From NCBI RefSeq assembly GCF_945862485.1, contig NZ_CAMAYF010000015.1:1-46484 (forward strand): a stretch of DNA of 46,484 nucleotides. Reading direction: 5' to 3'. Below are positions 1-46,484 of the stretch, in pieces. Numbering within the stretch: the first letter of the stretch is position 1; every line of letters begins with the position of its first letter. A model generated the notes under the pieces. The model worked only from the letters and a program-made list of their open reading frames with translations. It was not told the DNA's origin and searched no databases. A program made the translations under genes and the position numbers. The DNA is from Sphingorhabdus sp. EL138. GTDB taxonomy: Bacteria > Pseudomonadota > Alphaproteobacteria > Sphingomonadales > Sphingomonadaceae.

Positions 1-2288
1 GGCAATTGCGCGAACCAGTCGCGGATGTTGGTGAACGCGCCGGTGTAGGTCGCGGGGTTCGAACGCGGGGTGCGGCCAATGGGGGATTGGTCGATGTCGA
101 TCACCTTGTCGCAATGTTCCAGACCCGTGACCTTGTCATGCGCGCCCGCGATAACGCGCGCGCCGTTGAGGCTGCGGGCCGCAGAGGCGTAGAGCGTGTC
201 GATGGTGAAGCTGGACTTGCCCGAACCTGATACGCCGGTGATGCAACAGAATGTGCCCAAAGGAATGCTCGCGGTGACATTCTTTAGATTGTTGGCGCGG
301 GCGTTGTGGACGGTCAGCTTCTTCTTATTACCCTTGCGCCGGGTCTTGGGCACCGCAATCTCCCGCGTGCCGTTCAGATAGGCGGCGGTCAGGCTGTCTT
401 TCGATTTCAATATCTGTTTCAACGTGCCTTCGGCCATAACGGTGCCGCCATGGACGCCAGCGCCGGGGCCAAGATCGACAACCCAGTCGGCGGTGCGGAT
501 CGCGTCTTCGTCATGTTCGACGACGATGACGGTGTTGCCCAAATCGCGCAGGCGGCGCAGCGTGGCGAGCAGGCGGTCATTGTCTTTCTGGTGCAAGCCG
601 ATGCTGGGTTCGTCGAGCACATAGAGCACGCCCGAAAGGCCGCTGCCGATTTGGCTGGCCAAGCGGATGCGTTGGCTCTCCCCGCCGGACAAGGTGCCGC
701 TGGTCCGGTCGAGGTTGAGATAATCCAACCCGACATTGTTGAGGAAGCCAAGACGTTCGTTGATTTCCTTAAGGATTGCCTTGGCAATTTGCTGCTGCTG
801 GTTGGTGAGCGTCTTATCGACGCTGCCGAACCAATCCAGCGCGTCCCCGACGCTCATGCGCGTAGGCGTGGCGATGTCAACGCCAGCGATCTTGACCGAA
901 AGCGCTTCGGGCTTCAACCGCGCGCCGTGGCAGGTTTCGCAGGGCTGCGATGTCTGATATTTGCTCAGCTCTTCACGCATCCACGCGCTATCGGTTTGCA
1001 GCAAGCGGCGGTTGAGATTGCCAATGACGCCCTCAAACGCTTTGCGCACGGTATATTCCTTACGCCCGTCCTTAAATGTCAGCTCCACCGCCATGCCGCC
1101 CGTGCCGTGCAGAATGATGAGCTTCTGTTCGGGAAGCAAATCCTCCCAATTGGTGTCCAGGTTGAAGCCATAGGCCTTTGCAAGGCTGGACAGCACTTGC
1201 ATATAGTAAGGGCTGGGCGGGTTCGACTTCGCCCAAGGCACAATCGCGCCTTTCTTAAGGCTTAGATGTTCGTTGGGGACCACCAGTTGCGGGTCAAATT
1301 CCTGCCGCTCGCCAAGGCCGTCACAATCCGGACAGGCACCTTGCGGGGCGTTGAAGGAGAAGAGACGTGGCGCGATTTCGGCGATGGTGAAGCCGGAAAC
1401 CGGGCATGCGAATTTTTCGGAGAAGACGATGCGGTTGGCGGGCAGGCCAGTGCCCTTCATCGCGCCGCCGGTTACGTTTGTTGGCGCAAGCCCAAATGTC
1501 GCGCGCGCTTCGCCAAATGCAGTTGGCACGCTATCGGCGTTGCTGGTCTGTAACTCCGCCACGGTGGTATCTGCCAGATCCACAAACGCCAAGCCATCGG
1601 CCAGTTTCAACGCCGCCTCAAAACTTTCGGCCAAACGCTGCTGAATGCCATCCTTGACGACGATGCGGTCAACGACAACTTCAATGTCATGCTTGTATTT
1701 TTTGTCGAGCGCAGGCGCCTCTTCAATTGCGTAGAGTTCGCCGTCGATGCGTACGCGGGTGTAGCCCGAACGCTGCCATTCGGCGAGTTCCTTGCGATAT
1801 TCGCCCTTGCGCCCTTGGACGACGGGCGCGAGCAGGAACGCGCGGGTGCCTTCGGGCAAAGCCATCACGCGGTCGACCATCTGACTGACGGTTTGCGCGG
1901 TAATCGGCAGGCCCGTTGCGGGCGAATAAGGCACGCCGACGCGCGCCCATAATAGCCGCATATAATCGTAAATCTCGGTCACCGTGGCGACGGTCGAGCG
2001 CGGGTTGCGGCTGGTCGTTTTCTGCTCGATGGAGATTGCGGGGGATAGCCCCTCAATATGCTCGACATCGGGCTTTTGCATCATCTCCAGAAACTGACGC
2101 GCATAAGCGGAGAGCGATTCGACGTAACGGCGCTGCCCCTCGGCATAAATGGTGTCGAAAGCGAGGCTGGACTTGCCGGAACCGGACAGGCCCGTGATAA
2201 CGATAAGCTTGTCGCGCGGTAGGTCGATATCGACGCCCTTGAGATTATGCTCGCGCGCACCGCGCACCTTGATGTGGGTGAGTGACAT
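1..2288 (-). CDS. uvrA: UvrABC system protein A, 3' end cut by window edge
   Basis: UvrA is the damage-recognition ATPase of nucleotide excision repair; it loads UvrB onto damaged DNA in the cytoplasm. The reading frame starts at an ATG whose product opens [16 protein letters not shown] and runs about 762 codons to the window edge, so roughly the last fifth of the usual 950-1000 residues is missing. Visible are the first Walker A (GLSGSGKSS, about residues 33-41), a C4 zinc-finger segment (ACPDCDG, near position 1330), an ABC signature LSGGESQR (near 690) and the second Walker A (GVSGSGKSS, near 215). A LexA-type box lies just upstream, so the gene is probably SOS-inducible. Identification is firm; the C-terminus is not visible. 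Confidence 0.97.
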
Positions 2289-2298
2289 AATTCAGCTT

Positions 2299-2313
2299 GT
2301 TCCAGATTTGTTC
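2299..2313. promoter_or_regulatory. LexA (SOS) box upstream of uvrA
   Basis: A direct repeat GTTC-N7-GTTC, the established alphaproteobacterial LexA operator, lies 11 nt upstream of the uvrA ATG. Both half-sites are perfect. uvrA is a classical LexA target in this class, so position and neighbour agree. Confidence 0.85.
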
Positions 2314-2500
2314 TAAAAGCGCAAGTGGGTGCGTTGTTTAGGAGGTGGGCTAAAATTCCTCGCATTTCAAGCTAGGCTTTTACCGTATGTTGCATCCGTA
2401 CGCATTTGTGGACTTCGGAATAACGCCAGTGGCGGGGCAGGAATGACTGCCGATTGATTTTCCGCTTCTAACGCGTTCGAAAGCATGCTTGAGTAGGTCC

Positions 2501-3307
2501 ATGGAAACTGAACTGCGCAACCACCCGATCAGCGGCGAACCGCTTCCCGTCGCAACGCCTGCGGCGACAATGGTCATTTTTCGGAAGAACCCGGACGGTG
2601 GTGCGCCATTATTGCTGATGGTCGAGCGTATCAAAGCGATGGCTTTTGCTGGCGGCGCTGCGGTCTTCCCCGGGGGTAAGGTTGATCCTGCCGATTTCGA
2701 TTATGCGCAGATGTTGAGTTTGCCTTTGCCGCTGGATGAAGCCGCCGCCCGGCTTGCGGCAATCCGTGAAACAATTGAGGAGGCAGGGCTAGCGCTGGGG
2801 CTTTCTGGCGTTTCGGACGCGGCCAATTGCGTTGAGGCGCGTGCGGCGTTGCATGATGGCGAAAGCCTGCAAGCCGTCTGCAACCGCTTTGGTTGGACGC
2901 CGGATTTGGAACAGCTTGTTTTATGGTCACGCTGGCGTCCGCCCGCCTTTGAAAATGCCAGCCGCGTTTTTGACACGCGTTTCTATCTCGTGGATGCAGG
3001 CGACACCACACCCGATGCAACGGTGGACCAGACCGAGAACCGGATGCTGTTTTGGGCAACGGCGGCTGAGGTTTTGGAAAAAGCAGATCAAGGCCAGGTG
3101 AAGATCATCTTCCCCACGCGGCGCAATCTGGAAAGGCTGGCGATGTTCGGTGACTTTGACGCGGCTGCCGCCCATGCGGCGGAGCATCCCGTGTTGACGG
3201 TGCTGACCTATATAGACAAACGCGCGGACGGAAGCTGGCTATGCATTCCCGACGGCCATGGTTATCCTGTGCTTGAGGAGTTCCTCGGTACCGCCATGCG
3301 GGGGTGA
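2501..3307 (+). CDS. Nudix hydrolase domain protein
   Basis: Nudix enzymes hydrolyse nucleoside diphosphates linked to another moiety (NDP-sugars, CoA esters, oxidised nucleotides). The 268-residue product has FPGGK (57-61) and, after an insertion of about 28 residues, the catalytic helix RETIEEAG (89-96). The spaced-out GG...REtxEEaG arrangement resembles NUDT19-like proteins, which act on CoA species, but the substrate cannot be read from sequence. The ATG at 2501 is chosen; an in-frame TTG at 2489 is possible. The 212-nt gap to uvrA holds the LexA box and presumably promoters for both divergent genes. It converges on the ferredoxin gene with a palindromic repeat between. Confidence 0.85.
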   Translation: METELRNHPISGEPLPVATPAATMVIFRKNPDGGAPLLLMVERIKAMAFAGGAAVFPGGKVDPADFDYAQMLSLPLPLDEAAARLAAIRETIEEAGLALGLSGVSDAANCVEARAALHDGESLQAVCNRFGWTPDLEQLVLWSRWRPPAFENASRVFDTRFYLVDAGDTTPDATVDQTENRMLFWATAAEVLEKADQGQVKIIFPTRRNLERLAMFGDFDAAAAHAAEHPVLTVLTYIDKRADGSWLCIPDGHGYPVLEEFLGTAMRG

Positions 3308-3353
3308 GAGTTGCCCTTCCGCGAACGAGAACACATCTTGGGCAAACATTCTG

Positions 3354-3382
3354 TGTCACCCTGAACTTGGTTCAGGGTGACA
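3354..3382. repeat. REP-like palindrome, copy 1 (short form)
   Basis: A perfect 13-bp inverted repeat (TGTCACCCTGAAC / GTTCAGGGTGACA) with a 3-nt loop lies between the convergent Nudix and ferredoxin genes. It shares the CCCTGAACTTG...TTCAGGG core with two other copies in this window (24.5 and 43.4 kb). A role as bidirectional terminator or mRNA 3'-end stabiliser is an inference. Confidence 0.85.
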
Positions 3383-3459
3383 GTTGTTGTTCGATGGTGT
3401 GTCGAAGAGGCCCACCCCAACCATTCCCGCTTGTGGAGGGTGTTTACTTCAGCTGGTTA

Positions 3460-3777
3460 TCAATCCTCAGCGGCGATCGTCACGATCAAGCCATCGAGCG
3501 CATCGCTTACAGGGATCTGGCAAGACAGGCGTGAGGTTTCATTGCGATGGTCTGTGCTGTCGAGCAAATCGTTTTCGTCCGCGGTCATTTTTGGCAAGCG
3601 GTCTGAAAAAGCAGGATCGATATGCACATGGCAGGTCGCGCATGAGCAACATCCGCCGCACAAAGCGAGCAATTCGTCAAAACCATTGTCGCGGATGACC
3701 TCCATCAACGACAATCCGTTTTCAGCCTCGATCTCGCGGCCTTCGCCGTTACGTGAAATTACCGTGACCTTCGTCAT
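3460..3777 (-). CDS. 2Fe-2S ferredoxin, adrenodoxin type
   Basis: Small soluble electron carrier of 105 residues. Cluster ligands follow the adrenodoxin/ISC spacing: Cys40, Cys46, Cys49 and Cys86 (C-x5-C-x2-C-x36-C). Two further cysteines, 43 and 44, sit inside the loop; Cys44 occurs in bacterial FdVI-like members, whereas a Cys at 43 is less usual. Such ferredoxins feed cytochromes P450 or Fe-S assembly; no partner is encoded next to it. The ATG at 3777 is preceded by a clear AAGGAG ribosome site, which decides this start over a longer upstream frame. Divergent from trxB across 161 nt. Confidence 0.92.
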
Positions 3778-3872
3778 GAAAAGCTCCTTGAATTCTTGAA
3801 TCTTGAATATCGTCGAACCGATAGGTTTTACCTGCATAGATGTGAAGCCCTAATTTGATGGGGATAACTTAG

Positions 3873-4892
<1,020 letters not shown>

Positions 4893-4944
4893 GACAGGAC
4901 GCGCATTCGGCCCTAAATGTTCCCCCGCGATAAACGCTGTTGCA

Positions 4945-4982
4945 TATATTAGCTGTATCAGTTAGGTAATACAGCTAATATA
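4945..4982. promoter_or_regulatory. 14-bp perfect inverted repeat upstream of M48 protease gene
   Basis: Arms 4945-4958 (TATATTAGCTGTAT) and 4969-4982 are perfectly complementary around a 10-nt spacer. The repeat ends 19 nt before the M48 protease ATG and just ahead of its GGAGG ribosome site. There is no U-tract, so it is a poor terminator for trxB. Placement fits an operator bound by a dimeric repressor, or a 5'-UTR hairpin; the regulator is unknown. Confidence 0.7.
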
Positions 4983-5001
4983 GCGATTTGGAGGGATATT
5001 C

Positions 5002-6174
5002 ATGGCATTTGATCCGGCGGTCGAAACCGCGCGTTACATTGATAGTCTGGGGCCGGAGGCGCTGCAAAAGGCAGCGGATTATACGATTGCAACCCATTGG
5101 ATGTTATTGGGCGGACTCGTTGTTACGGCAATTGTCACATGGATACTCGTGCGCTCTGGGTTGCTGGAGCGGCTATCGACGAAGTTACAAAATCGGGGGT
5201 GGGCGCTGCGCACATTTTTGGTCTGTGTGGCTTTTTTCCTGCTCTCCGCATTGATCAGCCTGCCATGGGGTATTTACGAAAAATGGGGTTTCGAAAAATC
5301 CTATGGCCGCACGAGCCAGCCTTTGGCCGACTTTATCACGCAAGATTTGATTGGCATTGCGTTGTCGAGCGTGCTTGGCGGACTTTTCTTTTTGGGCGTT
5401 TACGCGCTCATCCGTAAAACCGGAAAGAAATGGTGGCTCTGGTCGGGCGGTCTGGCCGCTTTTGCGGCTGCGGCGACGATATTGCTGTCGCCGGTTTTAA
5501 TCGAGCCGATTTTCAATGACTATAAGCCAGTTCCAGAAGGTCCGGTGCGCACCGCGTTGCTGACAATGGCAGACGAGGCAGGAATTCCACATGATCGCGT
5601 GTTGATGTTCGACGGATCACGCCAGTCGAACAACTTCACCGCCAACGTCTCGGGCGTATTTGGTTCGGCGCGGATTGCAATTTCGGATGTCGCGCTGAAA
5701 CAGGCATCGCTTGATGAGGTGAAGGCGGTCACTGGGCATGAGATTGGGCATTATGTGCTCGGCCATGTCTGGCGGTCGGTTTTCATTATCGTTTTTATCG
5801 CGATGCTCGGCTTTTTCTTGGCTGATCGTTTGTTCAACCGTGTGGCGGCTCTGTTTGGCAGCAAGGCAAAGGTGGGAGACCCCGAAGGCCTGCCGGTCTT
5901 GATGTTGATTGTCTCCGTGCTCGGCATTTTTGCGCAGCCAGCGCTTAACGGTGTCATCCGCCTAGGTGAAAGCGAGGCGGATGCTTATTCGCTGCGCACC
6001 GCCAATTTGCCCGATGCGCTTGCGGGGGCTTTAGTGAAAACCGCTGAATATCGGTATCCACGACCATCCGCGCTGCAAGAGGCGATATTCTATTCGCACC
6101 CGTCGGTTGAAAAACGTGTCCGGCGGGCGATGGACTGGAAAGCGGAGCAACTCAAAAAAGCCGGGGCACCTTAG
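5002..6174 (+). CDS. M48 family (Ste24/CAAX-protease-like) zinc metallopeptidase
   Basis: Membrane-embedded zinc protease of 390 residues, similar in length and order to Ste24/CAAX prenyl protease 1. In bacteria such proteins are thought to act in envelope protein quality control rather than prenyl processing. Zinc site HEIGH is at 246-250 and the third ligand motif ESEAD at 323-327. Hydrophobic segments at about 30-55, 70-90, 115-140, 150-170, 255-275 and 295-320 suggest a multi-pass protein. A GGAGG ribosome site precedes the ATG. It ends 9 nt from the stop of the convergent malate synthase gene. The upstream inverted repeat suggests dedicated regulation. Confidence 0.92.
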   Translation: MAFDPAVETARYIDSLGPEALQKAADYTIATHWMLLGGLVVTAIVTWILVRSGLLERLSTKLQNRGWALRTFLVCVAFFLLSALISLPWGIYEKWGFEKSYGRTSQPLADFITQDLIGIALSSVLGGLFFLGVYALIRKTGKKWWLWSGGLAAFAAAATILLSPVLIEPIFNDYKPVPEGPVRTALLTMADEAGIPHDRVLMFDGSRQSNNFTANVSGVFGSARIAISDVALKQASLDEVKAVTGHEIGHYVLGHVWRSVFIIVFIAMLGFFLADRLFNRVAALFGSKAKVGDPEGLPVLMLIVSVLGIFAQPALNGVIRLGESEADAYSLRTANLPDALAGALVKTAEYRYPRPSALQEAIFYSHPSVEKRVRRAMDWKAEQLKKAGAP

Positions 6175-6183
6175 GTCCTTACC

Positions 6184-8259
6184 CTATGCGCCCCCCGCTT
6201 TCTTCTCCTGCCGGAATTTGTGCAGCAGCGGCTCGGTATAGCCATTGGGTTGCATGACGCCTTCGAATATCAGGGCGCGGGCAGCCTTCAACGCAAGGCT
6301 CGCTCCATCTAGCTTTTCGTAGAGCGGATCGTCCGCATTTTGGGTGTCAACCTTTGCCGCCATCTTGGTAAGCGCGGCGTTCACCTGCGCCTCGGTAGCT
6401 ATGCCGTGGAGCAGCCAGTTCGCGATATGCTGCGACGAAATCCGCAGCGTGGCGCGGTCCTCCATCAGACCGATGTCCTGAATGTCGGGCACTTTGGAAC
6501 AGCCAACGCCTTGGTCAATCCAGCGCACGACATAGCCCAATATACCTTGCGCGTTGTTTTCTAGCTCTTGCGCCACATCTTCGTCTGACCAGTTATGACC
6601 AATGGGAGCGACGGGAATGGTCAGCAGCGGGTCAAGGCCGGGCGTTGGTTCCTTGGCCAGTTCCGCCTGACGGGCGAATACGTCGAACTGGTGATAATGC
6701 ATTGCGTGCAACGTTGCTGCGGTGGGGGAGGGCACCCAAGCGGTGTTTGCACCAGCCTTGGGATGGACAATTTTCTGGGCCATCATATCGGCCATCCTGT
6801 CGGGCGCGGCCCACATGCCCTTGCCGATCTGCGCCTTGCCGCTAAGGCCGCAGGCAAGGCCGATTTGTACATTGCGGGCTTCATAAGCTTGGATCCAGGA
6901 TGATGTTTTCATCTCGGCTTTGCGGATCATCGGGCCAGCGTGCATCGCCGTGTGCATTTCGTCGCCGGTGCGATCCAGAAAGCCAGTGTTGATGAACACA
7001 ATACGGTCGCGAACGGCGTGAATACATGCGGCAAGATTTGCGCTGGTACGGCGCTCTTCGTCCATCACGCCAACCTTGATCGTGTGGCGTGCAAGGCCAA
7101 GCACGTCTTCGACCGCATCGAAGAGGTCATTGGTAAACGCGGCTTCTTCGGGGCCATGCATTTTGGGTTTGACGATGTAGATGCTGCCCGCACGGCTATT
7201 GCTATATGTGCCCAGCCCTTGCAGGTCATGCAGCGCGCAAAGTGATGTGAACAAAGCGTCGAGTATGCCCTCGGGCGCTTCACTACCGTCGGCCAACAAT
7301 ACAGCCGGATTGGTCATCAGATGCCCGACATTGCGCACAAACATCAGGCTGCGGCCGGATAGAGTGAGGCCGTCATACACGCGGTCTGCCTCAAGCGCGC
7401 GGGTGACGGTCTTGCCGCCCTTGTCAAAGCTTGCAACCAGATCGCCGCGCATAAGACCAAGCCAGTTGGTATAAGCTGCTACCTTATCATCCGCATCAAC
7501 CGCAGCGACTGAGTCTTCCAAGTCGATAATTGTTGTCAGTGCCGATTCAAGAATGACATCGGCGATGTGCAGTTCGTCGGTGGCGCCTACCGGATGCTGC
7601 GGATTGACCACGACTTCGATGTGCAGGCCATGATGCTTGAACACATAACGGGTGGTGTCACCAAATTGGGCCTTTGTGACGAAATAGGGATTGTTGCCGC
7701 CCGCTAAAGCCGCCTGCCAACCCGGAATGCTGGCATCAAGAAAATGGCGCGCATATGCAACAACTGCATCGCCGCGGTCGGTGTCATAGCCACCGGGCCG
7801 GGCTGCGGGTGCCGACAGAACGTCAGTACCATATAGCGCATCATATAGGCTACCCCAGCGCGCATTTGCGGCGTTGAGGACGAAGCGGTCATTTAGGCTT
7901 GGCACCACAAGCTGCGGTCCAGCCATCGTCGCAATTTCCGCATCAACATTTTGCGTACCAATGCTGAATGCCTCAGGCTCGGGAACCAGATAACCGATTT
8001 CGCGCAAGAAACCTTGATAGCCTGCCATGTCGGTAATTGGGCCGGGATTGGCGCGATGCCATGCATCCAGCTTGGCTTGCATATCGTCGCGCTTGGCCAG
8101 CAGATCCAGGTTACGCGGTACAAAGCGGCCAAGAACATCAGACAGGCCCTGCCAGAGAGTATCTGCAGCGATGCCTGTGCCGACAAGGGCATGGTTTTCG
8201 ACAAATTCGGCAAGTTGCTCGGCAATCCGAATTCCGCCACGCGTCACATATTTGGTCAT
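6184..8259 (-). CDS. glcB: Malate synthase G
   Basis: Condenses glyoxylate with acetyl-CoA to malate in the glyoxylate shunt. The 691-residue product has the length of the monomeric G isoform (about 720), not the shorter A isoform. Family stretches include [27 protein letters not shown] and [14 protein letters not shown]-like sequence (here [17 protein letters not shown]). The ATG at 8259 is preceded by a GGAG ribosome site and opens [16 protein letters not shown]; an upstream in-frame ATG lacks such a site. No isocitrate lyase gene is adjacent. It is divergent from the riboswitch-controlled gene. Confidence 0.97.
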
Positions 8260-8441
8260 TATTTGGCTCCAGTAAATACGGTGCCTGGGGAGATTCTTAT
8301 CGTTACGCAACCCATTAACGGGTGTCGCGCGTCGACAAAAGGAAAAAACGGGATTTCTGATTAATTCGGCGGCACGCTATGCATTGGGCCGAGGTAAAAT
8401 ATAACTGAGGCCGATCAAGTATAGCCTGACTAGTGTCATGC

Positions 8442-8470
8442 TTGCATCCTCTGTCTCAGCGGCTTAATTA
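8442..8470 (+). promoter_or_regulatory. Probable sigma-70 promoter of the riboswitch transcript
   Basis: A -35 hexamer TTGCAT (8442-8447), a 17-nt spacer and a -10 hexamer TAATTA (8465-8470) predict a start near 8476, directly at the 5' edge of the yybP-ykoY aptamer. The agreement in spacing and position is the main support. Confidence 0.6.
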
Positions 8471-8478
8471 TAGGGCAG

Positions 8479-8566
8479 TCATCTGGGGAGTAGCCACTCG
8501 TTCCACCCGAACGAGACATGCATCAACATATTTGGCCGAGAGGCCATGGTGCATGTGGAGCCACAA
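8479..8566 (+). promoter_or_regulatory. yybP-ykoY (Mn2+) riboswitch
   Basis: The stretch carries the diagnostic 5' element GGGGAGTAGCC (8485-8495), a CTCGTTC/GAACGAG hairpin, the conserved CATCAACATA element, a GGCC/GGCC hairpin closed by an ATGCA/TGCAT stem, and a 3' strand ending GGAGCC that can close the aptamer. This class binds Mn2+ and commonly precedes manganese exporters including TMEM165/GDT1 proteins, exactly the gene found downstream. Between aptamer and start codon, GGTCGGGC (8623-8630) can pair with GCCTGACC (8662-8669) next to the ribosome site, suggesting translational control (inference). Confidence 0.88.
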
Positions 8567-8681
8567 GATCGAAAAAGATCAGGCGGTTCAAGGCGAGACC
8601 AATGACATCGGTTATCCGTTCCGGTCGGGCGGGGTGGCCGGTGGCATTGCGTCGAAAAACTGCCTGACCCGGGATATGTTT

Positions 8682-9251
8682 ATGGAAATCTTTTTTACGT
8701 CGACCTTGCTGGTTGCTGTTGCCGAAATTGGCGACAAGACGATGCTTTTGGCAATATTGCTTGCCACCCGGTTCAAGAAGCCGATCCCGGTGATCGCAGG
8801 GATATTCACCGCGACCATCGCCAATCACGCACTCGCCGCATGGGCAGGCAGCGCGCTTGCCTCAATCTTTATGAGCGACACTTTCGGTTATGTTGTGGCG
8901 ATTGGTTTCATATTGATGGCCGCATGGACGTTGGTTCCAGACAAGGTGGACGATGATATAAAAGTGGTGTCGCAAGGTGGGGCATTTATTGCGACCACAA
9001 TCGCTTTTTTTGTGGTCGAAATGGGGGATAAGACGCAGGTCGCGACGATAGCGCTGGGTGCGCAATATCATACGGTTTGGGCGGTTGCTGCTGGCACGAC
9101 CATAGGCATGATGATCGCCAATGTACCGGCGGTCTATTTAGGCGAGAAGCTGGTGGCGAAAATCTCGCTGCGCACGGTGCATATCGTCGCCGCTGTAATG
9201 TTCCTGCTTCTCGGGCTTTGGCAGTTGTGGGAGTTGTCGAACTGCGCTTAA
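8682..9251 (+). CDS. TMEM165/GDT1 family (UPF0016) cation transporter, probable Mn2+ exporter
   Basis: Inner-membrane protein of 189 residues with two halves, each carrying the family signature E-x-G-D-K-T: AEIGDKT near residue 17 and VEMGDKT near residue 112. About six transmembrane helices are visible. The family moves Ca2+/Mn2+ in exchange for protons; bacterial members such as MneA export manganese. The upstream Mn2+ riboswitch supports that job here. The ATG at 8682 has GGGA at a suitable distance; the reading frame stays open through the riboswitch region, but that extension would translate the aptamer and is rejected. Confidence 0.93.
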   Translation: MEIFFTSTLLVAVAEIGDKTMLLAILLATRFKKPIPVIAGIFTATIANHALAAWAGSALASIFMSDTFGYVVAIGFILMAAWTLVPDKVDDDIKVVSQGGAFIATTIAFFVVEMGDKTQVATIALGAQYHTVWAVAAGTTIGMMIANVPAVYLGEKLVAKISLRTVHIVAAVMFLLLGLWQLWELSNCA

Positions 9252-9297
9252 GCTGTTAGGCGCGCCGCAGATATTTTAGCTTCGGAACCAAAGTGAC

Positions 9298-10515
9298 ATG
9301 ACAGACAGCATCAAGAAAGTCGTTCTTGCTTATTCGGGTGGCCTCGACACCAGCGTCATCTTGAAATGGCTGCAGGTTGAATATGGCTGCGAAGTCGTGA
9401 CTTTCACCGCTGACTTGGGTCAAGGCGAAGAGCTTGAACCTGCGCGGGCGAAGGCTGTGCTGATGGGTGTACCTGACCATCATATCTATATTGATGATCT
9501 GCGTGAAGAATTCGTTCGTGATTTTGTCTTCCCAATGATGCGCGCTAATGCACGTTATGAAGGCGACTATCTATTGGGCACGTCGATTGCGCGGCCGTTG
9601 ATTTCGAAACGGTTGATTGAGATTGCGGCAGAAACGGGCGCGGATGCCATTGCGCACGGCGCGACGGGCAAGGGTAATGACCAAGTTCGGTTCGAACTGT
9701 CGGCTTATGCGCTCAACCCCGATATCAAGGTTATCGCCCCTTGGCGCGAATGGGACCTGACCAGCCGTACGCGGCTGATTGAATGGGCCGAACAACATCA
9801 GATCCCTGTGCCAAAAGACAAACGCGGCGAAAGCCCGTTTTCAACCGATGCGAACCTACTGCACACCTCGTCCGAGGGTAAAGTGCTGGAGGACCCGTGG
9901 GATGAAACGCCGGATTATGTCTATTCGCGGACAGTTAACCCCGAAGACGCGCCAGACACGCCCGAATATATCACCATCGATTTTGAAAAGGGCGACGGCG
10001 TTGCGCTCAATGGTGAAGCCATGTCGCCTGCGACCTTGTTGGCAGCGTTGAATGAACTTGGCCGCAAGCATGGTATTGGGCGCCTAGATCTTGTGGAGAA
10101 CCGTTTCGTCGGCATGAAATCGCGCGGCATGTATGAAACGCCTGGTGGCGAAATTTATGCGCGTGCCCATCGCGGCATCGAAAGCATCACCTTGGACCGC
10201 GGCGCGGCGCATCTAAAAGATGAACTGATGCCCAAATATGCCGAATTGATTTACAATGGCTTTTGGTTCTCGCCAGAGCGTGAGATGTTGCAGGCCGCGA
10301 TAGACCATAGCCAAGTACATGTGTCCGGCACCGTTCGGTTGAAGCTGTACAAGGGCCTTGCAAGCGTGGTTGGTCGCAAATCGCCCAACAGCCTGTACAG
10401 CGAGAAGGTTGTGACGTTCGAAGACGACGCGGGCGCCTATGACCAGAAGGACGCGGCGGGCTTTATCAAGCTCAATGCGCTGCGTTTGCGTTTGCTGGCA
10501 GGACGCAAAGCTTAA
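9298..10515 (+). CDS. argG: Argininosuccinate synthase
   Basis: Joins citrulline and aspartate using ATP in arginine synthesis. The 405-residue length is typical of the short bacterial type. The N-terminal ATP pyrophosphatase motif AYSGGLDTS lies at about 10-18, followed by family sequence such as [15 protein letters not shown] and [15 protein letters not shown]. It is 46 nt downstream of the GDT1 gene on the same strand, so co-transcription is possible, but no terminator or promoter could be recognised between them. Confidence 0.97.
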
Positions 10516-10581
10516 ATCTGCGAATAAGGCACAGAGGACGCAGTTGGCAAAATAGAAGAAAGTTCTTTGGACACGCGAAGG

Positions 10582-10599
10582 TTTAATTGCCTAATTAAA
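10582..10599. promoter_or_regulatory. AT-rich inverted repeat upstream of amidohydrolase
   Basis: TTTAATT and AATTAAA flank a 4-nt GCCT spacer, 37 nt before the amidohydrolase ATG. Compact AT palindromes of this shape are common MarR-type operators, but no regulator gene lies nearby and a chance palindrome cannot be excluded. Confidence 0.35.
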
Positions 10600-10636
10600 G
10601 CTGATACGCTCCTTGCTGGAAATGAGGAGAGTCGAC

Positions 10637-12379
10637 ATGCATGATCTGGTTATTCGGAGCGGAACCATCGTTGATGGCACGGGTGCAGCGCGCTTTGTGG
10701 CCGATGTAGCGATCGATGGCGGCGTAATTACTGCCGTAGGCCAAATCAGTGCATCGGGCCGCGAAGAAATCGATGCGACTGGTAAGGTCGTCGCGCCCGG
10801 ATTTGTTGACATTCACACCCATTATGATGGCCAAGCTACGTGGGACAGTGAAATGGCGCCATCCAGCTGGCATGGTGTCACCACGGTCGTCATGGGCAAT
10901 TGCGGCGTTGGCTTTGCGCCGGCGCGCAAGGAGAAGCATGAATGGCTGATCGGCCTGATGGAGGGTGTTGAGGACATTCCTGGTACGGCTCTGGCCGAAG
11001 GTATGAAGTGGGATTGGGAGAGCTTTCCTGATTATTTGGACGCGCTGGAACGCTTGCCGCGCACAGTCGATATCGGCACGCATGTTCCGCATGGCGCGTT
11101 GCGCGCGTATGTGATGGGTGAGCGCGGCGCCGATAATGAAGAGCCAACAGCCGCTGACATTGCCGAAATGGGGCGGTTGGTTGAAGAAGGCGTGCGCGCA
11201 GGGGCGCTTGGCATTTCCACGTCGCGGACCGTTTTGCACAAGTCAATCGATGGTGAACTTGTGCCCGGCACGACAGCAACCGAACCGGAGCTGCTGGCGC
11301 TTGGCCGGGCGATGGCACGTGCCGGACATGGTGTGTTTGAATTGACGTCGGATCTATTGCCCGAATGGGATGAATTCGGCTGGATGCAGCGGCTTTCGGC
11401 GGAAACGGGCCAACCGATTGTTTTTACCATGCTGCAATCACCTATTAAACAGATGCACTGGGCGGACCAAATGTCGGCGATGCGGTCGGCAAATGATAAT
11501 GGCGCAAATATTGTCGCAGCGATTGGGTTGCGGGGCATCGGTGTGATCATGAACTGGCGCGGCACAGTGCATCCATTCATGCGCAAACCAAGCTGGCAGG
11601 CGATTAAAGACCTTGGCTGGGATGCGCAAAAAGCGAAGTTGGCTGACCCTGCGTTCAAGGCGCAGTTGCTGGCAGAGGAAAATCTGCCACCACCGTCGCC
11701 CGATATGGCACCATTTTTCATGCTTGTGACTGCAGCATGGGCTATGCAATTCCCGTTGACGGACGATTTCAGCTATGAGCCGACACGGGAAGAAAGTGTG
11801 TTCGGTTTTGCAAGTGCTGCGGCCAAAGATTCCGCTGAATTTGCCTATGACCAACTAATGTCGGATGACGGCAATGGCATGATATATTTGCCGATCCTCA
11901 ATTACATGGATGGCAATCTGGAGTTTACTAAGGGACTGCTGGAGGCGGAGGATACGTTAGCGTCGCTGTCGGACGGTGGGGCACATTGTGGCACTATTTG
12001 TGACGCAGCCGCGCCGACATTCTTGCTCAGCTATTGGGCGCGCGACCGCAAAGCTGGAACGATACCGCTTGAATTGGCAGTGAAGCGGCAATGCCATGAC
12101 ACGGCGGCGCTATATGGGCTGAATGACCGTGGCCTGCTGAAGCCCGGCTATCTTGCGGATATCAACGTGATCGATTTTGACGCGCTGAAACTGCAAAAGC
12201 CTTGGTTAGCTTTTGACTTGCCCGCTGGCGGCAAGCGTTTGCTGCAAAAGGCGACAGGCTATGTCGCGACGATCAAGTCCGGTGTGGTTACGTTTCGCGA
12301 CGGACAGATGACCGGTGTACTACCCGGCACTGTGATACGCGGTCCGCAAAGCGTGATGATGGCTGAGGCTGCGGAGTGA
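10637..12379 (+). CDS. D-aminoacylase-like amidohydrolase
   Basis: Metal-dependent amidohydrolase (TIM-barrel superfamily) of 580 residues. Metal-binding HTH is at 60-62 in [12 protein letters not shown], followed by MGNCGVG and a C-terminal SDGGAHCG segment carrying the expected Asp. This layout matches N-acyl-D-amino-acid deacylases and related family-3 amidohydrolases; the actual substrate is not readable. No signal peptide, so cytoplasmic. The ATG at 10637 is preceded by GAGGAG at 8 nt, which decides this start over an upstream TTG. Confidence 0.85.
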
Positions 12380-12394
12380 AGCGAGCTTGAAATG

Positions 12395-12455
12395 AAAACC
12401 CTGAGGCAAGTGGTACTTTACACGCCTTCGGCTCAGGGGTGACGCGCAGGGTTTT
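12395..12455. terminator. Competing hairpins between amidohydrolase and dnaN
   Basis: The left arm AAAACCCTGAG (12395-12405) can pair either with CTCAGGG (12432-12438, 7 bp) or with CAGGGTTTT (12447-12455, 9 bp), but not both. On the minus strand the second form ends in GGGTTTTC, a weak terminator for dnaN; on the plus strand it would follow the amidohydrolase. Function is inferred from its place between convergent genes. Confidence 0.4.
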
Positions 12456-12523
12456 GTGGTACGCGACCCGGAAGTGATGCTTAAATTGTCTCAGTATTTG
12501 CGATTTCGAAAGTTACTCCAAAA

Positions 12524-13639
12524 TCAAACCCGCATGGGCATCAAGACATACAGCGCAGCTGACTTATCATTCTCACGGATCAAGGTCGGTGCGCTGGCGT
12601 CGGCTAAGTGGAGTTCAACCACGTCGCCTTCGATTTCGCCCAAAATGTCCATCAAATAACGCGCGTTGAAGCCGATTTCGAAGCCGTCGCTGCTATATTG
12701 GCCGGAGACTTCTTCCGCCGCCGTGCCGTTTTCGGGGCTCGTGACGGATAAGGTGATCTTGTCCTGATCTAGCGCCATTTTGACCGCGCGGGTTTTTTCG
12801 GTGGCGATGGTCGCGACGCGGTCGACGCCTTGTGAAAATGCCTTAGGGTCAATGCGCAGCAATTTGTCATTGGCGGTTGGAATGACACGGCTATAATCGG
12901 GAAAAGTGCCGTCGATAAGTTTTGACGTCAGGATGACGCTGTCAAAGGTGAAGCGGATTTTGCTCGCCGACAGATCGATTTGGATGACATTGTCACCGCT
13001 TTCGTCGAGCAGTTTGCGAATTTCGGCAACGCATTTGCGCGGCACGATGATATCGGGCATATTTTCGGCGCCAGCGGGGCGTGGCAAGGTCACGCGCGCC
13101 AAGCGATGGCCATCGGTGGCTGCTGCCTTTAAAACCGGCTCAGCATCGTCGGTGACGTGCAGGAAAATGCCGTTGAGATAGTAACGTGTTTCTTCGGTCG
13201 AAATCGCAAAGCGCGTTTTATCGATGATCTGGATCAACGAACTTGCAGGGATTTCAAACGATGTAGGCAGGTCACCTTCGGCAATTGTCGGGAAATCTTC
13301 ACGTGGGAGTGTCGCGAGCGAGAAACGCGCGCGGCCAGCATTGACGGCCATGCGACCATCGGCGGCGTGCAGTTGCACTTGCGAACCCTCGGGCAGCTTC
13401 CGGGCGATTTCGAACAATGTATGCGCAGAAACCGTGGTTGCACCAGGTGTTTCGACATCGGCAGCAAAAGTTTCAACGACCTGCAAGTCAAGGTCTGTCG
13501 CGGTCAGCTTGATCTTACCACCCTCGCTGGCTTCGATCAGCACGTTGGACAAGATCGGAATGGTGTTGCGCCGTTCCACCACGGACTGGACGTGGCTCAG
13601 GCTTTTCAGCAGCGTCGCGCGTTCGATCGTGGCTCTCAT
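12524..13639 (-). CDS. dnaN: DNA polymerase III beta subunit (sliding clamp)
   Basis: Ring-shaped processivity clamp for DNA polymerase III; three repeated clamp domains fill the 371 residues. The N-terminus MRATIERATLL followed by VVERRNTIPILSNVLIEA and the C-terminal YVLMPMRV are characteristic of the family. An AAGGGGAA ribosome site precedes the ATG. dnaA, recF and gyrB are not next to it, as usual in alphaproteobacteria where the dnaA-dnaN-recF cluster is broken up. Divergent from the phosphatase gene. Confidence 0.98.
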   Translation of the reverse strand: MRATIERATLLKSLSHVQSVVERRNTIPILSNVLIEASEGGKIKLTATDLDLQVVETFAADVETPGATTVSAHTLFEIARKLPEGSQVQLHAADGRMAVNAGRARFSLATLPREDFPTIAEGDLPTSFEIPASSLIQIIDKTRFAISTEETRYYLNGIFLHVTDDAEPVLKAAATDGHRLARVTLPRPAGAENMPDIIVPRKCVAEIRKLLDESGDNVIQIDLSASKIRFTFDSVILTSKLIDGTFPDYSRVIPTANDKLLRIDPKAFSQGVDRVATIATEKTRAVKMALDQDKITLSVTSPENGTAAEEVSGQYSSDGFEIGFNARYLMDILGEIEGDVVELHLADASAPTLIRENDKSAALYVLMPMRV

Positions 13640-13781
13640 TCAAATTCCCCTTGCCGGGCCGGGTGGTCCGCAAACCAGCCAAAAAACCCTATTACTATGC
13701 CGAATCTTCCATAACCGCTTTGACCGTTAGGGCAAGCCGATAGCTTTTGCCTCCAACAATATCCTGTGGAATAAGGGCAAT

Positions 13782-14429
13782 ATGGGCATTTCAACAAATA
13801 ATCGACGGCTTTTCATCGCACGGCATGGGGAGACAGTGTTTAACAAAGTGGCACGGATGCAAGGGCAGGCAGAATTGCATACACCGCTGACTTGGGACGG
13901 CTGCATCCAGGCGCGCGATATGGGCCGTGCGTTAGCGGAATATCTCGGGGCGGACGTAAGGCCGCAACTTTGGTCATCCACCGCAGGCCGCGCGCTGCAG
14001 ACGCTTGCCTTAATTGCGGAAGAAATTGATGCGGATTGGCACGAGACCAACCGCGACGACCGTTTGCTGGAAATCGACGTCGGACGTTGGTCCAGCCGAA
14101 CCTATGCCGACATATCTGCCGAAATCGGTTCAATCGTAGATACCGAACATAAATTGTTTTCGGTTCGGCCCGACGGCGGTGAATATTATGAAGACGTCGC
14201 GCAGCGGTTGTCGCATTGGTTGAGCGAATTGCCCTTTGATCAGGATATGCTCATCATCTGTCATGGGATGACCGCGCGGGTGCTGCGCGGGTTGTTGCTC
14301 GGCGTCGAGCCGATGGCGCAGTTCGGTGCGCCTATCGCGCCGAGTCTGACACAAGGTAGCATGGTGATGATCCGCGACGGCGTTGAAGCGCTAGTTATCG
14401 ATGGCAGTGGGCAGGGAGAGCGGGCGTGA
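13782..14429 (+). CDS. Histidine phosphatase (phosphoglycerate mutase-like) family protein
   Basis: Cytoplasmic phosphatase of the branch-1 histidine phosphatase superfamily, 215 residues. The phospho-accepting RHG motif is at 14-16 (IARHGETVF) and the second catalytic histidine lies in IICHGMTARVLRG. An acidic residue in the LLEIDVGRW segment matches the family's catalytic acid region. Substrate is not predictable; members include mutases, alpha-ribazole phosphatase and broad-range phosphatases, and the absence of cobalamin genes argues against CobC. Preceded by an AAGGG ribosome site. Confidence 0.88.
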   Translation: MGISTNNRRLFIARHGETVFNKVARMQGQAELHTPLTWDGCIQARDMGRALAEYLGADVRPQLWSSTAGRALQTLALIAEEIDADWHETNRDDRLLEIDVGRWSSRTYADISAEIGSIVDTEHKLFSVRPDGGEYYEDVAQRLSHWLSELPFDQDMLIICHGMTARVLRGLLLGVEPMAQFGAPIAPSLTQGSMVMIRDGVEALVIDGSGQGERA

Positions 14430-14711
14430 AAGCGGCCGCGTTGCTGGTATGTGTGCGGCGATGTCGTTAAGCATTGAAACGGTTGCAAGAGACGGAGGTC
14501 AATTGTCCATATCTATCTCTGCACGGTGCGCCAGTGCCATCGATGCTGCTGCCTGGACCTGACTTAATATAAAAATGTAAGTTAATACCGAATTGATTCA
14601 CTGTAATGCTTTGGGCCTGTTACAATAATTCACAATTCGTGCCTTAACTACGAAATGTGTCTGGGTATAGCTCTCGTCCCGCGAGCCTCCAGTTTATATC
14701 GGCTATTTGCC
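14430..14711. other. Intergenic region upstream of histidine kinase
   Basis: This 282-nt AT-richer gap shows no convincing coding frame. It must hold the kinase promoter. I looked for the alphaproteobacterial general-stress (EcfG) element GGAAC-N16/17-CGTT and did not find it. Nothing else is recognisable. Confidence 0.5.
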
Positions 14712-15737
14712 ATGGAAAAACCGCTGACCCGTCTGCCTGAACATGCCGACAATATGTCGGTCGCCTTGATTTCTTCATCATTTTCGCCGTTGTTGTTGCT
14801 GCGTGAAGATCTGACGATTATCGCGGCTAGCAAATCCTTTTGCGCTGCTTTTGATGTCGATTGCGCGGGCGTTACGGGCAAAAAGCTCGCTGACTTGGGT
14901 GGGGGTGAGTGGAACGTGCGGCAGTTAAACGAGCTGTTGCAAGCCACGGTCTCGGGCAAAGCCGCAATTGATGTTTATGAAATGGATTTGGTTCGCCCTG
15001 AAAAAGACACGCTGCGGCTTTTGATAAATGCCCATACGCTCGATTATTTTGAAGCTGAAAGCATTCGAGTCGTGCTCGCGATCACCGATGTCACATCGCA
15101 GCGCTTGGCCGATAAAGTGCGTGACGATCTTGTCCGCGAAAAACAGTTGTTGCTGAACGAAATACAGCACCGTGTCGCGAATAGCCTTCAAATTATCGCG
15201 AGCGTCCTGCTGCAAAGTGCGCGCAAGGTGCAGTCTAGCGAAACGCGGGAGCATTTGCGTGATGCACATAACCGTGTGATGTCGATCGCAATGCTGCAAA
15301 AACATCTATCGTCGACAGCTGTCGATAATGTCGGCCTCAAAAATTATTTCGCGGATTTGTGCAATAGCATAGGCGCATCGATGATCGGTGACCCCGGGCG
15401 AATAAAGCTCACAACGCAATGTGATGACAGCGCCGTTGACCCGGATACATCGGTTAGCCTTGGCTTGATTGTCACCGAATTGGTCATCAATTCGTTAAAG
15501 CATGCCTTTCCGGGCCGGAACCAGCACGGGTCGATCGAAGTAGGCTTCACAACAGATGGCAAGGCATGGACGCTCGTTGTCGCAGATGATGGTATCGGGA
15601 TGCCCAAGGATGAAGAAGACCGTAAACCCGGGCTAGGCACCGGCATTGTCGAGGCATTGGCAAGCCAATTGGGTGCAGTTGTCATAATTTCGGATGAGGC
15701 ACCGGGGACACAGGTCTCGGTGGTCCGTACCGCGTAA
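14712..15737 (+). CDS. Sensor histidine kinase, HisKA_2 (HRxxN) type with PAS-like N-terminus
   Basis: Cytoplasmic two-component kinase of about 341 residues; no membrane segments. An N-terminal PAS-like region (about 15-135, including an ITDVT segment) precedes the phosphoacceptor motif HRVANSLQ, with His153, and the ATPase with NSLKHAF (N-box) and DDGIGMP (G1). The HRxxN histidine box defines the HisKA_2/HWE class, which in sphingomonads includes kinases feeding the PhyR general stress response. No response regulator, phyR, nepR or ecfG is adjacent, so the partner is unknown. The start is uncertain: ATG 14712 fits homologue-like N-termini; ATG 14655 in frame is possible. Neither has a good ribosome site. 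Confidence 0.85.
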
Positions 15738-15786
15738 GCCGGAACACTGGCTTTTCACAGACAACATAATTATAGGCGCGGCTATC

Positions 15787-17028
15787 ATGCAGATTCCTGG
15801 CCTTATTGACCCCGTAGTCACCCCGCGTGCCATTACGCCGCGCAGCGATGGACGTATTGACCTCATGGGGTTGAGCCATTTGCAAATCCGGCAACTGTTC
15901 GAAGAATCGCAATTGGACCAAAAAGCGGCGAAGCTGCGTTCCAAGCAGGTTTTCCATTGGATTTATCACCGCGGCGTCACCGATTTTGAGGCGATGACGG
16001 ACATTGCCAAAACCATGCGACCTTGGCTTGCTGATCGCTTTGTCATTGGCCGGCCTGAAGTGGTCGAGGCGCAAGTATCATCCGACGGCACGCGCAAATG
16101 GCTTTTGCGCACTGACGATGCGCAGGATTATGAAATGGTGTTCATCCCCGATGCGGATCGCGGGACTTTGTGCATTTCAAGCCAAGTCGGTTGCACGCTT
16201 AACTGCCGTTTCTGCCACACCGGCACGATGCGGCTGGTACGTAACTTGACGCCTGGTGAAATCGTCGGCCAGGTTATGCTGGCACGCGATGCGTTGGGCG
16301 AATGGCCAAAGGGCAATATGGCCTTTGCATCGGCAGATGAAGATGACGACGACGATGTTGGGCATTACACTGCCGATGGCCGAATGCTGACCAACATTGT
16401 CCTCATGGGCATGGGTGAACCGCTCTATAATTTTGACAATGTCCGCGACGCGATGAAGATTGTCATGCATGGCGATGGCCTTGGCCTGTCGCGCCGCCGT
16501 ATCACGCTTTCGACGTCGGGTGTCGTGCCCATGATGGCGCGTGCAGGCGAGGAGATTAACGTCAATCTCGCGGTATCGCTACATGCGGTGGTTAAAGAGG
16601 TGCGTGACGAACTGGTGCCCTTGAACCGCAAATATGGCATTGATGAACTGCTCCGCGCTTGCGCAGACTATCCCGGTATCAGCAACGCGCGGCGGATTAC
16701 GTTCGAATATGTGATGTTGAAGGACAAGAATGACAGCGATGAGGATGCGCGCGAGCTAGTCAGCCTCATTCGTCAGTATAAGCTTCCGGCCAAGGTCAAC
16801 CTGATCCCCTTCAATCCATGGCCCGGCGCAGACTATGCATGTTCTGAACCCGAACGGATTAAGCGTTTTTCTAGTATCATCTTTGAAGCCGGCATCAGCG
16901 CGCCTATCCGCACGCCCCGTGGCCGCGATATCATGGCGGCATGCGGGCAGTTGAAATCCTCTAGCGAGAAGAAAAGCCGCGCTGAGCTTGATCGCCTTGC
17001 CGAAGAGAAACAGGCGGCGTTAGGTTAA
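15787..17028 (+). CDS. rlmN: 23S rRNA (adenine2503-C2)/tRNA methyltransferase
   Basis: Radical-SAM enzyme that methylates C2 of A2503 in 23S rRNA and A37 of some tRNAs, aiding accuracy of translation. The 413-residue product has the 4Fe-4S motif C-x3-C-x2-C at Cys136, Cys140 and Cys143 ([12 protein letters not shown]). [17 protein letters not shown] and a C-terminal ACGQL with the expected methyl-carrying cysteine follow. An unusual acidic run DEDDDDDV lies near residue 185. The ATG at 15787 is preferred over an upstream frame that overlaps the kinase gene. The next gene begins 3 nt after the stop. Confidence 0.96.
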
Positions 17029-17031
17029 GGC

Positions 17032-17613
17032 ATGGTCGCGCAAGGCACAGAAGTGAACAGCGGTGTTTTTGCACGCCACAACCGCCTGCCATTTGCCATC
17101 GACGTCGCCACGGGTTTGTTATTCTACGTCATAGCCAAAATGTCTGATTTACAGACTGCCGCCTTGGTTGGCGTTGTCGTCGGATTTGGCCTTGTCACGT
17201 TCCAACGCATCACAAAAATCGATGTTACGGGCGGCCTCGCGTTGTTTGGCATCCTGATGCTCTGCATTTCTGCGGGCCTTGCAGTCTGGTTAAATGATGA
17301 TGAATGGATTAAGCAACGCGGGACGATTACGGGCCTGATTGCTGCCAGCTTCTTTATCATTGATGGCGTGCGTGGTGGGCCATATATCGGCAAAGGTTTG
17401 GCGCGCTATATGCCATATTCGGATATCCATGCGGGCCGCTTTGCTATCGTCATGGGCATCATAGGTCTGATCATGGCGGCATTAAATTATGGCGCTGCAA
17501 AGTTGCTGACCACTGACAATTGGCTGTTTTACAAAACTTTTATTGATCAATTCATCGTTATGGCTCTTGTAGTATTGGCCATGCGCTATGTTCGGGCAAA
17601 GCCAACTGTTTAA
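17032..17613 (+). CDS. YciB/IspZ-like inner-membrane septation protein
   Basis: Integral membrane protein of 193 residues with about five hydrophobic helices. The opening FAIDVATGLLFYVIAK, the central DDEWIKQRGTITG and a later WLFYKTFIDQF follow the pattern of the YciB (formerly IspZ, 'intracellular septation protein A') family, which in E. coli contributes to cell-envelope integrity at division. The match is by pattern and size rather than strong motifs. It sits 3 nt after rlmN and is probably translated from the same message. Its stop overlaps the stop of the convergent thioesterase gene by 4 nt. Confidence 0.6.
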   Translation: MVAQGTEVNSGVFARHNRLPFAIDVATGLLFYVIAKMSDLQTAALVGVVVGFGLVTFQRITKIDVTGGLALFGILMLCISAGLAVWLNDDEWIKQRGTITGLIAASFFIIDGVRGGPYIGKGLARYMPYSDIHAGRFAIVMGIIGLIMAALNYGAAKLLTTDNWLFYKTFIDQFIVMALVVLAMRYVRAKPTV

Positions 17614-18383
17614 GCGAAGATTGCGACCGATTGCATACCCGTAAGCACCGCTTCACCCCGGCTATTCCAGACTGTCATATACTGGCTGCTTGCGCCGTTG
17701 GCGGCGTGGTGCGTTTCACTGCATAGATACCACCAGCCATTTTCGGTGGTTGGCGCATCGGTCAACATATTGATCTGCCAATTCATGGAGCTCACCATGC
17801 CCTTTTCGGTCATGAGCCCCATCGCCGACGGCGGCAGGGCATCACCGATGCAGATAAGTTCTGCAATTGGGTCCAGCCCTTGATGCTCGGTCAGCCGATG
17901 CCAGCTTGCGAGCCGATTGGTCGCCATCCCAAGCTCCAGCCGTTTGTCTGGGTATTGCATATGACCCGTGAAAAACTCCGGTGGGCCACTGCGCACGTTG
18001 TCCAGTTCAGGAATTGGCGGGAAATCTCGAGCCGGGATATTCTTATAATCCAAATGGCTTTGCCTGCGGTTCATGAAAATGAAATTGCATGTTAGGCCTA
18101 CGCCGTCTGCGCCGGATATTTCCGCCTGAATGAAGGCGGTGTTCTTGCCGCGCCGCAGGATATGTGCACTGACCTCTATTTCGCCCGCCAAAGGCCCAAC
18201 AAACGCGATCTGGACGGATTGCAGAGGGGGAAGGTCATCAGCTGTGAACTTAGCTGCCTGATAGGCCAGCACGGAACTCAGACCGCCATAGGATGTGCGC
18301 CCTTGATGCCATGTCGGCGGAATGGAGATTTTGTGGGTCGTGGCGCCAAGCGTAAACTGGGCAAGAAGCGATGCGAGGTTCAT
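17610..18383 (-). CDS. Acyl-CoA thioesterase family protein (TesB-like hotdog fold)
   Basis: Product of 257 residues built as a double hotdog, the TesB/4HBT_3 layout. Visible family features are WHQGRTSYGGLSSVLAYQAA at the N-terminus (the long hotdog helix), RRGKNTAFIQAEI (middle strand), a second-domain helix segment SSMNWQINMLTD and the terminal strand EAVLTGMQSVAIFA. It probably hydrolyses acyl-CoA thioesters in the cytoplasm; chain length is unknown. Start at ATG 18383 has only a weak ribosome site. It is convergent with, and overlaps by 4 nt, the YciB-like gene. Confidence 0.85.
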   Translation of the reverse strand: MNLASLLAQFTLGATTHKISIPPTWHQGRTSYGGLSSVLAYQAAKFTADDLPPLQSVQIAFVGPLAGEIEVSAHILRRGKNTAFIQAEISGADGVGLTCNFIFMNRRQSHLDYKNIPARDFPPIPELDNVRSGPPEFFTGHMQYPDKRLELGMATNRLASWHRLTEHQGLDPIAELICIGDALPPSAMGLMTEKGMVSSMNWQINMLTDAPTTENGWWYLCSETHHAANGASSQYMTVWNSRGEAVLTGMQSVAIFA

Positions 18384-18526
18384 TTTGATGACTTAGCGAG
18401 GGAAAATAAAAGCCGCAACCCGCGCAAGAAAACTGGATCGGTAAGGGGGTATCCACTGCTAAGCTGGAGCTAATGAGGTGCTGAAGCTTCGAAAAATCAT
18501 CAAAGAAGACATCGCAAAGGAAAAAA

Positions 18527-18601
18527 TGGTGGGCGTAGCAAGGATTGAACTTGCGACCCCTGCGATGTCAACACAGTGCTCTACCACTGAGCTATACGCC
18601 C
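18527..18601 (-). tRNA. tRNA-Val (anticodon GAC)
   Basis: Reading the minus strand gives a full cloverleaf: acceptor GGGCGTA/TACGCCC, D arm TAGCTCAGTGGTAGAGC, anticodon stem CTGTG/CGCAG enclosing TTGACAT (anticodon GAC), T arm GCAAG-TTCAATC-CTTGC, and an encoded ACCA end. A run of six T follows, which can serve as terminator. The plus-strand frame across it is only an antisense shadow. Confidence 0.97.
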
Positions 18602-18898
18602 ACGCTGCGGCAGCCTCTAGCTGGGCTTGCCTTATCATTCAAGCCTATTTCAGTTCACCGAAACTTTCCTTTGCAAGCAAGCGTTCGACGTCGAGAACAA
18701 GACCCTTGAGATAGAGAGGGTTTGGGCAGGACTTTGACGCACGGCCTGTGGAACTCAGCAAAAAGTTCGGATCTTGGCTGGTTCTAACACCCCCAAAACA
18801 AGGCAATCGCTACGTTCCAACGTCTGCATAATCGCAGAGTTTATTCCCCATTTTGCTGAGAATTTGCCAATTATGCACATCAGAAGTTAAAGGGACAC
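18602..18898. other. Intergenic region between tRNA-Val and amidohydrolase
   Basis: Nearly 300 nt upstream of the tRNA. The minus strand has an open stretch of 54 codons (18648-18809, C-terminus ...KESFGELK) without a credible start or ribosome site; it could be the tail of a decayed gene or chance. The AAAGGGA ribosome site of the next gene lies at the right end. No attachment-site duplication of the tRNA 3' end is visible in the window. Confidence 0.4.
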
Positions 18899-19768
18899 AT
18901 GGCACCAACGGACATAGATGGATTCGCAAGATGGGGCACGGATACACCATCCGTGCCTGTCCTGCTGTCCGTGCCGCATGCCGGGCGTGACTATCCATCG
19001 GAGCTGTTGGATGCATTAAGGCTGCCGCCAGCGGTCCTACTGCGTCTTGAGGACAGATATGCTGACATGTTGACGCGGCGCTGTGTCCAGTTGGGATATC
19101 CTGTGATCATGGCGCACCGGGCGCGGGCGTGGATTGATTTGAACCGCGACGAGCAGGACATTGACACAGAAATGGTGCAAGGGGCGCTGCGAAGCGATTA
19201 TCCCGCACCAGGGATCAAACAACGCGGCGGTCTTGGCCTGATTCCCCGAAGATTGTTAGGCGAGGGGGAATTGTGGAAACGGCAATTTACCTTGGGTGAG
19301 GTGGAGCATCGCATATTGTCATTCCACCGACCCTATCATGAAGCAGTTGCAGATGTGCTTGAACAGATGCGACGGCAGTTTGGCGTTGCTATATTGCTTG
19401 ACCTGCACAGCATGCCGCCAATCCGTGGCGGAACGTCTTTACCAGCGCCGCAATTTGTCATTGGTGACCGTTTTGGCAAAAGTGCAGCGTCGCGATATGC
19501 CGAGTTGTTAATGGCGCGGTTGCGCGCCCAAGGGTTTAACGCTGCGTTGAACCATCCTTATGCTGGCGCCTATATACTCCGCCGCCATGCACGGCCTGGG
19601 TCGAACATCCACGCCATTCAGTTGGAAGTCGACCGGTCACTGTATCTCGATTCCGATTTGCGCTATCCTGGCGTTGGTTTTGACCGCATAAACGCCTTGA
19701 TTTCTAATCTAGTTTCGGCGCTTGTCGACGAAGCTTTGGGTTCCGCTACCTTGATTGCCGCGGAATGA
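18899..19768 (+). CDS. N-formylglutamate amidohydrolase family protein
   Basis: Zinc-dependent hydrolase family that releases glutamate and formate at the end of one histidine degradation route. The 289-residue product contains the family stretches LLSVPHAGRDYP (N-terminus), ARAWIDLNRDEQDID, LLDLHSMPP and AIQLEVDRSLYLD in the expected order. No hut genes are nearby, so the physiological substrate may differ. A clear AAAGGGA site precedes the ATG. It is followed on the opposite strand by a strong terminator and putative sRNA. Confidence 0.88.
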   Translation: MAPTDIDGFARWGTDTPSVPVLLSVPHAGRDYPSELLDALRLPPAVLLRLEDRYADMLTRRCVQLGYPVIMAHRARAWIDLNRDEQDIDTEMVQGALRSDYPAPGIKQRGGLGLIPRRLLGEGELWKRQFTLGEVEHRILSFHRPYHEAVADVLEQMRRQFGVAILLDLHSMPPIRGGTSLPAPQFVIGDRFGKSAASRYAELLMARLRAQGFNAALNHPYAGAYILRRHARPGSNIHAIQLEVDRSLYLDSDLRYPGVGFDRINALISNLVSALVDEALGSATLIAAE

Positions 19769-19772
19769 TCAT

Positions 19773-19803
19773 AAAAAAACCACCCCGGAGGGTTCCGGGG
19801 TGG
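19773..19803 (-). terminator. Rho-independent terminator on the minus strand
   Basis: A perfect 9-bp stem (19780-19788 with 19795-19803, CCACCCCGG/CCGGGGTGG) with a 6-nt loop is followed, on the minus strand, by seven T residues. On the plus strand there is no T run, so it ends a leftward transcript, although it lies just after the stop of the rightward gene. Confidence 0.88.
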
Positions 19804-19890
19804 CCTAGGTTCAGGGAGTTGATGCCCTCACAGGCATCGGTGGACGGAAACGGGAGGGGTTGATTCCATCCATGCCTAAGGATGGGGTTA
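19773..19890 (-). ncRNA. Candidate trans-acting small RNA
   Basis: A leftward transcript of about 110-120 nt ending at the strong terminator would contain hairpin 1 (CCATCC/GGATGG, 19866-19885), a single-stranded linker with CCCCTCCCG (19852-19860), hairpin 2 (GATGCC/GGCATC, 19821-19838), a second linker with ACTCCCTGA, and the terminator hairpin. Unpaired CUCCC motifs that can pair with ribosome-binding sites are typical of alphaproteobacterial regulatory sRNAs (AbcR and MmgR families). There is no coding frame here. The 5' end and promoter are estimated; a TTGAAA lies at 19908-19913 on the minus strand. Family membership is not claimed. Confidence 0.55.
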
Positions 19891-20025
19891 TGGCATTACG
19901 GTTTCAAGACTCTCGTCGAAAACAAGTGCAGTTTGCCGACCAGCCGCCCGATGGTTGCGAGGAATGGTGGATCACCCGCTAGGGTATGACTATCATCAGA
20001 CTTTAGACGCATAGGGCAGCTAGCC

Positions 20026-20065
20026 CATGCCGTCATTTCCCCCAAATAGGTGGCGTGACGGCATG
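20026..20065. repeat. 10-bp inverted repeat downstream of sapC
   Basis: CATGCCGTCA and TGACGGCATG form a perfect stem around a 20-nt loop, starting 15 nt after the sapC stop codon in its reading direction. No U-tract follows, so it may be a 3'-end stabilising hairpin or a Rho-dependent end; function is inferred from place only. Confidence 0.5.
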
Positions 20066-20080
20066 AAGCATTCGTTTGAC

Positions 20081-20860
20081 TTAATTAGAAGGCAGTTCCG
20101 TCACTTGCGGCACCTTACCTTGTGCGACCTGAACTGCAAAGATTTCGCGCATTAATTGCAAAGAGAATAAATGTGCATGGATCAGCGCAAGAATACCGTT
20201 TTGGTTCAACTTGCGCACGGTATCACCGCGAAGCTCGCGCAATTTATTTTCATCGACCATCTTAAAGCCACGATAGATGAAGGGCTGCTCCTGACCTTCT
20301 TGCTGAATAGACACTTCGCCATCCATGAGGAGGTCGAGCTTCTGGATTTCCTCAACAAAGGCGTGCGTTTGCGCGCCAGCATTTTCAAAGTCTTCGCAGA
20401 ACTTCAAAATCGCCTTAGTGTTCTCGCTTGGTTGGCCGTCTTCAAACAAAGGCTGGCCTTCTTCAAATTCACCAACCGCACCGGAAGTTGGATCAAAGCA
20501 CAACGACAGTTCGTCGGTGTCCGGACGCAGTTTTGCAAGTAGGAAGGGATAGCGGCGGACATATGCAGGGATGTAAACGGGGCGTTCAAAATGCCCTTCG
20601 TCATTCATGAAAGTGTTCACGCCTTCATTCATGCCCATCAAAACGAGTGGCACTGGGTTTTCCGATGCGGAGAAGATGATTGGATAGGTACGCGACGCTG
20701 GCACAAATTCTTCAATCGTCAACGGAATGGCATGTTGGCCCTCAAGAAATTTAGCGTTTTCGAGCATGCGTGACTTCCACGTAACATGATCGTTGCTGTT
20801 CAACGGCACGAGGTCGTTGTACAATAGCGGGAGGTTGGCGGCTTGGGGCGCGGTGGCCAT
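20081..20860 (-). CDS. SapC family protein
   Basis: Protein of 259 residues matching the SapC family, first named from a Campylobacter S-layer-associated protein and common in sphingomonads and caulobacters, often beside TonB receptors and tryptophan halogenases. Family stretches include PLLYNDLVPLN, EFVPASRTYPIIF, YIPAYVRRYPFLL and a C-terminal LALIHAHLFSLQLM. No signal peptide is seen. Its biochemical role is unknown. The ATG at 20860 is preceded by GGAG; an ATG four codons upstream overlaps that site and is rejected. A TATAAT hexamer 36-41 nt upstream of the ATG may be its -10 element. Confidence 0.9.
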   Translation of the reverse strand: MATAPQAANLPLLYNDLVPLNSNDHVTWKSRMLENAKFLEGQHAIPLTIEEFVPASRTYPIIFSASENPVPLVLMGMNEGVNTFMNDEGHFERPVYIPAYVRRYPFLLAKLRPDTDELSLCFDPTSGAVGEFEEGQPLFEDGQPSENTKAILKFCEDFENAGAQTHAFVEEIQKLDLLMDGEVSIQQEGQEQPFIYRGFKMVDENKLRELRGDTVRKLNQNGILALIHAHLFSLQLMREIFAVQVAQGKVPQVTELPSN

Positions 20861-20926
20861 ATGTAACTCCATCGTTGAATTATATTAAAAAATTTTTGAA
20901 CGCGCCGTTTAAGCGGATGCCCGCGT

Positions 20927-22366
20927 TTACGCAAGCGGAACAAGCTTGCCGGGGTTCATTATCCCTAGCGGATCGAAAGCATTTTTGATGGCCCGCAATG
21001 CGGCAAGCCGCGCTGGGTCTGCTAGGCGTTCGAACTCCGCGATTTTAGCCTGTCCAATACCATGTTCGGCAGAAAGCGACCCACCATAAGCGCGCACGCG
21101 GTCGTAAACATGCGACGTAATCGCTTTGCCGTCGCCCGCATACCAAGAGGCCACGTCAACGCCATCCGGGGCCTTGACATGAAAATGGATGTTCCCGTCG
21201 CCCAAATGCCCAAAGGCAAGCGTTTTGGTACCTGGATAGGTGCTTTCGATCACAGGCGATTCATCCTCAATGAAACGGGCCATCGCCGACACGGGGACGC
21301 TGATATCATGTTGCAATGCAGGCCCGGCCGCGCGCTCGGCCTCGGCAATGGAATCGCGGATTTTCCAGAATGCTTCGGCTTGCACTTCGTTACGCGCAAT
21401 GGTTGCGTTGCCGAGCAGATTTTCATGCATGGCCTTTTCCAACAAATGTGTCGCCAGTTCGCCGGGGTACAACTGCCCTGGATCATCCTGCACAAATTCC
21501 ATCAGCACGTGCCAGCGATGCTCAGTATCCAGCGGCCGCCGCGTTCCGGCGATATGGGTTGTCACCGCATTTAGGGCGCGCTGCGGCAGAATTTCAAACC
21601 CTTCCAAGCGTTCCCGGCCGTGCCGTTGCATGAACAACAGCAAGTCATATGCTTGGGCAGGGCTGTCAATACCGGCCCACGCGACGCAGCGATCTATCAG
21701 GGCCGGGACCGTGTGTAAGACGGCCTTGGTGACGATACCAATCGTTCCCTCTGCGCCAATCAGCAGTTGTTTTAGATCATAGCCGCGATTGTCTTTTTTC
21801 AACGGTGCCATCGCGTCATAGATGGATCCATCGGGTAAGACTGCCTCAAGGCCGGCGACGAGCATCCGCATCGTGCCGTGGCGGAGCACTTGCGTTCCGC
21901 CAGCGTTGGTCGAAATCAAACCACCAACGGTGGCAGAACCTTTTCCGCCCAGGGTAAGCGGAAAGCGTCTTCCAACCGCTGCTGCGGCTTCGTGTAGATT
22001 CTGCAAAATGACCCCCGCATCACAGCATATCAGCCCAGCATTAGCGTCAATCACGCTGATATTGTTCATCCGCCGCAGTGACAAGATTACCTGCTGACCG
22101 CTCTTATCGGGCGTTGCGCCAGCGACCATCCCGCTATTACCGCCTTGTGGAACCAGAGAAATCCGGTGCTTGGCCGCCAGTTTCACCACGGCGGCAACTT
22201 CGTCCGTGTTAGCTGGTGAAAGCAGGGCGGGCGCGGCTCCTGTAAATCGACCGCGCCAATCGGTCAGCCAAGGTGCAATCACGTCGGTTTCGTCCGAATA
22301 GCCCTTCGGTCCCAATATGGCACGAAATTCCGATAAAATCTTTACATCTGGCACAGTGTTTTCCAT
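20927..22366 (-). CDS. FAD-linked oxidase, D-2-hydroxyacid dehydrogenase type (GlcD/D2HGDH-like)
   Basis: Flavoenzyme of 479 residues oxidising a D-2-hydroxyacid such as D-2-hydroxyglutarate or D-lactate. It has the N-terminal PCMH FAD-binding fold with PQGGNSGMVAGATPD and GGLISTNAGGTQVLRHG, and the C-terminal oxidase domain with GHLGDGNIHFHV (metal-binding histidines) and SAEHGIGQAK. The D-2-hydroxyglutarate subgroup is favoured by overall pattern, which is an inference. ATG 22366 has GAGG at 6 nt; an upstream in-frame ATG lacks a site. No partner subunit genes are adjacent. Confidence 0.88.
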   Translation of the reverse strand: MENTVPDVKILSEFRAILGPKGYSDETDVIAPWLTDWRGRFTGAAPALLSPANTDEVAAVVKLAAKHRISLVPQGGNSGMVAGATPDKSGQQVILSLRRMNNISVIDANAGLICCDAGVILQNLHEAAAAVGRRFPLTLGGKGSATVGGLISTNAGGTQVLRHGTMRMLVAGLEAVLPDGSIYDAMAPLKKDNRGYDLKQLLIGAEGTIGIVTKAVLHTVPALIDRCVAWAGIDSPAQAYDLLLFMQRHGRERLEGFEILPQRALNAVTTHIAGTRRPLDTEHRWHVLMEFVQDDPGQLYPGELATHLLEKAMHENLLGNATIARNEVQAEAFWKIRDSIAEAERAAGPALQHDISVPVSAMARFIEDESPVIESTYPGTKTLAFGHLGDGNIHFHVKAPDGVDVASWYAGDGKAITSHVYDRVRAYGGSLSAEHGIGQAKIAEFERLADPARLAALRAIKNAFDPLGIMNPGKLVPLA

Positions 22367-22456
22367 TGTCCTCAACGGTCCTGGCTTGCAATTCATGATA
22401 TGTTCAACCTTATCGGGTAAAGCGATCCGAACTTCAACTTCATACCGGAATGTTTC

Positions 22457-22960
22457 TTGCGCGCACTATTGGTAATCATCCTTTTTGCGGTTGTATGGAC
22501 TAATTTGTCGCCTGCGGCATCGGCGCATTTTAAGGGCGCTGCGATTGATCGTTCGTTCACGCCATTGCTGGGGTTACAGACCGACTTTCGTCAGGTACGT
22601 TTCGACCAACGTGTCATTGTTAGATTTCCTGCCCCGGGTTCAATTCCAGCAACTATGGGTACGCAGCGTCAGTCCGTTGGTAATATCAGGTATAAGGAAA
22701 AAAAGATCGGCAAATGCTTGTTAGTCAACAGGCTCGGTGGTTCGCGCCCCGGCCCTGACCGCAGTCTGGATTTGGTGACGCGGGACGGCATTCTCATTCG
22801 CGCGTATCTGGGGGACGGCTGCCTCGCACGCGAATTCTACGCGGGGGCCTATATGGAGCGGTCGTATGACGGCAAGTTATGCGTCAATCGCGATCTTTTG
22901 CATGCACGCACTGGTGCCAAATGTGATATCGACAAATTCAGGTTGCTGATCCCGCGCTAG
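22457..22960 (+). CDS. Secreted protein of unknown function
   Basis: I do not recognise this 167-residue protein. It opens with a clear signal peptide (hydrophobic LLVIILFAVVW, likely cleavage after SPAASA near residue 22). The mature part has four cysteines (in GKCLL, DGCLA, KLCVN and AKCDI), enough for two disulfides, and ends LLIPR. It probably acts in the periplasm. No ATG fits: the start appears to be TTG at 22457, or a second TTG four codons later. It is divergent from the FAD oxidase gene. Confidence 0.65.
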   Translation: MRALLVIILFAVVWTNLSPAASAHFKGAAIDRSFTPLLGLQTDFRQVRFDQRVIVRFPAPGSIPATMGTQRQSVGNIRYKEKKIGKCLLVNRLGGSRPGPDRSLDLVTRDGILIRAYLGDGCLAREFYAGAYMERSYDGKLCVNRDLLHARTGAKCDIDKFRLLIPR

Positions 22961-23076
22961 CACCAGCGCCATCGGGCATGTATCTTGACATTTCGTGCGG
23001 CAGCGACCAATGCCCACGCTCGTCTCCATGAACTTGTCTTTGGTGGCGCTGTGCCATCTTTTTTCCGGAACACCAT

Positions 23077-24459
23077 ATGCGTTTTGCCGATATCGGCCTG
23101 TCTGACGAGTTGTTAAGAGCCTTGAGCGAGGCTGGCTATGATGCGCCGACACCAATTCAGGCGGCAGCTATTCCGCAAGTCCAGATGATGCGCGACATTA
23201 TCGCCATCGCCCAAACAGGTACAGGCAAGACAGCAAGCTTCGTTCTTCCAATGATTGACGTGCTCGCGAATGGCCGCGCGCGCGCGCGGATGCCGCGTAG
23301 CCTCATATTGGAACCAACACGCGAACTGGCCGCGCAAGTAGCAGAGAATTTTGAAAAATACGGCAAATATCATAAGCTGTCCATGGCGCTTCTGATTGGC
23401 GGCGTGCAAATGGGGGATCAGGTCAAGGCGCTTGAAAAGGGCGTTGACGTGCTGATCGCTACCCCCGGCCGGTTGATGGACTTGTTTGAGCGCGGCAAGA
23501 TTTTGCTGACTGGCTGTGAAATGCTCGTCATCGATGAGGCGGACCGTATGCTCGACATGGGCTTCATTCCCGACATTGAACATATCTGCACAAAATTGCC
23601 AACAACGCGCCAGACATTGTTGTTTTCGGCAACGATGCCGCCACCTATTAAAAAGCTGGCGGACAAGTTTTTGTCTAATCCTAAATATATTGAAGTTGCC
23701 CGTCCCGCGACCGCCAACGTCAACATCGAACAGTTTTTGGTTAACGTAACCCAGATGAAAAAGCGCGACGTGTTGCGCGACCTTCTGCGCACCGAAACAG
23801 TGTCGAACGCGATCATCTTCTGCAACCGCAAGACAACGGTGCGCGAATTGAACACCAGCCTTCAACGTCATGGCTTTCGTTCCGGCGAAATTCACGGCGA
23901 CATCGACCAAGCGTCGCGCCAAAAGCAACTGGAAGCGTTTAAGAATGGTGACATTGACCTGCTGGTGGCATCCGATGTCGCTGCACGCGGGCTTGATGTA
24001 AAGGGCGTTAGCCATGTGTTCAACTTCGATGCGCCATGGCATCCAGATGACTATGTCCACCGCATTGGCCGCACAGGACGCGCCGGTGCCAAGGGTAAAG
24101 CGTTCACTTTTGTCACGAAGGCCGACCAAGAAGCTATTGAAAGCATCGAGAAGCTGATCGGTAATAAGATCGAGCGGCTTGGTAAGATTGAAGCGCCAGT
24201 GGTAGACGAAGAGCGTGCGCCTGCAAAGCGGGGAAGCCGAACATCTTCGGCTAAGGCCAAGGAAGCGCAGTCTGACACGCCTAAGGCAGCGGCCGAAGCG
24301 CCAGAGCCAGTGCGTGAGAAAGCTGTGGCCAAACCAGCACGTGAAAAGCAAGCGTCTAAAGCTGAAACGGTTAAGCCAGATCAGTCGAACGGGGCAGCAG
24401 GTGATGATGGCTGGAATGGGCCGAGGCCGGGTTTCTTGAGCGTGGGTTTTGGCAGTTAA
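23077..24459 (+). CDS. DEAD-box ATP-dependent RNA helicase (RhlE-like)
   Basis: Unwinds RNA duplexes, typically in ribosome assembly, mRNA decay or cold adaptation. The 460-residue product shows a phenylalanine Q-motif region (PTPIQAAAIP), motif I AQTGTGKT, motif Ia PTRELAAQ, motif II DEAD (VIDEADRMLD), motif III SAT, motif V ARGLDVKGV and motif VI HRIGRTGRAG. A low-complexity, Lys/Ala/Glu-rich tail of about 80 residues follows the core and probably binds RNA. A bidirectional terminator and a REP-like repeat lie downstream. Confidence 0.96.
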   Translation: MRFADIGLSDELLRALSEAGYDAPTPIQAAAIPQVQMMRDIIAIAQTGTGKTASFVLPMIDVLANGRARARMPRSLILEPTRELAAQVAENFEKYGKYHKLSMALLIGGVQMGDQVKALEKGVDVLIATPGRLMDLFERGKILLTGCEMLVIDEADRMLDMGFIPDIEHICTKLPTTRQTLLFSATMPPPIKKLADKFLSNPKYIEVARPATANVNIEQFLVNVTQMKKRDVLRDLLRTETVSNAIIFCNRKTTVRELNTSLQRHGFRSGEIHGDIDQASRQKQLEAFKNGDIDLLVASDVAARGLDVKGVSHVFNFDAPWHPDDYVHRIGRTGRAGAKGKAFTFVTKADQEAIESIEKLIGNKIERLGKIEAPVVDEERAPAKRGSRTSSAKAKEAQSDTPKAAAEAPEPVREKAVAKPAREKQASKAETVKPDQSNGAAGDDGWNGPRPGFLSVGFGS

Positions 24460-24509
24460 GCTGCCCTGCATACGGCGGGATTAGGCGCAATTTTTCAATA
24501 TGATATTTC

Positions 24510-24586
24510 TATCGTCATCCTGAACTTGTTTCAGGATAAAGCATCAACCTAGCCTGTTATCCTGAAACAAGTTCAGGATGACGATA
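24510..24586. repeat. REP-like palindrome, copy 2 (long form)
   Basis: A perfect 30-bp inverted repeat (24510-24539 and 24557-24586) surrounds a 17-nt loop. Each arm contains its own smaller palindrome, CCTGAA-cttgt-TTCAGG. It lies between the convergent helicase and TonB-receptor genes. The core is shared with copies at 3.35 and 43.4 kb. Confidence 0.93.
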
Positions 24587-24624
24587 AATTCCAAGAACAG
24601 TTACTTTGTCTTCAATCCATAAAG

Positions 24625-24652
24625 AAAGGGCTCGCATCGCTGCGAGCCCTTT
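24625..24652. terminator. Bidirectional Rho-independent terminator
   Basis: A perfect 12-bp stem, AAAGGGCTCGCA (24625-24636) with TGCGAGCCCTTT (24641-24652), with a TCGC loop, is followed by further T on the plus strand and preceded by an A-rich stretch. It can end both the helicase transcript and the convergent receptor transcript. Confidence 0.9.
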
Positions 24653-24674
24653 TTCATTTAAGTTAGCGAAGTTC

Positions 24675-27458
24675 CTAGAACTTACCGCGCACTGTGATGC
24701 CATAAGTCCGGGGTTCTGCAAGGAATTGGGACATCAGCTGGCGGCCACCTGGATATTGTGGATCTACAAATGGTGCTGAAGTTGCACCCGCCTGGAATGG
24801 CGAGTTGAAGGCAACCTGGGCATAATCCTGATTGAAGATGTTCTGGCCCCAAAGCTCAATGCCCCAGGATTCATCAGGACCGCGCAGACCAATACGTGCG
24901 TTGAATACGGCGAAACCGTCTTGCTCCTTCTGCGGGAACAGGTCGGAACCGGTGTTGTAATCGCTGGTCATACGACCGTCGATGTACACCAGACCGCTCA
25001 TGCCGTTGCTGCCAATGTCCGGCGTCCATGTGACACTTGAGGTGGCAACGAATTCAGGTGCGTTCGACAAATTGTCACCTGGCAACTTACGCAGCGCGGG
25101 GTCAAGAGGTGCACCGGTTTTGCTGCCGACCAGATTGTCACGGTAGCTCGTTTTTGCATATGTCAGACCTGCAGCCATGCGGAAGTTACGTGCGGGCACC
25201 AAGGATGCTTCAAGCTCGACGCCTTGTGCGCGAACACCGTAGCCGACATCGCTTGCCGCACAGGCACCCGTTGTTGCCGCTGCTGCATTGAAGTTGGTTC
25301 CGGCTGCGGACAAGTTTTGGTCACGGTCGGCACCACCCAAATCCGTGCCGCAACCGTTGATCGATTGAACAAGGAACACGGTGCCGTTGAATGTATTCAG
25401 CTGGAAATTGCTGAAGTCCGAACGGAAGGCAGAAACACTCAGGCCAAATGGACCGTTGGAGAATTTCGCACCTAGTTCATAGCTGTCCACCAGTTCGGGG
25501 TCGAATTGGAGCCTGCCCGTCAACGCCTGCGCGCCACCGGATGCTGCAAATGTGCCAATTGGTGACTTAAGCGCAGAACGGTCGAGGTTGAAACCACCAG
25601 CCTTATAGCCACGTGCAAAACTGCCGTAGACCAGCAGATCGTCAGTTGCTTTCCAGGAGAGGATTGCGGTGCCGGTGAATTCATCTTCGCTGCGCTTGTC
25701 GCTAATCGAGACGCCGTTCAGTTCCGCTGTCGAGTTGCCTTGGCAAGCCAGACCAATCAATGAGCCCGCAAGCGCACGTGCCGTTGCGGTTGTGAGCGGG
25801 TTGCCCAAATCGTCGGTCACAAGGCCTTGGACTGCTGTACACGCTGTGTTGTCATTGCCGAAGGTCGCGTTGAACTTTTTCTTGTCGCTGGTGTAGCGAA
25901 GGCCAAGTGTCAGATCGAGCGCATCGGTAATGTGCAGGATGCTGTGCGTGAATGCCGCGAAGTTCGTGCCGTTCTGGAAATAACGGTCGTTGGTGGTGCC
26001 CAGATTGTTGAGGTTATCAAGCCGCGTAAACGCCGCCAATATATCCGGAGCGGATATACCCGATGCACCACCGATAGTTGCGGTACCGACGCCAGGGATC
26101 ACACATGATGGGCTGGTAGGCGAATAAAGCCCAGCCAAACCGCCACCCGAAATGATGCGGCATGTTGCAAAGCGACCATATTGGTTACCGAAGCGGAGAT
26201 TGTCGCGCACAGTCAGTTTTTCGTTGGCGAAGAACCCGCCGACCAACCAGTCAAGCTTGCCGTCAAATGCCTCACCCTGCAGACGTAGTTCCTGCGTAAA
26301 AGTGTGGAACTGACGATAGGCGTCGTCACCTGGCGCACGGTACAGAATGTCGACTTCACCATAATCGGTGTCGGACGCCTGACCGGAACGATACTGGCGG
26401 TAAGCCGTAATCGATGTCAAAGTTGCACCGCCAAAGTCATAATCGACTTGGCCGGAGAAACCATAATCTTTGGTTTCACCGGAGAAGACGCGGTTCGGGC
26501 TAACCGACACATTACGGCCGAAGCCTTGGTTGAACGCGGCCAATGGCTGACCCAAGTCGCGCAATACATTGATGATGTTGTTGGATGTTGCTGTTGAAGC
26601 TACGCCTGTCGTGCTTGGATTGTTCAGGTCGCCAATAAATTGATTAACGGTCCGGTCGACATAGGTTGCCGCGCAACATTCTTCTGTGCGGAAGGTGTAG
26701 TCACCAATCAAACGAACAGACAACGCGTCTGTTGGTTCGAACAGCAACTGGCCACGCAGAAAATAACGGTCACGATTGTTGATGTCGTGGCCATTTTGGT
26801 CATCACGGTAGAAACCGTCACGCTTGACGTATACGCCGTCAATACGGAACGCCAATTGCTCCGAAATCGGGCCAGTAAAGCTTGTCGCGGCGCGCATGAA
26901 GTCATAATTGCCGTACGTCAGCTCGCCGCTGCCACCAAAGGTGAAGCTTGGCTTTTTCGAATAAATGCTGATCAGACCAGCCGACGAGTTACGTCCACCC
27001 AGCGTGCCCTGGGGACCACGCTGCACTTCGACGCGGTCGATCTCGCCAAGCTCGTTCAGGCCAATGCCCGAACGTGAACGGTAAACGCCGTCGATGAATA
27101 CCGGAACCGAGCTTTCAAGACCGGGGTTATCGCCTACGGTGCCAATGCCGCGAATACGGGCCGAGCCATTGGCTTCTGATCCGGTTGAGGACACGAGCAA
27201 AGATGGCGCAACTTGGTTCAGCTGACGAATGTCGTTGGCGCCACTGTTTTGCAGCGTTTCCGCGTTAACAGCAGAAATTGCGACAGGGACGTCGGAGAGC
27301 ACTTGGCTACGGCCTTGCGCCGTAACAACGATTTCAGCGTCGGATGTGTCTTCGGCTTGAGACGCTTCTTGCGCGAATGCCAGACTGGGCATGACAAGTG
27401 CGAGGCAGGCGGCCGACAAGTTCAAGGCAAGGTTAAAAGGATTGTCACGTCGTAACAT
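24675..27458 (-). CDS. TonB-dependent outer-membrane receptor
   Basis: Outer-membrane 22-strand barrel with N-terminal plug that imports a scarce ligand using TonB energy; 927 residues. A signal peptide (LALNLSAACLALVMPSLAFA, cleavage before QEAS) is followed by the TonB box region AEIVVTAQ, the plug (RIRGIGTVGDNPGL, VEVQRGPQGTLGGRNSSAGLI) and a barrel ending in Phe (TVRGKF), as needed for BAM-mediated insertion. Several loop cysteine pairs, including an adjacent CC near residue 250, are visible. The ligand is unknown. The ATG at 27458 has AGGAGAG. It has its own upstream region rich in inverted repeats. Confidence 0.95.
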   Translation of the reverse strand: MLRRDNPFNLALNLSAACLALVMPSLAFAQEASQAEDTSDAEIVVTAQGRSQVLSDVPVAISAVNAETLQNSGANDIRQLNQVAPSLLVSSTGSEANGSARIRGIGTVGDNPGLESSVPVFIDGVYRSRSGIGLNELGEIDRVEVQRGPQGTLGGRNSSAGLISIYSKKPSFTFGGSGELTYGNYDFMRAATSFTGPISEQLAFRIDGVYVKRDGFYRDDQNGHDINNRDRYFLRGQLLFEPTDALSVRLIGDYTFRTEECCAATYVDRTVNQFIGDLNNPSTTGVASTATSNNIINVLRDLGQPLAAFNQGFGRNVSVSPNRVFSGETKDYGFSGQVDYDFGGATLTSITAYRQYRSGQASDTDYGEVDILYRAPGDDAYRQFHTFTQELRLQGEAFDGKLDWLVGGFFANEKLTVRDNLRFGNQYGRFATCRIISGGGLAGLYSPTSPSCVIPGVGTATIGGASGISAPDILAAFTRLDNLNNLGTTNDRYFQNGTNFAAFTHSILHITDALDLTLGLRYTSDKKKFNATFGNDNTACTAVQGLVTDDLGNPLTTATARALAGSLIGLACQGNSTAELNGVSISDKRSEDEFTGTAILSWKATDDLLVYGSFARGYKAGGFNLDRSALKSPIGTFAASGGAQALTGRLQFDPELVDSYELGAKFSNGPFGLSVSAFRSDFSNFQLNTFNGTVFLVQSINGCGTDLGGADRDQNLSAAGTNFNAAAATTGACAASDVGYGVRAQGVELEASLVPARNFRMAAGLTYAKTSYRDNLVGSKTGAPLDPALRKLPGDNLSNAPEFVATSSVTWTPDIGSNGMSGLVYIDGRMTSDYNTGSDLFPQKEQDGFAVFNARIGLRGPDESWGIELWGQNIFNQDYAQVAFNSPFQAGATSAPFVDPQYPGGRQLMSQFLAEPRTYGITVRGKF

Positions 27459-27561
27459 CTGTTCTCTCCTAATGGACACATTGTTTAACAAAGTAGCGAA
27501 AGGGCATTTGAATGTCATTGCTCTAAACCACTATGCGCTTTGAAAATTTGCCGGTGCGTCA

Positions 27562-27576
27562 ATATTGCAACAATAT
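27562..27576. promoter_or_regulatory. Inverted repeat ATATTG-N3-CAATAT upstream of TonB receptor
   Basis: A perfect 6-bp inverted repeat with a CAA centre, about 105 nt before the receptor ATG. It could be an operator, but AT-rich 6-bp arms can arise by chance. Confidence 0.35.
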
Positions 27577-27602
27577 CAGCATTGATGCCTCGAGCCGCGA
27601 CA

Positions 27603-27652
27603 TTTCACCGTGAAAATCATTCACGATTTCACGTCATGATGCTGCGCAGCAT
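27603..27652. promoter_or_regulatory. Cluster of TTTCAC/GTGAAA half-sites plus 14-bp palindrome
   Basis: TTTCAC-C-GTGAAA (27603-27615) is a perfect palindrome; the second half also pairs as GTGAA-N5-TTCAC (27610-27624), and another TTTCACG follows at 27627. A separate uninterrupted palindrome ATGCTGCGCAGCAT lies at 27639-27652, 7 nt past the oxidoreductase stop. The half-site cluster looks like a multi-site operator for the receptor gene; the palindrome could be a 3'-end structure of the upstream operon. Both readings are inference. Confidence 0.45.
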
Positions 27653-27658
27653 TTTGCG

Positions 27659-28675
27659 TTAGAGCTTAACTAACATTTTGCCAGTGTTTTCGCCGCTGAA
27701 CAGTCCGATGAAAGCTTCAGGTGTTTTTTCCAGCCCATTCTTCACGGTTTCGCGGCCCTTGACCGCCCCAGATTGAATGAGGGCAGCCATGTCGGCGTTG
27801 AACTCTGGCACCTGCGCGTAAAAATCAGGGTACAGAAAGCCTTTGATCATGACCCTTTTGCCAATGATCATTGGCAGATACTGCATCGGTTGCGCCTTAA
27901 AGTCATTATAGACGTCAATCATGCCGCAGATGGCAAAGCGCGCCCATTCGCTGGACGTCGCAAGTGCGGCGTCAAAATGTTCACCGCCGACATTGTCAAA
28001 ATACACATCAATACCAGCTTCGCCGATATCCTTCAGTGCGGCCATCAATTGCGGCAGCACCTTGCCGGATTTATAATCAATCACAGCATCGGCACCGAGC
28101 TCCTTCACCCAAGCGCATTTGTCAGCGCCGCCAGCCGAGCCTATCACTTTCATGCCCTTGGCCTTAGCGATTTGCGTGACGGTAGAGCCCACCGCGCCCG
28201 CCGCAGCCGACACGAAGATCACTTCACCCGCCTTAGCCTCGGCAACCTTTAACAAGCCGAACCATGCGGTGCCGCCGGGCATTCCGATGATGCTGAGCCA
28301 ATGCTGGTCGGGTACGCCAAGGTCAGGCAGTTTCGCCGGCGGCATTCCTGCAGGAGGCGTTTTGCCGCCGCCAAAGACGACAGAGTCCCGCCAGCCGGCC
28401 ATGTGCAGCACCCTCGCCCCAACGGGGAACTCTGCATTATTGCTTTCAGTGACGGTGCCAACTGCGCCGCCAGTCATGGGTTCGCCCAACATGAACGGAT
28501 CTGCATAGCTTTTTGCATCATTCATGCGTCCGCGCATATAGGGATCGACCGAAAGCCATCCATTGGTCACGCGAAACTCGTCCGCGCCAAGGGGGGCGTC
28601 TGGATGTTCAACAATGGCAAAATTGCTGCTGTTCGGAAGCCCAACCGGGCGGCTAGCCAATGTCCATGCGCGCAT
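27659..28675 (-). CDS. NADP-dependent medium-chain oxidoreductase (prostaglandin/leukotriene reductase-like)
   Basis: Cytoplasmic zinc-independent MDR enzyme of 338 residues, like bacterial CurA and YncB and the leukotriene B4 dehydrogenase group, which reduce alpha,beta-enones. Markers are SVDPYMRGRM, the NADP-binding SAAAGAVGSTVTQIAKAKG, YFDNVGG and a C-terminal GENTGKMLVKL. The start codon overlaps the stop of the preceding amidohydrolase by one base (TAATG) and GGAGAG within that gene's end is its ribosome site, so the two are translationally coupled. It is the last gene of a three-gene operon. Confidence 0.92.
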   Translation of the reverse strand: MRAWTLASRPVGLPNSSNFAIVEHPDAPLGADEFRVTNGWLSVDPYMRGRMNDAKSYADPFMLGEPMTGGAVGTVTESNNAEFPVGARVLHMAGWRDSVVFGGGKTPPAGMPPAKLPDLGVPDQHWLSIIGMPGGTAWFGLLKVAEAKAGEVIFVSAAAGAVGSTVTQIAKAKGMKVIGSAGGADKCAWVKELGADAVIDYKSGKVLPQLMAALKDIGEAGIDVYFDNVGGEHFDAALATSSEWARFAICGMIDVYNDFKAQPMQYLPMIIGKRVMIKGFLYPDFYAQVPEFNADMAALIQSGAVKGRETVKNGLEKTPEAFIGLFSGENTGKMLVKL

Positions 28676-30450
28676 TATCGTGTCTCTCCATTTGGTTTTT
28701 CGTTTGCAGCATTTGCTGCAGCATTTTTGTAAACGGGCCGTCCCGCGACCCATGTTTCTTGAACAACTGCATTACGCAATTCACGAGGGCTTGCAAGCAA
28801 AGGGTCGATATCAATCAAGATGAAGTCGGCATAATGCCCAGGCGTCAGTGAACCAAACTTACCTTCTGCAAAAGCAGCATATGCCGCGCCTGTCGTAAAA
28901 CCGGCAAGCGCCTGTTCGCGCGTAACGCGTTCTTCGGGGCGCCAGCCGCCAAAGGGTTGGCCTTCGGCATCTTCGCGCGTCATCGCGGCGGCAAGGCCAG
29001 CAAAGGGATCAGCCGATTCCACCGGCACGTCGGAACCAAAGGCGAGTGTACCCCCGGCGCGTGCAATTGACTGCCATGCATAGGCACCGTTCAGCCGTTC
29101 TGGCCCAAGCCGTGCCTGAGCCATCAAACGATCTGATGTCTGGTGTACGGGCTGCATTGAAGAAATAATTCCTTGCTTGCCAAGCTTTTGGAGATCCGCT
29201 GGATCAACAATCTGGACATGCTCAATCCGCCAGCGTTGATCTCCCTTATAGGTTTCGGATAATTCTTCGATGGCACTGATGACTTCCGCATTGGCGGCGT
29301 CGCCGATGGCGTGAACGGCCGTTTGGAAGCCGTCCATAGATGCGCGCACCAGAAGGTTTCGGATTTCCGCGCTCGCCAAAAATTGAAGACCCGTTTGCCC
29401 AGCGGCATCGGCATAAGGTTTTTTCAACCAAGCCCCGCGGCTGCCTAACGCTCCATCGAGATAGAGCTTTACCCCACCAAGCCGGAGCTTGTCATTATAC
29501 AACCAAGGGGTTGGCCGCGGACCCGCAATTGCTATCATGTTATCAATACCGCCCGCATAAGCGAAAATCCGTAATGTTAACCAGCCAGCATCCCCCGCTC
29601 GGCGATAGCTTTGCCAGTCCTCCATAGATGTGCCCATGTCGGCAATGGCGGTGATACCTAAGCTGTGCAGCTTTTTCTGCGCCTCACCCAAGGCAATATC
29701 GCGCTCCAGCGGCTTGGGTATTGGCACAAATTTGCCAACCAACTCCGCCGCGGCGTCAACAAATATGCCGCTTGGTTTTCCGCTGATAAGCTCAATACGT
29801 CCGCCTGGTGGTGATTTTGACGCGACATTTACGCCAGCGATTTCCATCGCGCGGCTGTTAGCCCAACCGGCATGGCCATCGACGCGCTCGAGCCAAACCG
29901 GACGGTCGCTGACAGCCGCGTTAAGGTCTTGTGCCGTCGGAAAGCGGCCAAGGCCCCATTTTTCTTGGTTCCAGCCACGCCCGATAATCCAGCGCCGTTC
30001 AGGATATTTCGAAGCATAAGCCTTTATCGCGGCCTGCGCTTCGGCAAGGCTATTCGTGGCCGAAAGGTCAAGCGTTAGTAATTGGAAACCAAGGCCCATG
30101 ACATGACCATGCGCGTCAATTAGGCCCGGTAACAATGTCGCACCGCGTCCGTCCAAACGGAAATCGAGCTGCTTGGGCAGCTTATCTTTTTTGGTGAGGA
30201 GCTCCGTTACCTTACCATCTCTGCCCACTAGCATGGCGTTAAACCGGATGACCTTGCCATCATTGTCGAGCGTAATGCCGTTGACATTTTCCACAAGCCC
30301 GTCGGCGAAAGCTGGCGAAGCAGCAGAACTCGCGAACAGGGCGATCGCGCATAACTTCAAGAATAGCCATTTCTTGTCTGACAAGAACGGGGCCTTGAAC
30401 GAGGACGGGACTTGTAGACAGAACGCCAGTGATAATGGGGCTTTTTTCAT
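28675..30450 (-). CDS. Exported amidohydrolase, YtcJ-like
   Basis: Metal-dependent amidohydrolase family-3 protein of up to 591 residues. Catalytic-site stretches are LIDAHGHVMGLG, a central HAIGDAANA and FGSDVPVESADPF. A signal peptide lies at about 27-50 (LFLKLCAIALFASSAASPAFA), placing the mature enzyme in the periplasm. The ATG at 30450 overlaps the upstream stop (ATGA), but leaves an unusually long positive N-region; a TTG at 30384 would give a conventional signal peptide (MSDKKWLFLK...). The substrate is unknown. Middle gene of the operon. Confidence 0.87.
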   Translation of the reverse strand: MKKAPLSLAFCLQVPSSFKAPFLSDKKWLFLKLCAIALFASSAASPAFADGLVENVNGITLDNDGKVIRFNAMLVGRDGKVTELLTKKDKLPKQLDFRLDGRGATLLPGLIDAHGHVMGLGFQLLTLDLSATNSLAEAQAAIKAYASKYPERRWIIGRGWNQEKWGLGRFPTAQDLNAAVSDRPVWLERVDGHAGWANSRAMEIAGVNVASKSPPGGRIELISGKPSGIFVDAAAELVGKFVPIPKPLERDIALGEAQKKLHSLGITAIADMGTSMEDWQSYRRAGDAGWLTLRIFAYAGGIDNMIAIAGPRPTPWLYNDKLRLGGVKLYLDGALGSRGAWLKKPYADAAGQTGLQFLASAEIRNLLVRASMDGFQTAVHAIGDAANAEVISAIEELSETYKGDQRWRIEHVQIVDPADLQKLGKQGIISSMQPVHQTSDRLMAQARLGPERLNGAYAWQSIARAGGTLAFGSDVPVESADPFAGLAAAMTREDAEGQPFGGWRPEERVTREQALAGFTTGAAYAAFAEGKFGSLTPGHYADFILIDIDPLLASPRELRNAVVQETWVAGRPVYKNAAANAANEKPNGETR

Positions 30451-31316
30451 CCTTTAGGCAATCTTTTCACAATCGCACTGGTATCCAGACGGCCGCCGCC
30501 CATATGCTGCACATCGGCGTAAAACTGGTCGATGATCGCGGTGATGGGCAGAGTTGCACCAACCGCGCGCGCTTCTTCGAATGCTAATCCAAGGTCTTTA
30601 CGCATCCAATCGACGGCAAAGCCAAAATCGAACTTATCCTCCGCCATACTGGCCCAGCGATTATCCATTTGCCAACTTTGCGCCGCGCCGCCGGAAATGG
30701 CTTCATATACCTTTGCAACGTCGAGTTCAGCGGACTGCGCAAACCGCAAAGCCTCTGATAAAGACTGGATGATACCAGCAAAGGCGATTTGATTGCACAT
30801 CTTGGTGATCTGCCCCGTACCGGGACCGCCGACATGTACAATACGTTTGGAATAAGCCGTAATAATGGGAGAGGCTGCCGCGACAGAGGCTTCTGTCCCG
30901 CCGCACATGATGGACAAGGTTCCGTTCTCGGCACCCGCCTGCCCACCGGTCACAGGCGCATCAACGATCAATAAACCCCGCGATTTCGCCTCGACACCGA
31001 GCTGTCGCGCAATGCGCGCGGAGACCGTTGTGTGATCGATGTACAGGCTGCCCTTAGTCATCGCCGAGAACGCTCCGTCGCGGCCAACCGTAACACCGGA
31101 CAAGTCATCATCTGTGCCGACGCAGCTAATCACGACCTCCGCATCTTTAGCCGCATCTGCTGGCGAGGTGGCAAGCGTACCACCATAAGCTTCGATCCAT
31201 TTTTCGGCCTTAGCGCGCGAACGATTATACACGGTCAATTCATGCCCGGCCTGTTTGAGATGCCGTGCCATCGGGCTGCCCATGACGCCCAATCCGATAA
31301 AAGCTATTTTGGTCAT
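30447..31316 (-). CDS. NAD(P)-dependent beta-hydroxyacid dehydrogenase (3-hydroxyisobutyrate dehydrogenase-like)
   Basis: Cytoplasmic oxidoreductase of 289 residues. The Rossmann motif IGLGVMGSPMA (7-17), the substrate-binding DAPVTGGQAGAENGTL (119-134) and catalytic Lys172 in GQITKMCNQ identify the beta-HAD family, which covers 3-hydroxyisobutyrate, tartronate semialdehyde and related reductases. The specific substrate is unclear. It is the first gene of the operon; its stop overlaps the start of the amidohydrolase gene. The divergent ilvA gene begins 56 nt away. Confidence 0.93.
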   Translation of the reverse strand: MTKIAFIGLGVMGSPMARHLKQAGHELTVYNRSRAKAEKWIEAYGGTLATSPADAAKDAEVVISCVGTDDDLSGVTVGRDGAFSAMTKGSLYIDHTTVSARIARQLGVEAKSRGLLIVDAPVTGGQAGAENGTLSIMCGGTEASVAAASPIITAYSKRIVHVGGPGTGQITKMCNQIAFAGIIQSLSEALRFAQSAELDVAKVYEAISGGAAQSWQMDNRWASMAEDKFDFGFAVDWMRKDLGLAFEEARAVGATLPITAIIDQFYADVQHMGGGRLDTSAIVKRLPKG

Positions 31317-31372
31317 CCTTTGGTCTTAATGGCTGTTTTCAGTTAACGCCAGATGCGTTAGGGCCATTTTAT

Positions 31373-32593
31373 ATGTCTGACCTATTGACCCTGGACCATG
31401 TCCGCGCCGCCCACGACCGTATTCGCGATTCCATCGTGGCTACGCCGACCCTGCACAGCCAGACTTTGTCGAAGTTGACCGGCGCAAATATTTACCTAAA
31501 ATTTGAAAATTTGCAGTTTACCGCAGCCTATAAGGAACGCGGTGCTCTAAACGCGATCCTGCTTCTTTCCGAGGAGCAGCGCAGCAAGGGCGTGATCGCG
31601 GCGTCCGCCGGCAACCATGCGCAGGGGCTGAGCTATCATGGTACGCGCCTTGGTATTCCGGTGACCATCGTAATGCCCGTGCCAACGCCAACGGTTAAGG
31701 TCATGCAGACCGAAAGCGTTGGCGGCAAAGTTGTGCTGTTTGGCGAAACTTTTGATGATGCCTACAAACATGCACGGCAACTGGAAGCTGAGCAAGGTTT
31801 GACCTTTGTGCACCCATTCGATGACCCGATTGTCGCCGCAGGGCAGGGTACTGTCGCGCTTGAAATGCTTGAGAGCATCCCGTCCCTTGATATGCTTGTT
31901 GTGCCTATTGGCGGCGGCGGCTTGCTATCTGGTATGGGGACGGCGGCGCGCGCGTTGAAGCCCGATATTGGGCTCATTGGGGTTCAAGCGGAGCTTTACC
32001 CATCAATGTATGCTTTGCTGAACAATCTGCAAATGCCTTGCGAAGGGGACACTTTGGCGGAGGGCATCGCGGTCAAAATACCGGGCACATTCACCAGCGA
32101 AGTTATCCGCAAGCTTGTGGACGAAATTGTCTTGGTGAATGAGGCGGAATTGGAAACCGCGGTCAGCCTGCTGCTACAGATTGAAAAGACAGTTGTTGAA
32201 GGTGCAGGTGCGGCGGGTCTTGCTGCGGTGATGGCCCATCCGGAGAAATTTGCAGGCAAGAATGTTGGCGTCGTCCTGTGCGGCGGCAATATCGATACAC
32301 GGTTGCTGGCGAACGTCCTTTTGCGAGACCTTGCGCGGTCGGGTCGCTTGGCGCGCTTGCGTTTAACTCTTCAGGACCGTCCCGGCGCGCTTTACAAGGT
32401 GATGCGCTTGTTCAACGAACATAATGTCAACATCATCGAAATTTACCATCAACGGATTTTTACGACCTTGCCAGCTAAGGGATTGATCACCGATATTGAA
32501 TGCGAAGCGCGGGATGCCAATCAATTACAAGGACTAGTTGATGGTTTGAATGTTGCTGGCTACAAAGTCGAACGGGTAGAGCTTAACAAGTAA
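31373..32593 (+). CDS. ilvA: Threonine ammonia-lyase with C-terminal ACT domain
   Basis: PLP enzyme converting threonine to 2-oxobutyrate, the first committed step to isoleucine. The 406-residue protein has the PLP lysine Lys54 in AAYKERGALN, the SAGNHAQG phosphate-binding region and GGGGLLSGMG. A single ACT domain (from about 330, RLRLTLQDRPGALYKVM) suggests allosteric control. The single-ACT, 400-residue type is common in alphaproteobacteria and intermediate between classical IlvA and TdcB, so the name follows function rather than strict orthology. Confidence 0.93.
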   Translation: MSDLLTLDHVRAAHDRIRDSIVATPTLHSQTLSKLTGANIYLKFENLQFTAAYKERGALNAILLLSEEQRSKGVIAASAGNHAQGLSYHGTRLGIPVTIVMPVPTPTVKVMQTESVGGKVVLFGETFDDAYKHARQLEAEQGLTFVHPFDDPIVAAGQGTVALEMLESIPSLDMLVVPIGGGGLLSGMGTAARALKPDIGLIGVQAELYPSMYALLNNLQMPCEGDTLAEGIAVKIPGTFTSEVIRKLVDEIVLVNEAELETAVSLLLQIEKTVVEGAGAAGLAAVMAHPEKFAGKNVGVVLCGGNIDTRLLANVLLRDLARSGRLARLRLTLQDRPGALYKVMRLFNEHNVNIIEIYHQRIFTTLPAKGLITDIECEARDANQLQGLVDGLNVAGYKVERVELNK

Positions 32594-32637
32594 AAAGGTA
32601 TGCCAAGCCAGACGGCAAATGCGCCTTTCAGCATAGG

Positions 32638-32666
32638 TTGAGCTGTGCATAAAAGGCAGGTAATGT
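32638..32666 (+). promoter_or_regulatory. Possible sigma-70 promoter of bpt
   Basis: TTGAGC and TAATGT hexamers are separated by exactly 17 nt and end 32 nt before the start codon. Good spacing, imperfect hexamers. Confidence 0.4.
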
Positions 32667-32698
32667 GTTAAAGACCATCGCGACCCAGCGGAGAGAAT

Positions 32699-33448
32699 AT
32701 GAGTGCACCAGTCCGTTTCCCGCGATTTTTTGTGACTAGCCCTGGCCCTTGTCCTTATTTACCGGGCAAAACCGAGCGGAAAGTTTTTACAGAGCTCAAC
32801 GGTAGCCATGCCGATGCATTGAACGAAGCGCTTGGTCGCATTGGTTTTCGTCGCAGTCAGAATGTCGCATACCGGCCAAGTTGCCTGGACTGTAAGGCAT
32901 GTGTATCGGTGCGCGTGCGAACGGACGAGTTCCGGCCGAATGCCACACAGCGCCGGATTTTGCGGCGCAACGCCGATTTGGTTGTGAGCGCCTGCCGCCC
33001 TTGGTCAACGACCGAGCAATATGATCTTTTGAGCCGCTACCTTTCCTCACGCCATCCCGACGGCGGCATGGCGAATATGGATGATATGGATTATGCGGAT
33101 ATGGTCGAACAATCGCCCGTGCGCAGCCAAGTGATTGAATATCGAGCCCCGCCGCGTTTCGGCCGGATTGGTGAATTGGTCGGCGCGTGCCTGACTGATC
33201 AGCAAAGCGACGGCATGTCGATGATCTATAGCTTTTACGATACCAAGATTGCAGGCCGATCCGGTCTCGGCAACTTTATCATCATGGACCACATCATGCG
33301 CGCAAAGGCCGCAGGGCTTCCTTACGTCTATTTGGGCTATTGGGTGAATGGTGCGGCACGGATGCATTATAAGACTCGCTACAAACCGCTGGAGCGCCTT
33401 GGGCCTGACGGGTGGGAATGTTTCGATCCCGATGCTGAGGCGGTTTAG
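32699..33448 (+). CDS. bpt: Aspartate/glutamate leucyltransferase
   Basis: Transfers leucine from Leu-tRNA to N-terminal Asp or Glu, marking proteins for ClpAP by the N-degron pathway. The 249 residues match the bacterial arginyl/leucyl transferase family: [19 protein letters not shown] at the N-terminus, [16 protein letters not shown] in the middle (conserved cysteines) and [17 protein letters not shown] near the end. GGAGAG precedes the ATG. It converges on the fRMsr gene with an 18-nt gap. Confidence 0.95.
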
Positions 33449-33466
33449 AATTACTCCTTAGGCCAT

Positions 33467-33949
33467 TCAAATTCTGTCAGCGATAATCTCGGCGAGAATC
33501 TCAACGCCCTTTGCGTCTTCCGCATCAAAGCGGTTGAGTGTTGGGCTATCAAGGTCAATCACCGCGATAACCTTGCCATTGCGCTGCACAGGCACAACCA
33601 GTTCGGATGCGCTAATGGCATCGCAGGCAATATGGCCGGGGAAAGCGTGTACATCTGCCACCAATTGCGTCTCGCCGGATTGCGCCGCGGTGCCACAAAC
33701 ACCTGTGCCAAGGGGGATCCGAATGCACGCTACCTTCCCCTGAAAGGGGCCCAAGACAAGTTCACCATCGACCACGCGGTAGAAGCCCGTCCAGTTCACA
33801 TCCGGCAGATATTCCCAAAGCAAGGCCGCGATGTTCGCCATATTAGCGACAGCATCGGGCTCATCGCCGGTCAGAGCATCGGCAGCGCGCACCAGTTCGG
33901 CATATAGTTCGGCTTTGGGTGCTGAGGCATTAATTTCAAATGTGTACAT
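33467..33949 (-). CDS. Free methionine-(R)-sulfoxide reductase, GAF domain
   Basis: Reduces free Met-R-sulfoxide, part of oxidative damage repair. The single GAF domain fills 160 residues. Three cysteines, Cys75, Cys85 and Cys109, reproduce the spacing (10 and 24) of the catalytic cysteines of E. coli fRMsr (84, 94, 118), with the context PLGTGVCGTAA. This is strong support for an active fRMsr rather than a generic sensory GAF protein. It begins 12 nt past the arfB stop on the same strand, so the two are probably co-transcribed. Confidence 0.93.
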   Translation of the reverse strand: MYTFEINASAPKAELYAELVRAADALTGDEPDAVANMANIAALLWEYLPDVNWTGFYRVVDGELVLGPFQGKVACIRIPLGTGVCGTAAQSGETQLVADVHAFPGHIACDAISASELVVPVQRNGKVIAVIDLDSPTLNRFDAEDAKGVEILAEIIADRI

Positions 33950-33961
33950 CGTCTTGCCTTA

Positions 33962-34363
33962 TCAATCGAAACTGACCTTGCCACGGTTTTTCTTGATCGT
34001 GGAACGACCCTTTTTGGTATCAACTCGCCGCGCCTTGGCCGCCTTGCTTGGCTTGGTGGCGACGCGGCGGGGTTGGCGGACATGTGCGCGGTCGATGAGT
34101 TCGATGACCCGCGCGCGCGCATCCTGCCGATTGGCTTCGCGCGTGCGGTGGCTACGCGCGGTGACGATCAGTTCACCCGAAATCGTCATCTTGCTCCCCG
34201 CCAGAATCTTCAACTGGCGAAAGGCATAAGGCTGCAGACCTAATGCATAAACATCGACACGCAATTGGCAGGCGGTCGCAACCTTATTGACATTCTGCCC
34301 ACCCGGCCCGGTTGAAGCCAAGAAGGTTTCTTCGAGATATTCTTCGGGAAGGTCAAAGGCCAT
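33962..34363 (-). CDS. arfB: Alternative ribosome-rescue factor ArfB
   Basis: Peptidyl-tRNA hydrolase that rescues ribosomes stalled on mRNA without a stop codon. The 133-residue product has the catalytic GGQ (21-23) in STGPGGQNVNK but no codon-recognition domains, and ends in a basic, disordered tail (ARRVDTKKGRSTIKKNRGK) that in ArfB enters the empty mRNA channel. ATG 34363 is preferred; a GTG nine codons upstream is an alternative, and neither has a good ribosome site. Located between pirin and fRMsr, all on the minus strand. Confidence 0.93.
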   Translation of the reverse strand: MAFDLPEEYLEETFLASTGPGGQNVNKVATACQLRVDVYALGLQPYAFRQLKILAGSKMTISGELIVTARSHRTREANRQDARARVIELIDRAHVRQPRRVATKPSKAAKARRVDTKKGRSTIKKNRGKVSFD

Positions 34364-34432
34364 AATGACGGTTGTAACAGCCAACTCCACATTTTGCCAA
34401 TGTCACAACCGCTCGGCTAACGCTGAGGTGGA

Positions 34433-35146
34433 TTACCGCGAGTCCACCAGAACGATTTCGGCGTCCTCAATTGCGGTTATGGTTATGGTGCCTTCGCCGA
34501 TGGCCACACCGTCGCGGGCATGTGCATGCTGTCCGTCAATTTCAACCGCGCCGCTTGCTGGCACCATATAGGCATGCCGATTGGCGCCAACGGCATATTT
34601 CAGACTGTCACCGGCTTTGATCGTGGCCCCAAGCACGCGGGCGTCCGTGCGGATGGGTAAGGCATCATTATCTTCATCAAAGCCGCTGGCAAGGATTTTC
34701 CATGTGCCCGAACGGTCATTTTTGGGGAATGGCTTTGCACCCCAACTTGGTTCGCCGCCGGTACGATTTGGCATGATCCAGATTTGGAACAAGGTGGTGG
34801 TTTCATTTTCCAGATTGTATTCCGCATGGCGAATGCCACTGCCTGCGCTCATAACTTGAACATCGCCTGCCGCGGTGCGGCCTTCATTACCAAGACTGTC
34901 CTTGTGCGTGATGGCGCCCGTGCGGACATAAGTAATAATTTCCATGTTGGCATGTGGATGAGGTGGAAAGCCAGACTGCGGCGCGATCATGTCATCATTC
35001 CAGACGCGGATCGCACCCCAGCTCATCCGCGCTGCGTCGTGATAGTTGCCGAATGAAAAATGGTGATGTGCGTCAAGCCAGCCATGGTTCGCCGCGCCCA
35101 GCGTTTCAAAAGGACGAATTTCAAATTTGGTTTTTGCGTCGGTCAT
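34433..35146 (-). CDS. Pirin family protein
   Basis: Bicupin of 237 residues. The N-terminal cupin has the metal-binding pattern HPHANME (His63, His65, Glu69) and later GIRHAEYN (His and Glu), as in iron-binding pirins, some of which have quercetinase activity. The physiological role of bacterial pirins is unclear. The ATG at 35146 is preceded by GGAG at 8 nt and opens MTDAKTKFEIR; a longer frame upstream is not credible. A LysR-like remnant lies divergently next to it, the usual arrangement for a pirin gene and its regulator. Confidence 0.93.
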   Translation of the reverse strand: MTDAKTKFEIRPFETLGAANHGWLDAHHHFSFGNYHDAARMSWGAIRVWNDDMIAPQSGFPPHPHANMEIITYVRTGAITHKDSLGNEGRTAAGDVQVMSAGSGIRHAEYNLENETTTLFQIWIMPNRTGGEPSWGAKPFPKNDRSGTWKILASGFDEDNDALPIRTDARVLGATIKAGDSLKYAVGANRHAYMVPASGAVEIDGQHAHARDGVAIGEGTITITAIEDAEIVLVDSR

Positions 35147-35239
35147 GTCACGCACTCCATCGGCAGGGTGTTTTCCATGTGCCCAAGATAGTGCAGGATA
35201 TTGGTATTTAAATGGAAACATTAGAAACATATTGTTTCC

Positions 35240-35413
35240 AAAATCAATCTGCCTGATTTTGGGGCTTTGGGCATTCTTGCTTATGTGGTGGAGCACAAAA
35301 GCTTTACCAATGTAGTTTGTGGCGTTGCATCTGGTTATAGCTCTTCCGGCACCATTCGGCTTCATAGGGGAACTGCGCTTATAGAATATATGGTCGCGCA
35401 ACTCGGACGCTGA
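35240..35413 (+). pseudogene. Remnant of a LysR-type regulator
   Basis: In frame from 35240 the DNA reads KINLPDFGALGILAYVVEHKSFTNV, which resembles the first helix and turn of LysR regulators (N-x-L-x-x-x-F-V-x-V-V-E-x-x-S-F-T). The expected helix-turn-helix continuation (AA..L..S.SAVS) is absent and the frame stops after 57 codons. There is no start codon: an in-frame TAG lies just upstream. LysR genes are commonly divergent from pirin genes, as here. I read it as a decayed 5' fragment; the homology is by eye. Confidence 0.55.
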
Positions 35414-35696
35414 GGTTGTTTACATCCATAAGTTTCCGCCTTTGCAAATCTGTGCTTTCGATTCCGAAGGCAATTCCCACAAATGTTACACAGCAAATAA
35501 TAAAATTTACATTTTTCTAGAAGCTGTAGCTTCGGAAAAATAGTTATTTTCTGTGAACAAAAATATCACAATCCTTAAAAATCATAATATTAACGTCAAA
35601 TTCATCTTTCAGATTGGTTCCTGTTATGGTTAATGAGGTTCGAAGCACGGCTGGATGAATTCGCGCGGATCCGAGGGTTTGAACAGGGGGTTCCCT
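35414..35696 (+). promoter_or_regulatory. AT-rich upstream region of ctrA
   Basis: The 283 nt before ctrA are distinctly AT-rich compared with the rest of the window. They contain a GANTC (CcrM) methylation site GATTC (35460-35464), a palindrome GAAGCT-GT-AGCTTC (35520-35533) and several TTAA-type CtrA half-sites (for example TTAAC and TTAAT), but no perfect TTAA-N7-TTAA box. In Caulobacter the ctrA promoter is controlled by GANTC methylation and by CtrA itself; whether that applies here is inference. Confidence 0.45.
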
Positions 35697-36404
35697 ATGC
35701 GTGTTCTTTTGATTGAAGATGAACCTACCACGGCGAAGGCCATTGAACTCATGCTCGCCGCGGAAGGGTTCACTGTCTACAAGACTGCCTCTGGGGAGGA
35801 GGGTGTCGATCTCGGCATGCTCTATGATTATGACGTCATATTACTCGATTTGAACTTACCCGACCTGCACGGTTATGATGTTTTGAAACAACTGCGCGTA
35901 GGCAAAGTGCAAACGCCTGTGCTTGTTCTGTCAGGCATTAGTGAGATGGAAACTAAGGTTCGCTCCTTTGGTTTTGGGGCCGATGATTATGTCACTAAGC
36001 CATTTGACCGCGCTGAACTGATTGCGCGCATCCATGCGGTTGTGCGCCGATCAAAAGGTCATTCGCAGTCGGTCATCCGCACTGGTAAATTGTCAGTGAA
36101 CCTCGACAGCAAAACTGTTGAAGTCGATGGCAGCCGCGTGCACCTTACGGGCAAGGAATATGCGATGCTTGAGCTTTTGAGCCTGCGTAAAGGCACTACG
36201 CTGACTAAGGAAATGTTCTTGAACCATCTCTATGGCGGCAGGGACGAGCCCGAATGGAAAATTATCGACGTCTTCATCTGTAAACTTCGCAAGAAATTGG
36301 CTCTGGCCAGTGGAGGCGAAAATTATATCGAAACGGTGTGGGGCCGTGGCTATGTGCTCCGCGATTCCGGCGAGGTAGAGCACTCGTCGCCGAAAGCGGC
36401 TTGA
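35697..36404 (+). CDS. ctrA: Cell-cycle response regulator CtrA
   Basis: OmpR-family response regulator of 235 residues controlling cell-cycle, flagellar and other genes in alphaproteobacteria. The receiver domain has the phospho-acceptor Asp51 ([10 protein letters not shown]), an acidic pocket at the N-terminus (IEDE) and Lys in TKPFDR. The DNA-binding domain contains [17 protein letters not shown] and [15 protein letters not shown]. The C-terminus ends KAA, the Ala-Ala degron recognised by ClpXP in Caulobacter. ATG 35697 follows a G-rich ribosome site; an in-frame ATG 14 codons upstream is less likely. Confidence 0.97.
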
Positions 36405-36429
36405 TCTAGACTTCTTGGCTATGTGTGGC

Positions 36430-37758
36430 TTAACGCCGTGGCGGCAGACCTGCGAAAGTGATCATGCTTTCCGCGCCTTTCGCACTTAATGCACTGACGC
36501 CCACAAAATGATCATCAACGATTAAGCTCTCCAGCACTGTTTCGGTGCCCTGCAGTTCGCGGACAAAGCTCCAATCCTGTGCATCGGCGCGGCGTTGATA
36601 TACGCGATAGGCTTGCGCGCCCGGGCTTGCGTCCCATTTGACAGTGGTGTTGGAGGTAACTGCGCCGCCCAATATCGCCGATGCAGGCGCTGGCGGCGCA
36701 TCGGCCAAGGCCGTTGCCGTCAGGACATTCAACATGGTCACCTTGGTCAAATAATCGAAGTCCATCTTGTCGACGGTGTCGCCATATTCAATGCCATTTT
36801 CGGTGCGCACATCCTGATGCTGGTGATGGTAATTTTCGACGCCCACGGTGTAACGGATGGCCGGAAAACCAAGCTCTAGCGCTGGCAAATGGTCCCCGCC
36901 GCGTGCAAAGCGATCAGGACGGCGAACGCCAAAGACATCCAGTGCCACGTCCGGATAGGCTTTGGCGGCAAGCGTATCGGCATAACGCATGAGCGAACGG
37001 CTTGGGCCGTCATCTTCGCCGCCGCTGTTGCGGCGCGCCATTTGCCCCGCCAGATCTTCTGATGCGCGAATGCCTTCGCTGAAGACCCGTACGACATTAT
37101 CAACCTTGCGCCCGTCCGTGCCAAGCGTGCCGCCGACAATATCATTGTTCAACATGGCGCTGACTTTCCAGCCACGTTCCTTAGCGGTTTCGGCGAGCAG
37201 CCGTCCACCCATCAGGCCCTGTTCTTCGCCTGATAGCAAAGCAAAGACAATCGTCGCCTCATTCTGTGGCTGCTGAGACATGATACGCGCAGCCTCAATC
37301 ACCAATGCGCTGCCCGAACCATCGTCGTTTGCGCCGGGTGCATCTTGGGTAAAGTCCATCACATCGGAAACGCGGCTATCGATATGGCCGGCGATAATGA
37401 TGACATGGTCCCAGCCCATTTTGCCGGGTTTGATTGCGAGCACGTTGACAATATTTACGCCATTTGGAATGCGCGGGCCCGACATGTTGCGTTCAAGATA
37501 TTCGGTCTGCAGGCAGCCATTGCACGCCTTGGCGATTTTCGCGAATTCACTGTGCGCCCATTTGCGGGCCGCGCCGATGCCGCGTTTCGGATCCGTTGCC
37601 GATGACAATGTATGGCGCGTGCCAAAGCTGACGAGTTTTTCAACGTCAGCCTTCAGTCGTTCTGGCTTCGCCTCTTTTGGGGGGCTGGCATATGCGGCCA
37701 TGGGGGACGCGAAGCCGATAGCGATAAAGCCTGCCAATGCGCATAGTTTTTTCATCAT
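36430..37758 (-). CDS. M28 family exported metallopeptidase
   Basis: Zinc aminopeptidase-like enzyme of 442 residues with a signal peptide (LCALAGFIAIGFASPMAAYA). Metal ligands are in place: His125-x-Asp127 (AGHIDSR), Asp145 (GANDDGSG) and Glu178-Glu179 (LSGEEQG). After the peptidase domain a region from about 360 (VKWDASPGAQAYRVYQRRA) looks like a fibronectin-type III fold. It probably trims peptides in the periplasm or outside the cell. It is convergent with ctrA, 25 nt apart, and lies downstream of the saccharopine-dehydrogenase-like gene on the same strand. Confidence 0.93.
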   Translation of the reverse strand: MMKKLCALAGFIAIGFASPMAAYASPPKEAKPERLKADVEKLVSFGTRHTLSSATDPKRGIGAARKWAHSEFAKIAKACNGCLQTEYLERNMSGPRIPNGVNIVNVLAIKPGKMGWDHVIIIAGHIDSRVSDVMDFTQDAPGANDDGSGSALVIEAARIMSQQPQNEATIVFALLSGEEQGLMGGRLLAETAKERGWKVSAMLNNDIVGGTLGTDGRKVDNVVRVFSEGIRASEDLAGQMARRNSGGEDDGPSRSLMRYADTLAAKAYPDVALDVFGVRRPDRFARGGDHLPALELGFPAIRYTVGVENYHHQHQDVRTENGIEYGDTVDKMDFDYLTKVTMLNVLTATALADAPPAPASAILGGAVTSNTTVKWDASPGAQAYRVYQRRADAQDWSFVRELQGTETVLESLIVDDHFVGVSALSAKGAESMITFAGLPPRR

Positions 37759-37796
37759 CGTTCCTGTCCTATCCCGTCCGGCGCAAGAGGGCGTTT

Positions 37797-38960
37797 TCAG
37801 CCTTCAACAGCGAAAATCAATCCGGCATTTTTCTGCAACCTGTCGACGAGATGTTCGCCTAAGGCAGCACCCGGCGTGGTGACGCCGCCCGGACCATCCT
37901 GTTCGCACAACGCAATTGCGGTTTCGCTGATCATCTTGCTGGTCGAACCATAGCCGGGGTCGCGGTCGCCCTTGACGCTGAAACGCGCTGTGCGGCCATC
38001 GGGATATTCTGCAACGAACAGCACGTCATAAAAGCCGGTTTCGCGTTCTTCTTTGGTAGGGCCTTCGCCGGGCTTGGGGTCATCCGCGCCGCCCATCATG
38101 GGGGTGGAGGCAACATGCTTGGCAATGGCTTCGCCTTGTTCCCCGGGGCCCGTCAGCATCATTTCGTCATAAACAAAATCGGCACCATAAGCCTGCCCGA
38201 GCAAATGGTTGGTGCGGTGGACATTCTTGGTATTGATCGGGGCCATGACGAAATTGGTCGCCCAGCTGCCGAGGCTTTCGTCATATTCGGGCTTATTCCC
38301 CGCAGGCTGCGGCGGGCCAGCAAAATCGGCGGACAGGCTGAATGGATTGGTCAAATAGCCGATGACCGCAGGGTCCTTGCCTGCGGCGGCCATGGTCGCT
38401 TTTAAGCTGGCTGCGGTACCGCCGGAAAAAGTGCCTTTCATTGCGCGCACGCGGCCCTTCACCCGCGGCGCAGGCGCGCCAAATGTCGCCATGCAATGCT
38501 TTTGCAGCATCATTACGCCAAGGTCGAAGGGGATGGAGTCAAAGCCAGCGGAAAACACGATCCGCGCGCCGGACGCCTTGGCGGCCGCGTCATGCTGGTC
38601 GATTTTCTGGCGCATCCATGCCGGCTCGCCGCATAAATCGGTGTAATCGGTTCCATTGGCAACGCAGGCGGTGACAAGTTCATTGCCATAAAGCTGATAG
38701 GGACCAACGGTTGTCAAAACGACCTTCGTGCGCTTGACCATCGCATCAAGCGTAGCCGGCTCAGACGCATCGGCAACAATCAATGGCGTGTCTGCGGCGG
38801 CACCAATAAGATCTCGCACTTCTTCCAACTTGGCGATCGAACGCCCCGCCATCGCCCATTTTAGGCCTGTTTTGTCCTTGAGATATTCGGCAACCAAACG
38901 ACCAGTATAGCCCGTCGCGCCATAGACAATGATATCGAATTCGCGTGGGGTGCTTGGCAT
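37797..38960 (-). CDS. Saccharopine dehydrogenase-like (trans-acting enoyl reductase family) oxidoreductase
   Basis: Protein of 387 residues with an N-terminal Rossmann fold (IIVYGATGYTGRLVAEYL, about 10-27). Sequences such as LTTVGPYQLYGNELVTACVANGTDYTDLCGEPAWM and FSAGFDSIPFDLGVMML place it in the saccharopine-dehydrogenase NADP-binding family, to which mycobacterial trans-acting enoyl reductases and eukaryotic SCCPDH belong. A role in lipid metabolism is suggested by family only. Its promoter region carries a 10-bp inverted repeat. Confidence 0.88.
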   Translation of the reverse strand: MPSTPREFDIIVYGATGYTGRLVAEYLKDKTGLKWAMAGRSIAKLEEVRDLIGAAADTPLIVADASEPATLDAMVKRTKVVLTTVGPYQLYGNELVTACVANGTDYTDLCGEPAWMRQKIDQHDAAAKASGARIVFSAGFDSIPFDLGVMMLQKHCMATFGAPAPRVKGRVRAMKGTFSGGTAASLKATMAAAGKDPAVIGYLTNPFSLSADFAGPPQPAGNKPEYDESLGSWATNFVMAPINTKNVHRTNHLLGQAYGADFVYDEMMLTGPGEQGEAIAKHVASTPMMGGADDPKPGEGPTKEERETGFYDVLFVAEYPDGRTARFSVKGDRDPGYGSTSKMISETAIALCEQDGPGGVTTPGAALGEHLVDRLQKNAGLIFAVEG

Positions 38961-39014
38961 GAAGTTTCCTCTCTTTGGGGTGACGGCATATTAGGGACAG
39001 GATTCTGCCCCTTT

Positions 39015-39056
39015 AGTTTACAAACATATATGCATGCGCCGCCTTTTTTGTAAACT
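39015..39056. promoter_or_regulatory. Inverted repeat AGTTTACAAA...TTTGTAAACT flanking a promoter
   Basis: Perfect 10-bp arms (39015-39024 and 39047-39056) are 32 bp apart centre to centre, about three helical turns. On the minus strand the right arm supplies a TTTACA -35 element with an ATATAT-like -10 about 17 nt downstream, so the arms bracket the likely promoter of the saccharopine-dehydrogenase-like gene. TTTACA/TGTAAA half-sites are typical of TetR-type lipid regulators; the link is inferential. Confidence 0.55.
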
Positions 39057-39406
39057 TAGGAAGCGCGCGGGTGTGCTTTGGTATCGCGGCGCGGTGGTGG
39101 GACGCGCATCACTTTCATCAAATGCTTAACATCGGGGTCAGTTTGAAATTCAAACGCGCCGCCCAAATGCATCTTAATCGTGGTGACACCGTAAATGGCG
39201 CGTTCCAGGGCATAGTCAAACATCATGTCCCGCCCGAACCTCAACGCCCGGTCCCATTCATCGGCAAAGCTTTCCGCGCCCACACGTTTTTTGAGGTTAT
39301 AGGCCGAAATCCGTGACATCCCCACCGCCTGCGCCGCAGAATCAACCGTGCCCAGCGCCGCCAGCGCAACCAAAAAACCGCCGCTGCCGCTCCGGCGTCT
39401 AAGCAT
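39056..39406 (-). CDS. Small helix-turn-helix protein of unknown function
   Basis: A 116-residue product that I recognise only by pattern: ALAALGTVDSAAQAVGMSRISAYNLKKR (about 16-43) reads as a helix-turn-helix, and AESFADEWDRALRFGRDMMFDYALERAIYG follows. This combination recurs in small sphingomonad and phage-related (terminase-small-subunit-like) proteins. The C-terminus is basic and proline-rich. ATG 39406 is used; a TTG four codons earlier is possible. The start lies 19 nt after dcd on the same strand, so it is probably co-transcribed with it. Confidence 0.6.
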   Translation of the reverse strand: MLRRRSGSGGFLVALAALGTVDSAAQAVGMSRISAYNLKKRVGAESFADEWDRALRFGRDMMFDYALERAIYGVTTIKMHLGGAFEFQTDPDVKHLMKVMRVPPPRRDTKAHPRAS

Positions 39407-39425
39407 CCAAGTCTTCAAACCCCAA

Positions 39426-39980
39426 TCACAATTTCGGCAAAGTCACTCCACGCTGGCCCATATATTTGCCTGCACGGTCGGCGTAGCTGGTTTCGCAGGG
39501 CTGCTCGCCTTTTAGGAATAGGAACTGGCATGCGCCTTCATTGGCGTAGATTTTGGCTGGCAGAGGCGTGGTGTTGCTGAACTCGAGCGTCACATGGCCT
39601 TCCCAGCCGGGTTCCAGTGGCGTGACATTCACGATGATGCCGCAGCGGGCATAAGTGCTTTTGCCAAGGCAGATGACAAGCACATCGCGCGGCACGCGGA
39701 AATATTCGACGGTGCGGGCCAAGGCAAAGCTGTTGGGCGGAATGATGCAGACATCGGTCTTGCGATCCACGAAGCTTTTCGGGTCAAATTCCTTGGGGTC
39801 GACGATGGAGCTATCAACATTGGTGAAAATCTTGAACTCGTCGGCCACGCGCGCGTCATAGCCATAAGAAGAGAGGCCATAGCTGATGCAGCCGTCACGG
39901 CGCTGCGCCTCGACAAAGGGTTCAATCATGCCCGTCGCTTGCGCTTTTTCGCGGATCCAGATGTCAGACAATATGGACAT
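39426..39980 (-). CDS. dcd: dCTP deaminase
   Basis: Converts dCTP to dUTP, supplying dUMP for thymidylate synthesis; trimeric cytoplasmic enzyme. The 184 residues include [17 protein letters not shown], the catalytic [28 protein letters not shown] region and the C-terminal [18 protein letters not shown] precedes the ATG at 39980, deciding it over a GTG two codons upstream. It is followed closely by the small HTH gene. The neighbouring cdd also handles cytidine compounds. Confidence 0.96.
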
Positions 39981-40081
39981 AATCACTCCCTGTTAACCGT
40001 TCCGCTTTTGCCATACTGCGAGGCGCGTGCAAGTGTTCGGCACGAAAAAATTGTGCGTATCTTGGCGGCGCGATGGCAGAC

Positions 40082-40513
40082 CTATTTTAAGTTGGCTGGA
40101 CCAAAGCCGTGCGGCAGTAATTCGGACAAACGAAATGTCGCATAGCCCGTCGCATGGGCGCAATGCACCGGAATGTCGGTGTCGGTGAGGTCTGCCACTT
40201 CCTTTATAATCTGACGGCAACGACCGCAGGGCGTAATGGGGTCAGCGCCAGCGCCAACATGTCCGGCCAAGCCGCCAGCGACCGCAATTTCGCGGATCGC
40301 GTGCAATTGGCCGTCACTATTGGCTTTAGAAATGGCCACGGTTTCGGCGCATAATGTCATGCCATAGCTGGCATTTTCAAAGTTGCTGCCGGTCACAATC
40401 TCATTATTGTCGAGCAACAACGCCGCGCCGACATGAAAGTTGGAATAGGGCGCATAAGCGGTCTTGGCCGCGTCGATTGCGGCTTGGACCAGACGCGTGG
40501 TGGCCGGGCTCAT
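40082..40513 (-). CDS. cdd: Cytidine deaminase
   Basis: Zinc enzyme of pyrimidine salvage converting (deoxy)cytidine to (deoxy)uridine. Zinc ligands and catalytic Glu are in CAE (Cys55, Glu57) and PCGRC (Cys96, Cys99), and the substrate-binding SNFHVGAA and NFENASYG are present. The length of 143 fits the small tetrameric type. Its ATG overlaps the stop of the GH25-like gene (ATGA), so translation is coupled. Confidence 0.96.
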   Translation of the reverse strand: MSPATTRLVQAAIDAAKTAYAPYSNFHVGAALLLDNNEIVTGSNFENASYGMTLCAETVAISKANSDGQLHAIREIAVAGGLAGHVGAGADPITPCGRCRQIIKEVADLTDTDIPVHCAHATGYATFRLSELLPHGFGPANLK

Positions 40514-41196
40514 TTGCGTACCACGACCCAGCGTACCGCGCCGTCGATGCCGCTCACGCGGCGTTGGCTATTTGCGGTCCACATCACCCAAGGGCGCGCC
40601 GAATAATCGGGGGAAATACCGTTGCCCTCAAGCCAGATGTTGCGGTCAATCGACTTGCTCACTTGATATTCCTCTTCAAAGTCCGGCGTTAGTAACAGGA
40701 TTGCGGGGCTCCCGCTATGCGCCTCAATCTGATTGAGGAAAGTTGCCAATTCCGCCAAAATCAAGGCCCGGTTCGGGCGGCTTTTGCAGCCTTCGGTAAA
40801 ATCCATTTGCACCGCCGGTGGCAGCGCGCGGTCGTTGCGGGGCACGCTGGTGATGAACATCGTCGCCTGCTCGGACGCCGAACGGCACAAGTCATAATGA
40901 TGCAGCGCGCCAAAGCGAATGCCCGCCTCCTGCACCGCCGCCAGATTGGCCTGAAACTGGGGATCGCGGCCGCGCGCACCTTCGACGGCGGTAATATAAG
41001 CGAAATCGACGCCCGTTGCGGCCAATTCGGACCATCTGGGTTGACCGTTGCTTTCGTTCGCGACGATGCCCTGTACGGGATAGCTATCGCGCGATGGGGC
41101 CCATCCGGTGGCATAGTTCCACCCTGCATAGCCCAAAAGAGCTAAACCCAATAGGATCACGCCCCAGCGGATCAATTTGCGCTTTCTCCTTAGCAT
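40510..41196 (-). CDS. GH25 lysozyme-like protein, catalytic residues degenerate
   Basis: A 228-residue protein anchored by one N-terminal transmembrane helix (about 11-29), the rest presumably periplasmic. The fold pattern is that of glycoside hydrolase 25 muramidases: VQGIVANESNGQPRW, TGVDFAYITAVEG, DPQFQANLAAVQEAGIRFGALHHY. Two of the usual catalytic acids are missing: the Asp of GIDVS is Val45, and the D-x-E motif reads MDFT (Asp132 kept, Glu replaced by Thr134). It may bind peptidoglycan without cleaving it. Translationally coupled to cdd. Confidence 0.75.
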   Translation of the reverse strand: MLRRKRKLIRWGVILLGLALLGYAGWNYATGWAPSRDSYPVQGIVANESNGQPRWSELAATGVDFAYITAVEGARGRDPQFQANLAAVQEAGIRFGALHHYDLCRSASEQATMFITSVPRNDRALPPAVQMDFTEGCKSRPNRALILAELATFLNQIEAHSGSPAILLLTPDFEEEYQVSKSIDRNIWLEGNGISPDYSARPWVMWTANSQRRVSGIDGAVRWVVVRK

Positions 41197-41280
41197 GCAA
41201 CCCCATTTAAACTCTTTGATTCGAAACCATTATTAGGCGCTTCGGCCTTGCGAAGTCGAGAGGCTATGGTGCGCCGGGGG

Positions 41281-41763
41281 CTATACCTTGATGTGTAACA
41301 CGCAGATTAGCGTAAATAGTCGGCGGGCGGTAGCAAAATCCACTTCCACTTTACCGTCAAGCCGCTCCATCAACAACTCCGCCGCCTCATTATGTACCCC
41401 GCGCCGTGCCATATCGATGGTCTCAATTTCGGCAGCGCTGGCCTTGCGAATGGCTTGGTAATAGCTGTCGCAAATGGCGAAATAATCCTTGACCGTGCGC
41501 CGAAACCGTCCAAGCCCCAGCACCAAAATTTCATGCGGCGTCCCATCTTCACGGCGGATATCGAGAATGAGGCGGCCCTCTGCGACGCTGATGCTCAAAT
41601 GATATGGCCCCGCATAGCCGTCGCCCATGTCGCGCAGCGGTTTGAAGAAATTATCCTCAATCAGATCGAAAATGGCGACGCGGCGTTCTTGTTCGATATC
41701 GGCATTGCGCCGCAAGATCGTTGCTTCGTCTAATTCAACTTTGATGATGCGCGGGTCCGCCAT
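41281..41763 (-). CDS. UPF0262 family protein
   Basis: Conserved protein of 160 residues found mainly in alphaproteobacteria; function unknown. The family pattern is clear: a start with KVELDE, then DIEQERRVAIFDLIEDNFF, GPYHLSISVAEGRLILDI, RRTVKDYFAICDSYYQAIR and a terminal FTLICVLHIKV. No signal peptide or membrane segment, so cytoplasmic. It is divergent from dnaB across a 147-nt gap. Confidence 0.93.
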   Translation of the reverse strand: MADPRIIKVELDEATILRRNADIEQERRVAIFDLIEDNFFKPLRDMGDGYAGPYHLSISVAEGRLILDIRREDGTPHEILVLGLGRFRRTVKDYFAICDSYYQAIRKASAAEIETIDMARRGVHNEAAELLMERLDGKVEVDFATARRLFTLICVLHIKV

Positions 41764-41910
41764 GACGCTGTGTTAGCTTCAGATATTTTTGGAGCAAGGG
41801 GTTAACGAGATACAGGCAAATAGGTTATGCAAATTATTGTCCACAGCCATATCCCCGCACTTCTTTTTTGGGCCTCTTGCGCAGTGGGACATGGTAAAGG
41901 ATAGGGAGCC

Positions 41911-43398
41911 ATGGCCGAATTGATCAGACTTGCCGCAGCACATGAAGCGGAACCGCAACGCTTACCGCGCAATATTGAGGCGGAGGCCGCATTTTTGGGC
42001 GCTATCCTTATCGATAACCGTGTGATCGAAGACATATTGATCAATTTGCAGCCCGATCATTTTTTTGAACCGCTGCATGGACGGATTTTTGAACACATCC
42101 AGCGACTTATGGAAAAAAACATGCTGGTCACGCCAGTCACGCTGAAGCCGTTTTTCGAAGCGGATGAGGCGATGCGTGAACTGGGCGGGCCGGGCTATTT
42201 GATCAAACTTACCGCGGACGGCGCCGGTTTGATTGGCGCGCGCGATTTTGCCCAACAAATATACGATTTGGCTCTGCTACGTGAGCTTGTGACGGTGGGC
42301 CGGACCTTGGTCGATAATGCCCTAGACACCAGTGAAAGCGTGGATCCAAAGGGGCAGATTGAAGCGGCGGAAAGCGCATTATACAAAGTCGCAGAAGGTG
42401 AAGGCGAAACCGGCTCCATGAAGAGCTTTCTCGCCGCATCGACTGAGGCCATCAAAAATGTCGAAAAGGCGCTACAATCTGGCGGCCATTTGTCGGGTGT
42501 CACCACCGGACTTGATAGCATAAACGCCAAATGCGGCGGCTTACACAATTCCGACCTTGTGATTTTGGCCGGACGTCCAGGCATGGGTAAGACATCGCTG
42601 GCCACCAATATCGCATTTAACGCAGCACGGCGCTGGATTCGCGAACGTGAAGACGGGATAGAAGAATCCAAGGGCGCTGGCGCAAAGGTTGCCTTTTTCA
42701 GCCTCGAAATGTCTGCCGACCAGTTGGCGACACGCATATTGGCGGAACAATCAGGGATCAGTTCCGAACTGCTGCGTATGGGTAAAATTTCGCGTGAGGA
42801 TTTCCGCGAACTGTCGCGCGCGAGCCGTGAGTTACAGGAATTACCCTTATATATCGACGATACACCTGCGCTCACCATTGCGGCACTGCGCACGCGTGCG
42901 CGGCGGTTGCAGCGGCGGCACGGGATTGGCTTGATCGTCGTTGACTATTTGCAGCTCTTGCAAGGCTCAAGCCGCGCCAGCGATAACCGCGTCAACGAAA
43001 TTTCGGAGATCAGCCGGGGCCTGAAAACGCTGGCGAAAGAATTGAGCATTCCTGTTGTAGCGCTGTCGCAACTTAGCCGTGCGGTTGAGCAACGCGAAGA
43101 TAAGCGGCCGCAATTATCTGACTTACGTGAATCTGGCTCGATTGAGCAGGACGCGGATATGGTCTGGTTCGTGTATCGTGAGGATTATTACGAAGCAGCG
43201 AAACAGCCTGACCCCGCAAACGAAGCCGCGCATGACGCGTGGAAAGAAAAAATGGAGCGGATATTCGGGGTTGCGGAATTGATCGTCGCCAAGCAACGTC
43301 ATGGTTCAACCGGACGCGTGCGGATGAAATTCGAAGCGAAAATTACGCGCTTTAGCGATTTGGCCGAGGATCAATATGCCGATGCCGGATATGATTGA
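41911..43398 (+). CDS. dnaB: Replicative DNA helicase
   Basis: Hexameric 5'-3' helicase of the replication fork, 495 residues. The N-terminal primase-interacting domain (PRNIEAEAAFLGAILID) precedes the RecA-like ATPase with Walker A GRPGMGKTS (221-229, Lys227), Walker B LIVVDYLQLL and the signature SDLRESGSIEQDADMV. GGGAG lies just before the ATG. A DnaA-box-like TTGTCCACA is upstream, one mismatch from consensus. Confidence 0.98.
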   Translation: MAELIRLAAAHEAEPQRLPRNIEAEAAFLGAILIDNRVIEDILINLQPDHFFEPLHGRIFEHIQRLMEKNMLVTPVTLKPFFEADEAMRELGGPGYLIKLTADGAGLIGARDFAQQIYDLALLRELVTVGRTLVDNALDTSESVDPKGQIEAAESALYKVAEGEGETGSMKSFLAASTEAIKNVEKALQSGGHLSGVTTGLDSINAKCGGLHNSDLVILAGRPGMGKTSLATNIAFNAARRWIREREDGIEESKGAGAKVAFFSLEMSADQLATRILAEQSGISSELLRMGKISREDFRELSRASRELQELPLYIDDTPALTIAALRTRARRLQRRHGIGLIVVDYLQLLQGSSRASDNRVNEISEISRGLKTLAKELSIPVVALSQLSRAVEQREDKRPQLSDLRESGSIEQDADMVWFVYREDYYEAAKQPDPANEAAHDAWKEKMERIFGVAELIVAKQRHGSTGRVRMKFEAKITRFSDLAEDQYADAGYD

Positions 43399-43435
43399 GG
43401 CTGGCTTAGAACGACGGTTCATTTGAAAAAAACCG

Positions 43436-43525
43436 CGTCACCCTGAACTTGTTAAAGTGTCCATCGTGCCAAACTACCGGCGGTTGCAGATGATGAATAG
43501 ACCTTGAAACAAGTTCAGGGTGACG
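43436..43525. repeat. REP-like palindrome pair, copy 3 (arms with 54-nt insert)
   Basis: Arms of 18 bp, CGTCACCCTGAACTTGTT (43436-43453) and its exact complement (43508-43525), flank 54 nt of unrelated sequence. The arms match the left halves of the other copies. It lies between the convergent dnaB and ubiG genes. The inner sequence looks like a decayed or rearranged centre. Confidence 0.9.
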
Positions 43526-43537
43526 AAGTGGGGTTAT

Positions 43538-44275
43538 CTAATCCCGCAACTGCGCGCTCAGGATGTAATTCAGCGCCATATTGTCGCTTAAATGCAGGCC
43601 CGACATCGGTGAAAAGGCGATGCCTTGCATGTCCATCACCGCCAGCCCAGCATCCGCAAGCAAGGCGGTCAATTCTTCCGGCGTTAGGAACTTGTCCCAA
43701 TCATGCGTGCCGCGGGGGACTTGGCCCAGCCGTTCGGCTGCCTCCACCAGAAACAAACGCGACGCTGCTGTGCGGTTGGGCGTCGAAAGCAGCAACAGCC
43801 CGTCGGGCCTTAGGTGACGGACTAATTCGGCAATAAAGGCCGCTGGTTCCATAACATGTTCAATGACCTCCATGCAGGTCACGACATCGCATTGACCAAG
43901 GCCCTGTGCACCGATTTCGCCTGCGCGATAGTCAATGGTAAGTCCAGACACCGCCGCATGCGTCTTTGCCGCCGCGATATTTTCAGGTGCAGCATCAACG
44001 CCGGTAACGTCCGCGCCAAGCCGCGCGAGCGGTTCGCACAGCAAACCCGCACCGCACCCGACATCCAGCGCGGTTTTGCCCGCCAACGGATAGCGCGATT
44101 TGGCGTCGCTACCAAAATGGGTATCAATTGCAGACCGGATGAAGCGCAATCGCACAGGGTTCAGTCTATGCAGCATCGCAGAGCTACCCTTTGGGTCCCA
44201 CCATTCGGCGGCGAGAGCGCCAAAATGTGCCGCTTCCGCAGCGTTAATTGTCTTAGGCAAGCTTGCGTTTGTCAT
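43538..44275 (-). CDS. ubiG: Ubiquinone biosynthesis O-methyltransferase
   Basis: SAM-dependent enzyme for both O-methylation steps of ubiquinone synthesis. The 245 residues start with INAAEAAHFGALAAEWWDPKG, typical of UbiG. The SAM motif ALDVGCGAGLLCEPLARLGADVTGVDA and VTCMEVIEHV follow. The C-terminus includes THDWDKFLTPEEL. It acts at the inner membrane surface. Divergent from lysC by 54 nt; that gap contains a small TCCTG/CAGGA inverted repeat. Confidence 0.95.
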   Translation of the reverse strand: MTNASLPKTINAAEAAHFGALAAEWWDPKGSSAMLHRLNPVRLRFIRSAIDTHFGSDAKSRYPLAGKTALDVGCGAGLLCEPLARLGADVTGVDAAPENIAAAKTHAAVSGLTIDYRAGEIGAQGLGQCDVVTCMEVIEHVMEPAAFIAELVRHLRPDGLLLLSTPNRTAASRLFLVEAAERLGQVPRGTHDWDKFLTPEELTALLADAGLAVMDMQGIAFSPMSGLHLSDNMALNYILSAQLRD

Positions 44276-44329
44276 ATCCTGTCCCTATCAGGACCCGCGA
44301 TTGTAATATAGCAATTATTAAAGGTTTTC

Positions 44330-45586
44330 ATGGCGCGCATAGTAATGAAATTTGGCGGCACGTCGATGGCCGGCACCGAACGCATCCGCCGCGTTGCCCA
44401 ATTGGTCAAACGTCAGGCCGAACGTGGTGACGAAGTGGCCGTGGTCGTTTCCGCAATGGCGGGCGACACGGACCGCCTTGTTAATTTCTGTCGCGAAGCC
44501 AATGCGCTTTATGATCCAGCCGAATATGATGTGGTTGTGGCCGCGGGGGAGCAGATTACCGCTGGCTTGCTGGCTATCACGCTGCAAGCACTAGGTTGCG
44601 AAGCACGCAGTTGGTTGGGATGGCAAATGCCGATCCATACGGATGATGCACATGCCAAGGCGCGGATCGGGTCTATTGATACCGACGATTTGCTGGCGTC
44701 GATGAAGGCGGGCAATATCGCCGTCATTCCGGGGTTTCAGGGACTGACCGATGACAACCGCATCACCACTTTGGGCCGTGGTGGGTCAGATACATCGGCG
44801 GTTGCCGTCGCTGCGGCGGTAAAAGCCGACCGCTGTGATATCTACACCGACGTCGATGGCGTCTACACGACCGACCCGCGTATCGTAGCCCGCGCGCGCA
44901 AGCTAAAGGCCGTCACTTACGAAGAAATGCTCGAGCTGGCCTCCGTTGGCTCAAAAGTATTGCAAACCCGCTCGGTCGGCCTTGCGATGAAGGAAGGCGT
45001 GCGGGTTCAAGTGCTGTCCTCTTTCGTTGACGACAGTGCCCCTGACGCCGACAGCATCCCCGGCACGATGATCGTGACCGACGCAGAATTGGAGAATAGC
45101 CAAGTGGAACGCCAACTGATCACCGGCATCGCGCATGACAAGAATGAAGCGAAAATAACGCTCACCCGCGTTCCCGACCGTCCGGGCGCTGTGGCCAATA
45201 TTTTCACGCCCTTGGCCGATGCCAACATCAACGTCGATATGATCATTCAGAATGTGGGCCGCGATAAGGGCGAGACCGACGTAACCTTCACCTGCCCGCA
45301 AGCTGACCTTGCGCGCTGCACCGACATATTGGAAAACCGCCGCGATGCCATTGGCTATAACCGCCTGATCCCGGACACTAAGGTCGCGAAAATTTCGGTG
45401 GTCGGCGTCGGTATGAAAAGCCATGCCGGCGTTGCCTCGACGATGTTCAGCAGCCTTGCGGACCGAAAAATCAACATTCAGGCGATTTCAACATCCGAAA
45501 TCAAAGTCAGCGTGTTGATTGACGAGGATGAAACCGAACTGGCTGTGCGGGTGTTGCATACGGCTTATGGGTTGGATGCGGAGTGA
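44330..45586 (+). CDS. lysC: Aspartate kinase
   Basis: Phosphorylates aspartate, the first step to lysine, threonine, methionine and diaminopimelate for the cell wall. The 418-residue monofunctional form begins with the kinase motif VMKFGGTSM and has TTLGRGGSDTSAVAVAAA. Two C-terminal ACT domains (from about 265, and from about 345 with VVGVGMKSHAGVASTMF) indicate feedback control by lysine and/or threonine. No homoserine dehydrogenase fusion. Confidence 0.97.
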   Translation: MARIVMKFGGTSMAGTERIRRVAQLVKRQAERGDEVAVVVSAMAGDTDRLVNFCREANALYDPAEYDVVVAAGEQITAGLLAITLQALGCEARSWLGWQMPIHTDDAHAKARIGSIDTDDLLASMKAGNIAVIPGFQGLTDDNRITTLGRGGSDTSAVAVAAAVKADRCDIYTDVDGVYTTDPRIVARARKLKAVTYEEMLELASVGSKVLQTRSVGLAMKEGVRVQVLSSFVDDSAPDADSIPGTMIVTDAELENSQVERQLITGIAHDKNEAKITLTRVPDRPGAVANIFTPLADANINVDMIIQNVGRDKGETDVTFTCPQADLARCTDILENRRDAIGYNRLIPDTKVAKISVVGVGMKSHAGVASTMFSSLADRKINIQAISTSEIKVSVLIDEDETELAVRVLHTAYGLDAE

Positions 45587-45630
45587 GGAACTTTTTCCGC
45601 CTTTGCGTGAACAAAAAATGGTTCTAACCT

Positions 45631-46484
45631 ATGACTAAACTCCAACATCTCATGCAACGCGGCACGGACTTTTTGGGCTGCAACGTCGCGATTATGTGCG
45701 GGGCTATGTCTTGGGTGTCGGAACGCAATCTTGTGTCGGCAATTTCCAATGCGGGTGGCTTTGGCGTCATTGCCTGTGGTGCGATGACACCTGCGTTGTT
45801 GGACGCAGAAATTGCGGCGACGAAAGCGCTGACATCTAAGCCCTTTGGTGTGAACCTGATCACCATGCATCCTCAGATCATGGAACTGATTGCGATATGT
45901 GCGCGCCATCAGGTCAGCCATGTCGTGCTGGCAGGCGGACTGCCGCCCAAGGGCAGTATCGAGGCGATCAAGGAATTTGGCGCGAAGGTGGTTTGCTTTG
46001 CCCCTGCGCTCACGCTTGCAAAAAAATTCGCGCGTTCCGGCGTTGATGCGCTGGTCATTGAGGGCAGCGAGGCAGGCGGCCATATTGGGCCTGTGGCGAC
46101 GTCTGTGTTGGCGCAGGAAATCTTGCCAGAACTTGGCGACCAATTACCGATTTTCGTCGCGGGCTGCATTGCCCGTGGCGGCGCAGTGGCAAGCTATCTG
46201 GAAATGGGCGCTGCAGGGGTTCAATTGGGCACGCGCTTTGTTTGCGCACATGAAAGCATCGCACACCCCAATTTCAAGGCCGCGTTCCTGCGCGCGAATG
46301 CGCGCGATGCGGTCGCCAGTGTGCAAATTGACCCCCGCTTGCCCGTCATTCCCGTTCGGGCGTTGAAGAATAAGGGTACCGAAGAGTTTACCAAGAAACA
46401 GGTCGAAATTGCGGCGATGCTTGATCGCGGCGAAATTGATATGGAAACGGCGCAGCTTGAGATCGAAAAATATTGGGCAGGGGC
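45631..46484 (+). CDS. Nitronate monooxygenase-like NAD(P)H-dependent flavin oxidoreductase, 3' end cut
   Basis: FMN TIM-barrel protein of the nitronate monooxygenase / 2-nitropropane dioxygenase / FabK-like family; 284 codons are present before the window ends. Visible are the N-terminal AIMCGAMSWVSERNLVSAISNAGGFG, the phosphate-binding EGSEAGGHIGP and FVAGCIARGGAVASYLEMGAAGVQLGTRF. The glycine-rich motifs are intact. The substrate is unknown; family members oxidise nitronates, reduce enoyl-ACP or reduce quinones. The ribosome site is weak. It starts 44 nt after lysC and may be co-transcribed. Confidence 0.9.
   Translation, partial: MTKLQHLMQRGTDFLGCNVAIMCGAMSWVSERNLVSAISNAGGFGVIACGAMTPALLDAEIAATKALTSKPFGVNLITMHPQIMELIAICARHQVSHVVLAGGLPPKGSIEAIKEFGAKVVCFAPALTLAKKFARSGVDALVIEGSEAGGHIGPVATSVLAQEILPELGDQLPIFVAGCIARGGAVASYLEMGAAGVQLGTRFVCAHESIAHPNFKAAFLRANARDAVASVQIDPRLPVIPVRALKNKGTEEFTKKQVEIAAMLDRGEIDMETAQLEIEKYWAG

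Follow-up and report, generated by a model that had tools for sequence, protein, structure and literature searches.

A conserved small RNA gene beside an amidohydrolase gene in Sphingomonadaceae: a probable divergent alphaR8 RNA with two C-rich sites

Introduction

What is encoded in a short gap between two protein genes of a sphingomonad, where no protein is evident and one strand reads like a string of hairpins? In the window analysed here – the whole 46,484-nt stretch of DNA from Sphingorhabdus sp. EL138 – such a gap separates an N-formylglutamate amidohydrolase (FGase) gene on the plus strand (18899..19768; PF05013, 222 bits) from a SapC gene on the minus strand (20081..20872; PF07277, 234 bits). 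SapC is a neighbour conserved across Sphingomonadaceae, and FGase is the usual neighbour of alphaR8 RNAs, an alphaproteobacterial family that comprises suhB, MmgR of Sinorhizobium meliloti and SisA-D of Caulobacter crescentus. An earlier note on this DNA had proposed that the minus strand of the gap specifies a small regulatory RNA of AbcR or MmgR type with two unpaired CUCCC motifs. On the evidence of folding, alignment, covariation and an Rfam match, we place a small RNA (sRNA) gene of alphaR8/MmgR type at 19773..19872 on the minus strand, with three hairpins and a predicted transcript of about 100 nt, convergent with the FGase gene and on the same strand as sapC. That this gene is real and conserved seems to us almost beyond dispute; that it specifies an independently transcribed, trans-acting sRNA, the form that the FGase-linked alphaR8 (suhB/MmgR/SisA) RNA takes in Sphingomonadaceae, we consider likely.

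Structure of the RNA

The element is non-coding, as the earlier note had stated: no open reading frame of at least 100 aa overlaps it, and the only minus-strand frame of at least 20 aa across it is just 20 aa long (19873..19811) and has an ATG that is missing, by eye, in the same-genus relatives L011 and L012. It is also strongly structured. The 118-nt interval marked in the earlier note folds with z = -4.7, and the predicted 100-nt transcript (19872 to 19773) has a folding energy of -46.8 kcal/mol, where shuffled sequences average -30.2 (z = -5.06); among 200 shuffles of either, none folded as well as the native sequence.

The 100-nt fold has three hairpins and leaves two C-rich stretches exposed, all read on the minus strand. 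Hairpin 1 (19841..19872), supported by folding and comparison, has the helix UGGAUGGAA/UUUCCGUCCA and an apical loop (19863..19850) that presents the first exposed site, CCCCUCCC, at 19859..19852. Hairpin 2 (19821..19838), GAUGCCU/GGGCAUC, matches in position the short hairpin found in alphaR8 RNAs. It is followed by the single-stranded linker AACUCCCUGAACCU (19807..19820), whose C-rich stretch CUCCCUGAACC, immediately preceding the terminator, contains the second exposed site (CUCCC, 19818..19814) and corresponds to the alphaR8 10-mer UUUCCUCCCU. A Rho-independent terminator (19773..19806; stem 19806..19777, run of seven U 19779..19773) completes the molecule.

Much of the earlier description is borne out by this anatomy – a structured minus-strand RNA between two protein genes, a strong terminator with seven U, two exposed C-rich segments (loop CCCCUCCC and linker CUCCC) – and its order of hairpin, linker and terminator stands for the 3' part. 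The 5' third has to be redrawn: the first C-rich segment lies in the apical loop of hairpin 1 rather than in a linker, and the helix that the note probably had in view, CCAUCC/GGAUGG, overlaps the conserved -10 element (19884..19879) and lacks alignment support, the comparison giving UGGAUGGAA/UUUCCGUCCA instead. The note was also right that the terminator cannot serve the rightward gene; no T run follows the hairpin in the rightward reading, for which reason we rejected a two-way terminator serving the FGase gene.

The covariation analysis in relatives that the note had called for supports all three stems. In a plain MAFFT alignment (n=20), the covariation score was 0.482, compared with 0.211 (sd 0.017) for shuffled and at most 0.134 for slid alignments; both sides have changed in 10/10 pairs of hairpin 1 and 7/7 pairs of hairpin 2, and 75.9% of the cells in hairpin 1 are paired. 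A model-fitted alignment of 72 chosen loci (3 from the DNA search described below and 69 of 120 from named genomes) gave 0.786 against 0.214 when shuffled. RNAalifold, run on the plain alignment of all 30 loci from the DNA search, recovered the terminator and hairpin 2; it missed hairpin 1, which MAFFT misaligns in this alignment. Folded singly, nearly all 30 sequences form a 5' hairpin whose loop contains a C-run, L023 being one exception. The predicted probability of being unpaired is at least 0.97 for the loop in 28/30 sequences and 0.32-0.96 for the linker, the loop value being the best of several 5-letter windows and the linker value that of a fixed window. At one locus, L026, the sRNA terminator is repeated downstream, from position 1554 onwards, in further imperfect copies.

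Promoter and 5' end

Upstream of hairpin 1, comparison of the 30 loci reveals a -35 element, CTTGAA (19903..19908, minus strand; as TTGAAA, 19902..19907), and a -10 element, CATCCT (19879..19884, minus strand), which appears in relatives as TATCTT, TAGTTT or CATTCT. Letter counts across the -35 element are C28 T28 T30 G28 A19 A30, and CTTG(A/C)A is followed by the TATCTT-like hexamer at a spacing of 18 letters in 29 loci and of 17 in one, some hexamers being shifted by one letter. A looser scan found such a -35/-10 pair in 128 of 143 distinct sequences, against 7.9 expected from shuffles. As a scanner for the sigma-70 consensus returned no promoter between 18400 and 20300, the promoter call is a comparative one. 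We infer that the sRNA is transcribed from its own housekeeping-type promoter; its transcript probably begins close to 19872, some 7 nt below the -10 element, rather than at 19890.

The region between this promoter and sapC differs among close relatives. Two sister species carry there, on the same strand, a 185-aa frame for a membrane protein that resembles, by eye, cytochrome b561 (L011:1734-2291, L012:837-1394). The window retains, at 20020..20070, the inverted repeat ATGCCGTCA/TGACGGCAT that surrounds the start of this frame in the sister species, and lacks the frame itself, so the gene may have been lost here. Elsewhere in the window, a manganese (yybP-ykoY) riboswitch lies at 8472..8616 on the plus strand (60 bits).

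Relationship to alphaR8 RNAs

At Rfam's own cut-offs, no family is listed at the element. The Rfam scan proposed in the earlier note thus gave a divided answer: with the cut-off lowered, the best match is indeed suhB/mmgR (RF00519, 19842..19765; E = 4.1e-5 for 551 bases, E = 0.0034 over the whole window), yet its 33.3 bits fall below the 41-bit gathering score. The same holds for the other syntenic Sphingomonadaceae loci scanned (n=19): none passes the cut-off, and only 12 give a match at E<=0.5, the remaining 7 giving none at that level. AbcR1 and AbcR2 (alphaR15), whose exposed motifs pair with transporter mRNAs, resemble the window RNA in having exposed pairing motifs; they differ in that their family is missing from the six Rfam matches at E<=5 for the stretch, and the AbcR half of the earlier proposal was dropped. 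Weak matches to NsiR1, Hrs10, sR084, anti-hemB and U6atac (E 0.89-2.8) were treated as chance.

In the parts of PMC12559287 that bear on the family, alphaR8 RNAs are described as usually adjoining an FGase gene and as combining a weak hairpin with the exposed 10-mer UUUCCUCCCU and a terminator. The window RNA shows this general layout, with the FGase neighbour and the exposed CUCCCU linker common to the family, but in place of the 10-mer itself it has UCAACUCCCU (7/10 letters identical, by eye), and CCUCC is missing from its linker. FGase linkage is usual rather than universal for alphaR8: RF00519 matches 100/190 genomes of the class at E<=1e-4, and among the class loci examined FGase lies on the opposite strand, 0-756 nt beyond the 3' end of the RNA, in 24/30. 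Searches over 40 genomes, namely this one and the order-wide search below, ran with stricter filters, and weak copies may be missed in their counts.

The family relationship is also supported in the reverse direction. A covariance model built from Sphingomonadaceae alone (R1; 20 of the 30 loci) was applied to the 30 class loci selected solely with RF00519; it matches all of them at E<=0.43, and 23 of them at E<=0.01 (one, L201, at a tandem copy). Both L201 and L202 carry three tandem alphaR8 copies within about 600 bases. In other families of Sphingomonadales, loci chosen for their R1 matches (L170-L189) pass the RF00519 cut-off in 18/20 cases and have a convergent FGase gene in 13/20. Because of the FGase linkage, the matches of covariance models in both directions and these intermediates, we regard the window RNA, as judged by sequence, as a divergent alphaR8 variant that is not an Rfam member at the cut-off, and its descent from a common alphaR8 ancestor as very probable. 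The MmgR half of the earlier proposal is upheld on the same grounds.

The genome also holds a second, canonical suhB/mmgR gene that passes the Rfam cut-off (L002, G000:C3:127228-127302, minus strand, 43 bits) and to which R1 has no match at E<=5, so functions may be divided between the two RNAs. It sits between frames that resemble, by eye, an MFS transporter and a LysR regulator. The relevant passages of PMC6563040 describe SuhB of Sphingopyxis granuli TFA as a 61-nt, Hfq-dependent RNA that binds thnR mRNA in carbon catabolite control; by this description it is likewise a sphingomonad suhB sRNA, but shorter, and its counterpart may be either the window RNA or L002. In the literature searched, no paper could be connected with the Sphingomonadaceae form: the text of PMC6970203, on Zymomonas sRNAs, contains neither suhB nor SapC nor amidohydrolase, and no link was drawn, and the single suhB passage of PMC2245857 names none of the four sphingomonad genera looked for.

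Distribution and losses

A DNA search of 199 same-family genomes returned matches in 80, our own genome counted. Within the available flanks of the 30 loci examined, SapC was found at 28, FGase at 27, both at 25 and at least one at all 30. A pattern scan of named genomes added at least 120 stretches, most of them titled Sphingomonas, Novosphingobium, Sphingobium or Erythrobacteraceae and kin; among the matches listed, SapC or FGase accompanies the RNA in 119/120 and both in 94, and the nearest named relatives by SapC identity are Sphingorhabdus contaminans (91%) and S. profundilacus (87%). One record titled Actinobacteria bacterium (L095, CAJCHR010000165.1) has the sphingomonad sRNA, and is perhaps misnamed or a mixed bin.

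Across the order, R1 matches 153/196 genomes, a count that includes those supplying its training sequences. A match is absent in 2/7 same-genus genomes searched (our own among the seven) and in at least nine genomes of genus g77. By eye, the FGase loci of 16 of the 43 R1-negative genomes mostly show a plain terminator or nothing; in L229 a short hairpin, TTCCTCCCTGACTT and a terminator survive, and at L233 and L235 the linker has changed, with a CTTGAAA and C-runs still present. From these losses and diverged copies it follows that the sRNA gene is common but dispensable, and that some genomes scored as lacking it carry diverged copies.

Loop, linker and upstream dyads

Among the 143 distinct sequences, the window's included, 138 have a C-run in the loop of hairpin 1, while the letters of the stem vary freely; by the same criterion 1/20 loci from other families of the order does, and in shorter folds L173 shows such a loop as well. 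The loop letters themselves vary (UCCCCCCUUU, UCCCUC, CCCCUC). In the linker, CCUCC occurs in 140/143 sequences, a figure to be read with the knowledge that these sequences, like the 30 aligned loci, were extracted by the exact motif CTCCCTGAACC, so that linker conservation is partly by construction (CTCCCTGAACC is present in 30/30 loci of the DNA search, and is part of the pattern by which the named set was collected). The three remaining sequences, from the window and two same-genus genomes, have CCUCC in the loop, as does a fourth same-genus locus, L250, again in place of the linker; L249, L152 and L123 have it in both (the L123 hairpin was drawn by eye and differs from its minimum-energy fold).

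In the SapC tree, the four loci without linker CCUCC form a clade (95/92) inside a larger one (97/98) with two named Sphingorhabdus loci that have both copies; the four group together in the FGase tree as well (82/92), which leaves the branching order unresolved. On the simplest reading of these sequences, CCUCC was gained in the loop first and lost from the linker later, in a Sphingorhabdus-like lineage.

A further difference lies upstream. Dyads of the form TGCNNNGCA, which we take to be the PhaR/AniA box, precede 16/29 alphaR8 loci of other orders (0.6 expected), whereas Sphingomonadaceae have them no more often than chance (2/143; 3.2 expected) and the other Sphingomonadales families have none (0/20; 0.2 expected). 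The counts are unchanged if all sets are compared at a single stretch length; the class set comprises 29 of 30 loci, L208 being left out as its linker motif was not found. Within the literature covered, what looks new is the covarying 5' hairpin with its C-rich loop, which sets the Sphingomonadaceae form apart from alphaR8 RNAs at large, the absence of the upstream dyads, and the presence of CCUCC in the loop and its loss from the linker in the window's lineage.

Possible mode of action and targets

PMC12559287, in the passages relevant here, reports that SisA uses UUUCCUCCCU to base-pair with the mRNA leader of a TonB-dependent receptor and represses further targets, and that the sponge CrfA sequesters SisA in a pairing promoted by Hfq. 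Owing to the homology with SisA, repression through the C-rich sites would be expected of the window RNA as well. The housekeeping-type promoter would give an RNA of about 100 nt, ended at its own terminator; Hfq would present the two single-stranded C-rich sites, in the loop of hairpin 1 and in the linker; and these would pair with G-rich Shine-Dalgarno regions, so that translation would be switched off by blocking of the ribosome-binding sites, a plausible mode of repression on present analysis. We infer that the targets would be mRNAs for metabolism and nutrient uptake, those of TonB-dependent receptors probably among them, and that the loop may act as a second seed; action through two sites is plausible, although we hold it at slightly below an even chance.

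The genome has the components that such a scheme calls upon: two tandem Hfq domain matches in one open frame of 189 aa (L275/L276, G000:C2:80553-80984, plus strand) and 24 TonB-dependent receptor matches, 22 of which could be used in a target test as their starts lie within the available stretch. GGGAG, one of six overlapping motifs and picked after looking at this own-genome set, occurs within 26 nt of the start in 6/22 receptors and 1/52 controls (Fisher 0.002). Replication gave 6/28 against 1/21 in the same genus (p = 0.11), 3/20 against 1/35 in distant genera (p = 0.13) and p = 0.013 for the two sets combined, with starts picked by rule and controls that may include wrong starts. Each replication set began with 30 loci, from which 2 (same genus) and 10 (distant) receptors were dropped; of the latter, 3/10 start outside the stretch and the others fell to start picking, the centre rule or duplicates. 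Plain GGAG showed no significant excess in either replication set, and duplex energies did not differ between TonB-receptor starts and controls (p = 0.28, 0.15). The GGGAG excess ahead of receptor start codons is thus suggestive only.

Alternative readings

The element could be no more than the 3' untranslated region of sapC with its terminator, sapC being a gene that lies upstream on the same strand with only about 170 nt between its stop codon and the -35 element in the window. Against this stand the conserved promoter of the sRNA, the 185-aa frame that separates sapC from the RNA in two sister species and the alphaR8 RNAs of other families and orders, which adjoin FGase in examined stretches that gave no SapC match; we consider this reading very improbable. 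Somewhat less remote, though still unlikely, is a separate sphingomonad sRNA family, not descended from alphaR8, in which a CUCCC site, a short hairpin and a terminator arose by convergence. The RF00519 score under the cut-off, the additional 5' hairpin and the true suhB copy elsewhere in the genome would all fit such an origin, as would the weak match of alphaR14 to one relative (27.9 bits) and those of SorX and SorY to some loci of other families; but convergence would then have to account as well for an FGase-convergent position shared with alphaR8 across orders, for graded intermediates in other Sphingomonadales families and for covariance models that match both ways.

Closer to the preferred account, and only a little less probable than the two-site proposal itself, is the possibility that the loop of hairpin 1 serves Hfq binding or stability and that the linker alone pairs with mRNAs. 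SisA pairs through its linker 10-mer (as reported in the passages of PMC12559287 cited above), and the loop letters are variable; yet the loop C-run is kept in 138/143 sequences while the stem changes freely, the loop is predicted to be more consistently open than the linker (at least 0.97 in 28/30 against 0.32-0.96, with the best-window and fixed-window proviso above), and the window and three same-genus loci have CCUCC in the loop only. Taken with descent from alphaR8, these observations lead us to propose, tentatively and at somewhat less than even odds, that Sphingomonadaceae rebuilt the FGase-linked alphaR8 RNA as a two-site regulator, in which a second anti-Shine-Dalgarno site is carried on a covarying 5' hairpin, the upstream dyads are absent and the CCUCC core moved stepwise from linker to loop.

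Significance

Members of the alphaR8 family have been linked to carbon storage in Sinorhizobium (in the relevant passages of PMC8401924) and to nutrient uptake in Caulobacter (in those of PMC12559287). Many sphingomonads carry a form of this RNA that scores under the Rfam cut-off, and its regulon would therefore be overlooked. If the rebuilding proposed here is true, a conserved sRNA has moved its pairing seed from one structural element to another; and should the loop prove to act as a second seed, the loci with CCUCC in the linker only, in both places or in the loop only would form a natural series in which the movement of a pairing site could be tested.
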